Below, one piece after another: positions 1-64,000 of a stretch of 64,000 bases of DNA. Numbering within the stretch: position 1 is the first letter of the stretch; each line of letters starts with the position of its first letter. The notes beneath the pieces are model-generated. The model worked only from the letters and a program-made list of their open reading frames with translations. It made no database searches and was not told the origin of the DNA. Source of the DNA: Thermoleophilaceae bacterium (GTDB lineage: Bacteria; Actinomycetota; Thermoleophilia; Solirubrobacterales; Thermoleophilaceae); the NCBI GenBank assembly GCA_030447905.1, contig JAUJNZ010000009.1, positions 1 through 64,000 on the forward strand, read 5' to 3'. The position numbers and the translations under genes are program-made.

Positions 1-153
1 CCGTTCAAGGACAAGGACTCGCGCGAGCACTTCGAGATCCGCACCCACAAGCGGCTGATCGATATCCACAGTCCCACGCCCAAGACCGTCGACTCGCTCC
101 AGCGGCTGGACCACCTTCCCGCCGGGGTCGACATCCAGATCCAGCTGGTCTGA
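1..153 (+). CDS. rpsJ: 30S ribosomal protein S10, C-terminal part
   Basis: The window opens inside this gene; 50 C-terminal codons are visible. The stretch [17 protein letters not shown] is the conserved S10 core, which sits in the 30S head next to S3 and S14 and, in other bacteria, also pairs with NusB in antitermination. The TGA at 151-153 overlaps the ATG of rplC, so translation is probably coupled. S10 normally heads the S10 operon, so the operon promoter lies upstream of the window. Confidence 0.95.
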
Positions 154-770
154 TGGCTGCCTTGATCGGTCGCAAGGTCGGCATGACCCAGTTCTTCGCC
201 GACGACGGGCGCGTCGAGCGCGTGACCGTGATCGAGGCCGGCCCCTGCCCGGTGACGGGCATTCGAACCGTCGAGCGGGACGGCTACGAGGCCGTGCAGC
301 TGGCCTTCGGCGAGGTCCGGGAGAAGCGGATCACCAAGGCCGAGCGCGGCCATCTCGCCAAGGCCGGGGCACCGCCGATGCGCCATGTGGTCGAGTTCCG
401 CGACGAGGCCGGCGAGCTGCAGGTGGGCGAGCAGGTGACCGTCGAGGCCTTCGAGCGAGGCGACAAGGTCAAGGTCTCGGCGACCTCGAAGGGCAAGGGT
501 TTCCAGGGCACGGTCAAGCGCCATAACTTCCACCGGGGCCCGGTGACCCACGGGTCGCACAACGTCCGGGCACCCGGCGCGATCGGGGCCTCGGCGACCC
601 CTTCTCGCGTCTTCAAGGGCATCCGCGGTCCCGGCCAAATGGGCAACCGCCGGGTCACCCAGCGCGGCCTCGAGGTCGTCGAGGTACTCCCCGATCGCAA
701 CCTGGTGCTCCTGCGCGGGTCGGTGCCGGGTCCGCGCAACGGCCGCGTCGAGATCCGAGGCGACTCCTGA
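153..770 (+). CDS. rplC: 50S ribosomal protein L3
   Basis: This 205-residue protein matches the usual L3 length. The N-terminal [14 protein letters not shown] motif and the central loop with [11 protein letters not shown] and [12 protein letters not shown] are L3 signatures; in the ribosome this loop reaches toward the peptidyl-transferase centre. The ATG overlaps the rpsJ stop and the gene ends 2 nt before rplD. It is an early 23S rRNA assembly protein. No anomalies were seen. Confidence 0.97.
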
Positions 771-772
771 GC

Positions 773-1441
773 ATGGCCCTGACCGCCCCCTACCTCGGCC
801 GCTCGGAGACCGTCGACCTCGACGAGGCCATCTTCGGCGAAGACTTTCACATGGCGGTCGTGCACGAGGTCGCGCGGGCGGAGCTGAACGCCCGCCGGCG
901 CGGGACGGCTTCGACGCTCACCCGCGCCGAGGTGGCGATGAGCGGGGCCAAGGCCTGGCGCCAGAAGGGCACGGGCCGGGCCCGCGCCGGCGCCCTTTCC
1001 ACCCCGCAGCGCTACGGCGGCGGGGTCGCGTTCGGCCCCAGGCCGCGCCACTACACGGTCAAGGTCAACCGCAAGGTGCGCCGCCGTGCCCTGAGGTGCG
1101 CGCTGTCGGTACACGCGGCGCGCGGGTCGCTGTCCGTGGTCGACCCGAGTGACTTCGACCCGCCGTCCACCAAGCGAGCCGCCGGGGCTCTGTCCGGCCA
1201 GGGGGACGGAGGCGCGCTCATCGTGCTCGCCCCCGCTGGGGAGGAGGGATGCGCAAAGTCGTTTCGCAACCTGCACGGCGTCAGGGTGCTGTCGGTCGAG
1301 GATGTCGGCGTGGCCGACGTGATCGGCGCACGCCGGCTCCTACCCTCGCCCGGGGCGCTCGAGCGTCTGAGCGCGCTGGCGGCGGCGCCGGGGCCCCGCG
1401 GTGCCCGGGCGGCCGCCGAGCCGGAGGTGACGGCGGCGTGA
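773..1441 (+). CDS. rplD: 50S ribosomal protein L4
   Basis: This 222-residue protein has the L4 extended loop around [14 protein letters not shown], which lines the nascent-peptide exit tunnel, followed by [11 protein letters not shown]. In E. coli L4 also represses the S10 operon by binding its leader RNA; whether that holds here cannot be seen because the leader is outside the window. The C-terminal 25 residues are Ala/Pro-rich and probably flexible. The stop overlaps the GTG start of rplW. Confidence 0.96.
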
Positions 1442-1728
1442 ACGCCCGCGAGGTCCTCATCCGCCCGGTGGTCTCCGAGAAGAGCTACGAGCTGCTCGCC
1501 GCGAACAAGTACACCTTCCGCGTCGACCCGCGCGCGCACAAGACGCAGATCCGCCAGGCTGTCGAAGAGGTCTTCGGCGTCCGCGTCCGCGATGTGCGCA
1601 CCCTGATCGTGAAGTCGAAGCCCAAGCGCCGCGGCTACACGTCTGGCCGCACGCGTCAGTGGAAGAAGGCCGTGGTCCAGGTCCACCCCGAGGACACCAT
1701 CGAGCTGTTCGAGGGCGGGGACCTATAG
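1438..1728 (+). CDS. rplW: 50S ribosomal protein L23
   Basis: This 96-residue protein starts with GTG at 1438, inside a GTGA overlap with the rplD stop; longer in-frame extensions upstream would lie wholly within rplD and are rejected. It begins REVLIRPVVSEKSY and contains NKYTFRVDPRAHKTQ and FGVRVRDVRT, all typical of L23. L23 sits at the tunnel exit and is the docking site for trigger factor and SRP. It ends 3 nt before rplB. Confidence 0.96.
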   Translation: MNAREVLIRPVVSEKSYELLAANKYTFRVDPRAHKTQIRQAVEEVFGVRVRDVRTLIVKSKPKRRGYTSGRTRQWKKAVVQVHPEDTIELFEGGDL

Positions 1729-1731
1729 GCC

Positions 1732-2580
1732 ATGGCTCGCGTCAAGAAGCAGAAGCCGACCAGCCCGGGACGCCGTTTCGCGACCTGGTCGGACAGGGTG
1801 GAGATCACCAAGGATCGGCCGGAGAAGTCCCTCGTCGAGGGAATATCCAAGAGCGGCGGACGCAACACCCATGGGCGCAAGACCTCGCGCCACCGTGGCG
1901 GCGGAGCCAAGCGTCTCTACCGCAAGGTCGACTTCAAGCGACGCAAGGACGGCGTGCCGGCCAAGGTCGCGGCCATCGAATACGACCCCAACCGGACCGC
2001 CTACATCGCCCTCCTCCATTACGCCGACGGCGAGAAGCGCTACATCCTCGCGCCCCAGCGGCTGAACGTGGGCGACACCGTCGCGAACGGCCCCGGAGCG
2101 GAGATCTCGGCCGGCAACTGCCTGCCTCTCGGCCTCATCCCGGTCGGCACGACCGTTCACAACGTCGAGCTCCAGCCCGGACGGGGCGGCCAGCTCGGGC
2201 GCTCCGCCGGCGCGGCCATCCAGCTCATGGCCAAGGAGGGCAAGCGGGCCACTCTGCGCCTGCCTTCGGGTGAGATGCGCACGGCTGAGCTCGAGTGCCG
2301 CGCGACGATCGGGTCGATCGGGCACGTCGAGCACCAGAACGTGGACATCGGCAAGGCCGGCCGCAACCGTCACCTCGGCAGGCGCCCCCAAACCCGCGGC
2401 ACCGCCATGAACCCGGTCGACCACCCCCACGGGGGGGGCGAGGGCTCGACCACGGCCGGCCGCCATCCGGTCACGCCATGGGGCGTCCCGACCCTCGGCT
2501 ATCCGACCCGCAAGAAGGGCAAGCCGTCTGACCGCTACATCGTCCGTCGCCGGCGTTCGGGCCGGCGACGCAGGCGCTAG
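1732..2580 (+). CDS. rplB: 50S ribosomal protein L2
   Basis: This 282-residue protein has the standard L2 length. Diagnostic segments include [15 protein letters not shown] near residue 45 and the C-terminal [12 protein letters not shown] near residue 225, whose histidine is important for peptidyl-transferase assembly in E. coli. L2 bridges 23S rRNA domains near the catalytic centre. The ATG follows the rplW stop by 3 nt and a 20-nt gap separates the gene from rpsS. The C-terminus is strongly basic, as expected. Confidence 0.98.
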
Positions 2581-2600
2581 ACGCCAGGAGGGATTGAAAG

Positions 2601-2879
2601 TTGTCCCGTTCGGCGAAGAAGGGCCCCTGGGCCGAGGAGCGGTTGATGAGCCGGATCGCGGCCATGAACGAGTCGGGGCAGAGGCAGATGGTGAGGACCT
2701 GGTCGCGCGCATCGACGATCTTCCCGGAGATGGTCGGGCACACGATCGCCGTGCACGACGGGCGCAAGCACGTGCCGGTGTTCGTGTCGGAGTCGATGGT
2801 CGGCCACAAGCTCGGCGAGTTCGCGCCCACGCGGCTCTTCCGGGGTCACGCGGGCGGCGACCGGGCCCGGATGCGATGA
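2601..2879 (+). CDS. rpsS: 30S ribosomal protein S19
   Basis: This 92-residue protein starts with TTG at 2601, preceded by an AGGAGGG Shine-Dalgarno at about 2586-2592. It begins [14 protein letters not shown] and has [18 protein letters not shown] and [11 protein letters not shown], which are S19 signatures. S19 lies in the 30S head and contacts S13 and the A-site finger. Its TGA overlaps the ATG of rplV (ATGA). Confidence 0.97.
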
Positions 2880-3451
2880 GTCACGCCCGGGGTGAGGAGA
2901 GCGATCCCCAGACGGTCGGGGACGGGGAGGGGGAGGGGACTCCCGCAGCCGCGGACGACGCCGGCACCGAGCGCGCCGAGCCCCAGGGCGGTGGGACGGA
3001 CTCGGGCGACACCGGGGAGGCCCCGCGGCGCTCCGCTCGCCGCGGCGCCGCCGAGACGACGACCGGATCCGGCCGCCGGCCGGCGAGACGCCGGACCGCT
3101 GAGGAGGCGGTCAGCGTCCGGGCCCAGGCCAAGTACGTGCGCTGTGCGCCCCGCAAGGCGCGTCTCGTGATCGACCACATCCGCGGCAAGTCCGTCGACG
3201 AGGCCCGTGCCATACTGCTGACCACGCCGCGCGCCGCGTCGAGGGACGTGCTCAAGCTCCTCGACTCGTGCGTGGCCAACGCCGAGAACAACCACGAGCT
3301 CTCAACCGACGAGCTCAGGGTGGCGAGGGCCTACGTGGACGAGGGACCGACGCTCAAGCGCTACCGGCCCCGAGCACTCGGCCGTGCCACCAGGATCCGC
3401 AAGCGAACAAGTCACATGACGATCTACCTGACCAACGAGGAAGGCCGCTAG
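2876..3451 (+). CDS. rplV: 50S ribosomal protein L22 with long N-terminal extension
   Basis: The protein is 191 residues, while L22 is usually about 110-120. The L22 core starts near residue 80 ([20 protein letters not shown]) and includes the beta-hairpin that lines the exit tunnel, ending [10 protein letters not shown]. The first roughly 78 residues are an added tail: about 50 acidic, Gly/Thr-rich residues and then an Arg-rich linker. The ATG at 2876 makes an ATGA overlap with rpsS, which supports this start; no better start exists near the core. The extension is probably disordered and exposed on the subunit. Confidence 0.94.
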
Positions 3452-3453
3452 CC

Positions 3454-4293
3454 ATGGGCCGCAAAGTGCATCCCGAGGCCTTCCGGGTCGGCTACATCCA
3501 CGACTGGAAGGCGACCTGGTTCAACGAGCGGGGCTTCTCCGACTACTTGCTCGAGGACATACGCATCCGCGAGCACATTCAGAACCGGCTCGCGCACGCC
3601 GGCCTCTCGAACATCACGATCAAGAAGAACTCGAGCGAGGTCGAGGTCAACATCCACACCGCCCGGCCGGGGATCGTGATCGGTAAGTCGGGCACCGAGG
3701 TCGATGCGCTCCGCCGCACCCTGCACCGTATGACCGGCAAGGCGGTGAAGGTGAACATCCTCGAGATCAAGCGACCGGAGCTCGACGCCAAGCTCGTCGC
3801 GCAGTCGATCGCCGAGCAGCTGCAGAACCGGGTGGCCTTCCGACGAGCCATGAAGCGCTCGCTGACCTCGGCGATGCGCTCGGGCGCGAAGGGGGTGCGG
3901 ATCCAGGTCTCGGGGCGCCTCGGCGGCGCCGAGATGGCGCGCACCCAGAGCTACTCCGAGGGTCGCGTCCCGCTCCACACCCTGCGCGCCGACATCGACT
4001 TCGGCTTCAACGAGGCCCGCACGACCTTCGGGCGGATCGGGGTCAAGGTGTGGATGAACAAAGGCGAGATCATGCCCTCCGGCTTCGCCCAGGACCTTAC
4101 GTCGCTGGAGGCTCCCGACCGCCAGAGCGGTCCCGGCGGCGGCCGCGGCGGCCGCGACCGCGGTGGACGCGGAGGGCGCGGTGGCCGCGGCGGTCCCGGC
4201 CGCGGCGCGCCGGGCAACGGCGGCCGCGGTCGCCCCGACGGCGCGCGTGGCGGCCAGGCCGGCCCGCCAGGCGGCCCGCGCGGAGGAGGCTGA
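3454..4293 (+). CDS. rpsC: 30S ribosomal protein S3 with RGG-rich C-terminal tail
   Basis: This 279-residue protein contains the KH domain (GIVIGKSGTEVDALR) and the S3 C-terminal domain (RTQSYSEGRVPLHTLRADI), ending in the family-typical VKVWMNKGEI near residue 210. S3 forms part of the mRNA entry channel and its helicase. About 60 further residues follow, the last 50 almost entirely Gly, Arg and Pro with repeated GGR/RGG units, resembling a eukaryotic RGG box. ATG 3454 follows the rplV stop by 2 nt. Confidence 0.96.
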   Translation: MGRKVHPEAFRVGYIHDWKATWFNERGFSDYLLEDIRIREHIQNRLAHAGLSNITIKKNSSEVEVNIHTARPGIVIGKSGTEVDALRRTLHRMTGKAVKVNILEIKRPELDAKLVAQSIAEQLQNRVAFRRAMKRSLTSAMRSGAKGVRIQVSGRLGGAEMARTQSYSEGRVPLHTLRADIDFGFNEARTTFGRIGVKVWMNKGEIMPSGFAQDLTSLEAPDRQSGPGGGRGGRDRGGRGGRGGRGGPGRGAPGNGGRGRPDGARGGQAGPPGGPRGGG

Positions 4294-4299
4294 TCGCCC

Positions 4300-4743
4300 G
4301 TGCTGCAACCCAAGCGCGTCAAGCACCGCAAGCAGCATCGTGGCCGGCGGGCCGGCTACTCCAAGGGCGGCACCCGCGTGGAGTTCGGCGAGTACGGGCT
4401 CAAGGCCCTCGACCGCGGCTGGATCACCAACCGCCAGATCGAGGCCGCCCGTATCGCCATGACCCGCAAGATCCGCCGCGGCGGCAAGGTCTGGATCAAC
4501 GTCTTCCCCGACAAGCCGGTCACCGCCAAGCCGGCCGAGACCCGCATGGGCTCCGGCAAGGGCGGCCTCGAGGGGTGGGTCGCGGTGGTCAAGCCGGGGC
4601 GCGTCATGTTCGAGCTGGCCGGCGTGCCGGAGCCGCTCGCCCGCGAGGCGATGCGCCTGGCGGGGCACAAGCTGCCCGTCAAGACCAAGTTCGTCGTGCG
4701 CGAAGGCGTGGTCGACCAGGCCGCCCAGGGAGACGCGTCGTGA
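4300..4743 (+). CDS. rplP: 50S ribosomal protein L16
   Basis: This 147-residue protein starts with GTG at 4300, six bases after the rpsC stop. It reads [15 protein letters not shown] and has the L16 motifs [28 protein letters not shown] and [17 protein letters not shown]16 organises the A-site tRNA binding region of the large subunit. Its stop overlaps the GTG start of rpmC by GTGA. Confidence 0.97.
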
Positions 4744-4964
4744 AGGCGCACGAGGTGCACGGCCTCGACGACGGCTCGCTGATCGAGCATCTGCGCGACG
4801 CCCGCCAGGAGGTCTTCAACCTCCGCTTCCAGCTCGCGACGGGTCAGCTCGAGAACACGTCTCGCGTCCGCGAGGCCAAGAAGGACCTGGCACGGGGACT
4901 GACGGTGGCCCGGGAGCGCAACATCGACGTCGATCGCGAGCTTGCGAGGCAGCGCCGTGGCTGA
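4740..4964 (+). CDS. rpmC: 50S ribosomal protein L29
   Basis: This 74-residue protein has a GTG start within a GTGA overlap with rplP. The two-helix L29 fold is visible: [20 protein letters not shown], the conserved [16 protein letters not shown] segment and a final helix with ARERN. L29 sits next to L23 at the tunnel exit. The 3' end overlaps rpsQ by 8 bp. Confidence 0.94.
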
Positions 4965-5373
4965 CGGAGCGGCGAGAACCCCGGCCGACCGGGACGCGGA
5001 GCGCACCGAGCGACGCCGGCGCAACGCCCGCCAGCGCCGCGCCTGGCGCGCTCGCCAGCGCTCGCGCCGCGCCGACCGCGAGTCGCGCGGCCCGGCGACC
5101 ACCGAGCCGGTCGCTACGGGCGGGCGCGGGCGCCCGCGCGTGCGCCAGGGCGTCGTGGTCTCCGACAAGGCGCCGAAGACCCTCGTCGTGCGCATCGACA
5201 CCACCCGCCAGCACCGCATCTACAAGAAGACGGTCCGCGAGTCGACGACGCTGCACGCCCACGACGAGCGCGACGAGGCCCGGGCCGGGGACACGGTCCG
5301 CGTCGTCGAGAGCCGTCCGCTGAGCGCCACCAAGCGCTGGCGCCTTATCGAGATCCTGGAGCGGGCGAGGTAG
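4957..5373 (+). CDS. rpsQ: 30S ribosomal protein S17 with arginine-rich N-terminal extension
   Basis: The protein is 138 residues from GTG 4957 (GTGGCTGAC), while S17 is usually 80-90. The S17 core starts near residue 60 with RQGVVVSDKAPKTLVV and continues through YKKTVRESTTLHAHDE and RPLSATKRWRL. The preceding 55 or so residues are highly basic (ERTERRRRNARQRRAWRAR) and likely bind rRNA nonspecifically. The start overlaps rpmC; an ATG 15 nt upstream is possible but less natural. S17 binds 16S rRNA helix 11 and the 5' domain. Confidence 0.93.
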   Translation: MADGAARTPADRDAERTERRRRNARQRRAWRARQRSRRADRESRGPATTEPVATGGRGRPRVRQGVVVSDKAPKTLVVRIDTTRQHRIYKKTVRESTTLHAHDERDEARAGDTVRVVESRPLSATKRWRLIEILERAR

Positions 5374-5379
5374 CCCCCC

Positions 5380-5748
5380 ATGGTCCAACCCGAGACTCGC
5401 CTCCGGGTGGCCGACAACACCGGCGCCCGCGAGATTCTCTGCATCCGCGTGCGCGGTGGCTCGCGGCGACGCTACGCCGGCGTCGGCGACGTCATCATCG
5501 GCACGGTCAAGCAGGCCATCCCGCACGGCTCGGTGCGCAAGGGCGACGTCGTCACCGCCGTGGTCGTGCGAACGCGCAAGGAGCTCGGCCGCGAGGACGG
5601 GACCTACATCGCCTTCGACGAGAACGCCGCGGTGATCATCGACGCCCAGCAGAACCCGCGCGGAACGCGCATCTTCGGACCGGTGGCGCGCGAGCTGCGC
5701 GAGCGCAACTTCATGAAGATCGTCTCCCTGGCTCCGGAGGTGTTGTAG
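5380..5748 (+). CDS. rplN: 50S ribosomal protein L14
   Basis: This 122-residue protein has the canonical L14 length and sequence: [18 protein letters not shown] at the start, [18 protein letters not shown] in the middle and [14 protein letters not shown] near the end. L14 forms an intersubunit bridge with 16S rRNA. It opens the spc part of the cluster six bases after rpsQ, so there is no room for a separate promoter. The TAG stop overlaps the GTG start of rplX. Confidence 0.98.
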
Positions 5749-6086
5749 TGGCCCACAAGGCGCGAATCCGTCGCGACGACACCGTAAAGGTGATCTCGGG
5801 CAAGGACAGCGGCAAGACCGGCCGCGTTCTGCGCGTCGAGCCCAAGCGCGAGCGCGTGTTCGTCGAGGGAATGAACATGCAGAAGCGCCACCAGCGCGCA
5901 CGCACCATGCGCGATCTCCAGAAGGCCCAGCAGACGGGAGGAATCATCGAGTCCGAGGGGCCGATCCACATCTCGAACGTCAAGCTGCTCGACCCACGCA
6001 CCAGCGAGCCCACGCGCGTCGGAGTCACTCGGGAGGGCGGCGTCCGCCGGCGGGTCGCCAAGCGCTCGGGCGAGGTGATCGACTGA
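5748..6086 (+). CDS. rplX: 50S ribosomal protein L24
   Basis: This 112-residue protein has a GTG start overlapping the rplN stop (TAGTG). The N-terminal KOW motif ([20 protein letters not shown]) is clear, followed by the L24 segment [11 protein letters not shown] and [11 protein letters not shown]24 initiates large-subunit assembly at the 5' end of 23S rRNA. The TGA overlaps the ATG of rplE. Confidence 0.97.
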
Positions 6087-6787
6087 TGGCGGTCAAGACG
6101 CCGGCGGTGGTCCCGCGGCTGAGGATCCGGTACGAGGAGGAGATCCGCCCCCAACTCGTCGAGCGCTACGGCCTGCGCAGCGTGATGGAGGCGCCGAGGC
6201 TCGAGAAGATCACGCTGAACATGGGCGTCGGCGACGCCAAGCAGGATTCCCGGGTGCTCGAGCAGGCCGGCGAGCAGCTCGCCATCATCGCCGGCCAGGC
6301 TCCGAGCGAGCGCCGCGCCCGCCGGTCGATCGCCGGCTTCAAGATCCGGGACGGGATGCCGATCGGGGTGGCGGTCACCCTGCGCAACGCGCGCATGTAC
6401 GAGTTCCTCGACCGCCTGACCGCGACCGCGCTGCCGCGGGTGCGCGACTTCCGCGGGCTCAACCCCCGGGCGTTCGACGGGCGGGGCAACTACTCGCTCG
6501 GCATCCGCGAGCAGATCATCTTTCCGGAGATCGACTACGACTCGATCGACCAGGTGCGCGGGCTCGACGTGACCATCACGACCTCGACGGCAAGCGATGC
6601 GCAGGCGTTCTTCCTGCTGCGTGAGCTCGGGATGCCGTTCCAGCGCGAGGGCGGACCGGACGATCGTCCTCTCCGCGGGCCCGAGGACGAGCGGGGCGGA
6701 CCGAGTCAGCCCGACGCCATCTCTCCCGCCAACCAGCCGCCCGATGCCGAGGCCGTTCCCTCCGGCGTCGGCCCGGAACCCAGCTAG
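6086..6787 (+). CDS. rplE: 50S ribosomal protein L5 with C-terminal extension
   Basis: This protein is 233 residues; L5 is usually near 180. The core contains [51 protein letters not shown] and [19 protein letters not shown]5 binds 5S rRNA and contacts P-site tRNA. After residue 187 or so (GMPFQREGG) about 45 residues of Pro/Gly/Glu-rich, low-complexity sequence are added. The extension keeps the same codon bias and ends 14 nt before rpsZ, so it is probably translated. Confidence 0.95.
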
Positions 6788-6801
6788 CGTAGGGACCACA
6801 C

Positions 6802-6987
6802 ATGGCCAAGACCTCGCAGTTCGTCAAGTCCCAGCGTCAGCACAAGTACCGGACGCGCAACTACCACCGCTGCCGGCGATGTGGTCGCTCGCGCGCCTAC
6901 CTGCGCAAGTTCGGGCTCTGCCGGATCTGCCTGCGCGAGGTGGCCAGCGAGGGCTATGTGCCCGGCCTGACCAAGTCGAGCTGGTAG
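6802..6987 (+). CDS. rpsZ: 30S ribosomal protein S14, zinc-binding type Z
   Basis: This 61-residue protein is the short S14 form. It has [10 protein letters not shown] and GLCRICLRE, giving the C-x2-C...C-x2-C zinc ribbon of type Z (C+) S14. It lies in the 30S head between S3 and S10. In other actinobacteria a zinc-free S14 paralogue under Zur control may replace it in zinc starvation; none is in this window. No strong Shine-Dalgarno precedes the ATG. Confidence 0.97.
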
Positions 6988-7004
6988 ACGATCCCGGGAA
7001 CGCC

Positions 7005-7403
7005 ATGACCGTCACCGATCCGATCGCCGACCTGCTGACGCGCATTCGCAACGCGCTCGTCGCCGAGCACGACGAGGTCGAGCTGCCCTCCTCGCGCTTC
7101 AAGGCCGAGGTCGCCCGCATCCTCTCCGAGCAGGGTTACATCGAGGGCTACCGGACCGAGTCGGCACGGGTCGGCCAGACGCTGCACATCGACCTCAAGT
7201 ACACGCCCGACCGCCGTCCGGTCATCTCCGGCCTGCGCCGCGTCTCGCGTCCCGGGCGGCGCACGTACGTCGGGGCGGGCGACGTGCCGCGCGTGCTCGG
7301 AGGCATGGGCACCGCCATCCTCTCGACCTCGAGTGGCGTGATGACGGGCCACGAGGCCCGCCGCGCGGGGGTGGGCGGCGAGGTCGTCGCCTTCATCTAC
7401 TAG
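7005..7403 (+). CDS. rpsH: 30S ribosomal protein S8
   Basis: From ATG 7005 the protein has 132 residues, the normal S8 length: MTVTDPIADLLTRIRNAL, YIEGYR, and the C-terminal GGMGTAILSTSSGVMTGHEAR. S8 binds the central domain of 16S rRNA and, in E. coli, is the translational repressor of the spc operon. A longer in-frame reading from 6597 would overlap rplE and rpsZ and is rejected. It ends 10 nt before rplF. Confidence 0.97.
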   Translation: MTVTDPIADLLTRIRNALVAEHDEVELPSSRFKAEVARILSEQGYIEGYRTESARVGQTLHIDLKYTPDRRPVISGLRRVSRPGRRTYVGAGDVPRVLGGMGTAILSTSSGVMTGHEARRAGVGGEVVAFIY

Positions 7404-7413
7404 CCGGGCAGCG

Positions 7414-7947
7414 ATGAGCCGCATCGGAAAGCAGCCGATCCCCGTGCCCGCCGGCGTCAACGTGCAGGTCGAGCCGGGGCTCGTACGCGTCAACGGTCCC
7501 AAGGGCGAGCTCTCCGAGCGGGTGTCTCGCGCCATGACGGTGGAGCAGTCCGACGGCGAGCTGCTCGTCACCCGCCCAACCGACCGCGGCGAGCACCGCG
7601 CCCTGCACGGGCTTACGCGTACGCTGATCGCCAACATGGTCACCGGCGTCACCGACGGGTACGAGAAGCGGCTCGAGATCCAGGGCGTCGGCTACCGCGC
7701 GGCCCTGCGCGGCAACGACGTGGAGCTCCAGGTCGGCTACTCCCATCCCGTCGTAATCGCGGCGCCCGGGGGCATCGAGTTCGACGTTCCGGCCCCGACC
7801 CAGATCGTCGTGCGAGGTTCCTCCAAGCAGGCCGTCGGGGAGATCGCGGCGCGGATCCGCAAGGTCCGGCCGCCCGAGCCCTACAAGGGCAAGGGCATCC
7901 GCTACCAGGGCGAGCAGGTCCAGCGGAAGGTCGGCAAGCGCGCATGA
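7414..7947 (+). CDS. rplF: 50S ribosomal protein L6
   Basis: This 177-residue protein shows the duplicated L6 fold: [15 protein letters not shown] and [10 protein letters not shown] in the first half, and [14 protein letters not shown] with [18 protein letters not shown] in the second. It binds near the sarcin-ricin loop and the GTPase-associated centre. The stop overlaps the rplR start (ATGA). Confidence 0.98.
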
Positions 7948-8306
7948 GCGGCGTCCGCACCGCCGACAAGCGCATGCAGCGCCTGCGCCGCCGCCGACGC
8001 GTGCGCGCGAAGGTGCGTGGCACCGCCGAGCGCCCGCGGCTGTCGGTCTTTCGGTCGAACCGCGGAGTCGGGGCACAGCTCGTCGACGACGTCAGCGGGC
8101 ACACGCTGGCCGCGGCGACCTGGACCGAGCCCGAGCTGCGCGAGCTCGGCCGCACCGACCAGGCCCGGCGCGCCGGCGAGCTGCTCGCCGCCCGTGCGCG
8201 CGAACGGGGCGTGGAGACGTGCGTGTTCGACCGCGGCGGCTATCGGTACCACGGGCGCGTGCAGGCGCTCGCCGACGGGGCCCGCGAGGGAGGCCTGCGC
8301 TTCTAG
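7944..8306 (+). CDS. rplR: 50S ribosomal protein L18
   Basis: This 120-residue protein carries the L18 motifs [35 protein letters not shown] and [27 protein letters not shown]18 binds 5S rRNA together with L5. It is translationally coupled to rplF by ATGA. A 71-nt gap follows before rpsE, unusual in this tightly packed cluster, and contains a promoter-like hexamer. Confidence 0.97.
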
Positions 8307-8377
8307 GAGTCGCGGGAGGCGTGCGCCTCGTCGCTCGTCGTCTCCCGGAGAAGCGTCCGATACCCTCGACAGTCGCT

Positions 8378-8965
8378 ATGGCTCGTGGAGAGAGAACAGA
8401 ACGCACCGGTCCCGACCTCCAGGAGCGGGTCGTCGAGATCAATCGGGTCGCGAAGGTCGTCAAGGGCGGCCGCCGCTTCTCGTTCACGGCGCTCGTCGTC
8501 GTCGGCGACGAGCGCTCACGCGTCGGCGTCGGCTACGGCAAGGCCAACGAGGTTCCGCTGGCCATCCAGAAGGGCGTGGAGCGGGCGCGCCGGAACATGT
8601 TCGAGGTCCCGATGTACGGGACGACGATCACCCATGAGGTGCTCGGGGCCTTCGGCGCGGGACGCGTCCTGCTCAAGCCCGCCTCCGAGGGCACCGGGGT
8701 GATCGCGGGCGGCGGCGTCCGGGCCGTACTCGAGCTCGCCGGCATCCGCGACGTGCTCTCGAAGTCGCTCGGGACGCAGAACCCGATCAACCTGGTCAAG
8801 GCCACGGTCACCGGCCTGCAGGAGCTTCGCAGCCCCGCTCAGGTGGCCGAGCTGCGGGGCCTCAGCGTGCGCGAGGTGCTCGGTGGGCGTCCCGACGGCG
8901 CCAACGGAGCACCGGCGGACGGCGCCGGCGGCCAGGCACAAACCTCCGTAGAGGCGGGGTCGTGA
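8378..8965 (+). CDS. rpsE: 30S ribosomal protein S5
   Basis: From ATG 8378 the protein is 195 residues, with the S5 double-stranded RNA-binding domain ([34 protein letters not shown]) and the C-terminal [18 protein letters not shown]5 affects decoding fidelity. No Shine-Dalgarno is visible; a TACCCT hexamer at 8361-8366 ends 11 nt before the ATG, suggesting an internal promoter and a near-leaderless start. The last 20 or so residues (after GGRPDG) are a low-complexity tail. The stop overlaps the rpmD ATG. Confidence 0.95.
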
Positions 8966-9141
8966 TGGCCGATCTGCGCGTTACCCAGGTCCGCTCGGCC
9001 AACGGCGCTGATCCCAAGCAGCGGGCGGCGCTCCGCTCGCTCGGCCTCGGCCGCATCGGGTCCGCCCGCGAGCGACCCGACGAGCCCACCGTACGCGGCG
9101 CTCTGCGCGTCGTCGAGCACCTCGTCAAGATCGAACGCTGA
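8965..9141 (+). CDS. rpmD: 50S ribosomal protein L30
   Basis: This small gene encodes 58 residues: [18 protein letters not shown], then RSLGLGRIGSARERPDEP and a C-terminal RVVEHLVKIER. This matches the L30 fold and length. The ATG at 8965 sits in a TGATG overlap with rpsE, and rplO follows after 10 nt, exactly the conserved rpsE-rpmD-rplO order. Confidence 0.95.
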   Translation: MADLRVTQVRSANGADPKQRAALRSLGLGRIGSARERPDEPTVRGALRVVEHLVKIER

Positions 9142-9151
9142 GGGGGCCGTC

Positions 9152-9643
9152 GTGGACCCGGAGGAGATCGGACTGAACTCGCTGCGCCCGGCGCCGGGCT
9201 CCCGACACCGTCCCAAGCGCGTCGGCCGCGGCGAGGGCTCGGGCCTCGGCAAGACCGCCGGCCGCGGAGAGAAGGGGTACGGCGCCCGCTCCGGCGCGAA
9301 GCGCAAGGCGCGTTACGAGGGCGGTCAGATGCCGATCCACATGCGCCTGCGCAAGCTGCGGGGGCCGCACATGAAGAAGTCGACGCCCTTCGAGCAGTTC
9401 CGCACGCACACCCAGCCCGTCAACGTGGGCGACCTCGAGGCTCGCTTCGAGGCCGGCGCCGAGGTCACGCCCCGGACTCTGGCCGCCGCCGGACTCGCCA
9501 CCCGCAAGGGCGTGCCCGTGAAGATCCTCGGCGAAGGGGAGCTGGCCAAGAAGCTGACCGTCCGCGCCCACGGCTTCTCGAAGGCCGCCCGCGAGCGCAT
9601 CGAGTCCGCCGGCGGGACCTGCGGGGCGCCACCCGAGGGCTAG
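9152..9643 (+). CDS. rplO: 50S ribosomal protein L15
   Basis: This 163-residue protein begins at GTG 9152, with GAGGGGG (about 9140-9146) as a plausible Shine-Dalgarno. The N-terminus has NSLRPAPGSRHRPKRVGRG and GSGLGKTAGRGEKG, typical of L15, and the C-terminus has VRAHGFSKAARERIESAGG. L15 is a late assembly protein of the 50S subunit. It precedes secY by 12 nt. Confidence 0.97.
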   Translation: MDPEEIGLNSLRPAPGSRHRPKRVGRGEGSGLGKTAGRGEKGYGARSGAKRKARYEGGQMPIHMRLRKLRGPHMKKSTPFEQFRTHTQPVNVGDLEARFEAGAEVTPRTLAAAGLATRKGVPVKILGEGELAKKLTVRAHGFSKAARERIESAGGTCGAPPEG

Positions 9644-9655
9644 CGAGCACCGGCC

Positions 9656-10957
9656 ATGCTGCAGACCCTCCTCAACTCGATCCGCACGCCCGACATCCGG
9701 CGCAAGCTCGTGTTCACCGGGGCCATGCTCGCGCTCTACCGCCTCGGCGCCTACATCCCCGCTCCGGGTATCGACGTCTCCGCGGTCGAGCGGATCGCCG
9801 AGAGCTTCCAGGGCTCGAACGTGCTCGGCTTCCTCAACCTTTTCTCGGGGGGGAGTCTCCAGCGCTTCGCGATCTTCGCGCTCGGGATCATGCCCTACAT
9901 CACGGCGTCGATCATGCTGCAGCTCCTGACCGTGGTGCTGCCATCGCTCGAGAAGCTCCGCAAGGAGGGCGAGGTCGGCCAGCAGAAGATCACCCAGTAC
10001 ACGCGCTACCTGACCGTCGCGCTCGCCTTTGGGCAGTCGATCGGCTACGTCTTCCTGTTCCGCTCCTTCGGCGCCACGGCCGGCACCTCGGTGGTCGAGA
10101 ACTTCAACTTCAGCGCGGTCTTCATCATCGTGACGACCCTCACCGCCGGGACGGTGCTCGTCATGTGGCTCGGCGAGCTGATCACCCAGCGCGGGATCGG
10201 CAACGGCATCTCGCTCATGATCTTCGCGAGCATCGTCGCCAGCCTGCCCCAGGGCCTCCAGGCGTGGTGGACGAGCCCTGACCAGGTCTTCAAGGTGATG
10301 ATGCCGTTCGTCGCGCTGGCGGTGGTGGCCGCCGTGGTCTTCATGCAGGAGGGCCAGCGGCGGATACCCGTGCAGTACGCCAAGCGCGTCGTGGGCCGGC
10401 GGATGGCGGGCGGCGGCTCGACGTACCTTCCGCTGCGGGTCAACATGGCCGGCGTCATCCCGGTGATCTTCGCCGCCTCGCTGATGGCCTTTCCGCCCAC
10501 CGTCGGTGAGCTCATCCAGGCGCCGTGGGCGCGGAGCCTCTCGGCCTTCTTCAACCCGAGCGGGTGGGCCTACATCGTCGGCGAGTCGGTCATGATCGTG
10601 GTCTTCACGTACTTCTACACCGCTGTGACCTTCAACCCGGTGGAGCAGGCCGACAACCTCAAGAAGTACGGGGGCTTCATACCCGGGGTGAGACCGGGGC
10701 GGCCGACCGCCGAGTTTCTCGACCGCATCCTGAGCCGGCTCACCTTCCCCGGCGCCCTCTACCTCGCCGCCGTCGCGGCTCTTCCGACGATCCTGATCAA
10801 CCAGACGAGCGCCAACTTCTTCTTCGGGGGCACGTCGATCCTGATCGTGGTCGGGGTGGCCCTCGACACCATGAAGCAGCTCGAGGCACAGCTGATGATG
10901 CGCAACTACGAGGGCTTTCTGAAGACGCCCAGCTCCGGGCCCTCGGGCATCGCGTAG
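9656..10957 (+). CDS. secY: Protein translocase subunit SecY
   Basis: This 433-residue polytopic membrane protein has about ten transmembrane segments. It forms the SecYEG channel for secretory and membrane proteins. Motifs include RLGAYIPAPGI, the plug-region GGSLQRFAIFALGIMPYI, TQRGIGNGISLMIF and the cytoplasmic loop PDNLKKYGG-like segment ADNLKKYGGFIPGVRPGRPT. It is 12 nt downstream of rplO, as in most spc operons. A 130-nt gap separates it from adk. Confidence 0.98.
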   Translation: MLQTLLNSIRTPDIRRKLVFTGAMLALYRLGAYIPAPGIDVSAVERIAESFQGSNVLGFLNLFSGGSLQRFAIFALGIMPYITASIMLQLLTVVLPSLEKLRKEGEVGQQKITQYTRYLTVALAFGQSIGYVFLFRSFGATAGTSVVENFNFSAVFIIVTTLTAGTVLVMWLGELITQRGIGNGISLMIFASIVASLPQGLQAWWTSPDQVFKVMMPFVALAVVAAVVFMQEGQRRIPVQYAKRVVGRRMAGGGSTYLPLRVNMAGVIPVIFAASLMAFPPTVGELIQAPWARSLSAFFNPSGWAYIVGESVMIVVFTYFYTAVTFNPVEQADNLKKYGGFIPGVRPGRPTAEFLDRILSRLTFPGALYLAAVAALPTILINQTSANFFFGGTSILIVVGVALDTMKQLEAQLMMRNYEGFLKTPSSGPSGIA

Positions 10958-11087
10958 GCCCCGGGACTCTCTCGACTACGATCGTCACTCTGCCCGAAGA
11001 GACCTTCGTTTAGCAGTTTCCCCACGCGGCGAACGTCCACCGCCGAGGGGCAGACCGCCTCATGCTTCCGATACGCTGCCGCGGTTC

Positions 11088-11762
11088 GTGGCCCAGCTCA
11101 ACCTCATCCTGCTCGGCCCCCCGGGGGCTGGAAAGGGCACCCAGGCAGAGCGTCTCGTCGACGACTTCGACCTTGCCTACTACGCCACGGGTGACATCCT
11201 GCGCGCGGCCGTCAAGGAGGAGTCGGAGCTCGGACGCAGGGCCGGTGAGTACATGGAGCGGGGGGACCTCGTCCCGGACGAGGTGGTAGTCGGGCTCGTC
11301 GTCGACCGGATCGAGCGCAGCGAGGCGCAGGACGGCTTCCTGCTCGACGGCTTTCCGCGCAATCCCGACCAGGCTCGGACCATCGACGACGAGCTGAGCC
11401 GGCTCGGCCGTCAGCTCACCGCGGTGCTCCTGATCGAGCTCGCCGACGGTGAGGTGATCCGCCGCCTGTCCGGGCGCCGCATGTGCGTAAAGAACGGCCA
11501 CCTCTACCACGCAGAGTTCGATCCGCCCAAGCGAGAGGGCGTCTGCGATCAGGACGGCTCGAGGCTGGTCCAGCGCGACGACGACCATCCCGACACCGTC
11601 AAGCACCGGCTCGAGGTCTACCGCGAGCATACGAGTCCGCTGGCCGAGCTCTACGAGGAGCGGGGGCTCCTGCGCCGCTTCGACGGCTCTCGGTCGACGT
11701 CCGAGGTGCACGACCACATCCGGGCCTCGCTGGCGACGCTGCGGCTCGAGAGCGAGCTGTAG
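11088..11762 (+). CDS. adk: Adenylate kinase
   Basis: This 224-residue enzyme catalyses ATP + AMP = 2 ADP. It has the P-loop GPPGAGKGTQ, the AMP-binding region (YATGDILRAAV, DGFPRNPDQA) and a long LID with CVKNGH and CDQDG, whose Cys/His/Cys/Asp pattern suggests a zinc-binding LID. GTG 11088 has no Shine-Dalgarno; TACGCT at 11072-11077 ends 10 nt upstream, so a separate leaderless-type transcript is likely. Placement between secY and map is classical. Confidence 0.97.
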   Translation: MAQLNLILLGPPGAGKGTQAERLVDDFDLAYYATGDILRAAVKEESELGRRAGEYMERGDLVPDEVVVGLVVDRIERSEAQDGFLLDGFPRNPDQARTIDDELSRLGRQLTAVLLIELADGEVIRRLSGRRMCVKNGHLYHAEFDPPKREGVCDQDGSRLVQRDDDHPDTVKHRLEVYREHTSPLAELYEERGLLRRFDGSRSTSEVHDHIRASLATLRLESEL

Positions 11763-11786
11763 TGGCCCGGCGGTAGCCTCGTCTCG

Positions 11787-12584
11787 GTGATCGTCCGAAA
11801 GACCCCCGTCCAGATCGAGCAGATGGCCGCCGCGGGGCGGGTCCTCGCCCGCTGCCTGCAGCTCGTCCGGGCCAAGGCGCGCCCTGGAGTGACGACACGG
11901 GAGCTCGACCAGGCGGCCGAGCGGTTCATCCGGGCCCAGGGCGGCGAGCCGGCGTTCAAGGGCTATCGCGGATTCCCGGGCTCGATCTGCGTCTCGCCGA
12001 ACTCGATGATCGTCCACGGCATCCCCGGTGGCTACCGACTCGAACGCGGCGACATCCTGGCCATCGACGTGGGCGTCGAGCTCGACGGCTGGGTGGCGGA
12101 CGCGGCGCTTACCGTGGCCGTGGGCCAGATCTCTCCGGTGGCCCGCCGGCTGCTCGACACCACCTCCGCCGCGCTCTTCGACGCCGCCGAGCAGTGCCAC
12201 CCCGGCAATCGCTTGGGTGACGTGTCTCATGCCGTGCAGCGGCGAGTCGAAAGCGACGGGATGGCCGTCGTGCGCTCGCTGGTCGGGCACGGCATCGGGC
12301 GGTCGATGCATGAGGATCCGCAGGTACCGAACTTCGGTGCGGCGGGGACGGGGCCCGAGCTGACGGAGGGGACGGTGCTCGCCGTCGAGCCCATGGTAAC
12401 CGCGGGCGGGCCGGCGATCCGGATGGGCTCAGACGGCTGGTCGGTCTACTCCCAGGACGGGTCTCTGGCCGCGCATTTCGAGCACACCATCGCGGTGACC
12501 GGCGAGGGTCCCCGGATCCTCACTCCCTGGCACCTCGACGAGGAGTCCTGGGCGCCTGCGGAGTCGCGCGTCGAGACCGCCTGA
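11787..12584 (+). CDS. map: Methionine aminopeptidase, type I
   Basis: This 265-residue metalloprotease removes the initiator methionine. The dinuclear metal ligands are visible: the two Asp in IDVGVELDGWVADAAL, His in GHGIGRSMHEDPQ, Glu in AVEPMV and Glu in HFEHTIAV. HGIPG near residue 73 is also typical. GTG 11787 lies 7 nt after a TAGCCT hexamer (11774-11779) with no Shine-Dalgarno, so it looks leaderless. In many genomes infA follows, but here it does not. Confidence 0.97.
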   Translation: MIVRKTPVQIEQMAAAGRVLARCLQLVRAKARPGVTTRELDQAAERFIRAQGGEPAFKGYRGFPGSICVSPNSMIVHGIPGGYRLERGDILAIDVGVELDGWVADAALTVAVGQISPVARRLLDTTSAALFDAAEQCHPGNRLGDVSHAVQRRVESDGMAVVRSLVGHGIGRSMHEDPQVPNFGAAGTGPELTEGTVLAVEPMVTAGGPAIRMGSDGWSVYSQDGSLAAHFEHTIAVTGEGPRILTPWHLDEESWAPAESRVETA

Positions 12585-12613
12585 GAGTCCTGGTCCTGCT
12601 AAGCTGCAGGGTC

Positions 12614-12682
12614 GTGCTGGGGACCGTCTCCTGGGTCCTCGGCGCCACCTCTGAACTCCGTCGAGGATCGCGAGAGCGGTGA
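12614..12682 (+). CDS. Putative leaderless micro-ORF overlapping the rpmJ start
   Basis: A 22-codon reading frame starts at GTG 12614 and stops at TGA 12680-12682, where GTGA also supplies the rpmJ start. A TAAGCT hexamer at 12600-12605 ends 8 nt before the GTG, matching the leaderless spacing seen elsewhere in this window. The peptide ([20 protein letters not shown] then ER) matches nothing I know. It may only bring ribosomes to rpmJ, which has no Shine-Dalgarno. It lies where infA is normally found but does not resemble IF-1. Chance is possible. Confidence 0.4.
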
Positions 12683-12792
12683 AGGTCCGAGCTTCGGTTA
12701 AGCCCATGTGCGAGAAGTGCAAGGTCGTGCGCCGTCATGGCGCCGTCTTGGTGATCTGCGCGAACCCTCGGCACAAGCAGCGACAAGGATAG
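12679..12792 (+). CDS. rpmJ: 50S ribosomal protein L36
   Basis: This 37-residue protein starts with GTG 12679: [20 protein letters not shown], ending [11 protein letters not shown]. The C-x2-C...C-x4-H zinc-binding set marks the C+ form of L36. It sits 7 nt upstream of rpsM as in most alpha operons. Its start codon overlaps the stop of a 22-codon upstream frame (GTGA). Confidence 0.95.
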
Positions 12793-12799
12793 GACCCAC

Positions 12800-13180
12800 A
12801 TGGCGAGAATCGCGGGCGTGAACGTACCGCTCAACAAGCGGGTCGAGGTCGGACTCACCTATATCTACGGCGTCGGCGAGGCGACGGCGCGCAAGCTGCT
12901 CCAGGACGCGGGCGTCGATCCCAACACCTACGTCCGCGAGCTCACCGACGATGAGGTCATAAGGCTCCGCAACTCCGTCGACCAGGAGCTGAGCGTCGAG
13001 GGCGATCTGCGCCGCGAGCGCTCCCAGAACGTCAAGCGACTGATGGAGATCGGCGCCTACCGGGGCCTGCGCCACCGGCGCGGCCTGCCGGCGAACGGAC
13101 AGCGGACGAAGACCAACGGCCGCACCCGCAAGGGTCCCCGCCGCATGCAGGTCGCCGGCAAGCGCAAGGTGAAGAAGTAG
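12800..13180 (+). CDS. rpsM: 30S ribosomal protein S13
   Basis: This 126-residue protein starts [19 protein letters not shown] and has the S13 helix-two-turn-helix [14 protein letters not shown] and the C-terminal [20 protein letters not shown]13 contacts the P-site tRNA and forms intersubunit bridges. It is followed immediately by rpsK through a TAGTG overlap. Confidence 0.98.
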
Positions 13181-13578
13181 TGGCCCAGCAGCGCCCCGGA
13201 CGTGGGCGCGGGCGTCGTCGTCCCCGTCGCAATGTACCTGTCGGTCAAGCCCACATCAAAACGAGCTTCAACAACACGATCGTGACCCTCACTGACCGCG
13301 AGGGGAACGTGCTCGCCTGGGAGTCGGCGGGGGGCGCCGGCTTCAAGGGCTCGCGCAAGTCGACCCCGTTCGCCGCTCAGGTGACCGCCGACTCCGCGGC
13401 CCGCAAGGGCATCGAGCAGGGCCTCGAGAAGGTCGAGGTCTTCTCACGCGGGGCCGGCTCGGGTCGCGAGACCGCGATCCGCTCGCTCCAGGCCGCCGGC
13501 CTCGAGGTCACGGGCCAGCGCGACGTGACGCCGCAGGCCCACAACGGCGTCCGGCCGAAGAAGCGGCGGCGCGTCTGA
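13180..13578 (+). CDS. rpsK: 30S ribosomal protein S11
   Basis: This 132-residue protein starts with GTG 13180, overlapping the rpsM stop. It includes [35 protein letters not shown] and the C-terminal [12 protein letters not shown], all S11 signatures. S11 lies on the platform of the 30S subunit near the E-site mRNA. The TGA overlaps the rpsD ATG. Confidence 0.98.
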
Positions 13579-14198
13579 TGGCCCGCGACCGGGGCTCCCA
13601 GTGCAAGCAGTGCCGGCGCGAGGGCGAGAAGCTCTTCCTCAAGGGGGAGCGGTGCCTGACCGAGAAGTGCGGCGTCGAGCGACGCGCGTATCCACCGGGT
13701 GAGCACGGGCGCGGGCGCCAGAAGCAGTCCGAGTACCGCCTCCAGCTGCGCGAAAAGCAGAAGGCACGCCGCTACTACGGTGTGCTCGAGAAGCAGTTCC
13801 GCAACTACTACCACCGCGCGAGCCGCCAGAGCGGGGTAACGGGTGAGAACCTGCTACGGCTGCTCGAGAGCCGCTTGGACAACGTGCTCGTGCGGCTCGG
13901 GTTCGCGGGCTCTCGCCGCCAGGCGCGCCAACTGATCCTCCACGGCCATTGGACGGTCAACGGCCGCCGCGTGAACATCCCCTCCTACCACGTCCGGGCC
14001 AGCGACGTGATCGCCATGCGGGCGGGGTCCGGGGCGAGCGACGCGGTCCGCGAGGCCACGGACCTCGTCTCCGCCGTCCCGGCCTGGCTCCAGGCCGACC
14101 ACGACGGCCTCACGGCGAAGGTTCTGCGCCACCCGGAGCGGGGCGAGATCTCCGTGCCGGTGCAGGAACAGCTCATCGTCGAGCTGTACTCGAAGTAA
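13578..14198 (+). CDS. rpsD: 30S ribosomal protein S4, zinc-binding form
   Basis: This 206-residue protein has an N-terminal zinc motif ([13 protein letters not shown], then [12 protein letters not shown]-x2-C...C-x4-C), marking the C+ type of S4. The S4 RNA-binding domain follows near residue 95 ([35 protein letters not shown]). S4 is a primary 16S binder and part of the mRNA entry helicase; in E. coli it autoregulates the alpha operon. It starts in a TGATG overlap with rpsK. Confidence 0.98.
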
Positions 14199-14279
14199 GC
14201 AGGCAACGAAGTAGCCCGAGCCCCAGCCGCCCTCCAGGGCGGGCGGCACCCGGCCCGACCCGAAGAGAAGGAACCTCAG

Positions 14280-15260
14280 ATGCTCGACTTCCAGACCCCT
14301 CAGATCTCCTCCGAGAAGATGGCCGACAACCGCACTCGCGCAACTGTCGAGCCCCTCGATCGAGGCTTCGGCTACACGTTCGGGAACTCGCTTCGCCGCG
14401 TCCTGCTCTCCTCGCTCGCCGGCGCCGCGGTCAAGAGCGTGCGCATCGAGGGCGTCGCCCACGAGTTCTCGACGATCGACGGCGTCACCGAGGACGTCAC
14501 CGACATCGTGCTCAACCTTAAGGAGATCGTCTGCCGGATGCACTCCGAGGCCGATGAGGTCGAGGCCCCGCTCGTGGCCGACGGCCCCGGCGAGGTGACC
14601 GCGCAGGACATCGACCTGCCCGCGGGCATCGAGATCCTGAACCCCGACGCTCACATCGCGACGCTCGGGCAGGGCACCCGGATCGAGATGTACCTGACCG
14701 TCGGCCGCGGACGCGGCTATTCCCCGGCCGAGGACAACAAGACCGAGGACCAGCCGATCGGCGTGATCCCGATCGACTCGATCTTCTCACCGGTCAAGCG
14801 CGTCGCCTACCAGGTCGAAGCCGCGCGGGTCGGTCAGCGCACCGACTTCGACAAGCTGACCCTCGACGTGGAGACCGACGGCTCGAAGGAGCCCGAGGAG
14901 GCGCTCGCCGAGGCCGCCGAGATCCTCATCAGCCGGCTGTCGATCTTCACCGAGGCCGACCGCGTGGAGGCGCTGCGAGGCCCGGGCGACGGCGTCGTCG
15001 AGGCGGGCGCCGATCTCGTGCCCGGAGGCGCGGGCGGGGCGCGGCGTGCGGACGGCATGGACGAGATCCTGATCGAGGAGCTCGAGCTCGGCGTGCGCTC
15101 CTACAACTGCCTCAAGCGGGCCGGGGTCCAGACCGTCGGCGAGTTGCTCCAGCGCTCGGAGACCGAGCTCGCGGCCATCCCCAACTTCGGCTCGAAGTCG
15201 ATCGAGGAGGTGAGGGAGACGCTCCGCGCCCGCGGGCTGTCGCTTCGCGACGCCGCCTAG
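14280..15260 (+). CDS. rpoA: DNA-directed RNA polymerase subunit alpha
   Basis: This 326-residue protein has the alpha N-terminal assembly domain (TVEPLDRGFGYTFGNSLRR, FSTIDGVTEDVTDI, QVEAARVGQRTDFDKL) and, after an acidic linker near residues 235-255, the alpha C-terminal domain (LGVRSYNCLKRAGVQTVGEL, IPNFGSKSIEEV) that contacts UP elements and activators. ATG 14280 has an AAGGA Shine-Dalgarno. An 81-nt spacer separates it from rpsD. It is transcribed with rplQ. Confidence 0.98.
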   Translation: MLDFQTPQISSEKMADNRTRATVEPLDRGFGYTFGNSLRRVLLSSLAGAAVKSVRIEGVAHEFSTIDGVTEDVTDIVLNLKEIVCRMHSEADEVEAPLVADGPGEVTAQDIDLPAGIEILNPDAHIATLGQGTRIEMYLTVGRGRGYSPAEDNKTEDQPIGVIPIDSIFSPVKRVAYQVEAARVGQRTDFDKLTLDVETDGSKEPEEALAEAAEILISRLSIFTEADRVEALRGPGDGVVEAGADLVPGGAGGARRADGMDEILIEELELGVRSYNCLKRAGVQTVGELLQRSETELAAIPNFGSKSIEEVRETLRARGLSLRDAA

Positions 15261-15305
15261 CCGGGCCGGGTGGGCAGGGCCCCGACGGTCCCGCGGTATT
15301 CAACC

Positions 15306-15659
15306 ATGCGACACCAGAAGACCCGACATAAGCTCAGCCGCGACTCCGCGCATCGCAAGGCGCTGCTCATGAACCTCTCGCGCGAGGTCATCGACCACGA
15401 GCGGATCCGCACTACGCACGCCAAGGCCAAGGCACTCCGTCCCGAGGTCGAGAAGCTGATCACGCTGGCCAAGCGCGGCGACCAGCACGCCCGCCGCCAG
15501 GCCATGTCCGCCCTCGGACAGGACAAGTTCGTGGTCTACAAGCTGTTCGAGGAGCTCGCGCCTCGCTATATGGAGCGGTCCGGCGGCTATATCCGCATCC
15601 TGAAGCTCGGGCCGCGTCCGTCGGATGCGACCGAGATGGCGCTGATCGAGCTCGTCTAG
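15306..15659 (+). CDS. rplQ: 50S ribosomal protein L17
   Basis: From ATG 15306 the protein has 117 residues and the standard L17 start MRHQKTRHKLSRDSAHRKAL. LMNLSREVIDHERIRTTHAK and RYMERSGGYIRILKLGPR complete the fold, which lies at the tunnel exit. An extra 12-codon upstream extension (from 15270) is not family-like and is rejected. No Shine-Dalgarno is obvious. This is the last gene of the ribosomal cluster. Confidence 0.97.
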   Translation: MRHQKTRHKLSRDSAHRKALLMNLSREVIDHERIRTTHAKAKALRPEVEKLITLAKRGDQHARRQAMSALGQDKFVVYKLFEELAPRYMERSGGYIRILKLGPRPSDATEMALIELV

Positions 15660-15692
15660 GCGGCCGGGCGTGCGAGCGGAGCGAGTTCGGCC

Positions 15693-16502
15693 GTGACCGA
15701 CGTCGAGCAGCTCAAGGACCAGACTCGCCACGTGTGGAGCCTGGGTGACTACGTCAAGCTCGCCGCACGGATCGAGGGTGCCGCCCGCGAGCTCGTCGAT
15801 GCCTGCGCGATCTCGGCCGGGCAGGAGGTCCTCGACGTCGCCGCAGGCAACGGCAACCTCGCGGTGCTCGCCGCGCGCGAGGGCGCGGCGGTCGTGGCCT
15901 CCGACCTGACGCCCGCCATGGTCGAGCTCGGGCGCATGCGGACGGAGACCGAGGGACTCGACGTAGACTGGCTCGTAGCCGACGCAGAGGACCTGCCCTT
16001 CGAGGACGGGCGCTTCGACTGCGCGGGCTCGGTCTTCGGCGCGATGTTCGCCCCCCGTCCCGAGCTCGCCGCCGCCGAGCTCTTTCGCGTCGTGCGGCCG
16101 GGGGGAACGGTCGGCATGGCCAACTGGATGCCCGAGGGCTTCCAGGGCGAGATGTTCGCGACCATGAACCGCTATGCCCCGCCACCGCCCGAGGGCGTTC
16201 CGGCGCCGTCGGAGTGGGGCCGCGAGGCGGTCGTGCGCGAGCGTTTCGAGGGGCTCGCCGGGTCGGTCGAGGCGCAGCCGCGGTCGGTCGTGTGGCGCTT
16301 CGCCGACGCCGACGAGGCGTGGTCTTTCTTCGGCGACTCGGCCGGCCCGTCGATCGCCCTCCGAGAGTCGCTCGACGAGGAGGCGGTCGGGCGCCTGCGG
16401 GCGGACTTCGTCGAGCTGGTCGACCGCTGGAACCACGCCTCCGACGGGTCGGTCGAGATCGAGGCCGCCTACCTGCTCGTGGTCGCGCGCCGGCCGGGGT
16501 AG
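15693..16502 (+). CDS. Class I SAM-dependent methyltransferase
   Basis: This 269-residue protein has a UbiE/type-11 methyltransferase fold. Motif I is VLDVAAGNGNLAVLA near residue 47, the acidic loop is VVASDLTPAMVELG, and motif III/IV regions are VADAEDLPFEDGRFD and RVVRPGGTVGMANW. The substrate cannot be told; relatives modify small molecules or lipids. The GTG start lies 33 nt after rplQ, so it may be read from the ribosomal operon. No transmembrane segment is present. Confidence 0.8.
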   Translation: MTDVEQLKDQTRHVWSLGDYVKLAARIEGAARELVDACAISAGQEVLDVAAGNGNLAVLAAREGAAVVASDLTPAMVELGRMRTETEGLDVDWLVADAEDLPFEDGRFDCAGSVFGAMFAPRPELAAAELFRVVRPGGTVGMANWMPEGFQGEMFATMNRYAPPPPEGVPAPSEWGREAVVRERFEGLAGSVEAQPRSVVWRFADADEAWSFFGDSAGPSIALRESLDEEAVGRLRADFVELVDRWNHASDGSVEIEAAYLLVVARRPG

Positions 16503-16505
16503 CCG

Positions 16506-16705
16506 CTAAGACGGGCCGTCGACCCTGATCGGCTGCCAGCCCGGCACGGTGTTGCCCTCCGGCGGGATCAGACGCTCCCGCAGGATTCGGGCGCGGTGGA
16601 TCATGTTGTGGGCCAACCAGCTCCTCGTCTTTGCGGGTGTGAGGCGCTCTGGTTCCACCCGTCGGCCTCGATGAACGAGGGACCGGGGCCGGGGTCGCCC
16701 AGGAC
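16506..16705 (-). pseudogene. Frameshifted C-terminal remnant of an unknown protein
   Basis: On the minus strand a coding-like stretch ends at TAG 16506-16508. Its last part reads RSWLAHNMIHRARILRER and then LIPPEGNTVPGWQPIRVDGP. The preceding part, in another frame, reads GDPGPGPSFIEADGW. One single-base frameshift joins them into a plausible C-terminus of about 65 residues. The 5' end would run into truA, so only a remnant survives. I do not recognise the family. Confidence 0.35.
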
Positions 16706-16722
16706 GTTATGGTCGCCGTTCG

Positions 16723-17439
16723 ATGACCGCTCGCCTCGACCTTGAGTACGACGGCGGCGGCTTTGCCGGCTGGGCGCGCCAACCCGGCCGGCGCACCGTG
16801 CAGGGCGTCGTGGAGGAGGCGCTCGCGGCCGCGGGGAGGCCGGCGGAGCTGACGGTGGCCGGGCGGACCGACGCGGGGGTGCACGCCCGCGGCCAGGTGG
16901 CCAGCCACGACGGCGACCCCGCCGGCGCGGCGAGGCTTAACGCGCTGCTGTCGCCCGACGTCCGCGTGCTTCGCAGCGAGCGGGCGGCCGACGGCTTCGA
17001 CGCCCGCCGCGACGCCCACGCTCGCACCTACCGCTATCGGGTCCTGGTCCGCCCGACCGCGAGCCCCTTCGAGCGCGGGCGCGCGTTGCACTGGCCGCGA
17101 AGGCTCGATCGCGACCTGTTGGCCGCCTGCGCCGAGCCGGTCCGCGGCCACCACGACTTCAGGGCGTTCACGCCGACCCGGACCGAGCACGTGCGCTTCG
17201 AGCGCGAGGTCCGGCGCGCCGAGTGGATCGAGGCCGACGCGGACGCGCTGGAGCTCTGGATCGAGGCCGACGCGTTCATGCGTCACATGGTCCGGACCCT
17301 CGTCGGGACCATGCTCGACGTCGCGTCGAGACACCGGTCGCTCGCCGACCTCGAGCGCCTGCTCGAGGGGGCCCGACGGTCGGAGGCCGGTCCGACGGTC
17401 CCCGCGTGGGGGCTCTACCTCGAGTCGGTCCGGTACTGA
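16723..17439 (+). CDS. truA: tRNA pseudouridine(38-40) synthase
   Basis: This 238-residue enzyme isomerises uridines 38-40 in the tRNA anticodon arm. The N-terminal LDLEYDGGGFAGWARQPG and the catalytic AGRTDAGVHARGQVA (nucleophilic Asp) are clear, as are ARTYRYRVL and DAFMRHMVRTLVGTML. It often follows rplQ, as here. The ATG comes 9 nt after TATGGT (16708-16713) with no Shine-Dalgarno, fitting a leaderless start. Confidence 0.96.
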   Translation: MTARLDLEYDGGGFAGWARQPGRRTVQGVVEEALAAAGRPAELTVAGRTDAGVHARGQVASHDGDPAGAARLNALLSPDVRVLRSERAADGFDARRDAHARTYRYRVLVRPTASPFERGRALHWPRRLDRDLLAACAEPVRGHHDFRAFTPTRTEHVRFEREVRRAEWIEADADALELWIEADAFMRHMVRTLVGTMLDVASRHRSLADLERLLEGARRSEAGPTVPAWGLYLESVRY

Positions 17440-17499
17440 ACCCGGATGCGGGTCGGAGCGCAGGCGCGCCCGGTGCGGCCCCTATCCTCAGCGGTCGCC

Positions 17500-20365
<2,866 letters not shown>

Positions 20366-20409
20366 GCCGGTAGCGCACCCGGCGCTTTGCGCTAAGGTCG
20401 CGAGCCGGT

Positions 20410-21714
20410 ATGGCCAAGGTCGTGAAGATCGAGGATGCGGCCAAGGACAAGGCCGCTCAGCGGACCGGCGGATCCCGCCGGCGCGCCAACCCCGCTCGCA
20501 CGGCTCTCGTCCTCGGCGGCGGTGGCTTCACCGGCGGCGTCTACGAGATCGGCGCCCTGCGAGCACTCGATCTGCTCGCGGTCAACCGCACGATCAATCA
20601 GTTCGACGTCTACGTCGGAACGAGCGCGGGGTCGATGATCGCGAGCCTCGCCGCCAACGGGGTGACGCCGGAGGAGATGATGCGGGTGGTCAACCGGCAG
20701 GTCCCGACCCCGTTCGAGGAGATCGACCTCGGCACGCTGCTACGCCCCAACTACGGCGAGTTCATCCGCCAGGGCGCGCTGCTTCCCCTTCGGCTCCTCG
20801 GCCTCGGGCGCCAGCTCTTGCGCGACCTGCGCTCGGTTTCGGTGATGGACCTCGGCGTCGCCCTCGCCGAGAACCTCCCCGCCGGTATGTACAACGGCTC
20901 GGGGCTCGAACGCTATCTGCGCGATGTCCTCGGCGAGCTCGACCGCACCGACGACTTCCGTCTCCTGCGCAACGAGCTCTTCCTCGCGGCCACCGACCTC
21001 GACACCTGCGAGCGCATCGTGCTCGGCGACGAGGGCTTCGAGGACGTATCGATCTCCCGGGCGGTCGCCGCCTCGACGGCGCTGCCCATGGTCTACCGCC
21101 CGGTCGAGGTCAAGGGCCGCCAGCTCGTCGACGGTGGCATCCGCTCGACCACGAACATCGACATCGCGGTCGAGCGCGGGGCGCGCTTCATCATCGTCGT
21201 GAACCCACTCGTGCCCTACGTCAACGACTTCCAGAAGATGATTCCGACGGCGCTCGGAAGCCGGGTGCGGCGGGTGTCGGACATGGGCTTCCCGCGGATC
21301 GGCTATCAGGCGTTCAAGCTGCTGGCCCACCAGCGCCTGCACGAGGCGGTCTCGCACTGGGAGCGCAAGTACCCGGGCGTCGACATCATCCTCATCGAAC
21401 CCGATCCCAACGACGAGTTGATGTTCGAGACCAGCATCATGAACTTCACCAAGCGGGTCGAGATCGCCCGCCACGGGTTCCAGTCGGTCACCATGCGGCT
21501 CGCGCGCGACTACGACCGCTTCTCGACGGTCTGCGCCCAACACGGGATCGAGATCTCCGCGGCCCGGGTGCGCAAGGTCGTCCAACACTTCGAGCGCCAG
21601 CCCGAGGACGTCCGCGCGTGGCGGCGCATCCTCGAGCAGACGACCGGGGCGCTCCTGCGCCAGGCTCAGGGTTCACGGCGAAGGCCCCGCCGCGAGACCA
21701 CGACGACGGGCTGA
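20410..21714 (+). CDS. Patatin-like phospholipase
   Basis: This 434-residue protein has the patatin Ser-Asp dyad: the oxyanion loop VLGGGGFTGGVYEIGALRAL, the nucleophile elbow GTSAGS and the Asp in LVDGG. It probably deacylates phospholipids or neutral lipids. The N-terminal 30 residues are Lys/Arg-rich. TAAGGT (20393-20398) ends 11 nt before the ATG with no Shine-Dalgarno. It converges with a fatty acyl-CoA synthetase, hinting at a lipid theme. A second patatin lies at 52957-53946. Confidence 0.88.
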   Translation: MAKVVKIEDAAKDKAAQRTGGSRRRANPARTALVLGGGGFTGGVYEIGALRALDLLAVNRTINQFDVYVGTSAGSMIASLAANGVTPEEMMRVVNRQVPTPFEEIDLGTLLRPNYGEFIRQGALLPLRLLGLGRQLLRDLRSVSVMDLGVALAENLPAGMYNGSGLERYLRDVLGELDRTDDFRLLRNELFLAATDLDTCERIVLGDEGFEDVSISRAVAASTALPMVYRPVEVKGRQLVDGGIRSTTNIDIAVERGARFIIVVNPLVPYVNDFQKMIPTALGSRVRRVSDMGFPRIGYQAFKLLAHQRLHEAVSHWERKYPGVDIILIEPDPNDELMFETSIMNFTKRVEIARHGFQSVTMRLARDYDRFSTVCAQHGIEISAARVRKVVQHFERQPEDVRAWRRILEQTTGALLRQAQGSRRRPRRETTTTG

Positions 21715-21780
21715 CCTCGACGGCTTCGGCCGGCGTCGCCAGCAGGACGCTCGTGGCCGCCACCCCCGATTGCCGCGCGC

Positions 21781-23586
21781 CTAGCTCGCGTAGAGGGCCT
21801 CGATGTCGCGATCGTACTTCTCGCTCACCGCAGCGCGCTTGACCTTCAGGGTTGGGGTGAGCTCGCCGGTCTCCTGGGTCAGGTCGTGGGGGAGGATCGT
21901 GAACTTCTTGATCTGCTCGACGCGCCCGACCTCGGCGTTCACCGCGTCCACCGTTCGCTGGACCTCGGCCCGCATGGCCTCCGAGCCGGGCAGCTCCTCG
22001 ACCGCGACGCCGTGCTGCTTCGCGAACGCCGGCGCCTCCTCGGGGTCGAGGGTGACCAACGCGGCAAGGTAGGGCCGGCGATCGCCGACCACGACGGCCT
22101 GCGAGATCCAGCGGCTCTGCTTCAGTCCGTTCTCGAGGTTGGCGGGCGTTATGTTCTTGCCGCCGGCGGTGATCAGGAGGTCCTTCTTGCGGCCGCTGAT
22201 GAACAGGAAGCCCTCGTCGTCGACGTAGCCGAGGTCGCCGGTGTGCAGCCACCCGTCGACGAGCGTCTCGGCGGTGGCCCCCTCGTCCTTGTAGTAGCCC
22301 TGAAAGATGTTCGGGCCCCTGAGCAGGATCTCGCCGTCCTCGGCAATCTTGACCTCGACGCCGGGGAGCGGCTTGCCGACCGACCCGAGCCGGTAATCCT
22401 CGAGGGTGTTGACGCTGGCGACGGTCGAGGTCTCCGTCATCCCGTAGCCCTCGAGCACGGGCACCCCGCAGGCGAGGAAGAACTCGAGGATCTCCCTGGC
22501 GATCGGCGCGGCCCCGGTGACCGCCTGACGCAGCTCGTCGCCGAACAGGCCCCTCACCTTCGATAGGACCTGCTTGTCGGCGAGGGCATACTTACCCTTG
22601 AGCAGGGGGTCGGGCCGCCTGCCCTGTCGCTCGAGCTCGCGGACCCTACGTCCGACCCCGATCGACCACCGGAAGACCTTCTCCTTGAATCCGCCCGCCT
22701 CGGCGATCTTCGCGGTGGCCTGCGTGTAGATCTTCTCGAAGATCCGCGGAACCGACGGGAAGAAGGCCGGCTTGACCTCGCTCAGGTTGGGGACGATCTT
22801 GAGCGGATCCTTCTCCCAGTAGGCGATCGTCGCCCCGAGATCGATGGCGACGAACTGGATCACGACGGCGAAGGCGTGGGCGAGCGGAAGGAAGAGATAG
22901 ACGACCTCGCCCGGCCCGAGCACACCCAGGGACTCGACCATGTCGCACTCCGCCCGGTAGTTGCCGTGGGTGAGGATGCAGCCCTTGGGCGGCCCGGTGG
23001 TGCCCGACGTGTAGATGTAGAGGCAGGCGTCGTCGGGGCCGACGCCGGTCGCGCGTTCCTCGAGCTCTGAGTCGTCGCGCCGGCGCCCGCGCTCGCGCAG
23101 GTCGTCGAGCGATATCGCGCCGCCCTTGTCCCCGCTCGGCTCCATGACCACGATCAGCTCGAGGTTCGGCAGCTCGGACTGGACCTGACGGACCTTGTCG
23201 AGCTGCTCGGCGTCCTCGACGAAGACGGCCCGCGACTCGGAGTGGCCGAGCACATAGCGGCATTCCTCCGGCGAATTGGTCTGGTAGATCGACACCGAGG
23301 CCGCTCCGGCCGCGAGGATCCCGAAGTTCGCGAAGGTCCACTCCGGACGCGTGTTCGAGAGGATCGAGACGCGATCCCCGCGCTCGATGCCGAAGTCGGC
23401 TAGCCCGAGCGCGATCTCCTTGACGACCTCGGCGAGCTCGCGGTAGGAGACGTCGACCCAGCGTCCACCCGACTTGTGCCTGAGCGCCGGTCGGTCGGCG
23501 TGGCGGCGACCCGCGAGCAGCACGATGTCGGCGATCGTCTTCGAGCCGGTATTGGCTTCCATTGCGGGGACCGCCTTCACTTCCAT
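21781..23586 (-). CDS. Long-chain fatty acid-CoA ligase (AMP-forming)
   Basis: This 601-residue ANL-family enzyme activates fatty acids to acyl-CoA. Motifs: YTSGTTGPPKG (P-loop), GYGMTETSTV, WLHTGDLGYVDDEGFLFI and GRKKDLLITAGGKNITP. It resembles the FadD15-type enzymes of actinobacteria. The ATG (minus strand, at 23586) has a GGAGGG Shine-Dalgarno, so this is a leadered gene. Chain-length preference cannot be read. Genes on either side are on separate transcripts or in the same direction with a 128-nt gap. Confidence 0.92.
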   Translation of the reverse strand: MEVKAVPAMEANTGSKTIADIVLLAGRRHADRPALRHKSGGRWVDVSYRELAEVVKEIALGLADFGIERGDRVSILSNTRPEWTFANFGILAAGAASVSIYQTNSPEECRYVLGHSESRAVFVEDAEQLDKVRQVQSELPNLELIVVMEPSGDKGGAISLDDLRERGRRRDDSELEERATGVGPDDACLYIYTSGTTGPPKGCILTHGNYRAECDMVESLGVLGPGEVVYLFLPLAHAFAVVIQFVAIDLGATIAYWEKDPLKIVPNLSEVKPAFFPSVPRIFEKIYTQATAKIAEAGGFKEKVFRWSIGVGRRVRELERQGRRPDPLLKGKYALADKQVLSKVRGLFGDELRQAVTGAAPIAREILEFFLACGVPVLEGYGMTETSTVASVNTLEDYRLGSVGKPLPGVEVKIAEDGEILLRGPNIFQGYYKDEGATAETLVDGWLHTGDLGYVDDEGFLFISGRKKDLLITAGGKNITPANLENGLKQSRWISQAVVVGDRRPYLAALVTLDPEEAPAFAKQHGVAVEELPGSEAMRAEVQRTVDAVNAEVGRVEQIKKFTILPHDLTQETGELTPTLKVKRAAVSEKYDRDIEALYAS

Positions 23587-23714
23587 CTCGCCCTCCTGAA
23601 TGCGTTCGGCTGGGAGCGGGAGATTGTACGGCCGGAAGGCGCCGTAGGGCCGCCCACGCGCATGGATCCCATGTCCGGCTGGGGAGGCGCCCCACCGGGC
23701 GCGACCTCGTTCGC

Positions 23715-23891
23715 TCAGAGCTTGGCCGGCTCCCGGCGTCCCTGGGCGTCGCGCAGCGAGGTGACGAACAGCGTCTTGTCGATCCGGCCCTGGAAGATCG
23801 GTACGCCGAGCTGCATACAGCGGGTGATCACCTCTCGGCGGTGCATCCCGAGCTCACGGCCGAGCTCGGTTGGGGTCAGGTGTATCGCCAT
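23715..23891 (-). CDS. Small helix-turn-helix protein
   Basis: This 58-residue protein begins MAIHLTPTELGRELGMHRRE and continues VITRCMQLGVPIFQGRID, ending in a short basic tail. The TPTELGRELGMHRREVITRC segment is a plausible HTH with a wing-like GVPIFQGRIDKTLF strand, similar in layout to excisionase/MerR-like small DNA-binding proteins. A strong Shine-Dalgarno (GAGGAGG) precedes the ATG. A perfect inverted repeat lies just upstream at 23945-23971, so autoregulation is possible. Function is not known; it could be a DNA-binding accessory for fadD, which follows. Confidence 0.7.
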   Translation of the reverse strand: MAIHLTPTELGRELGMHRREVITRCMQLGVPIFQGRIDKTLFVTSLRDAQGRREPAKL

Positions 23892-23944
23892 CGCGCTCCT
23901 CCTCGTTGCCGCGTTGCGGAGATCATTCTTACCGCTCGCACCAG

Positions 23945-23971
23945 ACGTTGCAAGCCGTCTTCGTGCAACGT
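23945..23971 (-). promoter_or_regulatory. Inverted repeat overlapping a promoter of the small HTH gene
   Basis: ACGTTGCA and TGCAACGT form a perfect 8-bp inverted repeat with an 11-bp spacer. Read on the minus strand, TTGCAA within the repeat is followed 16 nt later by TAAGAAT, a believable -35/-10 pair driving the HTH gene. The repeat would therefore overlap the -35 element, the usual place for a repressor operator. It could instead be a hairpin in the NIF3-gene 3' region. Confidence 0.45.
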
Positions 23972-23997
23972 GCGCATCTTCTGGAGGCGGTTCTGCC

Positions 23998-24759
23998 CTA
24001 GACCGGGTTCGGAACCTCGACGAAGCGGTGCTCGATCCCGAACCGCTGGGCGATCAACTCGCCGAGGCGCCGGACCCCGAAGGTCTCGGTCGCGTAGTGC
24101 CCGCCGGCCACGAAGTGGATGCCCGCCTCGCGAGCGTCGGCCATCGCCGGCTCCGAGGGCTCGCCGGTGACGAGCGCATCGAGACCGCGCTCGACGGCCT
24201 CGGCCAGGGTCCCTGCCCCGCCGCCCGACACGATCCCGGCGCTGCGCACGGACGCCGGTCCCTCCGCGAACACGAGCGGCTCGCGTCCGAAGACCGCGGT
24301 CGCGCGCTCGACCAGCACCGCTGCGGGGACGCCGTCTCCGGGCGCCCGCCCGACCCACCCGATCGAGCGACCCCGGTGCTCGCCGAAGGGCTCGCAGCGG
24401 TCGAGCCCGAGCGCCGTGCAGATGAGCGCGTTGTTGCCGACCTCGGCGTGGGCGTCGAGCGGAAGGTGGTAGGCGACGAGCGACAGGTCGCCGCCAAAGA
24501 GCGCCTCGAGGCGGGCCTTCTGGACGTCGGTCACCACCGCCGGGCCCTTATCCCAGAGGATGCCGTGGTGGCATAGGACCATCTGCGCCCCCGCAGCCGC
24601 CGCCCGCGCGAAGAGCTCGGCGTGAGCGGAGACGCCGCTCACCACGAGATCGACCTCCGGCGAGCCCGGTACCTGAAGTCCGTTCGGCCCGTGGTCGGGC
24701 CATCCGGGAGCGTCGAGCAGCTCGTCGAGGAACGCGACGATCTCATCCCGGCTCGCCAT
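23998..24759 (-). CDS. NIF3-like dinuclear metal centre protein
   Basis: This 253-residue protein belongs to the NIF3/YbgI family (annotated in some species as GTP cyclohydrolase 1 type 2). Metal ligands are visible in VLCHHGILWDKG near residue 65 and in FVAGGHYATETFGV near residue 225; GPNGLQVPG near the start is also typical. Biochemical role is unsettled in the family. The ATG lies 9 nt after TAGCCT (minus strand, 24769-24774) with no Shine-Dalgarno, so a leaderless start is likely. Confidence 0.9.
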   Translation of the reverse strand: MASRDEIVAFLDELLDAPGWPDHGPNGLQVPGSPEVDLVVSGVSAHAELFARAAAAGAQMVLCHHGILWDKGPAVVTDVQKARLEALFGGDLSLVAYHLPLDAHAEVGNNALICTALGLDRCEPFGEHRGRSIGWVGRAPGDGVPAAVLVERATAVFGREPLVFAEGPASVRSAGIVSGGGAGTLAEAVERGLDALVTGEPSEPAMADAREAGIHFVAGGHYATETFGVRRLGELIAQRFGIEHRFVEVPNPV

Positions 24760-24833
24760 GCCTCGGCGAGGCTAGCGCCGCGAGAGGCCACCGCGGCTCC
24801 GTGCGGTCGAGCGCGGCCGGGTAACCTCCTCCT

Positions 24834-25088
24834 ATGGCGCGGCCGAGCACCGCGGCGGAGGAGGGCACCTTCCTCGAGTCGCTCATGGACACCAACCTGT
24901 ACTCGATGGGCGCCTACTTCTCGGATCAGCACCCCGACCTCGTCGAGCAGATGATCGGGGAGAGCGAGGCGATCGAGGAGCACGGCCTGCTCGGGTACGC
25001 CGAGGAGCACGATCTCTCGCTCGAGCAGTGCTTCCAGACGCTTCTGACCGGTCTGGCCGTCCGCTACTACAAGGCCGTCGCGGCGTAG
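24834..25088 (+). CDS. Small conserved-looking hypothetical protein
   Basis: An 84-residue acidic, soluble protein with no recognised domain. It has helical segments around FLESLMDTNLYSMGAYFSD and LSLEQCFQTLLTGLAVRYY. Codon use matches neighbours. TAACCT (24822-24827) ends 6 nt before the ATG and no separate Shine-Dalgarno is needed, though CCTCCT upstream is not one. It is divergent from the NIF3 gene, sharing a 74-nt intergenic region. Confidence 0.65.
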   Translation: MARPSTAAEEGTFLESLMDTNLYSMGAYFSDQHPDLVEQMIGESEAIEEHGLLGYAEEHDLSLEQCFQTLLTGLAVRYYKAVAA

Positions 25089-25123
25089 CGTAGCGTCGCC
25101 GGCGCCGAGCTCGGCGAGACCCG

Positions 25124-26362
25124 CTAGGGAACGGCTCGCAGGCGGTACACCGCACCCGAGCGCCCCTCGTAGCTGCGCGAGGTCATATAGAGCCGGCCGC
25201 GGGCGTCCTCGCCGAAGCTGGTCAGGCGCGGTACGGTGAGGCCGAGGGCGGCGTTGCTCGTGGCGCCGGTCGCGCGCAGCCCGGCGGCATGCAGGGCGCC
25301 GGTGCAGTAGTCGCCGTAGAGGTACTTGCCGTAGAGCCGGCTGATCGCCCGGTCTCTTAGAACGTAGCCGCCCGTGACCGAGCAGCTGGCGTTGCCCTCG
25401 CCGCCGTGGGTGTACTGGAGCACGGGCGGCCGGTGACCGGGCGCGCGGCAGCCGGCCCTGTAGCGGAGCGTCCCCTCGAAGCAGCTCCATCCGAAGTTGA
25501 CGCCGCGGCGAAGCCCGGAGACGAAGTCGACCTCCTCCATGGTGCCCTGGCCGACGTCCCCGATCGCCATATTGCCGTTAGCGCGGTCGAAGGAGAACCG
25601 CCACGGGTTCCGCAGGCCGTAGTGCCAGATCTCGTCGCGGCCAAAGCGGCCGACGAAGGGATTGTCGCCCGGGATCGAGTAGCCTCGCGTCGAGGTCGGC
25701 CGGCGCGGGTCGATCCGCAGGATCTTCCCGAGCAGGCTGTTGAGGTTCTGCCCGCTGCGGAGGGGATCGCCGCCGCCCCCACCGTCGCCGGTCGACACGA
25801 ACAGGTTGCCGCCTCGCCCGACCTGGAGCTGCCCCCCGTTGTGGTTTGCGTACCGCGAATGCTCGATCTCGATCACGCGTCGGCGGCTGCTGAGCAGGGC
25901 GACGTCGGGGCTCCGGGCCGAGCGCCGGAGCTCGTCGACGCGGAGATCGCCGCCTCGCTCCGTATAGAAGACATAGAAGCGCCGGCTCGTGGCGTAGTCG
26001 GGAGGGAAGGCCATGGACATCAGCCCGCGCTCGCCCTGGTCGAACTCGACGAACCTTGAGATGTCGAGGAAGGGGCGCCTGAGGGTCTGCCCGTTCTTGA
26101 TGATGCGGACCTGACCGCTCTGTTCGACCACAAACTGCCGTGCGTTGTCGCCGGGAGGCGAGGTGACGTAGACCGGGAAAGCAAACGTTCCCACCCGCTG
26201 GAGGGCGAGTCCCGGAGCGGAGGTGTCGGCGACGTCGGCGCCGGGATGAAAAGGGTGGCCGAGCGCGCCGGGCACCACGGCGGCGAGAGCGAGCACCGCG
26301 ATCGCGAGCGCGGCGGGAGCGAGCCTGCCGGACGAGCGCGGAGATGAGGGCAAGGGGGTCAT
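25124..26362 (-). CDS. Exported PQQ-type glucose/sorbosone dehydrogenase family protein
   Basis: From ATG at 26362 the protein has 412 residues with an N-terminal signal segment (LAPAALAIAVLALAAVVPG). The six-bladed propeller of the GSDH/YliI family is shown by GERGLMSMAFPPDY, the catalytic-type His in YANHNGGQLQVG, VSTGDGGGGGDPL, GDNPFVGR and YGLRNPWRFSFD. Several Cys (in SCFEG, GCRAP, SCSVTG, DYCTG) suggest disulfides outside the cell. It probably oxidises sugars with PQQ, but no PQQ synthesis genes are in view. Longer starts up to 26512 are rejected because they precede the signal peptide. Confidence 0.88.
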   Translation of the reverse strand: MTPLPSSPRSSGRLAPAALAIAVLALAAVVPGALGHPFHPGADVADTSAPGLALQRVGTFAFPVYVTSPPGDNARQFVVEQSGQVRIIKNGQTLRRPFLDISRFVEFDQGERGLMSMAFPPDYATSRRFYVFYTERGGDLRVDELRRSARSPDVALLSSRRRVIEIEHSRYANHNGGQLQVGRGGNLFVSTGDGGGGGDPLRSGQNLNSLLGKILRIDPRRPTSTRGYSIPGDNPFVGRFGRDEIWHYGLRNPWRFSFDRANGNMAIGDVGQGTMEEVDFVSGLRRGVNFGWSCFEGTLRYRAGCRAPGHRPPVLQYTHGGEGNASCSVTGGYVLRDRAISRLYGKYLYGDYCTGALHAAGLRATGATSNAALGLTVPRLTSFGEDARGRLYMTSRSYEGRSGAVYRLRAVP

Positions 26363-26426
26363 ATGTCGGCTATCGACCGCTCGCCATGAATCGTGAAGCC
26401 TGGCCGCGGGGAACTGGCCGCGCGGC

Positions 26427-27143
26427 TTACCGCCGAGCCCCCTCCACGCGCCGCTCGCAGCCGCGCGCTCGGTCCCCCGGGTCGACGTACGCGCGGTCGA
26501 AGCCGGACCCACAGTCCAAGTAGCTCCTTCGGCCGTCGCGCGCGTCGATGGAGTCGTTACCGAGGCCTCCGTGCACCTGGTAGCCGGAGGGGTGGACGAG
26601 CGGCCGAACGGAGCCGCCCTGGTCGTGGATGTAGACCTTGTCGTCGTGGTCGCCGCCGTCGACGAGCGACTGCGCGCTCGCGCTCAGGTAGTCCTTGCCG
26701 GGCCCCCCGACGAGGCGGTCGGCGCCGCTTCCCCCCCAGATGCGGTCGGGCCCCCCGCCGCCCGCCAGGCGGTCGTGTCCGACCTGGCCGAGAATGGTGT
26801 CGCCGTGGTGGCCGCCCGAGACGCGGTCGTCGCCGTGCCCCGCGTAGACGCTGTCCTGGCCCGCGTCGCCACCGATCGAGTCGTTGGACGTGCCGCCGAG
26901 CAGTAGGTCGACGCCCCGGCCGCCGCGGAGCGTATCCTGACCGGGGCCGGCCTCGACGTAGTCGTCGCCTCCGAGGGCATCGAGCGTGTCGTCGCCGCCC
27001 TCGCCGTAGAGCTGATCGGGGCCGTCGCTGCCGCGCAGGGTGTCGTTGCCGGGGGTGCCGACGGCCACCTTGGCGATCGCCACCCCGGCGAGTGCCAGAC
27101 AGAGCAGGCCGGTGAGCAGGGGGATCGACAGCTTGCGGGTCAC
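26427..27143 (-). CDS. Exported RTX-type calcium-binding repeat protein
   Basis: A 238-residue protein with a signal peptide ([19 protein letters not shown]) followed by about ten glycine/aspartate-rich nonapeptides of the hemolysin type (for example [29 protein letters not shown]), which form a calcium-dependent beta-roll. The last 50 residues contain two or three Cys and no repeats. No catalytic domain is present; likely a surface or matrix protein. It lies 64 nt upstream of the sugar dehydrogenase-like gene in the same direction and could be co-transcribed. Confidence 0.85.
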
Positions 27144-27272
27144 GTGTGCGCTAACCGTCGCGGCCGGCCGAAGTTGCGCCCGCGAGGAGTCACGAGAGCT
27201 CTCCTCGCGCCTCGCCTCATTGCCGCGGAGACCGTCCCCGAAAGCCTGAGGGCGACGCTAGGATCCCCGCCC

Positions 27273-27446
27273 GTGAGCGAGAGCCGGCAGTGGATCTGCG
27301 AGTCATGTGGCTTCATCTACGACCCCGAGGAGGGCGACCCCGACGGGGGGATCCCCGCCGGGACGCCGTTCGAGGAGATTCCCGACGACTGGTTCTGCCC
27401 GGTGTGCGGGGCGCGCAAGAAGGACTTCTCTCCGTACGAGGGCTGA
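27273..27446 (+). CDS. Rubredoxin
   Basis: From GTG 27273 the protein has 57 residues with the two iron-binding pairs CESCG and CPVCG plus [19 protein letters not shown] and IPDDWFCP, a classical small rubredoxin with one Fe(SCys)4 site. It passes single electrons, often to alkane hydroxylases or in oxidative-stress chains; no partner is adjacent. TAGGAT (27259-27264) ends 8 nt before GTG 27273, favouring this start over the 43-residue N-terminal extension that is open upstream. Confidence 0.95.
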
Positions 27447-27448
27447 GA

Positions 27449-27465
27449 CGCGGGTGCGACCCGCG
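27449..27465. terminator. Possible hairpin between convergent rubredoxin and bioA
   Basis: A 7-bp perfect stem with a 3-nt loop (CGCGGGT gcg ACCCGCG) lies between two convergent stop codons, 3 nt after rubredoxin and 8 nt before bioA. There is no T-tract on either strand, so intrinsic termination is uncertain. Confidence 0.35.
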
Positions 27466-27473
27466 CCGCCGGC

Positions 27474-28772
27474 TCAAGCCGCGGCGGTCAGCGCCACTTC
27501 GCCGGTGGCCGCGATGATCGCCTCGCGAACGATGTCGACGAGCCGGCGCAGCTCGCACGCCGCGATCGCCAGCGGCGGCATGAGGATGACGACGTCGCCG
27601 AGCGGGCGCACGACCGCCCCCCGCCGGCGTGCCTCGAGCGTCACGCGATGGCCCATGCGCCAGGCGAGCGGGAAGCCGGCGAGCTCGATCCCGCACATCA
27701 GGCCCCGCCGACGGACCTCGGCGACCGCGGGCAGGGCCGCCACGGACTCGAGTGCCTCGTCGAGCACGGCGTCGAGCTCGGCGACGTGCTCGAGCGTGCG
27801 CTCCTCCTCGAAGACGTCGAGCGTGGCCAGCGCCGCGGCGCAGGCGAGCGGGTTGCCGGTGTAGGTGTGGCCATGGAAAAAGGCGCGCAGCTCCTCGAAC
27901 TCGCCCAGGAACCCCTCGTAGACGCGTTCGGTGGTGAGCGTGGCCGCGAGCGGCAGGTAGCCGCCGGTCAGGCCCTTCGCGAGGCACAGGAAGTCCGGGG
28001 CGACGCCCTCGTGCTCGCAGGCGAACATGCGTCCGGTTCGCCCGAAGCCGGTCGCGACCTCGTCCACGATCAGGAGCGCGCCGTGGCGGTCGCACAGGTC
28101 GCGCACCGAGCGCAGGTATCCCGGCGGGTGGACCAGCATCCCGGCCGCTCCCTGGACGAGCGGCTCGACGACCACCGCCGCCACCTCGTCGCCGTGGGCG
28201 GTGAGGAGCCGCTCGAGGTCGCCCGCGTCGCCGGGCTCGGCGCGCAGCGCGTCGAAGAGCAGCGGTCGGTAGATCGAGTGGAAGAGGTCGATCCCGCCAA
28301 GCGAGACCGAGCCCACGGTGTCGCCGTGGTAGGCCTCGCGGAGGGCGATGAAGCGAGTGCGCCGCCGCGCCGGCGCATCCGCGTGCTGCTGCCAGAGCTG
28401 GAACGCCATCTTCAGGGCGATCTCCACCGCGGTCGAGCCCGAGTCAGAGTAGAAGACCCGCTGGAGGCCGGCCGGCGCGAGCTCGACGAGCCGCCCCGCC
28501 AACTCGATCCCCGGCGGATGGGACAGGCCGAGCATGGTCGTGTGGGCGACGCGGTCGAGCTGGGCCCGCACCGCGGCGTCGAGGCGCGGGTGGCGGTGTC
28601 CGTGAACGTTGCACCACAGCGACGAGACCCCGTCGATGTAGCGACGCCCCTGGGCGTCGATGAGGTCGGTGCCCGCGGCGCGCTCGATCACGAGCGGCTG
28701 CTCGGCGACCCAGCCGCGCTGCTGGGTGAACGGATGCCAGAGGTGCGTGTGATCTGCCGACGCTGCGTCCAC
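27474..28772 (-). CDS. bioA: Adenosylmethionine-8-amino-7-oxononanoate aminotransferase
   Basis: This PLP enzyme transfers an amino group from SAM to KAPA, the third biotin step. It has HLWHPFTQQRGW near the start (BioA-specific), YSDSGSTAVEIALKMAFQ, the Asp in IVDEVATGFGRTG and the PLP Lys in LAKGLTGGYLP. Starting from GTG at 28772 gives 432 residues; TACGGT (minus strand, 28780-28785) ends 7 nt upstream. An upstream TTG (28796) is open but would overlap the divergent gene. bioA stands apart from bioBFD, 3 kb away. Confidence 0.94.
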   Translation of the reverse strand: MDAASADHTHLWHPFTQQRGWVAEQPLVIERAAGTDLIDAQGRRYIDGVSSLWCNVHGHRHPRLDAAVRAQLDRVAHTTMLGLSHPPGIELAGRLVELAPAGLQRVFYSDSGSTAVEIALKMAFQLWQQHADAPARRRTRFIALREAYHGDTVGSVSLGGIDLFHSIYRPLLFDALRAEPGDAGDLERLLTAHGDEVAAVVVEPLVQGAAGMLVHPPGYLRSVRDLCDRHGALLIVDEVATGFGRTGRMFACEHEGVAPDFLCLAKGLTGGYLPLAATLTTERVYEGFLGEFEELRAFFHGHTYTGNPLACAAALATLDVFEEERTLEHVAELDAVLDEALESVAALPAVAEVRRRGLMCGIELAGFPLAWRMGHRVTLEARRRGAVVRPLGDVVILMPPLAIAACELRRLVDIVREAIIAATGEVALTAAA

Positions 28773-28803
28773 GTTCAGGACCGTAGTTATGGTCAAGGAC
28801 GGA
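28773..28803. promoter_or_regulatory. Back-to-back -10 boxes for divergent bioA and SpeE-like genes
   Basis: TACGGT on the minus strand (28780-28785) points at bioA and TATGGT on the plus strand (28788-28793) points at the divergent gene. Spacings to the start codons are 7 and 10 nt. The boxes are 2 nt apart, so two polymerases could not bind together; expression of the two genes may be mutually exclusive. Inferred from sequence only. Confidence 0.45.
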
Positions 28804-30306
28804 ATGCCGCCTCTCGCTCTCCTGGTCTTCGTGGTGGGGTCGGGATCGCTCGGCGCCGAGATCGCCGCCGTGCGCCTGCTCGCCCCCTACTTCGGCGCCT
28901 CCACGGTCGTCTGGGCGAACACCATCGGCGTGGTTCTCGTGGCGCTGTCGATCGGCTACTGGCTAGGCGGGCGCTGGGCCGACCGCCATCCCCACATGCG
29001 CGGGCTCTGCCTGCTCGCGCTGGGGGCGGCCGTACTGCTCGCGCTCGTCCCCTTCGCCGCCGACCCACTGCTCGACTTGGCCGTCGACGCGCTCGACTCG
29101 ATCGCCGCGGGCGCCTTCTTCGGGTCGCTGGCGGCCGTCCTCGTGCTCGTCGCCGTGCCGATCCTCCTGCTCGGCGCCGTCTCCCCGTGGGCGATCCGGC
29201 TCGCGGTCGCCGACGTGGGGGAGGCGGGCCGGGTGGCCGGCCGCCTGTATGGGCTTTCGACGGCGGGAAGCCTGTTCGGGACGCTCGTCTCGGCGCTCGC
29301 GCTGATCCCGCTCGTCGGCACGCGCCGGACGTTCCTGATCTTCGCACTGGGGATCGCCCTGACCGCCGTGGCCGGGCTGCGACCCGTGCGCCGCTACGCG
29401 CTCGCTCCGGCCGCGATCGGAGTCCTGCTCGCGCTGCCGGTGGGCACGCTCAAGGCCGCGGACGCGGGAAGCGGCTCGCGGCTCGTCTATGAGACGGATA
29501 CGCAGTATCAGTACGCGCGGGTGATCGATCGCAGCGACGGGTCGCGCGCGCTCGAGCTCAACGAGGGTCAGGCGCAGCATTCGATCTACGACCCCGACAC
29601 CGTGCTCACCGGCGACGTCTGGGACGGTCACCTCGTACTCCCCTTCCTGGCCCGCGAGCGCCCTCCGCAGCGCGTCGCGATCCTCGGCAACGCCGCCGGG
29701 ACGACGGCCCGGGCCTACGAGCGCTTCTTCCCGCGCGCCCGCGTCGACGGCGTCGAGCTGGATCCCGAGCTGTCTGACATCGGACGGCGCCTCTTCGGCA
29801 TGGACAACCCGCGCCTGCGCCTCTTCCACGAGGACGCCCGCCCGTTCCTGCGCAGGATCGACGCGCGCTACGACGTGATCTCCGTCGATGCCTACCGCCA
29901 GCCCTACATACCCTTCTACCTGACCACGGTCGAGTTCTTCAGGACGGCGCGGGAGAAGCTTCGCCCCGGCGGGGTCGTGATCGTGAACGCCGGACACCCG
30001 GCGGGACAGGACGAGCTCGAGCGAGTGCTCACGGCGAGCATGCGCGAGGTGTTCCCGCACGTGGTCCGCGACCCGATCGAGCCGACCAACACGCTGCTCG
30101 TGGCGAGCGAGAGGCCGTTGAGCCTCCCGCGCCTGCGGCGAGTGTCCGCGCGGGCCCTGCCCCGGGGGCTCGAGCAGGCCGGGCTCGGCGCGGCGGGTCG
30201 GATCGAGGCGCCGCTCGGCGGAGGGGAGGCCTACACCGACGACCGCGCTCCAGTGGAGTGGCTGATCGACAAGTCGATCGTGGACTACGCGGCGGGCGGG
30301 AACTGA
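28804..30306 (+). CDS. Membrane-anchored spermidine synthase-like protein
   Basis: A 500-residue fusion. The N-terminal half (about residues 1-200) has six or seven hydrophobic helices. The C-terminal half has a spermidine-synthase/methyltransferase fold: VAILGNAAGTTARAYERF, then DGVELDPELSDIGRRLF, HEDARPFLRR and DVISVDAYRQPYIPFYL. The Asp-rich positions bind the aminopropyl donor in true SpeE, but many such fused proteins are of unproven function. ATG 28804 is preferred to 28789 because TATGGT ends 10 nt upstream of it. It ends 5 nt before the next gene. Confidence 0.85.
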   Translation: MPPLALLVFVVGSGSLGAEIAAVRLLAPYFGASTVVWANTIGVVLVALSIGYWLGGRWADRHPHMRGLCLLALGAAVLLALVPFAADPLLDLAVDALDSIAAGAFFGSLAAVLVLVAVPILLLGAVSPWAIRLAVADVGEAGRVAGRLYGLSTAGSLFGTLVSALALIPLVGTRRTFLIFALGIALTAVAGLRPVRRYALAPAAIGVLLALPVGTLKAADAGSGSRLVYETDTQYQYARVIDRSDGSRALELNEGQAQHSIYDPDTVLTGDVWDGHLVLPFLARERPPQRVAILGNAAGTTARAYERFFPRARVDGVELDPELSDIGRRLFGMDNPRLRLFHEDARPFLRRIDARYDVISVDAYRQPYIPFYLTTVEFFRTAREKLRPGGVVIVNAGHPAGQDELERVLTASMREVFPHVVRDPIEPTNTLLVASERPLSLPRLRRVSARALPRGLEQAGLGAAGRIEAPLGGGEAYTDDRAPVEWLIDKSIVDYAAGGN

Positions 30307-30311
30307 GGCGC

Positions 30312-31472
30312 ATGCGCCTGTCCATCGCCTCGTGTCTCGCTCTGCTCGCGGTCGCCCTGCTCGGATCTGCGGCCTGCGGTGGGTCTGGAGGTGGGGGGGA
30401 GCGCGTCGTCGAGCTCGGCCGGCCGGAGCCGTCGTTCGCGCGCGCAGGCTGGCGCACGGACTTCGCTCGCCACCGCGTGCCGCTCGAGGAGATCCGCAGC
30501 GGCGGCCCGCCGCGCGACGGGATCCCCCCGATCGACGCGCCGCGGCCGATGGGGAGGCGAGCGGCCGAGCGCTTCCTCTCCGCGCGCGAGCCGGTCATCG
30601 CCGTCGAGGCGGGCGGCGCCGTGCGAGCCTACCCGGCGCGCATCCTCGTCTGGCACGAGATCGTCAACGACCGGCTCGCCGGCCGGCCGATCGCCGTCAC
30701 CTACTGCCCGCTGTGCAACTCGTCGCTCGTCTTCGACCGCCGCATACGCGGGCGCGAGCTCTCGTTCGGGACGACGGGCAACCTCCGCCGCGCGAACCTC
30801 GTGATGTGGGACCGCCAAACGCAGACGTGGTGGCAGCAGCTGACCGCCGAAGCGATCGTCGGGGAGCTCGCCGGGGAGCGCCTGCGCCCGCTGCCGGCAC
30901 AGACGCTCTCGTGGGCGCAGTTCAGGCGCCGCTTCCCGAACGGCGACGTGCTCGCCCCCGAGACGGGTGCGAACGCACGCGAGTACGACCGCAACCCCTA
31001 CCTGGGCTACGACGAGCCCGCGAGCCGGCCGCACCTGTTCCGGGGACCGGTCGACGCGCGACTCGCGCCCAAGGAGCGGGTGGTAGCACTGCTCGGAGCG
31101 CAACCCCCGGTGGTCGTGCCGTTCTCGCGGCTCGCGCGTGACCCGGCGGTGGAGGTGCGCGCGGGCACGGTCCCGGCGGTCGTGCTCTTCAAGCGCGGCG
31201 TGGCGTCGGCCATCGACCAGGACTCGGTCACCGAGTCAAGGGACGTCGGCACGGCGGGTGCCTTCGACCGTCGCCTCGGCGGACGCACGCTCGCGTTCGA
31301 GCGCCGCGGAGCGGCCTTCGTCGACCGCCAGACCGGCTCGCGCTGGGACGTCACCGGCCGGGCGGTCGCCGGGCGCCTGAGCGGCCGGCGACTGCGGCCT
31401 CTGCGCCACGACGAGCAGTTCTGGTTCTCGCTCGCGGCGTTCCTGCCGCAGGCGCGGATCGCCCCCCGGTGA
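30312..31472 (+). CDS. DUF3179 domain lipoprotein
   Basis: This 386-residue protein has a signal peptide ending GSAACGG, a slightly atypical lipobox, so it is probably membrane-anchored outside the cell. The DUF3179 signature is strong: REPVIAVEAGGAVRAYPAR, WHEIVNDRLAGRPIAVTYCP, LCNSSLVFDRR and MWDRQTQTWWQQ. The function of this family is not known. It follows the SpeE-like gene by 5 nt. Its last 237 bp overlap the bioD frame on the other strand. Confidence 0.87.
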   Translation: MRLSIASCLALLAVALLGSAACGGSGGGGERVVELGRPEPSFARAGWRTDFARHRVPLEEIRSGGPPRDGIPPIDAPRPMGRRAAERFLSAREPVIAVEAGGAVRAYPARILVWHEIVNDRLAGRPIAVTYCPLCNSSLVFDRRIRGRELSFGTTGNLRRANLVMWDRQTQTWWQQLTAEAIVGELAGERLRPLPAQTLSWAQFRRRFPNGDVLAPETGANAREYDRNPYLGYDEPASRPHLFRGPVDARLAPKERVVALLGAQPPVVVPFSRLARDPAVEVRAGTVPAVVLFKRGVASAIDQDSVTESRDVGTAGAFDRRLGGRTLAFERRGAAFVDRQTGSRWDVTGRAVAGRLSGRRLRPLRHDEQFWFSLAAFLPQARIAPR

Positions 31473-32207
31473 GCCCCCGCCCCGCGCCCAGGCGGCGACG
31501 GCCCCTCGTGGATGGCGGCACGCGCCGGCCCCGAGCCATGCCGCGAGAGGCAGGGTGGACCCGGCCGCCGCGAGAGCGCAGCGCTCGGGCCGGGTCCGCG
31601 GGAGGACGCTGACCGTCGTACCGGCCAGGCGCTCGACGGCGGCACGGCTCGAGCGAGCCACCGTCGAGCGGCCCTCCGGCCACGGCGCCATCACCACCCC
31701 GAGCAGCCGCAGGCCCGCGGCCCGCACCGCCTCCACGGTCAGCAGCGAGTGGTTGATCGTCCCAAGCCCCGGACGCGCGGCGACCACCACCGGCAGGTCG
31801 AGCTCGACTGCCAGGTCGCGGACCAGGTAGTCAGCGGTCAGCGGGACGAGCAGGCCGCCGACGCCCTCGCAGAGGAGTGCGTCGCCGCAGGCCCCGGCGC
31901 GGTGCGCGGCGCCGACGAGCTCTCGGGGGTCGATCGTGACGTGCCCGAGCTCGGCGGCGAGGTGAGGAGAGGCCGCCGGTCCGAACCGGTAGGGCGCCAC
32001 CTCCTCGGGCTCCTGCCCGGCGTTCGCGACCGCCGCCAGCAGATCGTGGTCGGGCGGCCACTCGCCCGGCGGTTCGTCCAGGCCCGTGACCGCCGGCTTG
32101 AACGCGGCGACGCGCTCTCCCCGGGCAACGAGCGCCGCGCAGATCGCCGCGGCGACGACCGACTTCCCTACCCCCGTGTCGGTCCCGATGACGAACAGGC
32201 CCCGCAC
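31236..32207 (-). CDS. bioD: Dethiobiotin synthetase with anomalous C-terminal overlap
   Basis: BioD closes the ureido ring of dethiobiotin using ATP and CO2. P-loop GTDTGVGKSVVAAAI, FKPAVTG, and CEGVGGLLVPLT are intact. The open frame gives 323 residues, but BioD is normally about 225. The last 100 residues after LPLAAWLGAG are antisense to the DUF3179 gene and not BioD-like. A lost stop codon or a frameshift near 31530 is likely. It starts 5 nt after bioF, so bioB-bioF-bioD form an operon. Confidence 0.88.
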   Translation of the reverse strand: MRGLFVIGTDTGVGKSVVAAAICAALVARGERVAAFKPAVTGLDEPPGEWPPDHDLLAAVANAGQEPEEVAPYRFGPAASPHLAAELGHVTIDPRELVGAAHRAGACGDALLCEGVGGLLVPLTADYLVRDLAVELDLPVVVAARPGLGTINHSLLTVEAVRAAGLRLLGVVMAPWPEGRSTVARSSRAAVERLAGTTVSVLPRTRPERCALAAAGSTLPLAAWLGAGACRHPRGAVAAWARGGGSPGGDPRLRQERREREPELLVVAQRPQSPAAQAPGDRPAGDVPARAGLAVDEGRSAALERERASAEATVEGTRRADVP

Positions 32208-32212
32208 GAGAC

Positions 32213-33421
32213 CTACGCGGCGGCGGCGATTGCGCGCCCTTCGAGGGGCGCCTCTGGCCGGGAGAGCTTGCCCGGCGGAAGCGACTCCGCGACCGCCCGC
32301 GCCGCCTGGCGCAGCTCGCTGCGCGTGTGGGAGGCCATCACCGAGAGCCGTAGTCGCGAGGTTCCCTCCGGGACGGTCGGCGGTCGGATGGCCTGGGCGA
32401 ACACGCCGCGCTCGAGGGCTCGCTCCGAGGCGCCGGTGGCCGCGCCCGCCGACCCCACTACGAGCGGGACGATCTGGGTCCCGGACGCGGCGACGTCGAC
32501 GCCCTCCGCCCTCAGGCCCTCACGCAGGAGCCGCGCGTTGCGAGCGAGCCGGGCGACTCGCTCGGGCTCCGCCCGCACGACCGCGAGCGCGGCGAGTGCC
32601 GCGGCCACGGCCGGCGGAGGCAGCGCCGTCGAGAAGATCAGCGTGCGCGCCGAGTTGACCAGGTAGCGAGCGGTCGTCTCGTCGCAGCACGCATAAGCGC
32701 CGTAGGAGCCCAGCGCCTTGCCCAGGGTGCCGACGACCACGTCCACCTCCTCGGCCACCCCGGCGGCCGCTGCCGCTCCGCGCCCGTCGGGTCCCACGGC
32801 GCCCGTACCGTGGGCCTCGTCGACCAGGACCCGGGCGCCGTGGCGGCGCGCGAGCTCGACGATCCCCCCGAGCGGCGCCACGTCGCCGTCCATCGAGAAG
32901 ACCCCGTCGGTGACGATCAGGCTCGCCCGCCCCGCGGCCTCGCGCAGTCGCCGTTCCAGGTGAGCCAGGTCGGCGTGTCGGTAAATGAGCGTCTCAGCCC
33001 CCGCCAGGCGGCAGCCGTCCACGAGGCTCGCGTGGTTGAGCTCGTCGGAGATCACGACCCCCCCGGGGCGCGCGAGCGCGGCGACGACCCCGGTGTTGGC
33101 CAGGTAGCCCGACCCGAAGAGGACACACCGCTCGGCACCCTTGAACTCGGCGAGCTCCTCCTCGAGGCGCCGATGGATCGTCATGTTTCCCGAGATCAGC
33201 CGCGAGGCGCCGGCGCCCACACCCCAGCGCCTGGCCGCATCGACCGCCGCCTCGCGTACGCGGCGGTGGTCGGCGAGGCCGAGATAGTTGTTCGAGCACA
33301 GCAGCAGCACTGGCCGGCCGTCGAGCAGGACACGCGGGCCCTGCGGCCCCGAGACGAGCCGCATGCGCCGCAGCAGCCCGCGGTCGCCCAGCTCGTCGAG
33401 GTGTCGCTCGAGGTCCTCCAC
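32213..33421 (-). CDS. bioF: 8-amino-7-oxononanoate synthase
   Basis: This 402-residue PLP enzyme condenses pimeloyl-ACP/CoA with alanine. LLCSNNYLGLADH, GAGASRLISGNMTIHRRLEEE, DEAHGTGAVGPDGRG and the PLP Lys in VVGTLGKALGSYGAYA are all present. A GTG start is used, 4 nt after bioB. The C-terminus (KLSRPEAPLEGRAIAAAA) is slightly extended. Position in the BFD operon fits the pathway order. Confidence 0.95.
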   Translation of the reverse strand: MEDLERHLDELGDRGLLRRMRLVSGPQGPRVLLDGRPVLLLCSNNYLGLADHRRVREAAVDAARRWGVGAGASRLISGNMTIHRRLEEELAEFKGAERCVLFGSGYLANTGVVAALARPGGVVISDELNHASLVDGCRLAGAETLIYRHADLAHLERRLREAAGRASLIVTDGVFSMDGDVAPLGGIVELARRHGARVLVDEAHGTGAVGPDGRGAAAAAGVAEEVDVVVGTLGKALGSYGAYACCDETTARYLVNSARTLIFSTALPPPAVAAALAALAVVRAEPERVARLARNARLLREGLRAEGVDVAASGTQIVPLVVGSAGAATGASERALERGVFAQAIRPPTVPEGTSRLRLSVMASHTRSELRQAARAVAESLPPGKLSRPEAPLEGRAIAAAA

Positions 33422-33425
33422 GCGG

Positions 33426-34625
33426 TCAGCCTGGGGGCGCCTCCGGATCGACGCGGACCACCTGGGGTAGGGACATCGAGCCCTCCGTCGGTCGGGGGCG
33501 GTTGGGCGCTCGGTCCGGCCGCGGGGGGACCGACGGCTTCTTGCGGTGACGAAGCTGGGTCGATGGATCCCAGAGGGCGGCCTCGGACCGGCTTTCGACG
33601 AGCACGGCGTCCTCGGCCTCCGGGCTCTCGCCCTCGAGCCGCCCCGAGCGGTTGTCGGGCCGCGGGTTCGACCCGTTGTCGGCCTGGCGGGCGACGTTGA
33701 GGCCGAGCTCCTCGAACATCGCCCGGTCGTCGGCGGGCTCCGAGCCGAGGGTGGTCAGGAAGTTGCCCATCATCACGCCGTTGATCCCGGCGCGCACGGC
33801 CAGCGCGTGGAGCTCGCCGAGGTTCTCGACCCGCCCTCCGCAGAGCCGGAACAGAGCACCGGGAAGGATCAGGCGGAAGATGGCGATCCACTTGACCGCC
33901 TCCCACGGGTCCATGTACTCGCGATCGCCGAACTTCGTGCCCGACCGCGGGTTGAGCATGTTGATCGGCACGCTCGTGGGATCTATCTCGGCGAGCTGAA
34001 AGGCCATCTCGACGCGCTGGGCGCGCGACTCGCCCAGGTTGAGGATTCCCCCGACGCAGGTCTCGAGCCCCGCCTCGCGCACGGCGTCGATGGTCCGCAG
34101 GCGTCCCTCGTAACGCACCGTCGTCGACACCTCGCCGTAGTAGCTCTCCGCGGTCTCGACGTTGTGGTGCACGCGCTGGATCCCGGCCTCCTTGAGCGCG
34201 CGCGCCCGGTCGGCCGACATGTGCCCGACCGAGGCGCAGCGCTTGAGGCTCGTCTTCTCGGCGACGAGGCGGGCACCCTCGAGGATCTTCTCGAAGTCGC
34301 GCTTTGAGAGGCCCTGTCCCTGGGTGACCATGCAGAACCGGTGCGCGCCTGCGGCCTCCGCCGCCCTGGCGTGCTCGAGGATCTCCTCCGGCGACATCAT
34401 CGCGTGCATCGGGGTGTCGGCGTCGGCAAAGCGCGACTGAGCGCAGAAGCCGCAGTCCTCGGCGCACCCGCCCGACTTGGCGTTGACGAGCGAGCACATG
34501 TCGGTCGAGTCCGCAAAGCGCTCGACGCGCGCGCGCCACGCGCGTTCGATCAGGACCTCGATCTCGGCGTGGTCCTCGATCTCGCCGAGAGCGAGCGCTT
34601 CCTCGTAGGTGATGAGCGGCGGCAA
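33426..34625 (-). CDS. bioB: Biotin synthase with long C-terminal tail
   Basis: This radical-SAM enzyme inserts sulfur into dethiobiotin. The [4Fe-4S] motif is CAEDCGFCAQS; the [2Fe-2S]-site region (KRCASVG, ETCVGGIL) and MLNPRSGTKF are intact. I place the start at TTG 34625, with a GGAGG Shine-Dalgarno 4 nt upstream, giving PPLITYEEALALGE. The open frame upstream runs into HupE-like debris and is rejected. After the core (about residue 310) some 85 low-complexity residues follow (Arg/Pro/Glu-rich), unusual for BioB. Confidence 0.94.
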   Translation of the reverse strand: MPPLITYEEALALGEIEDHAEIEVLIERAWRARVERFADSTDMCSLVNAKSGGCAEDCGFCAQSRFADADTPMHAMMSPEEILEHARAAEAAGAHRFCMVTQGQGLSKRDFEKILEGARLVAEKTSLKRCASVGHMSADRARALKEAGIQRVHHNVETAESYYGEVSTTVRYEGRLRTIDAVREAGLETCVGGILNLGESRAQRVEMAFQLAEIDPTSVPINMLNPRSGTKFGDREYMDPWEAVKWIAIFRLILPGALFRLCGGRVENLGELHALAVRAGINGVMMGNFLTTLGSEPADDRAMFEELGLNVARQADNGSNPRPDNRSGRLEGESPEAEDAVLVESRSEAALWDPSTQLRHRKKPSVPPRPDRAPNRPRPTEGSMSLPQVVRVDPEAPPG

Positions 34626-34834
34626 GGGGCCTCCGTGGCCGTCGGGGGCGGTACCGGCACGGTAGGCAGGCGATCGGACGCGACGCCCATCCTGGTTGCC
34701 AGCCGTCGACCTCAGGGCTCGCCGGGTGGCGTGCGCGCAGCCCAGCTCGAGTAGGGCTAAACGGAGCTTGCGGTCGTCGCCATCATTACCGGTAGAGGCA
34801 GGTGCCGGCCCCCGTGTACGCGAGGAGCTCACCG

Positions 34835-35206
34835 GGCGGTTCGTCGCCACCTCGACGCCGACGTTGAAGCTACGCGCCGAGGCCGTGGCAGGCCGAGGTC
34901 TTGAAGCCGCGTCGGCCCGAGGCCGTGTACGAAGATGAACACGGGATGCGCGTCCTCCTCACGTTTGGGGTCCGCGCGATACGGCGATCTCCCACGCGAC
35001 GTAGGCCACGCTGAGGCCGATCACCGCGTCGATCAGGGCGGGGTTCAGGGCGGCGCAACGCCAAGACAACGCCGAGGACGAAAAGCCCAAGGGCGCGCCC
35101 GATCCTCGACGCCGACGTTGAAGCTCGCAACGCGCCAGAGAAGGCCGTCGCTTGGCAGGCCGAGGTCTTGAAGCCGCGCCGCGAGATCTCCCACGCGTCT
35201 GGCCGG
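34835..35206 (-). pseudogene. Scrambled HupE/UreJ-like membrane protein fragments
   Basis: Minus-strand frames contain LQDLGLPSDGLLWRVASFNV, then IGRALGLFVLGVVLALRR, then ALIDAVIGLSVAYVAWEI, then HPVFIFVHGLG and again LQDLGLP and SFNVGVEVA. These resemble transmembrane pieces of HupE/UreJ family metal-related proteins, but the order is wrong, frames shift and a piece is present twice. A 26-nt segment is identical at 34886-34911 and 35153-35178. No complete gene can be built. Confidence 0.5.
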
Positions 35207-35212
35207 AGGCAT

Positions 35213-35589
35213 GCCGAGCTTCGCGCCGCGAACGGCCAGCCGCAGGTCGGCGGTGACGGCGAGCTCGAGGCATGGACGCCGCCGATGGCTGTGCGGTCCG
35301 TATCGGCGCGATCGCTGCGACCACCGGGAACCTCCTAGGTCGAGTCCGCGCGGCGAGCGCGTCAGCGCACCGGATGGCGTCGTGGAAGGGGTGGGCGACG
35401 CCCGGGTGCGCGCGCAGGGCGCGTAGGATGCTTGTTCGCGATCTCGGTCGCGAGGCGAAGCGCTCGACGGATCCGAGGCCGATGGCCAGCGCGCCGATGT
35501 TGCGCCCGACGTAGCTCGTTGGTGGCCGCCCGACGTCTCGACGAACCTGCGCAGGCCGGTGTACGAATAGATCCCCCGGCCGGTGATCA
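35213..35589 (-). pseudogene. Diverged duplicate of the 3' part of the enoyl-CoA hydratase gene
   Basis: This block repeats the adjacent hydratase fragment: 35213-35270 equals 35590-35647 base for base (58 nt), and 35371-35400 equals 35711-35740 (30 nt). Between these the copies differ by short insertions that break the frame (for example near 35271 and 35290). HPFHDAI and a broken VVAAI are the protein traces. Tandem duplication followed by decay, or misassembly. Confidence 0.6.
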
Positions 35590-36036
35590 GCCGAGCTTCG
35601 CGCCGCGAACGGCCAGCCGCAGGTCGGCGGTGACGGCGAGCTCGAGGCCGCCGCCGATGGCGGGTCCGTTGATCGCTGCGACCACCGGGTAGGGGTAGCG
35701 CTCGAGCGCACGGATGGCGTCGTGGAAGGGGTGGGCGACGAGCTGCTCGGCCTCGCGGGCGAAGCGCTCGGGATCCCCGAAGCCGCCGATGTCGTAGCCG
35801 CCCGAGAACACCTCGCCCTGGCCGGTGATCAGCAGGCAACGCGCGTCAAGGCGGCCGATCCCTGCGGCGAGCGCGTCGAGCAGCTCGTGGTCGAGCGCGT
35901 TGCGCTTAGCGGGATTCGAGAGCGTGAGCCGAGCGACCCCGGGGACGGGCTCGTCGAGCAGGACCTTGCTCGCGGCCAGGGGCTCGGGCCGGTCGACGGC
36001 GGAGCCGTCGGGATCGGGGGCCTCGAGGTCCGCCAA
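35587..36036 (-). pseudogene. Truncated enoyl-CoA hydratase/isomerase
   Basis: A 149-residue crotonase fragment; the family is normally about 250. The N-terminal half is good: VARLTLSNPAKRNALDHELLDAL, the oxyanion segment GEVFSGGYDIGGFG and NGPAIGGGLELAVTADLRLA. It stops at RGAKLG, so the C-terminal helical part is lost. The TTG start (36036) has a GAGGAGG Shine-Dalgarno 5 nt upstream, so a short product could be made, but activity is unlikely because trimerisation and CoA-binding parts are missing. Confidence 0.75.
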
Positions 36037-36156
36037 GCGTTCCTCCTCGTGTCCGTTCGCTCTCGCGAGATCCCAGCCGCGGCACGATACCGGCCGCGGA
36101 GCGGGGCTCGGCGGTCCGAGACGGTGGAGCTAGTTGAAGTAGGGTGCCTCGGGCGG

Positions 36157-36222
36157 ATGACGTTCCCATGCTCCTCCGCAAGGAGCGATCCAGGCGCGAC
36201 CCGCAGGCGCGCGGTCCGGTGA
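36157..36222 (+). CDS. Putative leaderless micro-ORF overlapping the glpK start
   Basis: A 21-codon frame begins at ATG 36157 and ends at TGA 36220-36222. The GTGA at 36219 also forms the likely glpK GTG start. TAGGGT at 36140-36145 ends 11 nt upstream of the ATG. The layout copies that before rpmJ, including the CGGTGA junction. The peptide (MTFPCSSARSDPGATRRARS then G) has no known family. It may couple translation to glpK or serve as a leader. It could be accidental. Confidence 0.4.
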   Translation: MTFPCSSARSDPGATRRRAVR

Positions 36223-37700
36223 TCCTCGGCATCGACCAGGGCACCACCGGCACGACCTGCCTGGTCGTCGACGAGCGGGGCCGCGTGGCCGGGCGCGCCT
36301 ACCGCGAGCACCGCCAGCACTTCCCGCGGCCCGGCTGGGTGGAGCACGACCCCGAGGAGGTCTGGGAGAGCGTGCAGGCCACCGCCCACGCCGCGCTCGC
36401 CGACGCCGGGACCGACGCCGCGGCGCTCGAGGCCATCGGCATAACCAACCAGCGCGAGACCGCCCTGGCGTGGGACCGCCACTCCGGTGAGCCGCTCGCG
36501 CGCGCGGTGGTGTGGCAGGACCGTCGCACCGCCGAGCGCTGTGACGAGCTGCGCGAGCAGGGCCATGAGCAGCTCTTTCGCGAGCGCACCGGGCTCGTCC
36601 TCGACTCTTACTTCAGCGCCACGAAGTGGGAGTGGCTGCTCACCGAGGGCGGCGTCGACCCGGCGCGCGCCGCCCTGGGCACGGTCGACGCCTGGCTCCT
36701 CCACAAGCTGTGTGGCCGCCAAGCCACCGACCACTCGAACGCCTCGCGAACGCTCCTCTTCGATATCCACGAGCGACGCTTCGATCCCGAGCTGTGCGAG
36801 CTCCTCTCGATCCCGCTCGAGGCGCTCCCCGAGCCCGTGCCGAGCGCCCACGTCGTCGGCGAGACCGAGGGGCTCGGGGGCGGGCGGGCCGTCCCGGTCG
36901 CCGGCGTCGCCGGCGACCAGCAGGCCGCGCTCTTCGGACAGGGCTGCCACGCCGCGGGACAGGGCAAGAACACCTACGGCACCGGCTCCTTCGTGCTCCA
37001 GAACACGGGCGCCGAGCCGCCGCCGCTCGCCCACGGGCTCCTCTCCACGCTCGCGTGGACGATCGGCGAGCAGCGGACCGACTACGCGGTCGAGGCGAGC
37101 ATCTTCGTCACCGGCGCGGCCGTGCAGTGGCTGCGGGACGGCCTCGGGATCATCGCCGAGGCCGGCGAGACCGAGGGCCTCGCCCGCTCGCTCGACTCCA
37201 ACGACGGCGTCTACTTCGTGCCGGCCCTCACCGGCCTCGCCTCACCGCACTGGGACCCCTACGCGCGCGGAACCATCGTCGGACTGACCCGCGGCAACCA
37301 CCGGGCCCACCTCGCCCGGGCCGCGCTCGAGGCGATCGCCTACCAGACGGTCGACGCGGTGCGCGCGATGGAGGAGGCCTCGGGGGAGGGGCTCGACGAG
37401 CTGCGCGCCGACGGCGGCGCCGTGGAGAACGCCTGGTTGATGCAGTTCCAGGCCGACTTGCTCGGGGTCCCGGTGACGGTCCCGGAGGCCGTGGAGACGA
37501 CGGCGCTCGGGGCCGCCGCCCTCGCCGGAGTCGCCGTCGGGACCTGGACCGAGGGGGATGTGCGCGGGTTGGGTAGGCAGGCCGCCCGCTACGAGCCGAG
37601 CATGTCCGGCGACGAGCGCGAGGCGCTGCTCGAGGGGTGGCACGCGGCCCTCGAACGAGCCCGGGGTAACCGAGGCCCGCCGGCTGGGTATCGAAGGTGA
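36219..37700 (+). CDS. glpK: Glycerol kinase
   Basis: This FGGY-family kinase makes sn-glycerol 3-phosphate. Start at GTG 36219 gives MILGIDQGTTGTTCLV, the usual family N-terminus, and 493 residues; upstream in-frame starts at 36144 (GTG) and 36168 (ATG) add basic residues not seen in the family. Other motifs: GITNQRETALAWDR, VWQDRRTAERCDEL, DSYFSATKWEWLL, GTGSFVLQNTG and the FGGY signature region. It ends directly before a PlsC-type acyltransferase, consistent with glycerophospholipid synthesis. Confidence 0.93.
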   Translation: MILGIDQGTTGTTCLVVDERGRVAGRAYREHRQHFPRPGWVEHDPEEVWESVQATAHAALADAGTDAAALEAIGITNQRETALAWDRHSGEPLARAVVWQDRRTAERCDELREQGHEQLFRERTGLVLDSYFSATKWEWLLTEGGVDPARAALGTVDAWLLHKLCGRQATDHSNASRTLLFDIHERRFDPELCELLSIPLEALPEPVPSAHVVGETEGLGGGRAVPVAGVAGDQQAALFGQGCHAAGQGKNTYGTGSFVLQNTGAEPPPLAHGLLSTLAWTIGEQRTDYAVEASIFVTGAAVQWLRDGLGIIAEAGETEGLARSLDSNDGVYFVPALTGLASPHWDPYARGTIVGLTRGNHRAHLARAALEAIAYQTVDAVRAMEEASGEGLDELRADGGAVENAWLMQFQADLLGVPVTVPEAVETTALGAAALAGVAVGTWTEGDVRGLGRQAARYEPSMSGDEREALLEGWHAALERARGNRGPPAGYRR

Positions 37701-38468
37701 GTGAAAGAGCAGGTCTATGTCGATTCGCGCCCGCCGGAGCACTTCGCGAGGTTCCACGAGCGCGTGCGCCGGGGGCGGCCCGACTGGGCCTATGAGCTCG
37801 TGAGGCTGGTGCTCACGCCGTACCTGGCCCTGTTCTTTCGGACGCGGGTGATCGACTCCGACAAGGTCCCGACGCGCGGACCGGTCATGATCGCCCCCAA
37901 CCACTTCTCGTTCCTAGACCACTTCTTCCTCGCCATATACCTGCGGCGCAAGGTTCAGTTCCTGGCCAAGTCGCAGCTGTTCAAGCCGCCGATGCAGTTC
38001 ATCTACAGCCACGGCGGGGTCTTCCCGATCCAGCGCGGCCGCCGCGACGAGGAGGCGTTCGAGAGCGCACACGCGATCCTCGCGCGAGGCGACATCGTCG
38101 TCATGTACGCCGAGGGCGGGCGCTCGCGTACGGGCGAGCTCGGCGAGCCCCGGCCGGGCCTCGGACGGCTCGCGCTCGAGTCGGGCGCGACCGTGGTCCC
38201 GACGGCGATCTACGGCTCGGAGCATGCCCGCAACTGGAAGCGGCTGCAATTCCCCAAGGTGACCGTCCAGTTCGGCGATCCGCTGCGGTTCGAGCCCGTC
38301 GAGTCGCCGGAGCGCGAGCAGGCCCAGGAGGCTTCGGAGGTCGTCTTCGAGGAGATCTCGGGGATGTACGCGGCGCTGCAGAAGGGCGGGCGCCGGCGGG
38401 CCGTGCGGGCGGCGCGGGCGGCGCGGCGGGGAGCCGAGGCGGCCGGGCGGCGGCCAGCGACGGGGTAG
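37701..38468 (+). CDS. 1-acyl-glycerol-3-phosphate acyltransferase-like protein
   Basis: A 255-residue PlsC-family protein. The HX4D catalytic motif is NHFSFLDHF near residue 71, and the substrate-binding EGGRSRTGEL occurs near residue 140; HGGVFPIQRG lies between. It probably acylates lysophosphatidate. The GTG start abuts the glpK stop, so glycerol phosphorylation and acylation are likely co-expressed. The C-terminal 30 residues are Arg/Ala-rich. Confidence 0.88.
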   Translation: MKEQVYVDSRPPEHFARFHERVRRGRPDWAYELVRLVLTPYLALFFRTRVIDSDKVPTRGPVMIAPNHFSFLDHFFLAIYLRRKVQFLAKSQLFKPPMQFIYSHGGVFPIQRGRRDEEAFESAHAILARGDIVVMYAEGGRSRTGELGEPRPGLGRLALESGATVVPTAIYGSEHARNWKRLQFPKVTVQFGDPLRFEPVESPEREQAQEASEVVFEEISGMYAALQKGGRRRAVRAARAARRGAEAAGRRPATG

Positions 38469-38563
38469 AAGGGGAAGAGGCGACCCTCCGGATCCCTGCG
38501 GACCTCGGGCCGCGTCTGCAGGGGCGGTTATCGCCCGCTGCGGCCGGGGTACGGTCTCACGGC

Positions 38564-38734
38564 ATGCCCGAGACTCCAGACCACGCCCCTGCTCCCTCCG
38601 AGCAGACCGATCCGGCCAACCCCCACTCCGAGGACCTCGACATCGAGGGTCCGAACGAGTCGGCACCCGGTCACGAGCCCACCGAGCACGGCGACGAGCG
38701 GGCGGGCACTCCTCCCTCGGAGTCCGAGCAGTAG
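38564..38734 (+). CDS. Small acidic disordered protein
   Basis: A 56-residue protein rich in Glu, Pro and Ser, starting MPETPDHAPAPSEQ and ending TPPSESEQ, with no hydrophobic core, so likely disordered. TACGGT (38550-38555) ends 8 nt before the ATG, giving a leaderless-type start. The last eight codons and the stop belong to the first copy of a 54-bp tandem repeat. Function unknown; codon use is normal. Confidence 0.55.
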   Translation: MPETPDHAPAPSEQTDPANPHSEDLDIEGPNESAPGHEPTEHGDERAGTPPSESEQ

Positions 38735-38820
38735 CTTTTCGGCGTCGGCGTCGGCGTCGGCGTCGGTCCCTCGGAGTCCGAGCAGTAGCTTTTCGGCGTC
38801 GGCGTCGGCGTCGGCGTCGG
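38713..38820. repeat. Two exact 54-bp tandem repeats
   Basis: Copies at 38713-38766 and 38767-38820 are identical. Each holds the last codons plus stop of the preceding small ORF, then CTTTTC and a run of GGCGTC hexamers. The tail of copy 1 ends the ORF, so copy 2 is outside the coding region. Slippage on the GGCGTC run could have created it. Confidence 0.85.
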
Positions 38821-38837
38821 AGTCGGCTCGACCGCCG

Positions 38838-39200
38838 CTACCGTCCCGCCGGGTCGTCGGTCGCGCCTCCGTCGGGGCCCTCGAGCGGAGCGGTCTCATC
38901 GGTACGGTCGAGGTTGTCCGCGTCGCCGTAGGCCGCCCCTGAGCGGTCCGACTCGGGCTCAGGGACGCCCCGGTCGTGGCCGGCCTCGGCGTGCTCGGCT
39001 CTCTCGATCAGGTCGGCTTCGGCGAGCTCGAAGCCCTCGGCATAGCCGCCGCCGGCCTCGGCGAGCGGCCGGGCGGCCGGATCGAGGTCGTCGTCCTCGA
39101 CGCGGCCGCCGATCTGCGCCGCCTCGGCGGCGGCCGCGTCGGCTTCGGCGTCGACGCGGTCGCGGTCGGGCTCGGGAACGCGGTCGGGGGTCATCTCCAT
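38838..39200 (-). CDS. Acidic hypothetical protein
   Basis: A 120-residue Asp/Glu/Ala-rich protein with no recognised domain. GGGYAEGFELAEADLIERAEH near residues 50-70 is the one ordered-looking stretch (given in part: YAEGFELAEADLIERAEH); the flanks are low complexity. Codon bias matches neighbours. It lies 72 nt downstream of the transglycosylase-peptidase gene in the same direction and may share its transcript. Confidence 0.6.
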   Translation of the reverse strand: MEMTPDRVPEPDRDRVDAEADAAAAEAAQIGGRVEDDDLDPAARPLAEAGGGYAEGFELAEADLIERAEHAEAGHDRGVPEPESDRSGAAYGDADNLDRTDETAPLEGPDGGATDDPAGR

Positions 39201-39272
39201 GTCGGTCTCTCCTGCGTCGTGGCGTTTCTGGGCGTCAGCATGGGCTACCCGTCCGGCCGCCCGCTCAAGCGG

Positions 39273-40844
39273 CTAGTCCGGCTCGGGAACCAGCGCCTCC
39301 TGCACCGGCAGAAATCGCTCGGCATCGGGTCCGACGCCGATGTGGATCTCGTCGCGCTCGTAGACGTAGTCGATCACCCGCAGCGCCCGCAGACGCTCGA
39401 GCACGTAGGCGAAGGCGGAGCCGACGCGCGGGCTTCGGTACTCGCGGGCGATGTCGAAGGCATAGCCGGTGGCGTGAGGAGAGAAGGGGCGCCCGGCCTC
39501 GCCCGCACCGCCAGGAGCGGCCGGGTCGCGCACGGCGTCGGTGACGCGGAGGCCGGCGACACCCGCTACCCGCCTCACCTCCTTGGTGATGAAGAGGAGC
39601 GTCGCGACCGCCTCGGGGCGAAGGCCGCGGTAGAGGCTCGGGTGCGAGCGGTCGGAGCCCGCGGCAAACCGGCCCAGACCGGGATCGAGGGCGAAGCCCA
39701 GGCGCTGGGGCTCGTTCGGAAGCGCGAGCAGGTCGCCGGCGTCGTAGGCCTCGCGCAGGGCGCCGGGATCGGCGAAGGTGTCTGTCTCTTCCGGCGGTCG
39801 CAGGACGAGCTCGCCGCTCGGCCACAGGGCGTGGAGGCGCTCGAGGCGGGCGAGCTCCTCCGGGTCGTCGCGATGAAGCTCCATGATCTGGCGCGCCGCC
39901 TCGACGCGGAGAAGGTAGGAGCGTGAGTCGTCGCCGAACCCGGCGAGCAGCCGGTAGGTGCGCCGGTTCTCCAGCGGGGAGGAGTCGAAGAGCAGGCGGG
40001 GATAGCTGATGTCCCGCTCCTCGACGGTCGCGCTCGTGGTGCGCGCCGGCCGCGATGGTGTGATGTAGGCGTCGATCACATCCCGGAGATTGCCGATCCC
40101 CATGTGGTAGGACGCCACGGCGAGGTCCTCCCGGCCGAAGCGTGGCTGCGCGATCCCGAGGTAGCGCGCGGCGCCGTCGAGGGCCTCGGTCGGGTCGTAG
40201 CGCTCGTCGACGTCCCGGCGGCGCCGCGCGAAGCCGGCGACGCGGCGCAGTGCCGCCCGCCGAGCTCGGGGCGCGCGGGCGCGACGGGCGCGCCCGCGCT
40301 CGCGTGCGATCCCGCGGGTGAGCCGCTTCGAGGCCTCGAGGTCGACCGACATCCCGAGCAGCCCGGTGCCCGTGCCGGGGAGGATCTGGCCTAGTCCGAC
40401 GGCGCTGTCGGGGTCGTCGCCCGCGACCGCGTCCGGGCGCCCGGCGCTCTCGAGCATGACGAGCGCCTCGAGCGTGTCGGGCTCGATCTCGTGGCGGTCG
40501 GCGGCGTCCTCGATGCGCGAGCGAAAGCGTGCCGTGCGCGCGGCGCTCGCCGCGGCGCCGCCGGGGCTGAACGCATAGAGCGGATGGGAGTAGCCGTCGC
40601 GGCCGCGCTCGAGGAAGTCGTCGGGGTCGCCGTCCTCGAAGGCGAACGGATCGAAGTCCGCGACGTCGGCGATGGTCGCCGAGCTCGTGGCTCCGGGGGG
40701 CACCTCGATCCCGGGCGGACGGCCCGCGAGCAGGCCGCCGCTCGTCGCGAGCGCGGTGGCCGCGCCGAGGCCGACGAGGAGGGCGGCCGCCGCGAGCGCG
40801 ACGCGTCGGCGGATGGGGAGTCGGGCGAGCGCGCGGCGGGCCAT
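39273..40844 (-). CDS. Lytic transglycosylase/M15-like peptidase fusion
   Basis: A 523-residue cell-wall enzyme. An N-terminal anchor or signal (residues 13-35) is followed by an SLT domain, with catalytic Glu in ALVMLESAGRP (about 132), then VGLGQILPGTGTG and YHMGIGNLRDVI. The C-terminal part has SPHATGYAFDIAREY (about 450-465) and DEIHIGVGP (about 503), matching the HxxGxAxD and HxH-type zinc sites of M15 D-Ala-D-Ala carboxypeptidases. It could cut both glycan and peptide parts of peptidoglycan. An Arg-rich insert lies near residues 180-210. Confidence 0.8.
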   Translation of the reverse strand: MARRALARLPIRRRVALAAAALLVGLGAATALATSGGLLAGRPPGIEVPPGATSSATIADVADFDPFAFEDGDPDDFLERGRDGYSHPLYAFSPGGAAASAARTARFRSRIEDAADRHEIEPDTLEALVMLESAGRPDAVAGDDPDSAVGLGQILPGTGTGLLGMSVDLEASKRLTRGIARERGRARRARAPRARRAALRRVAGFARRRRDVDERYDPTEALDGAARYLGIAQPRFGREDLAVASYHMGIGNLRDVIDAYITPSRPARTTSATVEERDISYPRLLFDSSPLENRRTYRLLAGFGDDSRSYLLRVEAARQIMELHRDDPEELARLERLHALWPSGELVLRPPEETDTFADPGALREAYDAGDLLALPNEPQRLGFALDPGLGRFAAGSDRSHPSLYRGLRPEAVATLLFITKEVRRVAGVAGLRVTDAVRDPAAPGGAGEAGRPFSPHATGYAFDIAREYRSPRVGSAFAYVLERLRALRVIDYVYERDEIHIGVGPDAERFLPVQEALVPEPD

Positions 40845-40890
40845 GTCGCGCGAGGCTAGGGACAGGCGGGCGAGGCGCCCACCCGGGGCT

Positions 40891-41409
40891 TCAGTTCGCC
40901 ATCCCGGTGAACTGGCCGCCCGTCACGTTCAGCACCTGTCCCGTGCACGTAGTTGGACCAGGGTGAGCACAGGAAGAAGATGCCGCGGCCTCCTCGGTGG
41001 TGGCGGGACGCCCGAGCGGGATCAGCATCGCCGCCATGTGAGGAGCGGCGGCTTGCAGGACCCGGAAGGGAACGACGTTGTGGATGTCGAGCATGGCCTG
41101 GAAATGCTCGTCGCTCAGCTTGTGAAGCGGTCCGTCCCAGGTGTACCGCGTTGTTGACGACGATGTCCAGCCGGCCGAAGGCATCGACCGCATGCTCGGC
41201 GAGGTCGTCGCAGACCCCGTCTTGGTCAGATCGCCGGCAAAGGAGACCGCGTCTCGGCCGATCTCCTGCGAAGCCTCCGCGGCCAGGTCGGCGTCGAGGT
41301 CGTTGACGAGCACGCGGGCCCCGTGCTCGGCTAGCAGCTCCGCCGTCGCGCGGCCGATCCCGCGCGCCGATCCGGTCACGATGGCCGCCTTGCCGTCGAG
41401 TACTCCCAA
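40891..41409 (-). pseudogene. Broken short-chain dehydrogenase
   Basis: The N-terminus is a good SDR (MGVLDGKAAIVTGSARGIGR, LVNDLDADLA). A frameshift near 41220 moves the NNA segment (AFGRLDIVVNN) to another frame, it returns for DGPLHKLSDEHFQAMLD and shifts again near 40960 before QVLNVTGGQFTGM. Between PHMAAM and LIPLGRPATTEEA about 80 residues carrying the Ser and YxxxK catalytic residues are missing. No activity is possible. Confidence 0.8.
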
Positions 41410-41453
41410 TTGGATCTTCCCTTCTCCGAATGGTCTCCTGCCGGCGCGCCATC

Positions 41454-42700
41454 ATGACGATTGGCAACGAGCTGCGCCCTTTAGCTGCCGTCGCCGTCGG
41501 GCTCCCGCTCGCCGTCGCCCTCGCCGAGGAGGGACACGACGTCGTCTGCGTCGACGTCGACGCCCGCAAGGTCGAGGCCCTGCGCGCGGGGCGCTCCTAC
41601 GTCGACGACGTCGACTCGGCACGCCTCGCCGCGGTCTCTGACCGCCTCGAGGCGACCACCCGCTACGCCGACCTCGCGCGCGTCGAGGCGATCCTGATCG
41701 CCGTCCCCACCCCGCTGACCGAAAACCGCGAGCCCGACCTCACACCGCTCGTCGAGTCGGCGCGATCGCTCGCCGGGGTCCTGCAGGCCGGCCAGCTCGT
41801 CGTGCTCGAGTCGACGACCTATCCCGGCACCACGCGCGAGCGTCTCGTCCCCCTGCTCGAGGAGTCCGGCCTCGCCGCGGGGTCTGACTTCCACGTCGCC
41901 TTCTCCCCCGAGCGCGTCGACCCCGGCCGCACCGACCACACCCTGCGGACCACGCCCAAGGTCGTCGGCGGGCTCACCGAGGCGTGCCTAGAGCGCGCCG
42001 TGGCCCTCTACGAGCTCGTCTGCGACGAGGTGGTGGCGGTGTCTTCCCGAGGCCGCCGAGCTCTCGAAGCTGCTCGAGAACATCTTCCGCTCGGTCAACA
42101 TCGCGCTTGTCAACGAGCTCGCCATGCTGTGTGACCGCATGGGCATCGACGTCTGGGAGGTGGTGGGCGCCGCGGCCACCAAGCCCTACGGCTTCATGCG
42201 CTTCGATCCCGGCCCGGGGATGGGCGGCCACTGCCTGCCCGTCGACCCGTTCTATCTGGCCTGGAAGGCGCGCGAGTACGACACGCCGACCGAGTTCGTC
42301 GAGCTCGCCGGCGAGGTAAACCAGCGCATGCCCTACTTCTGCGCCGAAAAGGTCGCCCGCGCGCTCAACGATCACGCAAAGCCGGTGCGCGGCTCGCGGG
42401 TGGCGGTCCTGGGGGTTGCCTACAAGCCGGGCGTCTCTGACCTGCGCGAGTCGCCGGCGCTCAAGATCATGCGCCTGCTCTCAGAGCGGGGGGCAGAGCT
42501 CGTCTACCACGACGACCACGTGGCCGAGCTGCCGAGCTTCGGCCTTCGCCTCTCAGCCGCTCGAAGAAGCGCTCGAGGGAGCCGACGCGGCGGTGATCGT
42601 CACCGCCCACCCCGACCTCGACGTCGAGGCCGTGGTCGAGGGCGCACCGCTCGTCGTCGACCTGCGCGGAGTGACGCGGGCGCTCGCGGGTCGCACCTGA
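41454..42700 (+). pseudogene. Frameshifted nucleotide-sugar dehydrogenase (UDP-GlcNAc 6-dehydrogenase type)
   Basis: Three frames together encode a UDP-sugar dehydrogenase of the WbpA type: PLAVALAEEGHDVVCVDVD, VLESTTYPGTTRERL and FSPERVDPGRT in the first, then ELSKLLENIFRSVNIALVNE and the active-site Cys segment GMGGHCLPVDPFYLAW in the second, and DAAVIVTAHPDLD in the third. Shifts lie near 42045 and 42545, and the N-terminal GxGYVG is damaged. If the shifts are sequencing errors this would be an intact enzyme making uronic acids for a surface polysaccharide. Confidence 0.8.
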
Positions 42701-42957
42701 TGCGGCTCTAGGCCGCGACGACCGAGCCGGTCAGCCGCCGGGCGCCCGCGGCCGGCCGGGCGAACGCGCCGGGGAGTCTCCGCTGGGGTTCTTCGTGGGC
42801 CGCCCGGTCGCCCCGCGTCTGCCTCGGGACGGGGCTGCCGGTGTCGCCCGTAGGTGTTCAGACGGCGCTGCCGCGAGCACGAACGGGAGGGGACTCCCGA
42901 AAGACTAGGAGGGGGGCCTAGTGACAGGGGCGCCGATCTCGGCGATGATCGGCTTTC

Positions 42958-43428
42958 GTGGCCGGTACGCAGCATGCTCCTCGGCTCGCCGCCTCTTCTG
43001 CCGGAGAGAGGCGGGTAGGACCTGGCACGCCGCCGGGGCTGGCGAAGCGTGCCTCGGATGTTGTGCTGCGGCCTCGCTCGGGTCGCGCCCGCGCCGGCCA
43101 CGTCCTCTCGGTAGCGGCCACCGTCACCCATCGCGCCGGTGTCCCTACCGCGCTCCTGATCCTGGCCATTCTCACGCTCAGCGCCGTAGCCGGCGCACTA
43201 CCCGCCACCGCCGGGCTGGTCGCGGGCATTCCGCTGGTCGGGCGGGCGGGTGAGTGGGGCGGCTCCCTCCTGCCTACGGTCGGTACCGCGGTGGGTGTGC
43301 TCGTGGCCCTGCGCATCACGGCCATCGCCCTCGCTGCAGTCGCCTGGCTCGTCTTTCCCCTCGAGCATCGGGAGCTGCTCGCCGAGGTCGGCCGACGCGC
43401 TCACGAGGTCGAGGAAGAGAGGCGCTGA
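42958..43428 (+). CDS. Hypothetical two-helix membrane protein
   Basis: A 156-residue protein with a basic N-terminus of about 55 residues and two hydrophobic segments (GVPTALLILAILTLSAVAG and TAIALAAVAWLVF), ending in a charged helix LLAEVGRRAHEVEEE. No family recognised. The GTG start has no convincing signal; an AGGAGGGGGG stretch lies about 40 nt upstream. The N-terminal 40 residues may not be translated. Confidence 0.45.
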   Translation: MAGTQHAPRLAASSAGERRVGPGTPPGLAKRASDVVLRPRSGRARAGHVLSVAATVTHRAGVPTALLILAILTLSAVAGALPATAGLVAGIPLVGRAGEWGGSLLPTVGTAVGVLVALRITAIALAAVAWLVFPLEHRELLAEVGRRAHEVEEERR

Positions 43429-43959
43429 GCTAGCCCGCGTTGGACGGCCGCGCAGGCCGATCCGATCCTGTAGGCAGTCGCGTGGCACGGCCGTTGGCTT
43501 TCGCTGCGGCGCTGACAGCCTCGGCGCACGGCCGGCGTGCCGACCCGGCTCCCGGGTGAAGCGGTCGGCGCCGATCCACGCCTGACCGTGCCGAGACCTT
43601 GGGCGCAGCGGTGGTTCGCGGGGACGCCGCGGCCCCGGAGCGGTTCGATCCGCGCCGTCTCCACTCCGCCGGAGCCCGCAGCATCCACTGGGTCGGGCGG
43701 CGGCTCACAACCCCTCTCCGGCGGGACATTCCGGCCGTGGGTACAAGGGCAGCCGGCGCGGTCACCTGTTGCGCCGACAGGGAGAGCACGGGGGCGACGC
43801 ACAAAGCGCCAGGGGACAAGCCAGGTCGGATGAGCCCGGGGCGACCGCGTGCTGTCCCTCACGGAGCTTCGGGGCGGCAGGACGGGCAGCCCGCCGGGCG
43901 GGGGTGAGGCGTGGACGAGCACCGCGGCCGAAGGATCGTTTTCGCGAGAGCCCTCAGGT
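43429..43959. other. 531-bp stretch without a supported gene
   Basis: Open frames on both strands here are Arg/Pro/Gly-rich shadows without family resemblance or plausible start signals. I could not identify an RNA gene, riboswitch, repeat or mobile-element end. It may be decayed coding sequence like its neighbours. Confidence 0.4.
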
Positions 43960-44241
43960 TCACGCGTGGTCCTCTCCGGTGGGATCGACCGGGTGTCCGT
44001 CCGATTGGTCTTGGTCGTCGGACGCACGGCCACCCTTCTCGGCGACGAGCGCGTCGATCGCCCCGAGCAGTCCGAGCCACCCGGCGAAGCTGCGAGCGGC
44101 GCCGGTGCCGTTCCGGGCGTGGCCGGTGAGGGACTCGCCGGATATGTCGAGCTCGAGGCTGAGGGAGATGTGGTCGTTGTCCATGACCAGAGGTTCCTCG
44201 AGCGACGGCGCCCTGCCATCGAGGCGAACCCCTAACTGCAT
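43960..44241 (-). CDS. Small hypothetical protein
   Basis: A 93-residue protein. ISLSLELDISGESLTGHARN and AARSFAGWLGLLGAIDALVA suggest a small ordered alpha/beta domain, followed by an acidic tail. The frame is far less Arg/Pro-rich than the shadow frames around it, which supports coding. The 5' end overlaps the 3' end of the damaged LuxR-type gene by 10 bp in the same direction. Function not recognised; related short proteins may occur near regulators, but I cannot confirm this. Confidence 0.55.
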   Translation of the reverse strand: MQLGVRLDGRAPSLEEPLVMDNDHISLSLELDISGESLTGHARNGTGAARSFAGWLGLLGAIDALVAEKGGRASDDQDQSDGHPVDPTGEDHA

Positions 44242-46559
44242 CCCCAGACCTCACGGCGCGCGGGTCGATAGCCGGCCGGGAGGGTGAAGATGCCGGTCGA
44301 GAACCTGCACCCGTCTCCCGAGCACTTCACGAGCCCCTTGAGATGGACGACGCCGTAGGGGTCGACCGCCTCGGTGCCGCGGCCGTCGGCGATCAGCAGC
44401 TCGAGCTGGCTGCGCCGCCACCAGAGGGCGCCGTCGCTGCCGGGGTGTGGCTCACCGCGCCGCCCGAGCGCCTCCCTCGCGCCGTCGCGGTCCCCGCGCT
44501 CGAGCAGGGCCCGGCCGAGCCACGCCGCCGCGTAGGCGTTCGCAGAACCCCGCCCGCGCCCCACAACTCGGCCTTTCTCGATCGCGTTGCGCAATGAGCC
44601 CTCGGCCTCGGTGAGCTCACCCCGCTGCAGCAGCGTGAAGCCGCGCCAGAGGTCGACGCCGAGGATCGCGAACAGCGACCCCGTCCGGTGGGCCTCCACC
44701 TGCACGGCGTCCCAGGTAGCTAGCGCCTCGTCGCGGTCGGCGAGGATCAACGGGCCGTTGGCCACCACCGAGAAGAAACCGGGATCCGCGCGCACGAGCG
44801 TCCCGCCGGAGAGCGCCTCGAGCGCGAGCGCGACGCACTCGTCGGCCGACCCGCCGCTGACCGTCCAGTCCCAGGCGGCCGTCGCGGTGAGCATCTTCGC
44901 GGCCGCGCTGTCGCCGCGGGGCTCGGAGCGGATCCGCTCGAAGCGGGCGTGGACGCCCGTGGCGTCAGCGCCGAAGTAGGTCGCGATGAGTCCTGGGCCT
45001 CGAGGGCGAGCCGCAGATCGCCGAGCTCGGGCGGGAGCTCGGCCGCGGCCCGGCGGGCCACCGCAACGGCCTCATCCGGGGGTCGGGTGAGGGTCAGGGC
45101 CTGGGTCAGCGCGGCTCCGGCGAGGCCGCGAGCGCGCGGGTCGGTCTGCGCCTCGTAGGCGTCGCGCAGGCGCTCTGCGGCCGCGGGGGCGCTGGCCATC
45201 GCCTCGGCGAGCCCGAGCTCGAGCTCGACCTCGGCGCTTCGGTCCGCGGTCGGCGGCTCGTCGAGGGCGCGGCGCAGATACGTGCCGGCGCTCTCGGCGC
45301 CGCCGGCCTTGAGCGCCTCGTCGGCCGCGGCCCGCAGCGTCTCGACGACCTCCGGGCGCCCCTCCGGCGGCGCGAGCAGCAGGTGGGCCGCCACTCGCCG
45401 GGAGGAGGCGCCGGCCTCGATCAGCAGTCGGGCCGCCCGCGGGTGGGCGACCTCGAGCTCCCCGGGCGGAAGATCGCGGTAGACGGCCTCGCGGACGAGC
45501 GGGTGCACGAAGCCGAGCGGCGGATCGGGCCGGATGATCTCGGCCTGGGAGAGCGCCCGGGTGGCACCGGCCGCCCGCTCGAGGGGAAGGTCCGCCAGGG
45601 CGCCCACCTCGGACATGGTCGCCCCGTCGCCCAGGACCGCCACCGCGCGGGCCACGGCTCCCGCCTCGGGTGAGAGGCGCGCGAGCCTCAGCAGCACGGC
45701 GCGCCCGGCCGCCCGCGGACCGAGCTCCTTGACCACCGACACGTTCGCTGCGTCCGGGCGCGCACCCTCCGCGCGCACCGCCTTGAGCAGCTCGTGCAGG
45801 AGGAGGGGGTTTCCGCCGGTGGTCCGATGACACGCGGGGCAGAAGAGGTCCTCGGCGTCGGGCCCGAGCCGCCCCCGAACGAGCTCGCGGGCGGCTGGGA
45901 GGCTCAGCCTTCGGGGGGCGACCGAGGTGGTCAACGGGTCGGCGGCGATCTCGGCGAGCAGGGCGGCGTCGGCCCCCGGCTCGGCGGGTCGCAGGGTGAC
46001 GAGCGCGAGGGCGGGAAGCCCCTCGAGCCGCCGGAGCAGATAGGCGACGAACCGAAGCGACGGCCGGTCGCACCAGTGCAGGTCGTCGATCGCCAGGAGG
46101 AGGGGCCTCTGGGCGGTCAGGTTGACCGACAGCCAATAGAGGCCGTGGAGTGCCGCGAAGGATGCATCGCCGCCCTCGGAGGGCCCGGCGGTATCGCGCG
46201 GCGGTGCGAACACGGGCTCCGCCGGAGCGGCCGCCCCCGAGAGCAGGTTTGCGTGGGCCTCGGGGTCGATCAGCACGGGCTCGAAGAGCTGGCGCACGAC
46301 GCCGAAGGGAAACTCGCGCTCGAGCTCGCTTCCGCGCGCGGCGAGCACCTGGAAGCCCTCCTCCTCCGCGCAGCGGCGACCCTCGGCCAGCAGCCGGGTC
46401 TTGCCGATCCCGGCCGGCCCCTCGATCAGGCCGATGTGTCCCTCGCCGTCCCGAGCGCCCGTGACGAGCCCCGCCAGGCTCGCGAGCCTCGTGACCCCGC
46501 TCGAGCAGCGACGCGTCGTCCCGACGGCTGGAAGACGCAGCCGAAAGCGCGCTCGACAT
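44232..46559 (-). pseudogene. Damaged LuxR/MalT-type AAA regulator lacking its HTH
   Basis: The ATP-binding core is good: GPAGIGKTRLLAEGRR (Walker A), LLLAIDDLHWCDRPSL (Walker B), then TPR-like helices (LFCPACHRTTGGNPLLL, AGTYLRRALDEPP). One frameshift near 46500 separates the start (MSSALSAASSSRRDDASLLER) from TRLASLAGLV, and a second near 44985 separates LRLALEAQD from LIATYFGADATG. The C-terminus should be a LuxR HTH but ends instead VVHLKGLVKCSGDG and FTLPAGYRPARREVWG, unrelated sequence resembling a domain seen in secreted or tail-fibre-like proteins. TATCAT (minus, 46567-46572) ends 7 nt before the ATG. Confidence 0.75.
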
Positions 46560-46718
46560 CGCGACGATGATACGACCCGGGCACGCGCGCCGGCCCCGCA
46601 TAGAGTGTGGGCGTGGCCGCCACAAATTCCTTTCCGGCTCTCGCCCCCGCGGCGCTCCCAAGTCAGGGCCAAGCGCCGCCGGTGAGTACGCGTCCCTAGG
46701 ACGGCCACGGCGACACCT

Positions 46719-48020
46719 TTGGCCGAGCCCGGCAATCCCAGCTCGCACGGCCCGCTCGACGGCGTCCGCGTTCTTGACCTCTCGCGCCTCCTTCCCGGAG
46801 GCTTCTGCTCGCTGCTGCTCGCCGACTTCGGCGCCGAGGTGCTGAAGGTCGAGGACACCGGCATGGGCGACTACGTGCGCTGGGCCGAGCCCCGCTACGA
46901 GGGAGCCCAGCGGTCGGCGAGCTCCGCCCTGTTCCTCGCTCTCAACCGCGGCAAGCGCTCGATACGCCTCAACCTGCGCGAGCAAGCCGGCCGTGAGGTC
47001 CTGGTGGGGCTCGCGCGCGAGTACGACGTCCTGCTCGAGTCCTTCCGGCCCGGAGTGCTCGACCGCCTCGGCGTGGGCTATGAGCGCCTGCGCGAGGAGA
47101 ATCCGCGGCTCGTCTACTGCGCGATCACCGGCTATGGCCAGGATGGCCCCTACCGCGACCGCGCCGGCCACGACATCAACTACCTCGGGCTCGTCGGACT
47201 GCTCGGCCTGACCGGCGAGCCCGACGGGCCGCCCGTTCAGGCCGCGGGCCAGATCGCCGACCTGGGCGGGGGTGCGCTGATGGGAGCGTTCGGGATCCTC
47301 TCCGCCCTGCGGGAGCGCGACCGCTCAGGCCAGGGCCAGCTCGTCGACGTCTCGATGGCCGACGGTGCGATGTCGTGGCTGGCGCTAGAGGCCGCCCGCT
47401 ACCTGCGCGACGGCGAGGTCCCCGAGCGCGGTCGCCGCGAGCTAGCGGGCGGACTGGTCTGCTACCGGCCGTATGCCTGCGCCGACGGCTACGTGACCCT
47501 CGGTGCGCTCGAGCCGAAGTTCTGGAGGGAGTGGTGTCGCGGAGTCGGGCGTGACGACCTGATCGAGCGCCAGTTCGATCCGCCCGGCTCGAAGACCCAC
47601 GCCGAGGTCGAGGGCATCTTCGCCGACCGGACGCGCGCCGACTGGGAGGCCTTCGCGGCCGCCCACGACTGCTGCCTCGAGCCCGTGCTGGGCCTCGACG
47701 AGGCGCTCGACTCAGAGCTCGCGCGCGCCCGCCGGATGGTCGTCGATGTCGACCAGCCGGGAGCGGGACCCGTCTCGTTGCTCGGCGTGCCGATCAAGCT
47801 CGACCGCACGCCCGGCGCGCCCGCCGGCCCCGGGCCCGCTCTGGGCGAGCACACCGACGCGGTCCTCGCCGAGCTCGGCTACTCCGAGTCCGAGCGCGAG
47901 GCGCTCGAGGCCTCGGGGGCCGTGGCCGGTCCGGCCGAGGAGTCGGCCGCGACCGCTCCAGAGCCGGGCGTCCACAGTCGCGTCGGCGGCTCTCGTTTGC
48001 CGGGGCGGGGGGCGGGGTAG
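46719..48020 (+). CDS. CoA-transferase family III / alpha-methylacyl-CoA racemase-like protein
   Basis: A 433-residue protein of the CaiB/BaiF fold: LDGVRVLDLSRLLPGGFCSL, LLADFGAEVLKVED, LNRGKRSIRLNL and RAGHDINYLGLVGLL. The AGHDINY motif carries the Asp used by alpha-methylacyl-CoA racemases, so it may epimerise 2-methylacyl-CoA in branched or sterol side-chain breakdown. A TTG start is assumed (46719). The last 45 residues are low complexity. It ends 10 nt before ppa. Confidence 0.87.
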   Translation: MAEPGNPSSHGPLDGVRVLDLSRLLPGGFCSLLLADFGAEVLKVEDTGMGDYVRWAEPRYEGAQRSASSALFLALNRGKRSIRLNLREQAGREVLVGLAREYDVLLESFRPGVLDRLGVGYERLREENPRLVYCAITGYGQDGPYRDRAGHDINYLGLVGLLGLTGEPDGPPVQAAGQIADLGGGALMGAFGILSALRERDRSGQGQLVDVSMADGAMSWLALEAARYLRDGEVPERGRRELAGGLVCYRPYACADGYVTLGALEPKFWREWCRGVGRDDLIERQFDPPGSKTHAEVEGIFADRTRADWEAFAAAHDCCLEPVLGLDEALDSELARARRMVVDVDQPGAGPVSLLGVPIKLDRTPGAPAGPGPALGEHTDAVLAELGYSESEREALEASGAVAGPAEESAATAPEPGVHSRVGGSRLPGRGAG

Positions 48021-48030
48021 CGCGGCGACC

Positions 48031-48534
48031 ATGGCCGAGACCTCCGAAGAGATCGTCCGCGTGCTCGTCGAGATTCCGAAGGGAAGTCGCAACAAGTACG
48101 AGTGGGACGAGGAGACCGGGACGATTGCCCTGGACCGCCGCCTGTTCGCCGCAGTCAGCTATCCGACCGACTACGGCATGATCCCCGGGACGCTCGCCGA
48201 GGACGGCGACGAGCTCGACGCCATGGTCGCCCTCACCGAGCCGACCTTCCCGGGGTGCACGATCCGGGCCAACCCGATCGCGCTCCTGCAGATCAAGGAC
48301 CAGGAGAAGCGCAACGACAAGGTCCTCGCCGTTCCCCTCACCGACCCGGGTTGGAACACGCTCGAGAAGCTCGACGATCTGCCCGAGCAGCTCGCCCAGG
48401 AGATCGTGCACTTCTTCGAGGTCTACAACGACCTCGAGGGCGGCGACTGGGAGATCGAGGGGTGGGGCTCGCGCGACGATGCGCTCCAGCACGTCGAGCG
48501 GGCGCGCCAGCGCTACCGCGAGTCGCAGGACTGA
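48031..48534 (+). CDS. ppa: Inorganic pyrophosphatase, family I
   Basis: From ATG 48031 the enzyme has 167 residues and hydrolyses PPi. VLVEIPKGSRNKYEWDEETG, FAAVSYPTDYGMIPGT and the metal-binding EDGDELDAMV (D-x-D-x-x-D) are complete. The C-terminal helix includes VHFFEVYNDLEGGDW. In-frame sequence upstream (from 47746) lies inside the previous gene and is rejected. It drives CoA-ligase reactions forward in lipid metabolism, though no direct link is shown. Confidence 0.96.
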   Translation: MAETSEEIVRVLVEIPKGSRNKYEWDEETGTIALDRRLFAAVSYPTDYGMIPGTLAEDGDELDAMVALTEPTFPGCTIRANPIALLQIKDQEKRNDKVLAVPLTDPGWNTLEKLDDLPEQLAQEIVHFFEVYNDLEGGDWEIEGWGSRDDALQHVERARQRYRESQD

Positions 48535-48724
48535 GATTTGGGGCCGCGGCGTCACCGCGACGCGTCGTGGCGCTCCCCACGCCCCCGGCCTTGACGAGCG
48601 AGCCGAGCGCGACTGAGCGACACCCAACCTCCGGCGCCCCGTCGATAGGATCGGATTGACCAGTCAGTCGGCGCTGTGGACGCCGGGCGACGGCGCCCTG
48701 TGGTCGAGAGGAGGAGGAGAGCAG

Positions 48725-49567
48725 ATGAGGGCGGCGGCGGTGCAGCTCAACTCGACCGACGACAAGGACCGCAACCTCGCGACCGCCGATCGGCTGACGC
48801 GGGCCGCGGCCGCGGAGGGAGCCGAGCTCGTGGTCCTTCCCGAGAAGTTCAACCTGCTCACCGGTGAGGGCGGCATGCGCGCCGGCGCCGAACCGCTCGA
48901 CGGCCCGGCGCTGACGTGGGCAGGCGATGCTGCGCGCGAGCTCTCGATCGACCTCGTGGCGGGCTCGATCGCCGAGCGGCGCTCCGGACGCGAGCGGGTC
49001 TCGAACACGTCCGTGCACTTCGGACCCGACGGCGAGATCCAGGCCGTCTACCGCAAGATCCACATGTTCGACGTCGTCGTCGAGGGTGTCGAGTACCGCG
49101 AGTCGGCCACCGAGGAGCGCGGAGAGGAGATCGTCCTGTCGGAGGCGCGCGGCGTCCCTCTGGGCCTGAGCGTCTGCTACGACCTGCGCTTCCCCGAGCT
49201 CTATCGGATCCTCGCCGTTCGGGGCGCGCGGGCGATCGCCGTGCCGGCCGCCTTCACCCGGCCCACCGGCCTTGCCCACTGGGACCTGCTCGTCCGCGCG
49301 CGTGCGGTCGAGAACCAGGCCTTCGTGGTCGCCGCCGGCCAGGTCGGTTGGTGGCTGCCGGGGAGGGAGACCTTCGGGGCGTCGATGATCGTCGACCCCT
49401 GGGGCGATGTGCTCGCCCGGGCGCCCGACGCGCGCGCGGGCGCCGAGGAGACCTTCGTCTGCGCCGATCTGGATCTCGCTCGCCAGGACGAGATCCGCGA
49501 GCGCCTGCCGAGCCTCGCCGGTCGCGTCGACGAGGCCTACCGTTGGCCGACCCCGGCGCCGGCCTGA
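48725..49567 (+). CDS. Carbon-nitrogen hydrolase (nitrilase superfamily)
   Basis: A 280-residue amidase of the Nit1/omega-amidase type. The Glu-Lys-Cys triad is visible in LVVLPEKFNLL, YRKIHMFDV and SVCYDLRFPELYR. Likely substrates are alpha-keto acid omega-amides or deaminated glutathione. ATG 48725 has a strong GAGGAGGAG Shine-Dalgarno; TAGGAT near 48647-48652 could be the -10 box of a leadered transcript. The TGA overlaps the start of the TetR gene. Confidence 0.92.
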   Translation: MRAAAVQLNSTDDKDRNLATADRLTRAAAAEGAELVVLPEKFNLLTGEGGMRAGAEPLDGPALTWAGDAARELSIDLVAGSIAERRSGRERVSNTSVHFGPDGEIQAVYRKIHMFDVVVEGVEYRESATEERGEEIVLSEARGVPLGLSVCYDLRFPELYRILAVRGARAIAVPAAFTRPTGLAHWDLLVRARAVENQAFVVAAGQVGWWLPGRETFGASMIVDPWGDVLARAPDARAGAEETFVCADLDLARQDEIRERLPSLAGRVDEAYRWPTPAPA

Positions 49568-50280
49568 TGGCCTCTAAGCCACGCAGGCGCGCTCGCTCGG
49601 AGGGGGCGGCCACACCCTCCGCCGCGGCGGGCGACGGCACGAACGGTGGCCGGGCCCGGTCCCGAATCCGCGGCAATGCCGTCGACAAGCGCCGGTTGAT
49701 CCTCGATGCCGCGGTCGGTGTCTTTGCCCGGCAGGGGTTCACGGCCTGCCGCGTCTCCGACGTCGCCGACGAGGCCGGAGTGGCCTACGGACTCGTCTAC
49801 CACTACTTCGACTCGAAGGAGGAGATCCTCGACACCCTGTTCGTGGAGCGCTGGCAGCTCATGCTCGACGCCATCGAGGCGATCGACCGCGGTGAGGCGA
49901 GCGGGCGCGAGAAGCTCGGCCTCGTGGCGTCCTTCATCATCGACTCCTACCGCCACTCGCCGGACGTCATGAAGGTGATAATCGTCGAGGTCACCCGCGC
50001 CGCGCACTCCTTTGGGCGCGAGCACCTCGAGCAGATCCGCACCGCCTACGACCGCATCGCCCGGATCGTCGAGGCCGCGAGCCGCAACGGCGAGTTCAAG
50101 CCCGACATCTCCGCCCGGTTCGCGGCGATGTGCTTCTACGGCGCGATCGAGCAGTTGCTCTCGGGCTGGATCTTCGGCGTCCTGCCGCGCACCGAGGAGG
50201 AGTACGAGCGGGCGAAGGAGCTGGTCATCGAGACCATCTGCGGCGGCCTCGAGGCGACGCCCGCCCCCACCTCGGGCTAA
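49567..50280 (+). CDS. TetR family transcriptional regulator
   Basis: A 237-residue repressor. A 38-residue basic, disordered N-terminus precedes the TetR HTH: RRLILDAAVGVFARQGFTA, CRVSDVADEAGVAYGLVYHY, FDSKEEILDTLF. The C-terminal ligand domain (IIDSYRHSPDVMKVIIVEV, ISARFAAMCFYGAIEQLL) resembles FadR-like acyl-CoA sensors, which is a guess. It is translationally coupled to the amidase by TGATG and may regulate it. Confidence 0.92.
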   Translation: MASKPRRRARSEGAATPSAAAGDGTNGGRARSRIRGNAVDKRRLILDAAVGVFARQGFTACRVSDVADEAGVAYGLVYHYFDSKEEILDTLFVERWQLMLDAIEAIDRGEASGREKLGLVASFIIDSYRHSPDVMKVIIVEVTRAAHSFGREHLEQIRTAYDRIARIVEAASRNGEFKPDISARFAAMCFYGAIEQLLSGWIFGVLPRTEEEYERAKELVIETICGGLEATPAPTSG

Positions 50281-50305
50281 GTCAGTCTGGTTTACTGCCG
50301 CCGCA

Positions 50306-50440
50306 ATGAGGAATGACGCCACCAAGCGGCTGATGTGGAGCGGGCTGGTCGCCGGACTGGGGGCGCTGAGCTCGCTCGCGGCCAGCAAGGTGGCCGCCGA
50401 GATCTGGCGCCGTGTCTTCGACGAGGACCCTCCCGAGTAG
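50306..50440 (+). CDS. Small membrane protein, DUF4235-like
   Basis: A 44-residue protein: one transmembrane helix (LMWSGLVAGLGALSSLAASK) and a C-terminal KVAAEIWRRVFDEDPPE, which resembles the end of DUF4235 proteins. It lies 25 nt after the TetR gene and 3 nt before the next gene, so it begins a tight four-gene envelope cassette. TTTACT ends 9 nt before the ATG, a weak -10 candidate. Confidence 0.65.
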   Translation: MRNDATKRLMWSGLVAGLGALSSLAASKVAAEIWRRVFDEDPPE

Positions 50441-50443
50441 CAG

Positions 50444-50914
50444 ATGGCCTTCCGACGGAAGAAGCGCACGCAGGAGCCCGAGGAAGGAGACGCTCCAGCT
50501 TCCCCGGCGGACCCCGCCGTCGAGCCGTCTCCCGGGCCGGAGGGCGCCGAGGAGGATTCCGCTCGCCCGACCACCGTCGGAGACGACGTCGCCGAGGCCG
50601 CCACCTTCGCCGGCGACCCGGCCGCCGCCGGTACCGATGCCGAGGGCCCGGGCGCCGACGCGGGCGGTCCCGAAGGATCGGCCAATGAGGTGGCGGCGTC
50701 GCCCGACCCGGCCTACGCGCCGGCCGCCGAGCCGATACGGGAGTGGGACTCGCCCGGCGACGACTCCTCGGCGACCGCGACCGCGAGCGCCGGCACCGTC
50801 GCCGACCGGGCCGAGGCGCTCGTCGAGCAGCGCCCCGAGCTGCTCGTGGCGGGTGCTTTCGCCGGCGGCCTCGTGCTCGCCCGGGTGATCGCCGCCCTCG
50901 GAGGCCGGCGGTGA
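50444..50914 (+). CDS. Acidic protein with C-terminal membrane anchor
   Basis: A 156-residue protein: a short basic start (MAFRRKKRTQEPEE), about 110 disordered Asp/Glu/Pro/Ala residues, then RAEALVEQRPELLVAGAFAGGLVLARVIAALGG, a helix plus one transmembrane span (quoted in part: ELLVAGAFAGGLVLARVI). The tail-anchored layout recalls DUF883/ElaB-type ribosome- or membrane-associated stress proteins, but I do not claim membership. It overlaps the next gene by GTGA. Confidence 0.6.
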   Translation: MAFRRKKRTQEPEEGDAPASPADPAVEPSPGPEGAEEDSARPTTVGDDVAEAATFAGDPAAAGTDAEGPGADAGGPEGSANEVAASPDPAYAPAAEPIREWDSPGDDSSATATASAGTVADRAEALVEQRPELLVAGAFAGGLVLARVIAALGGRR

Positions 50915-51345
50915 ACGACGACGGCGTCCATCCCGCCACCGACGCCGAGAAGTCGCTGGCCGACATCCTCGGCGAGGTCTCGCGCAAGTCCTCGCTCCTG
51001 GTCCGCGAGGAGATCGAGCTCGCAAAGGCCGAGGTCACGCTCAAGGCCAAGCGCCTGGGGAGCGGGGCGGCGGCGGCCGCGGTCGCCGGGGTCTTCGCCG
51101 TGCTCGCGCTGATCTTCTTCCTGCACGGCCTGGCCTGGTTCTTCGCGGACCTGATCGGCGGTGTCGGGGTGCTTCAGATCTGGGTCGGCTTTCTGATCAC
51201 CTCCGGGGTGCTGCTCCTGCTCGGGGCAGTCTGCGGCGCGCTCGCGCTGCGCTTCTTCCGCCGCGGCATTCCGCCGACCCCTCAGCTCGCCATCGACGAG
51301 GCCAAGAAGACCCGCGCCACGATCGGGGAGGTGGGCGGCCCGTGA
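50911..51345 (+). CDS. Phage holin-like membrane protein (PF07332 type)
   Basis: A 144-residue protein starting at GTG 50911. An amphipathic N-terminal helix (LADILGEVSRKSSLLVREEI, ELAKAEVTLKAKRLG) precedes two transmembrane hairpin helices (AGVFAVLALIFFLHGLAWFF and WVGFLITSGVLLLLGAVCG). This is the actinobacterial holin_3_6/DUF1469 layout. Despite the name these are chromosomal envelope proteins, and no phage genes are nearby. Coupled by GTGA on both sides. Confidence 0.8.
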   Translation: MNDDGVHPATDAEKSLADILGEVSRKSSLLVREEIELAKAEVTLKAKRLGSGAAAAAVAGVFAVLALIFFLHGLAWFFADLIGGVGVLQIWVGFLITSGVLLLLGAVCGALALRFFRRGIPPTPQLAIDEAKKTRATIGEVGGP

Positions 51346-51593
51346 CCGCCGGTGGTGAGCCGCCTGCGACGCCGCCAGCTCGCACGCCGCAGGACATCCG
51401 TGCCTCGGTCGAGGCCACCCGGGAAGAGCTCCGGTACTCCCTCGTCGACCTCCAGGGCAAGATCAATCAGCTGAGCGATTGGCGCGCGCCGCTGCGGCGC
51501 AACCGGCGCGCCATACTGATCGGCGCGGCGGCCACCGGCTTCCTCGTCGGCGGCGGCATCGTCGCCGCGGTGAGCCTCCTGCGCCGGCGCTGA
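51342..51593 (+). CDS. DUF3618 family protein
   Basis: An 83-residue protein: RTPQDIRASVEATREELRY then SLVDLQGKINQL, the DUF3618 signature, then a basic linker and one transmembrane helix (AILIGAAATGFLVGGGIVAA) ending in RRR. The family is frequently next to PF07332 and DUF4235 proteins in actinobacteria, as here, and is thought to act at the cell envelope; the role is unknown. GTG start overlaps the previous stop. Confidence 0.82.
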   Translation: MTAGGEPPATPPARTPQDIRASVEATREELRYSLVDLQGKINQLSDWRAPLRRNRRAILIGAAATGFLVGGGIVAAVSLLRRR

Positions 51594-51613
51594 GCGGCGC
51601 ACCGCACGGGCGC

Positions 51614-52483
51614 TCAGATTAGGTACCGCTCCGGTACCGAACCGACCCCGAGCAGGCCCGGCCCCGTATGGGCGCCGATCACCGGGCCGACCTCGGAGAC
51701 GAACACCGGTGCGCGTCCGAAGATCTCGCTACACCGCTCGACGAGCAACTCGGCCTGGTCGGGCGACTGGATGTGCTGGACGGTCCAGGCGTCGGCGCCC
51801 GATGCGTGACGCTGGCGTGCGTAGTCGACCATGCGCTCGAAGGCGCGCCCGCTCGTGCGCACGCGCTCGACCGGGGTGATCTCCGACTCTACGGTGAGGA
51901 TCGGCTTGATCTTGAGCGTTGAGCCGACCCACGCGGTCACGCCGCCGATGCGCCCGCCGCGCTTCAGGTACTCGAGGGTGTCGATGGCGAACCACATCTT
52001 GGTATCCGCGCGGGTGTTGCGCACGTGCTCGACCACCTCGTCGACGGTCGCGCCCGAGGCGGCGCAGCGAACCGCCGCCAGTACCAACAGCCCGAACCCG
52101 CCGCAGGCCGAGGAGGAGTCGACCACTCTGATGCGATCACCGCCCCTGCCGTCCCGATCGAGCGCCTCGGCGGCCTGTCGCGCCGACTCGTACGTCCCCG
52201 AGAGGCCGGCCGAGAGGTGGATCGAGACCACGTCGCGGCCCTGGTCGAGCAGCGGCTCGTAGGCGGCCACGAAATCACCGATCGAGGGCTGCGAGGTGGT
52301 CGGCAGACGCTCGTTCGAGCGCAGCTCGTCATAGAAGGCGTCGAAGTCGGGCATGTCGCCCTCGCGCTCGGTGCGCTCGCCGTCGAAGTTGACGTAGAGC
52401 GAGACCGACGTGATGTCGTTGGCCTCGACGAGGGCGGAGGGCAGGTAGTGGGTCGTGTCGGATACGACGGCGACGGACGGCAC
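51614..52483 (-). CDS. DegV family fatty-acid-binding protein
   Basis: From GTG 52483 the protein has 289 residues. It begins PSVAVVSDTTHYLPSALV, with TTSQPSIGDFVAAYEPLL, VSIHLSAGLSGTYESA and DTLEYLKRGGRIGG, the DegV/FakB hallmarks. FakB proteins present fatty acids to the kinase FakA; no fakA is in view. TAGTCT (minus, 52491-52496) ends 7 nt before the GTG. The open frame extends 108 codons further upstream but across the divergent gene, and is rejected. Confidence 0.92.
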   Translation of the reverse strand: MPSVAVVSDTTHYLPSALVEANDITSVSLYVNFDGERTEREGDMPDFDAFYDELRSNERLPTTSQPSIGDFVAAYEPLLDQGRDVVSIHLSAGLSGTYESARQAAEALDRDGRGGDRIRVVDSSSACGGFGLLVLAAVRCAASGATVDEVVEHVRNTRADTKMWFAIDTLEYLKRGGRIGGVTAWVGSTLKIKPILTVESEITPVERVRTSGRAFERMVDYARQRHASGADAWTVQHIQSPDQAELLVERCSEIFGRAPVFVSEVGPVIGAHTGPGLLGVGSVPERYLI

Positions 52484-52556
52484 GGCGCGCAGACTATCTC
52501 GGCACGCACGCGACATACTTTGCGTATCGACCGCGGGGCCGGCGAGGAGGAACACG

Positions 52557-52949
52557 ATGGCGGAAGTCGATCGAGACACCACCGAGGCGATACTCGAGGA
52601 GCGCCTCGCGGAGCTTCGTCGCACCCGCACGGCCATGCGCCGGGAGAGCGAGGGGGGAACGAGCGGAGAGGTCGCCCACCTCGACAACCATCCCGCCGAC
52701 GAGGGCACCGAGACCCACGAGCGCGAGCTCGAGGTCACGACCGGAATCTTCCTGGACGAGGAGGAGCGGCGGATCGACGAGGCACGTCGCGCGCTCGCCG
52801 CCGGCACCTACGGGACCTGCACGGCCTGTGGAGCGCAGATTCCGTCCGCGCGGCTTGCCGCCGTGCCCGAGGCGGTCCGCTGCCTCGACTGCCAGCGCCA
52901 CTTCGAGGGGCTGCACAGCCAGCACCACAGCCTGCGAACGGAGTCTTGA
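52557..52949 (+). CDS. DksA/TraR-type zinc finger protein
   Basis: From ATG 52557 the protein has 130 residues. A coiled-coil N-terminal half (EAILEERLAELRRTRTAMRR, ELEVTTGIFLDEEERRI) leads to a Cys4 zinc finger (YGTCTACGAQIP and RCLDCQRHFE). DksA-type proteins reach into the RNA polymerase secondary channel, but the acidic coil tip (NHPADEG) differs from DksA, so function is open. A GAGGAGGA Shine-Dalgarno is present. Divergent from degV. Confidence 0.86.
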   Translation: MAEVDRDTTEAILEERLAELRRTRTAMRRESEGGTSGEVAHLDNHPADEGTETHERELEVTTGIFLDEEERRIDEARRALAAGTYGTCTACGAQIPSARLAAVPEAVRCLDCQRHFEGLHSQHHSLRTES

Positions 52950-52956
52950 GTCGCCT

Positions 52957-53946
52957 GTGACCCGGGGAGGCGGCAAGACGGCCTTCATCTTGGCCGGCGG
53001 GGGCTCTCGAGGCGCCTACCAGGCCGGTTGCCTGCGCCGCCTCGACGAGGAGGGGATCAGGCCGGACCTGTTGATCGGCTCGTCGATCGGCGTCCCCAAC
53101 TCGCTCGTGTACGCGACTGCGGGGGCGGAAGGACTGTGGGAGTTCTGGTCTCAGACGTTCTCTTTGCCTCACGTGTTGACGCCGTCACTTCGACGCAACG
53201 CCCTGTTCGGCAACTCGCTCTTCTCGATGAACGGACTGGTGCGCCTCGTCGAGAGCCAAGTCGACTTCGACCGCTGCTTCTACTCCGGCCTCGAGCTCGC
53301 CTACGTCCTCGCCAACCTCTCGGCCGGCCACGAGGAGTTGCGCGGGAATCGAACCGAGCCCGATGTCGATCGCTTTCGCACGGTGAGCCGCATCGGCTAC
53401 ACCATCCCGATCCTCCACCCGCTGATCGAGCTCGATGGCGACCTGTACGCCGACGGCGGCTTCCTCTGGAACGTGCCCTTCGAGTACGCCGTCGAGGACC
53501 GGGGCGCCGAGGAGATCTACATCCTCTCCGCGTTGCCCTCGGACCTTCCCCGCGCCGGGTCGCTGCGGTCGGTGCCGCGGGTGGCGCTGCGCATGTACGA
53601 CCTCATCTGCCGGACCGTCGGCCATTACTCCTACCTGGAGAAGCGGCTCGAGGGCGGGCAATGGCTCGGCGCCGAGGTGACCATCCTGTCGCCGAGCGCC
53701 GAGACCGGAGCGTTCGACCCGTTCGGCATGCTCAACGCCCATCCGGCCAAGTCGAAGCGCCTGCTCTGGCGTGGCTACCGCGACACCGACGAGGTACTCC
53801 GCGGCGGGGCCGCGCGCTCTGAGCCGATCAAGGGCGCGGCCTCCCGGGCGAGTGCCGTTGGGGCTGGAGTTCAGAAGTCCGTCGACGGAGGCAGCCGGGT
53901 CGGCTCCTCCTCGGGTGGGCCCCGACGCGGCTCGGCCCGCAGCTAA
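52957..53946 (+). CDS. Patatin-like phospholipase
   Basis: From GTG 52957 the protein has 329 residues: oxyanion loop FILAGGGSRGAYQAGCLRRL, nucleophile elbow GSSIG and the Asp in LYADGGFLWNVPF. It is a RssA/YchK-like patatin, with a disordered C-terminus of about 60 residues. It begins 7 nt after the DksA-like gene, suggesting co-transcription. It differs from the patatin at 20410-21714 in both length and motif detail. Confidence 0.9.
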   Translation: MTRGGGKTAFILAGGGSRGAYQAGCLRRLDEEGIRPDLLIGSSIGVPNSLVYATAGAEGLWEFWSQTFSLPHVLTPSLRRNALFGNSLFSMNGLVRLVESQVDFDRCFYSGLELAYVLANLSAGHEELRGNRTEPDVDRFRTVSRIGYTIPILHPLIELDGDLYADGGFLWNVPFEYAVEDRGAEEIYILSALPSDLPRAGSLRSVPRVALRMYDLICRTVGHYSYLEKRLEGGQWLGAEVTILSPSAETGAFDPFGMLNAHPAKSKRLLWRGYRDTDEVLRGGAARSEPIKGAASRASAVGAGVQKSVDGGSRVGSSSGGPRRGSARS

Positions 53947-54065
53947 GCTCGAGCCGTGGCCACCCTCGACCGCCGTCGCACGTCCACCGGTGTGCTCTGT
54001 TCCTGCGGTACGGCCGCGCGCCGGCTGCGCGGGGAGGCGGACGTACCCGTGGGCGGCCCGGGCTG

Positions 54066-54278
54066 ATGGCGCCCCTGCCGCCCCGGCGGGGAGCCGGACT
54101 CGGGCGGGGCGTGCGCCGGCTGGCGCCCGTGGCCCTCGAGGTGTGGCGGCGCTGGCAGGCGCTTTCCCCCGAGGAAAAGGCGCGCTACCGCGCGCTGGCC
54201 CGCCGCTACGCCGACCGCGGTCGCGGGATCGGGCGCGGCGCCATGGACCGCGCGCGCAAGCGCCGCGGACCTCGGTAG
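54066..54278 (+). CDS. Small basic hypothetical protein
   Basis: A 70-residue Arg-rich protein. VALEVWRRWQALSPEEKARY and RALARRYADRGR form likely amphipathic helices. The SPEEKARYR stretch looks like HMG-box-like or DUF-type helices but is too short to assign. It ends 39 nt before a strong hairpin terminator, which supports it as a real transcribed gene. Confidence 0.5.
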   Translation: MAPLPPRRGAGLGRGVRRLAPVALEVWRRWQALSPEEKARYRALARRYADRGRGIGRGAMDRARKRRGPR

Positions 54279-54317
54279 ACACCCAAGGGCGACCGGACTC
54301 ACTTCAGAACACGAAAA

Positions 54318-54349
54318 GCGACCGTGGCGACCCAGGTCGCCACGGTCGC
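54318..54349. terminator. Strong bidirectional hairpin terminator
   Basis: A perfect 14-bp inverted repeat (GCGACCGTGGCGAC / GTCGCCACGGTCGC) with a 4-nt loop lies between convergent genes. On the minus strand the stem is followed by TTTT, so it best terminates the repeat-protein gene that ends at 54374; on the plus strand there is no T-run. Confidence 0.85.
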
Positions 54350-54373
54350 AAGTTCGCCTGACGGTTCGGCTAC

Positions 54374-55030
54374 TTACCGCCGCTCGGTCGCGCCGGTGTT
54401 GTCGCCGGGATCGGTCTCGCCCCGAGTCGACACGCCGGTGTCGGCACGCGGGTCGGTCTTGCCCTGGGTCTCGACGCCCGTGCCCTGCGTCATCTCGGTA
54501 ACGCCGGTGCCGTCGTTGCCGTCGGTCTCGCCGCGGGTCGACACGCCGGTGTTCTGAGCGTTCGGGCCGAAGTCGGTGTTGCCCTGGGTCTCGACGCCCG
54601 TGCCCTGCGTCATCTCGGTAACGCCGGTGCCGTCGTTGCCGTCGGTCTCGCCGCGGGTCGACACGCCGGTGTTCTGAGCGTTCGGGCCGAAGTCGGTGTT
54701 GCCCTGGGTCTCGACGCCCGTGCCCAGGTTGCTGTCAGTGCCGTCGTCCTGGCGCGTGCCGTCATCGCCGTCGTCATCGTCCCGGTCGTCGTCGCTGCCC
54801 TCGCCGGACTTTGACAGGACGGCCTTGGGCGGCTCCTGGCCCTCGGCGGTGACCGTCCAGCCGAGCGGAGCGGCGCACAGCACGATCGTGGCCAGGAGCA
54901 ACATGCCGGCGCGGCGGGTCAGTGACCGCTGGTCGGGAGCCGGCTCGACCCCGTCGGCCGAGAGCTCCAGGAACATGGTCGGTGCGGTGGCTATAGGCCT
55001 GGCGCCCGGTCGTTGTGGCCTTGCCTTCAC
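54374..55030 (-). CDS. Exported protein with 40-residue tandem repeats
   Basis: From GTG 55030, with GGGGAGG 8 nt upstream, the protein has 218 residues. An N-terminal cytoplasmic part leads to one hydrophobic segment (AGMLLLATIVLCAAPLGWTV), then an acidic linker (EGSDDDRDDDDGDDG) and Thr/Gly/Asn-rich repeats (GTGVETQGNTDFGPNAQN, TGVSTRGETDGNDGTGV). The repeat unit is 40 residues, two exact copies plus partial ones. It is likely a surface stalk or adhesive. It is next to the sigma-factor gene and in the same direction. Confidence 0.75.
   Translation of the reverse strand: MKARPQRPGARPIATAPTMFLELSADGVEPAPDQRSLTRRAGMLLLATIVLCAAPLGWTVTAEGQEPPKAVLSKSGEGSDDDRDDDDGDDGTRQDDGTDSNLGTGVETQGNTDFGPNAQNTGVSTRGETDGNDGTGVTEMTQGTGVETQGNTDFGPNAQNTGVSTRGETDGNDGTGVTEMTQGTGVETQGKTDPRADTGVSTRGETDPGDNTGATERR
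54459..54725. repeat. 120-bp exact tandem repeat inside the exported protein gene
   Basis: Period 120 bp; 54459-54605 is identical to 54579-54725. About 2.2 copies. The absence of even silent changes points to recent expansion or ongoing homogenisation, and copy number may vary between strains. Confidence 0.9.
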
Positions 55031-55129
55031 TTGAACTACCTCCCCGGTTGTGGACGGTGTCAATCGACAACGGGGTGCGGTTGGTGAAGTGAGGTCGTAG
55101 GTGTAGGACGAGTGTCTTAGGTCCTCTGC

Positions 55130-56539
55130 TCAGTCCTCGTCGCCGTCGTCGTCATCCCCACCGCCGCGCTCGGAGTGCTCCTCTGTGGACCCGGAGCGGT
55201 CCTGGGGCGGAGACTCGTACTGCTCCTTGTCGACCTCACGCTCGTGGTCCGCCTCTTCAGAGCCCGAGCGATTCTCGCGGGGGGACCCGTAGTGCTCGCC
55301 GTCGGGCTCGCGATAGGCGCGCGAGTCCTCGCGCTCGTAGCGTTCGTCCGAGCCGGACCCGGAGCCAGGCGAGCTGTCCGAGCGCGCCTCGCGGGCGCGA
55401 GCTTCACGAGCCTCGCCGCGTTCCTCGCGCATTCGCTGCCCCCGCTCACGCGAGCGCTCACGGCGCTGAGCACTAACCCGCGCGCGGTCGCGGCGTGCGT
55501 CGGCACGGCGGGCGGCACTCTGCGTGGACGCGCGCGCCTTATTCGAACCGCCCCGGCGGCCGGTCTCAGCGGCCTCGGCCTCCGCCTTACGCCCGTCGGG
55601 CGCCAGCGGTCCGTTCGGGCCGCCGAGGCCGAGTGCTCCGGCACCCGCGACGACCGTCACGACCCCCGCGGCCAGCGATTTCCCCACCGCCGAACTGGCG
55701 CTTCCACCGCCGAGCAGTCCGGCCAGCAGCCCTCCTCCGGACCCGCCTCCCCCACCGACGAGTCCCTGGAGGACGGCGGCCGCGGTGGCGGCGGCAAGCG
55801 CCGGCGAGATGGCGGCCAGATCGGACTGGCGACCGCCGATCGCGGCCTTGAAGTCACGGCAGGGCGCGCATGCGCGCAGGTGCGCGCGGGGACCGCGACC
55901 GCGAAGCGCCCGGCGGTCGCCGTCCGAGACGATGCGGCAGACCGTCTCGCAGTGCATGTCGCGGCCGTTGCCGAAGTCAACGAGCGCCCGTCGGGCCTCG
56001 AGGACGGACTGCTTGGCCGCGTCGATCGAAACCGAGAATGCGGCGGCGACCTCGTCGTAGCCGAGCCCGCTCAGCTCGCGCATCACCAGCGCGCCACGCT
56101 GGCGCTCGGGGAGCTCGTGGATGTCATCGACGAGCTGGCGCAGCCGCGCGCGGCCTTCGGCGTCGTGCTCCACGCCGCCGTGGATCCCGGCGGTCTCGGC
56201 GTCAAGCTCGTCGACCGGGGGGCGCCGGCGCAGCAGCGAGATCGACTCGTTGTGAGCGATGCGGTAGAGCCACGGCTTCAAGGCGAGCTCCGCTTCGCGC
56301 CGCTCCATGCCGCGCATGGCGTTGAGCATGGTGCTCTGGAGCGCATCGAGCGCATCGTCGGGATGGCGTACGAGCGAGCGGCAGTAGCGGTAGAGCGGCT
56401 GGTGATAGCGCTCATAGATCGCTGCGAAGGCGTCGCGGTCTCCGGTGGCGGCGAGCCGGGCGAGTCGCGCGTCGGTCAACAGGCACAGCGCTACCGTTCG
56501 CGTGCGGTTGATCGGCGGGGAAGCGGACAGCTCGGGCAT
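55130..56539 (-). CDS. ECF sigma factor fused to zinc-finger, membrane and disordered domains
   Basis: A 469-residue protein. Sigma region 2 is at about 35-100 (DRDAFAAIYERYHQPLYRYC, DALQSTMLNAMRGM) and region 4 at 130-185 (LPERQRGALVMRELSG, GYDEVAAAFSVSIDAAKQSV). Then come MHCETVC (196-201) and HLRACAPC (220-227), an anti-sigma-like zinc site. A Gly/Ala-rich stretch and a probable membrane span (SLAAGVVTVVAGAGALGL, 288-305) follow, then 160 disordered charged residues ending GGGDDDDGDED. The usual separate anti-sigma seems fused in cis. The region upstream (56580-56610) is AT-rich and could hold the promoter. Confidence 0.88.
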   Translation of the reverse strand: MPELSASPPINRTRTVALCLLTDARLARLAATGDRDAFAAIYERYHQPLYRYCRSLVRHPDDALDALQSTMLNAMRGMERREAELALKPWLYRIAHNESISLLRRRPPVDELDAETAGIHGGVEHDAEGRARLRQLVDDIHELPERQRGALVMRELSGLGYDEVAAAFSVSIDAAKQSVLEARRALVDFGNGRDMHCETVCRIVSDGDRRALRGRGPRAHLRACAPCRDFKAAIGGRQSDLAAISPALAAATAAAVLQGLVGGGGGSGGGLLAGLLGGGSASSAVGKSLAAGVVTVVAGAGALGLGGPNGPLAPDGRKAEAEAAETGRRGGSNKARASTQSAARRADARRDRARVSAQRRERSRERGQRMREERGEAREARAREARSDSSPGSGSGSDERYEREDSRAYREPDGEHYGSPRENRSGSEEADHEREVDKEQYESPPQDRSGSTEEHSERGGGDDDDGDED

Positions 56540-56659
56540 GGCTAGGTGAACGCGAGCCGGCGGAGGGTGTGAGGCGCTAGTTCAGCAATTTTCTCACTCT
56601 GGTTACCAAGCGAGCGCACGCCGAGCACGGAGGTGCCGCACACCGGTCCGGCCATCGTG

Positions 56660-57757
56660 CTAGCCGCTCAACCGCAGGCGGGTGTTCTTCCGCGCGAGCG
56701 CGAGCCGGCGAGGTAGCGCGGCGACGAGCGGCTCGAGCTCAAGCACGACCTCGGCCGCACTCGGCCGCTCGTGCGGCGGCTTCGCGAGCATCCGCATGAC
56801 GAGACCGTTGAGCGTATCGGGCACCCCGGCGGGCAGCGGCCGCGGCTCCTCGACGAGCTGGGGGAAGCGAACTAGCCGATCCTCGCTGTCGCGCGCCTCG
56901 CGTGCGCGGGGAAACGGAACCGATCCGGAGATCGAGTGGTAGAGCGTCGCGCCGAGGCCGAAGACGTCGGAGGCCGGTCCCACCATGCCGGGGTGGTCCG
57001 ACCCGTCGCATTGCTCGGGCGGCATGTAGGCATCGGTGCCGATCGACCCGCGCAGGCGAGCCGCGCGCTCGAGCGTTCGCGCGATGCTCAGGTCGATCAG
57101 TCGCGGCGGCACACTCATCACCAGGTTGTCCGGTTTGACGTCGAGGTGGACCATCTCCTCGGCGGCCATGTAGTGCAGCGCCGCGGCGATGTGGGCAGTC
57201 AAGGGCAGGAGCTGCTCGAGCGGGAGCGCACCGTGGCGGCGGATGAGCCTGCGCAGGGTCGGTCCCTCGAGGTGCTCGATGAGCACGTGCGGTCGCGGGC
57301 CCCCGAGCACGGCGCCGAATCCCCGCACGATCACGGGGTGAGCGAGCCGCTCGAGTGCCTCCGCCTCCTCGCGCAGCTCACGCAGCACGAGCTCGTTCTC
57401 CACGAGGTCCGGCCGCACCAGCTTCGCCACCGCGAGCGCGAAGAGATGGTCGTCCCAGACGAGGTAGACCTCGTAGCGGCTGCCGCCGCCGAGCGAGCGC
57501 ACCACCGAGCGTCCGTCGGCGATCTCCTCGCCGGCCTCGAATCCCCACGCCGCCCGCGAGTCGTCGCTCCCGCCCGCGACGGCCGGGTCGCGCTCGGGCC
57601 CGGGGGTCGCCATCGGCTGCTCGCCCGGCGGGCCCTCGGCGCCCCTGTCGAGCGGCTCGTCGCCGTCCGCCGGGTCGCGGAGCTCGTCGTTCGCTTCGGG
57701 CGCGCGGGCCCTTGCGGCCAGGGGGCGCAATGCGCGGCGAAACCGGGAGTCGGCCAC
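56660..57757 (-). CDS. Serine/threonine protein kinase with variant DFG motif
   Basis: A 365-residue Hanks-type kinase. After an 85-residue charged N-terminus the domain has LGGGSRYEVYLVW (Gly-loop), FALAVAKLVRP (Lys), VHLDVKPDNLVM (catalytic loop), RLIDLSIART in place of DFG, YMPPEQ (APE-like) and DVFGLGATLYHSI. DLS instead of DFG keeps the metal-binding Asp. No transmembrane or PASTA domain; cytosolic. It starts (GTG) 13 nt after the glutaredoxin gene, so probably co-expressed with bolA and grx. C-terminal 20 residues are basic. Confidence 0.87.
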   Translation of the reverse strand: MADSRFRRALRPLAARARAPEANDELRDPADGDEPLDRGAEGPPGEQPMATPGPERDPAVAGGSDDSRAAWGFEAGEEIADGRSVVRSLGGGSRYEVYLVWDDHLFALAVAKLVRPDLVENELVLRELREEAEALERLAHPVIVRGFGAVLGGPRPHVLIEHLEGPTLRRLIRRHGALPLEQLLPLTAHIAAALHYMAAEEMVHLDVKPDNLVMSVPPRLIDLSIARTLERAARLRGSIGTDAYMPPEQCDGSDHPGMVGPASDVFGLGATLYHSISGSVPFPRAREARDSEDRLVRFPQLVEEPRPLPAGVPDTLNGLVMRMLAKPPHERPSAAEVVLELEPLVAALPRRLALARKNTRLRLSG

Positions 57758-57770
57758 GCCGGGCCGCTCG

Positions 57771-58172
57771 CTACCCCAGCCGGTTCTCGAGCCCGAGAGG
57801 GGCCGACTGTGGCGCCTCGGCCTCGGGCGCGGTGGGCACCTCGTCCTCCGCCGGCTGCTCGACCCCGAGCAGCTCGGCGAGCTCGCCGGTCTCGTACATC
57901 TCGGTGACGATGTCGCAGCCGCCGACCAGCTTGCCGTCGACGAAGAGCTGCGGGATCGTCGGCCAACTCGAGAGGGCCGTGAGCTCCTGGCGGATGCGCG
58001 GATCGGGCAGGATGTCGAGCGCCGCGTAGGGGGTTCCGAGCGCCCCGAGCGCGGCCGCGGTGCGGGCGGAGAAGCCGCAGGCCGGGGCGTTGGGCGTGCC
58101 CTTCATGAAGAGCATCACCCGGTTTTCCTCGATCGACTGCTGCAGGAAGTCGCGGATCTCTGTGTCGGTCAT
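57771..58172 (-). CDS. grxD: Monothiol glutaredoxin (CGFS type)
   Basis: A 133-residue Grx4-family protein: VMLFMKGTPNAPACGFSART with the CGFS active site, SWPTIPQLFVDGKLVGGCDI and a C-terminal acidic tail. CGFS glutaredoxins bind a bridging [2Fe-2S] cluster with glutathione or with BolA and pass it on. ATG at 58172 overlaps bolA (ATGA) and has a GGAGGGG Shine-Dalgarno. Actinobacteria usually lack glutathione, so another thiol may serve here (inference). Confidence 0.93.
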   Translation of the reverse strand: MTDTEIRDFLQQSIEENRVMLFMKGTPNAPACGFSARTAAALGALGTPYAALDILPDPRIRQELTALSSWPTIPQLFVDGKLVGGCDIVTEMYETGELAELLGVEQPAEDEVPTAPEAEAPQSAPLGLENRLG

Positions 58173-58411
58173 GCTGTCGTCCCCTCCGGGGTCGAGGTCT
58201 TGAGCGAGAGCGCGTGGATCGGTCCCCCGATCTCGGCGCCGAAGATGCCGTAGACGAGTTGGTGCTGCTCGATGCGAGAGAGCCCCTCGAAGCGCTCGGA
58301 GATGATCTCGGCGCGGAAGTGGTCGCCGCCGCCGGTCAAATCCTGCACCTGAGCTCGGGCGCCCGGGAGGGCCGACTCGATACGGTGCTGGAGCTCCTCG
58401 GGCCTGGGCAT
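58169..58411 (-). CDS. bolA: BolA family protein
   Basis: An 80-residue BolA-like protein: ALPGARAQVQDLTGGGDHFR, AEIISERFEGLSRIEQHQLV and GGPIHALSLKT. BolA proteins form [2Fe-2S] heterodimers with CGFS glutaredoxins; the two genes overlap here, strongly supporting that partnership. Divergent from the IscA-type carrier gene with a 48-nt gap, which makes a small Fe-S module. Confidence 0.94.
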   Translation of the reverse strand: MPRPEELQHRIESALPGARAQVQDLTGGGDHFRAEIISERFEGLSRIEQHQLVYGIFGAEIGGPIHALSLKTSTPEGTTA

Positions 58412-58459
58412 CGGTGATCAAGGTTAGCGACGTGCGGAGGCGGTACAATGGGGCTCACG

Positions 58460-58810
58460 ATGGTCACTCTCACCGATTTCGCCGCCGAGAAGGTCAACCA
58501 GTTCCTTGCGAGCCAGGACGCCGCCGATAGCGCCGGCCTCCGCGTCGGAGTGCGCGGTGGCGGCTGCTCGGGGTTCCAGTACGCGCTCGCCCTCGACGAG
58601 CGCAAGGAGGACGACCAGGTGTTCGAGGATCACGGCATCCGCCTGATCGTCGATCCGGCGAGCCTCCAGTACGTTGACGGCTCGGTCGTCGACTATACCG
58701 AGAGCCTCATGGGCGCCGGCTTCGAGGTCAAGAACCCGAACGTCGTGGCGGCGTGCGGGTGCGGGTCTTCGTTCCGCGTGGCGGACGAAGAGCCGAGCTG
58801 CGGCTCCTAG
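58460..58810 (+). CDS. erpA: IscA/ErpA-type iron-sulfur carrier protein
   Basis: A 116-residue A-type carrier: DFAAEKVNQFLASQDAAD, RVGVRGGGCSGFQYAL and the C-terminal ACGCGSSFRV with the three conserved Cys. It delivers Fe-S clusters to target enzymes. TACAAT (58444-58449) ends 10 nt before ATG 58460 and contains the upstream ATG 58448, so 58460 is the better start. It is divergent from bolA-grxD. Confidence 0.93.
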   Translation: MVTLTDFAAEKVNQFLASQDAADSAGLRVGVRGGGCSGFQYALALDERKEDDQVFEDHGIRLIVDPASLQYVDGSVVDYTESLMGAGFEVKNPNVVAACGCGSSFRVADEEPSCGS

Positions 58811-58853
58811 CGCCCTCGCCCGGCGGCGACGCCGCGACGCCCCCCCGGCCGCC

Positions 58854-59180
58854 TCAGCGCGCGAACCCCGGCTCGTCGTCCTCGGGGACGTCGGGCTCCG
58901 GGCCCGGACCTGGGAACTGGCCGGCGGGCGGAGGATCCTCCGCCTCGGGGTTCGGCTCGTAGGGGTCGGAGTCGGCGGCCGGGTTCGGCTCGCCGACCGG
59001 CTTGTTGAGGCGGTGGTGGGGTGGCTCCGCACGCAGCTGCTCGGGATCGAGCGGCTCCGGGCGCTCCTTGGGCTCGAGCGGACGGTCGGCCGCCTCGGCC
59101 GGATCCGGCGGGCGCTCGTGGTGGCGGAAGCCGCCGGGGCGGCCTCGCTTTGGTGACGATCCTTTGGACGGCTTGGCCAT
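58854..59180 (-). CDS. Proline-rich hypothetical protein
   Basis: From ATG 59180 a 108-residue Pro/Glu/Asp-rich protein beginning MAKPSKGSSPKRGRPGGF and ending PDVPEDDEPGFAR, probably disordered. PEPLDPEQLRAEPPHHRLNK (residues about 43-62) is the only varied part. No family recognised. Convergent with erpA, 43 nt away. Confidence 0.5.
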   Translation of the reverse strand: MAKPSKGSSPKRGRPGGFRHHERPPDPAEAADRPLEPKERPEPLDPEQLRAEPPHHRLNKPVGEPNPAADSDPYEPNPEAEDPPPAGQFPGPGPEPDVPEDDEPGFAR

Positions 59181-59231
59181 GTCGGCTGGACTACCCGAGA
59201 CGGGGGCGTCTAACACGGGTAGCGGCGAGTG

Positions 59232-59804
59232 CTAGGGCTCGGCGTCGAGCGATCGCCACAGGTAGAGGGACGCGAGCGTCCGCTGCGGTCGCCACGGCTC
59301 GGCGAGCCGCTCGAGCTCGCCCGCGTCCGGCAGGGAGTCGAGCCCGTAGCTGCGCTCGACCGCCCGGCGGATCCCCAGATCGCCCACCGCCAGCACGTCC
59401 GGCCGGCCAAGGTGGAAGATCAGGAACATATCGGCCGTCCACTGGCCGAGCCCCTTGACCGCGACGAGCTCAGCCGCCACGGCGGCGTCGTCCTGCTCGG
59501 CGAGCCGGTCGACCGGCAGGCGGCCGTCCTCGACCCGCGCCGCCAGGTCGCGCAGGTAGGCGACCTTTGCCCGGGAGAGGCCGGCGGCGCGCACCTCATC
59601 GGGGTCGGCGGCGAGCAGCTCGGCGGGCTCGGGGGTGCGCCCGCCGAAGAGCTCGAGCAGGCGCTCGTAGATCGAGCGTGCCGCCTTGGTGGAGAGCTGC
59701 TGGCCGACGATCGCGCGCAACAGGGCGCCGTAGGGGTCGGCGGGTCGCCCCTGGCGCCGATCGTCGAGGCTGAGCGGCCCGATCCGATCGACGAGTGCCC
59801 GCAT
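59232..59804 (-). CDS. DNA-3-methyladenine glycosylase II (HhH-GPD family)
   Basis: An AlkA-type base excision repair enzyme. GALLRAIVGQQLSTKAARSI near the start, the helix-hairpin-helix VKGLGQWTADMFLIF and the catalytic Asp in LAVGDLGIRRAV are clear. ATG 59804 gives 190 residues, but family-like sequence (HLRRADPVMRALV) continues upstream with no standard start before the ABC1 gene stop, so the true start or a small defect near 59880 is unresolved. It removes alkylated purines. Confidence 0.85.
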   Translation of the reverse strand: MRALVDRIGPLSLDDRRQGRPADPYGALLRAIVGQQLSTKAARSIYERLLELFGGRTPEPAELLAADPDEVRAAGLSRAKVAYLRDLAARVEDGRLPVDRLAEQDDAAVAAELVAVKGLGQWTADMFLIFHLGRPDVLAVGDLGIRRAVERSYGLDSLPDAGELERLAEPWRPQRTLASLYLWRSLDAEP

Positions 59805-59899
59805 GACCGGGTCGGCACGGCGCAGGTGATCGACCGCGGCGTCCCCCGCGGGGGCGGGACTTGAGGCGGCGACGCCCGCGCCCGGTCGCGCGCCGGCGG

Positions 59900-61339
59900 T
59901 CAGGCGATCGGCTCCGCGCGCCGGCGCCCGCTGGTCGCTCCGCCGCCGCGACTCCCGAAGAACTCGCTCTCCTGCTCTCCGAGCTCGGTCGCCGGGGGGT
60001 CCCCGTAGAGCCACTCGCGCGCGATGCGGTGCCAGTTCGCGCGCGCCTCGATCTGGCCGAGCACCCCCAGGGTCAGGGCCTCCATGCGCGTCGCCAGCAT
60101 GCGCTCGGGGGGCAGGGTCGCGCGACGCATGACCGGCCAGTGCTCTGAGCGCATGTCGCCCATGTCGATCAGGGTCTCCCGCACGCAGTCGGCGTCGATC
60201 GTGACCTCGCGATCGTCGCGGTACCACGCGGTGACCGCTTGGAAGTGGGCCAGCACCCGCTCGGGGGTGACCTCGGGATCGTCGCCCGAGTAGAACCCCA
60301 GCTCGACGAGGCCCTCGTAGAGCGCCCGGGCCTCGCCGTCCAGGGCGAGGCGGAACAGCGCGAGCTCGCGCTCCACCCACCCGCGCGCGACCTTGCGGGT
60401 CATGCCGAAGTCGAGGAAGGCGACCCGCCCGTCGCCCATGAGCCGGAAGTTGCCGGGGTGGGGGTCGCCCGAGAAGTGGCCGGTCCGGTAGAGCGACCCG
60501 AAGAAGAAGCGAAAGACGATCTCGCCGAAGCGGTCCCGCTCGGCCTGGGACAGCTCCTTGACCCCCTCGAAGCCGATTCCCTCCGCCCACTCGGTGACGA
60601 GCACGCGCTCGGTGCACAGCTCGGTCACGACGTCGGGCACGAAGACGAACGGGTGCCCGCGCCAGGCGCGGGCAAAGGCGCGCTGGGACTGGGCCTCGTG
60701 CTCGTAGTCGAGCTCCTCGGTGAGCCGCTCGCGCACCTCGGTGGCCATCGCCTTGGCGTCCATGCCCGGGGCCATCCGCTTGGCCGCTCGCAAGAGGAGC
60801 CCGAGGTTCTGCAGGTCTGCGCGGACGGCGGCGGCCACGCCCGGATACTGGACCTTGACCGCGACGTCGCGCCCGTCGTGCAGGCGAGCACGGTAGACCT
60901 GGCCGATCGACGCCGCGGCCACCGCGTCCTCGTCGAACTCGGCGAAGCTCTCGCGCAGCTTCTCCCCGAGGTCCTGCTCGATGACCTTGCGCATGTCCCG
61001 AAACGACACCCGCGGCGCCGAGTCGCGCAGCTCGGCGAGCTTCTCCTGGATGCGCTTGCTCGCCTCGGGCGGGAGCGCGCCGGTGTCGATGAACGACGCG
61101 ACCTGTCCGATCTTCATGGCCGCGCCCTTCATCGAGCCGAGCACCTCGACGATCTGCTCGGCGGCCTCGACCTGGCGGCGCTCGGCGGCCTCACGGCGAG
61201 CGACCTCGGAGCGGGTGAGGTTGACGGCCTTGGTCGCGTAGGCGCGGGCGGCCTGGCCGCCCACGAGCGATCCGACCCGGGCGGTGCGGCGCACACGCCC
61301 CTTCGGCATCTTCGGGCTCTTATCGTCCTCGTGCGCCAT
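59900..61339 (-). CDS. ABC1/UbiB-family atypical kinase
   Basis: A 479-residue protein of the AarF/ADCK group: the family KxGQ motif (MKIGQVASFIDTG), AAASIGQVYRARLHDG, the Lys in DVAVKVQYPGV, the nucleotide-binding GDPHPGNFRLMGDG and metal site FLDFGMTRKVARG. Known members support quinone or lipid biosynthesis; Thermoleophilia may use menaquinone, so the link is open. TACTCT ends 10 nt before the ATG, which is also directly preceded by AGGAG. Confidence 0.92.
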   Translation of the reverse strand: MAHEDDKSPKMPKGRVRRTARVGSLVGGQAARAYATKAVNLTRSEVARREAAERRQVEAAEQIVEVLGSMKGAAMKIGQVASFIDTGALPPEASKRIQEKLAELRDSAPRVSFRDMRKVIEQDLGEKLRESFAEFDEDAVAAASIGQVYRARLHDGRDVAVKVQYPGVAAAVRADLQNLGLLLRAAKRMAPGMDAKAMATEVRERLTEELDYEHEAQSQRAFARAWRGHPFVFVPDVVTELCTERVLVTEWAEGIGFEGVKELSQAERDRFGEIVFRFFFGSLYRTGHFSGDPHPGNFRLMGDGRVAFLDFGMTRKVARGWVERELALFRLALDGEARALYEGLVELGFYSGDDPEVTPERVLAHFQAVTAWYRDDREVTIDADCVRETLIDMGDMRSEHWPVMRRATLPPERMLATRMEALTLGVLGQIEARANWHRIAREWLYGDPPATELGEQESEFFGSRGGGATSGRRRAEPIA

Positions 61340-61441
61340 CTCCTGTCAAAGAGTACGCGCACGGGGCGGCGGCCCACAGTGCACAGGGCTTTCGCGGTAG
61401 GGTCCGCCCGTTCGCTCCCCGGTCGTCGAGAGGAGGAATGC

Positions 61442-62074
61442 ATGTCCACACCGAGCGCCGACGGGCTCGAAGTCGTCGATCTCGCGCGCGAGGACCTGCC
61501 CGAGGCCGTCGGCGTGCTGGCCCGTGGGATGCGCGACAACCCGATGCACGTCGCCGCCTTCGGGAACGACCCCAACAAGCGGCGTCGCATCCTCGAGCGC
61601 CTCTTCGGGGCGCTGTTTCGGGTCATGGTCGCCCAGCAGCCGATCTGCGTGCGGCGCGAGGGGAGGATCGTCGCGGCGACGGGCGTGGCCCCGGCAGGCT
61701 CCTGCCAGCCCACTCCTCGCCAGGGCCTCGCTCTGGCGCCTGCGATGCTCGCAGCCGGGCCGCGCGCGGCGGGGCGCGCCTCGCGGTGGATCAGGGCCTG
61801 GGGCGCCCGCGACCCGGGCGAGCCCCACGTCCACCTGGGTCCGCTGGCGGTCGATGCCCACCTGCAGGGCCAGGGAATCGGCTCACGCCTCCTGGCCGAG
61901 CACTGCCGGCGCCTCGACGCCGCCGGGGAGGTCGGCTACCTCGAGACCGACAAGCCCGAGAACGTCGTCTTCTACGAGCGCCAGGGCTTCGAGACCGTCG
62001 ACCGAGCCGACGTCATCGGCGTGGCGAGCTGGTTCATGCGCCGTTCGCCACGCGCGACCGGTGGCGCATCGTAG
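61442..62074 (+). CDS. GNAT family N-acetyltransferase
   Basis: From ATG 61442 the protein has 210 residues. The acetyl-CoA site is LGPLAVDAHLQGQGIGSRLL (Q-x2-G-x-G), with LETDKPENVVFYERQGFET as motif B. The substrate is unknown. A GAGGAGGA Shine-Dalgarno precedes the ATG, and TAGGGT at about 61398-61403 is a likely -10 box of a leadered transcript. In-frame upstream extension (from 60239) is antisense to the ABC1 gene and rejected. Confidence 0.9.
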   Translation: MSTPSADGLEVVDLAREDLPEAVGVLARGMRDNPMHVAAFGNDPNKRRRILERLFGALFRVMVAQQPICVRREGRIVAATGVAPAGSCQPTPRQGLALAPAMLAAGPRAAGRASRWIRAWGARDPGEPHVHLGPLAVDAHLQGQGIGSRLLAEHCRRLDAAGEVGYLETDKPENVVFYERQGFETVDRADVIGVASWFMRRSPRATGGAS

Positions 62075-62079
62075 GAGAC

Positions 62080-62530
62080 CGTGCGGGTCGTCACCCCGCC
62101 GCGATCGCGTCCGAGCCTGCGGTGCCGCCCCTGTCGGGCTCGCAACTCCGCCTTCTAGCGCCGATCCCCGACCCGGGCAAGCTGATCGGCATCGGTCTCT
62201 ACTACCGCTCGCACGCGCGGGAGGCGGGCCTCGACCCACCGGCGACCGCCCACCTTCTTCGACGAGAGCGGGCCACTCGACGCGCTCGAGCTCGAGCTCA
62301 CCCTGACGGAGAGGTCATGCAGAGCGCGTCGACCGCCGACCTGATCCATTCGATCCCGCCCTCTTCTCCCACCTCTCGAGCCTCATGACCCTCGAGCCCG
62401 GCGACGTCGTGTTCACCGGGACGCCGCGGGGGTGGGCAGCCTGCGCGAGCCGAGGATATGGCTGCGGCCGGGCGCCGAGATCGTGATCTCATCGCCGCAG
62501 CTCGGGCGCCTCGAGACGCGGATCGCCTGA
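62080..62530 (+). pseudogene. Wrecked fumarylacetoacetate hydrolase-family gene
   Basis: Pieces of a FAH-fold hydrolase occur in order but in different frames: APIPDPGKLIGIGLYYRSH, then [16 protein letters not shown], then [16 protein letters not shown] and ISSPQLGRLETRIA. The central catalytic and metal-binding region, about 100 residues, is gone between DPP and the GEVMQSAS part. Frameshifts lie near 62240, 62360 and 62430. Not functional as given. Confidence 0.75.
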
Positions 62531-62628
62531 AGCTGCGACGAAGCTGCTCGACGAGGGGACTTCTTGCGGACCGTGGTCGTCCGGGTTAGGGTGGCGCTCG
62601 GCGACGCCGATCGAGCGAGAGGAGGCAC

Positions 62629-63321
62629 GTGCTGAACATCAAGAATGCGTCCGGCTTTCGGCGGGGGGTCGCCGGGCTGAGCCTGATCCTCGGTCCCATC
62701 CTCGTCCTGCTCGGCTCGCTGACCCAGACGGGGACCGACGCGGAGGGCGCCGCCTACCTCGACGCGCTGGCCGAGAGCCCCGGGGCGACACAGGTCTCGA
62801 CGCTCCTCTCCTACTTCGGCTTCGTCCTCCTCGTGCCCGGGATCGTCGGCGCCGTGCACGTGGTCAGACAACGCGGCGTGGTGCTGGCTCACGTCGCCGG
62901 AGCGATTGCGCTGCTGGGTGCAGTCGGGATCGCCGCGCTCGTCTTCACCACCTTCTACGACCTCAGCATCGCCGAGAACGCGCCCCGCGGGCCGGGAGTC
63001 GCCGTCTACGACGGGGTCGAGGGCTATCCGCTCGCCTTCCTCCCCGCCGGCCTCGGCTTTCTCGGCCTGCCGATCGGGATGGTCCTGCTGATGGTGGCGC
63101 TCTGGCGCGGCGGAATCGCACCCGTATGGGCGTGGCCGGTCGTCCTCGTCGCCTTTCTCGTCCTCCAGTTCGAGCTCGGAGGGGTCAAGGTCGGGACCAT
63201 CGTCGGCAGCATCGGCCTGACCGTCGCGTTCGGTTACGTCGGGGTCAAGCTGCTCACCATGTCGGACGCGGTCTGGGAGCGGGGCGGGGCGCCGGGCGGC
63301 GGATCGCCGCGCGTGGCGTGA
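62629..63321 (+). CDS. Polytopic membrane protein
   Basis: A 230-residue protein with about six hydrophobic helices (GLSLILGPILVLLGSL, FGFVLLVPGIVGAVHVV, VAGAIALLGAVGIAAL, PLAFLPAGLGFLGLPIGMVLL, VWAWPVVLVAFLVLQF, VGTIVGSIGLTVAFGYVG; each at most 21 residues). It has no recognised family. GTG 62629 has a GAGGAGG Shine-Dalgarno and TAGGGT at about 62586-62591 as -10 candidate. Confidence 0.75.
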   Translation: MLNIKNASGFRRGVAGLSLILGPILVLLGSLTQTGTDAEGAAYLDALAESPGATQVSTLLSYFGFVLLVPGIVGAVHVVRQRGVVLAHVAGAIALLGAVGIAALVFTTFYDLSIAENAPRGPGVAVYDGVEGYPLAFLPAGLGFLGLPIGMVLLMVALWRGGIAPVWAWPVVLVAFLVLQFELGGVKVGTIVGSIGLTVAFGYVGVKLLTMSDAVWERGGAPGGGSPRVA

Positions 63322-63358
63322 GGGCGGTGCACCCGCTGGACTCAAGGTCTTCGCCCGC

Positions 63359-63499
63359 GTGACCACGGGGCTGATAGCCGTCCCGCTGGTCGGCCGGGGG
63401 CTCGGCCTCCGCCGATTCGAACTGCGCACCGCGGGGACCGAGCGGCCGGCGGGCGGGCCCGGGGCGCCGGCGACGGCCCCGGCGCGCCCGAGCGCCTGA
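63359..63499 (+). CDS. Possible small protein, weak support
   Basis: A 46-codon frame from GTG: VTTGLIAVPLVGRGLGLRRF then a Pro/Ala/Gly-rich tail. The first part could be a short membrane helix. No Shine-Dalgarno or -10 box is evident, and the frame is open further upstream without family resemblance, so this may be noncoding. Confidence 0.25.
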   Translation: MTTGLIAVPLVGRGLGLRRFELRTAGTERPAGGPGAPATAPARPSA

Positions 63500-63515
63500 G
63501 GAGACGGGAGACAAC

Positions 63516-64000
63516 GTGCTCGACGAGTTGCGTCGCGTCGCCGGACGGGTGCCCGGTCCACTCGGGCCGGTGCTCGACGTGAGCGTGGGGACCGCGTCCG
63601 ACTGCCTCGGACTGCTGCGCGGCTCGAGGCCGGGCACCGGCCTCGACGAGTGGAGCCCCTACTACATCCGCCGCACGCTACCGAGCCTGCGCCGGTTATT
63701 CGCGCTCTACTTTCGCTACGACGTCCGGGGTCTCGATAACGTGCCCGCCAAAGGCCCCGCCCTTCTGGTCGGAAACCACTCGGGCGGGACGCTGATCGCC
63801 GACACCTTCGTGTTCGGGATCGCCTTCTTCACCCACTTCGGTGCGGGCCGGCGCTTTCACCAGCTCGCTCACGACGTTGCGGTGGGCCTCCCGGCCGTCG
63901 GCCCGATGATTCGCCGCTACGGGACGCTTCCAGCCTCGGCCGAGAACGCGCGCCGCGCCTTTGCGATGGGAGCGCCGGTGCTCGTCTATCCGGGTGGCGA
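63516..64000 (+). CDS. Lysophospholipid acyltransferase-like protein, partial
   Basis: The gene runs off the window; 161 codons are seen. GTG 63516 has a GGAGA Shine-Dalgarno. The HX4D motif appears as LVGNHSGGTLIAD near residue 85, with RRYGTLPASAENARRAF and VLVYPGG near the edge (the start of the EGxRS-type region). This PlsC-type fold differs from the PlsC at 37701; such proteins often lie near hydrolases of lipid metabolism. The C-terminus is outside the window. Confidence 0.85.
   Translation, partial: MLDELRRVAGRVPGPLGPVLDVSVGTASDCLGLLRGSRPGTGLDEWSPYYIRRTLPSLRRLFALYFRYDVRGLDNVPAKGPALLVGNHSGGTLIADTFVFGIAFFTHFGAGRRFHQLAHDVAVGLPAVGPMIRRYGTLPASAENARRAFAMGAPVLVYPGG

Follow-up and report, generated by a model that had tools for sequence, protein, structure and literature searches.

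The protein encoded at 55130..56539 of the window (the whole 64,000-nucleotide stretch of Thermoleophilaceae DNA analysed here) is predicted to join an extracytoplasmic-function (ECF) sigma factor and a zinc anti-sigma-like module in one chain, and its target is very probably the exported repeat protein encoded next to it, as judged from a promoter-like motif that the two genes share. The source genome is a 2.58-Mb, 95%-complete assembly in 25 contigs. The interval singled out by the sequence-only reading, 54374-56539, turned out to span two genes, the sigma fusion and the repeat protein. They stand in the order kinase, sigma fusion, repeat protein, followed by a strong terminator-like hairpin, and no such hairpin was reported between the sigma and repeat genes. 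The features are collected in Table 1.

Table 1. Coordinates in the window of the sigma fusion gene, its predicted domains and the neighbouring features
Feature	Position	Strand	Basis
Hairpin resembling an intrinsic terminator, 14 base pairs and a T run, downstream of the repeat gene	54318..54349	(-)	Hairpin search
Exported repeat-protein gene, 218 aa, GTG start, GGGGAGG upstream	54374..55030	(-)	Start from sequence and sister species
Repeat array, 120-bp period, 2.3 copies, 99% match	54452..54725	(-)	Repeat analysis
Signal/anchor segment of the repeat protein (AGMLLLATIVLCAAPLGWTV)	54851..54910	(-)	Sequence
Promoter-like motif CCTCAC-N16-CGTTGTCGAT ahead of the repeat gene	55063..55094	(-)	Top PWM site
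ECF sigma fusion gene, 469 aa, ATG start	55130..56539	(-)	Uninterrupted ORF; homologs order-wide
Charged low-complexity tail, residues 317-469, about 150 residues	55133..55591	(-)	Sequence composition
Weakly hydrophobic span, residues 288-307, possible membrane helix	55619..55678	(-)	KD19 max 1.79
Zinc anti-sigma-like module, residues 195-262, plus long helix 225-261	55754..55957	(-)	Conserved ligands, confident helices
Sigma-70 region 4, residues 140-186	55982..56122	(-)	Pfam PF08281 (Sigma70_r4_2), E 2.4e-8
Sigma-70 region 2, residues 41-106	56222..56419	(-)	Pfam PF04542, E 3.4e-14
Promoter-like motif CCTCAC-N16-CGTT, 34 nt before the sigma ATG	56549..56574	(-)	Exact match
Ser/Thr protein kinase gene, directly upstream, possible partner	56660..57757	(-)	Pfam PF00069, E 6e-33

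The sequence-only reading had placed sigma-2, sigma-4, a zinc motif and a long tail in a single protein, and this arrangement was borne out by one uninterrupted frame of 469 residues and by its Pfam domains. According to Pfam, NCBIfam and the ECF fold match, the protein possesses sigma-2 and sigma-4 and lacks sigma-3, which is the composition of an ECF sigma factor. In the PDB, the sequences that it matches best are those of E. coli sigma-E and relatives, and residues 18-195 of the AlphaFold2 model match ECF sigma structures, the sigma-2 region superposing on sigma-E region 2 (VIA Z 14.1, rmsd 2.6, 93 residues) and the sigma-4 region on sigma-E region 4 (Z 9.7, rmsd 2.0, 69 residues).

Directly after sigma-4 come the putative zinc ligands, C197-x22-H220-x3-C224-x2-C227, a fuller set than the HLRACAPC motif first described. 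In an alignment of 45 sequences H220, C224 and C227 are invariant and C197 is kept in 43, and in a second alignment (n=35) all four are invariant; conserved ligands of this Cys...H-x3-C-x2-C type characterise zinc-binding class I anti-sigma domains. The H-x3-C-x2-C motif with an upstream Cys is likewise found in RsrA, ChrR, RsiW and RslA, which are separate proteins, unlike the module considered here. The zf-HC2 family (PF13490) matches 59 of 79 fusion members, and the window protein by itself is not matched. AlphaFold2 predicts the module with confident helices. Its assignment to this family is nevertheless supported by sequence and spacing rather than by fold, because a profile of the module found the zinc anti-sigma factor RslA in the PDB weakly (E 0.06, behind a protein disulfide isomerase at 0.054) and Foldseek with the predicted module by itself gave 0 PDB matches.

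The architecture is widespread among the relatives, in which a search for the same fusion had been suggested at the outset: within the same family 14 of 31 genomes carry the fusion (E <= 1e-35), within the same order 67 of 151 (E cut-off 1e-45) and within the same class 69 of 299 (E cut-off 1e-40), mostly as open frames of about 450-650 residues, single-contig genomes included. A broader scan of genome contigs with the full-length protein yielded only ordinary ECF sigma factors from unrelated bacteria. The source genome (G000) itself holds at least three further fusion paralogs (L080-L082, at C6:80470, C21:164739 and C1:150511). The paralog on C1 has, after its zinc module, a frame unlike that of its relative L023 in genome G001, and may be frame-shifted, either in the assembly or in reality.

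This conservation bears on the suspicion, raised together with the original description, that a frame error had joined two genes. Compared with the sister species (G003), substitutions at the three codon positions number 29/19/60 in residues 1-235 of the fusion, 11/11/36 in the linker and span and 42/56/63 in the tail, and the tail indels, of 6, 6, 21 and 30 bases plus single-base gaps, are mostly in-frame. The single-base gaps in the sister-species copy do indicate that such assemblies may contain errors; the same architecture, however, stays open in dozens of genomes, some of them single-contig. A frame error is ruled out by the conservation of the fusion across family, order and class, by the third-position-biased substitutions in the sigma part and span and by the mostly in-frame tail indels, and the thought that a frame or assembly error created the chain deserves next to no credit. 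On the same comparison the tail is best described as coding, weakly constrained and fast-evolving. It is disordered and rich in Arg, Glu and Ser, and the tails of the relatives average 15% Pro. A motif shared by some of these tails, LPxxAxxxG, was considered and set aside, being absent from the window tail.

The search for a shared promoter motif, which had also been called for, succeeded at both genes and ahead of fusions in relatives. Exact CCTCAC-N16-CGTT occurs twice in the window (56549-56574 and 55069-55094; 0.11 expected), and these two copies, both at the sigma/repeat gene pair, are the only ones in the 2.58-Mb genome. The looser form CTnAC-N16/N17-CGTT lies upstream of the fusion gene in 15 of 37 relatives (about 0.1 expected per spacing), and CTnAC-N16-CGTT lies upstream of the same-strand next gene in 8 of 27 (expectation per spacing about 0.1 or lower). 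Among the 40 loci of a second set, 9 have the N16 form upstream of the fusion, as against 1 of 40 on the opposite strand and 0 of 40 inside the gene, and downstream of the fusion it occurs in 5 of 35, as against 1 of 35 and 0 of 34 in the controls. Many relatives lack the motif ahead of the fusion gene, and a weaker excess also appears on the opposite strand upstream, perhaps owing to divergent genes. The sister species keeps boxes at both places, the one upstream of its sigma gene reading CCTAAC-N16-CGTT within a surrounding region that is 43% identical.

From these sites we infer that the sigma fusion recognises CCTnAC-N16-CGTT. The repeat protein is well supported as its target because a position weight matrix (PWM) built from nine sites upstream of fusions in other species, with the window sites excluded, ranks the repeat-gene site (55063-55094) first in the window, at 27.1 bits; the next site scores 11.9, and among 40 shuffled windows the highest score is 17.6. 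The earlier suggestion that the neighbouring repeat protein is a likely target is thus upheld by the shared motif, the matrix and the sister-species conservation. The regulon is probably very small, because the exact motif occurs nowhere else in the genome. A wider regulon in the same genome was considered and rejected: three further sites, CCTGAC-N16-CGTT, are at chance level (5 in total against 5 in the reversed control). One CCTGAC-N16-CGTT site, at L131 (C22:23553), lies 34 nt ahead of the start codon of a gene for a FliA/WhiG-like sigma factor and overlaps the end of the preceding gene; it could be there by chance.

Promoter specificities may overlap between related ECF sigma factors, and the genome contains at least three fusion paralogs, so that the motif might instead be the promoter of another ECF sigma factor, which would co-regulate the two genes in place of the window protein. 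We hold this to be quite improbable: the exact motif is confined to one gene pair in the genome, none was found ahead of the three paralogs, and in the relatives the motif precedes the fusion genes themselves.

The presumed target has a short N-terminus, a single hydrophobic segment and acidic repeats of the Thr/Gly type. Two near-identical 120-bp units in its gene suggest recent duplication or homogenisation. In 14 of 27 loci across the order, the gene that follows the fusion on the same strand codes for a protein with a signal peptide, compared with 41 of 356 background genes (Fisher p 1.6e-6, with a crude gene caller and signal rule), and N-termini suggest that several of the negatives (L060, L063, L065, L075, L076, L079) are exported as well. 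What appears to be constant downstream of the fusion is an exported protein and not one protein family, because the exported next-gene proteins belong to different sequence types; Pfam found no convincing family among the other exported next-gene proteins. The repeat protein was also considered as a family-wide partner of the sigma, and this was rejected: in genera other than that of the window, its clear homologs come after a kinase, the sigma gene being absent. One weak homolog in genome G012 lies downstream of a sigma-like acidic tail. Four loci (L073, L078, L079, L096) encode, right after the fusion, small exported proteins with two HVxGxxGTxFSxCV-type motifs each, and the two of these tested gave no convincing Pfam family.

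Whether the chain is tethered to the membrane, as the sequence-only reading had it, depends on the span between zinc module and tail. A hydrophobic stretch is indeed present at about residues 288-307, and a comparable 19-residue span with a KD mean of at least 1.6 is found in 33 of 37 sequences (the sigma part reaches at most about 1.2), usually some 60 residues past the zinc motif. In the window protein, however, the stretch is only weakly hydrophobic. It is composed of Ala, Gly and Val, and its biological-scale sum is positive (+2.6, against +1.2 to +5.8 in the family and 9.1 in one fragment). At the span the AlphaFold2 model has pLDDT < 50 and no helix. Flanking K/R counts are equal in the family (2.05 vs 2.0), so that charge does not fix the orientation; the window protein has 4 K/R within the 25 residues past the span. 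M50 site-2 protease genes are present in the genome, as they are in all 14 control genomes. Taken together, the comparable span in the relatives speaks for a tether, and the marginal hydrophobicity, the missing helix and the lack of charge asymmetry speak against it, and we regard a membrane tether as plausible, with odds somewhat better than even.

The same doubts about the span are what would be expected of a soluble sigma factor with the same self-inhibition and regulon, in which the span would serve as an Ala/Gly linker, the tail would be cytosolic and activity would be controlled by loss of zinc, oxidation of thiols or a partner that binds the tail; redox-linked behaviour is, moreover, common among cytosolic zinc anti-sigma factors (PMC7406223). 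Against such a soluble protein stand the recurrence of the span at a similar distance from the zinc motif in most relatives, its retention under third-position-biased substitution in the sister species and the fact that the adjoining likely target is an exported protein. We consider a soluble, zinc- or thiol-switched sigma possible, yet on the whole unlikely.

A different switch is suggested by the kinase gene, whose product looks soluble and which lies directly upstream of the fusion, on the same strand, in both the window and the sister species. PknT turns on EcfP by phosphorylation, and here the kinase might similarly activate the fusion by phosphorylating its sigma part or its zinc module. 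SCO4117, a fused sigma of Streptomyces coelicolor, is reported to be phosphorylated (PMC5826349). In genomes G010 and G011, and at two places in G025, kinase homologs also directly precede repeat-protein homologs, no sigma gene intervening, and the kinase link may for that matter belong to the repeat protein and not to the sigma. In two of these kinase/repeat loci (L122 and L125 among L122-L125) an ECF-like GGAAC-N16-CGTT or GTGAC-N16-CGTT stands before the repeat gene. The kinase cannot be a general switch, because no homolog of it was found beside the fusion in relatives outside the window genus, unlike the ECF43 group (EcfP), in which an adjacent Ser/Thr kinase is conserved. Activation by phosphorylation therefore seems to us rather improbable.

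We lean, with some reserve, towards reading the window protein as an ECF sigma factor that inhibits itself. At rest, its zinc module would be folded back on sigma-2 and sigma-4 and keep the sigma off RNA polymerase, while the span would most likely act as a membrane anchor that leaves the tail outside. An envelope signal would then bring about cleavage or a change of conformation, releasing the sigma part, and the freed sigma would amplify its own expression and activate the gene of the exported repeat protein, its main output. Release by proteolysis would follow the precedents of ECF52 and IutY.

These precedents place the protein among systems already described in part. The statement that a zinc anti-sigma is normally separate holds true, though fused groups (ECF48, ECF52, ECF53) are already on record in Actinobacteria (PMC8999054, PMC5826349); they are sigma-zinc-TM fusions for which proteolytic activation is expected, and ECF48 and ECF53 possess a C-terminal zinc module plus one or two TM helices, with listed models from Mycolicibacterium and Streptomyces (PMC8999054). 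The window protein resembles the latter two in having its zinc module and possible TM segment fused C-terminally, a likeness of domain architecture. IutY of Pseudomonas putida (ECF243) is the only fused sigma with experimentally characterised proteolytic activation; it serves siderophore cell-surface signalling, is activated via Prc and RseP, and yields an active sigma upon truncation (PMC8999054). It shares with the window protein the union of a sigma and an anti-sigma-like part in one chain, the membrane location being tentative in our case, but no receptor of a siderophore system was seen here.

Closest in overall layout is SCO4117 (ECF52), with an ECF sigma, a zinc module, a TM segment (possible in the window protein) and a long C-terminal extension in one chain. 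SCO4117 has a carbohydrate-binding domain, apparent autoregulation and pleiotropic effects; truncated to lack the extension it activates its own expression, and release from the membrane has been proposed (PMC5826349). The window protein differs in several respects: it lacks a carbohydrate-binding domain (no Pfam match at E up to 1), its tail is not proline-rich like the C-terminal extension of ECF52, its TM segment is marginal, its motif is CCTnAC-N16-CGTT as against the CSGYN-17-SRHA reported for ECF52/SCO4117 (PMC5826349), and its regulon appears to be tiny, with an exported repeat protein, as against the pleiotropic SCO4117. No paper on this lineage's version of the fusion was found in our literature search, the main ECF classification (Casas-Pastor 2021) lying outside that search, and this version and its target look, provisionally, undescribed.

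Near the fusion in ten loci of relatives, c-di-GMP-I or c-di-GMP-I-GGC riboswitches were observed. In eight of them (L063, L065, L068, L069, L070, L086, L091 and L094) the riboswitch lies in the leader of the gene immediately downstream, the one for the exported protein, and in L137 and L144 it is also downstream of the fusion; L069 carries a second one elsewhere in its locus, as L061 carries one. None is present in the window. Exported proteins in these lineages may be under the double control of an ECF sigma and c-di-GMP. A bolder picture, which we offer as a long shot, is that of a one-gene envelope sensor, in which the outside tail would sense and the repeat protein, nearly the sole output of the sigma, would feed back on the tail, so that the two genes would form a closed homeostatic loop; this chassis would, in related lineages, drive other exported proteins, some also gated by c-di-GMP riboswitches.

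Fused sigma/anti-sigma proteins have been known mainly from domain lists, and genetic work on the actinobacterial groups has concerned one ECF52 member, SCO4117. In the present case such fusions run through a whole lineage, frequently several to a genome; their promoter motif is readable, and their tendency to precede an exported-protein gene is conserved. The concrete and apparently small regulon of the window protein, two promoters and one protein, offers a place to ask how a sigma factor that is inseparable from its inhibitor would switch on.
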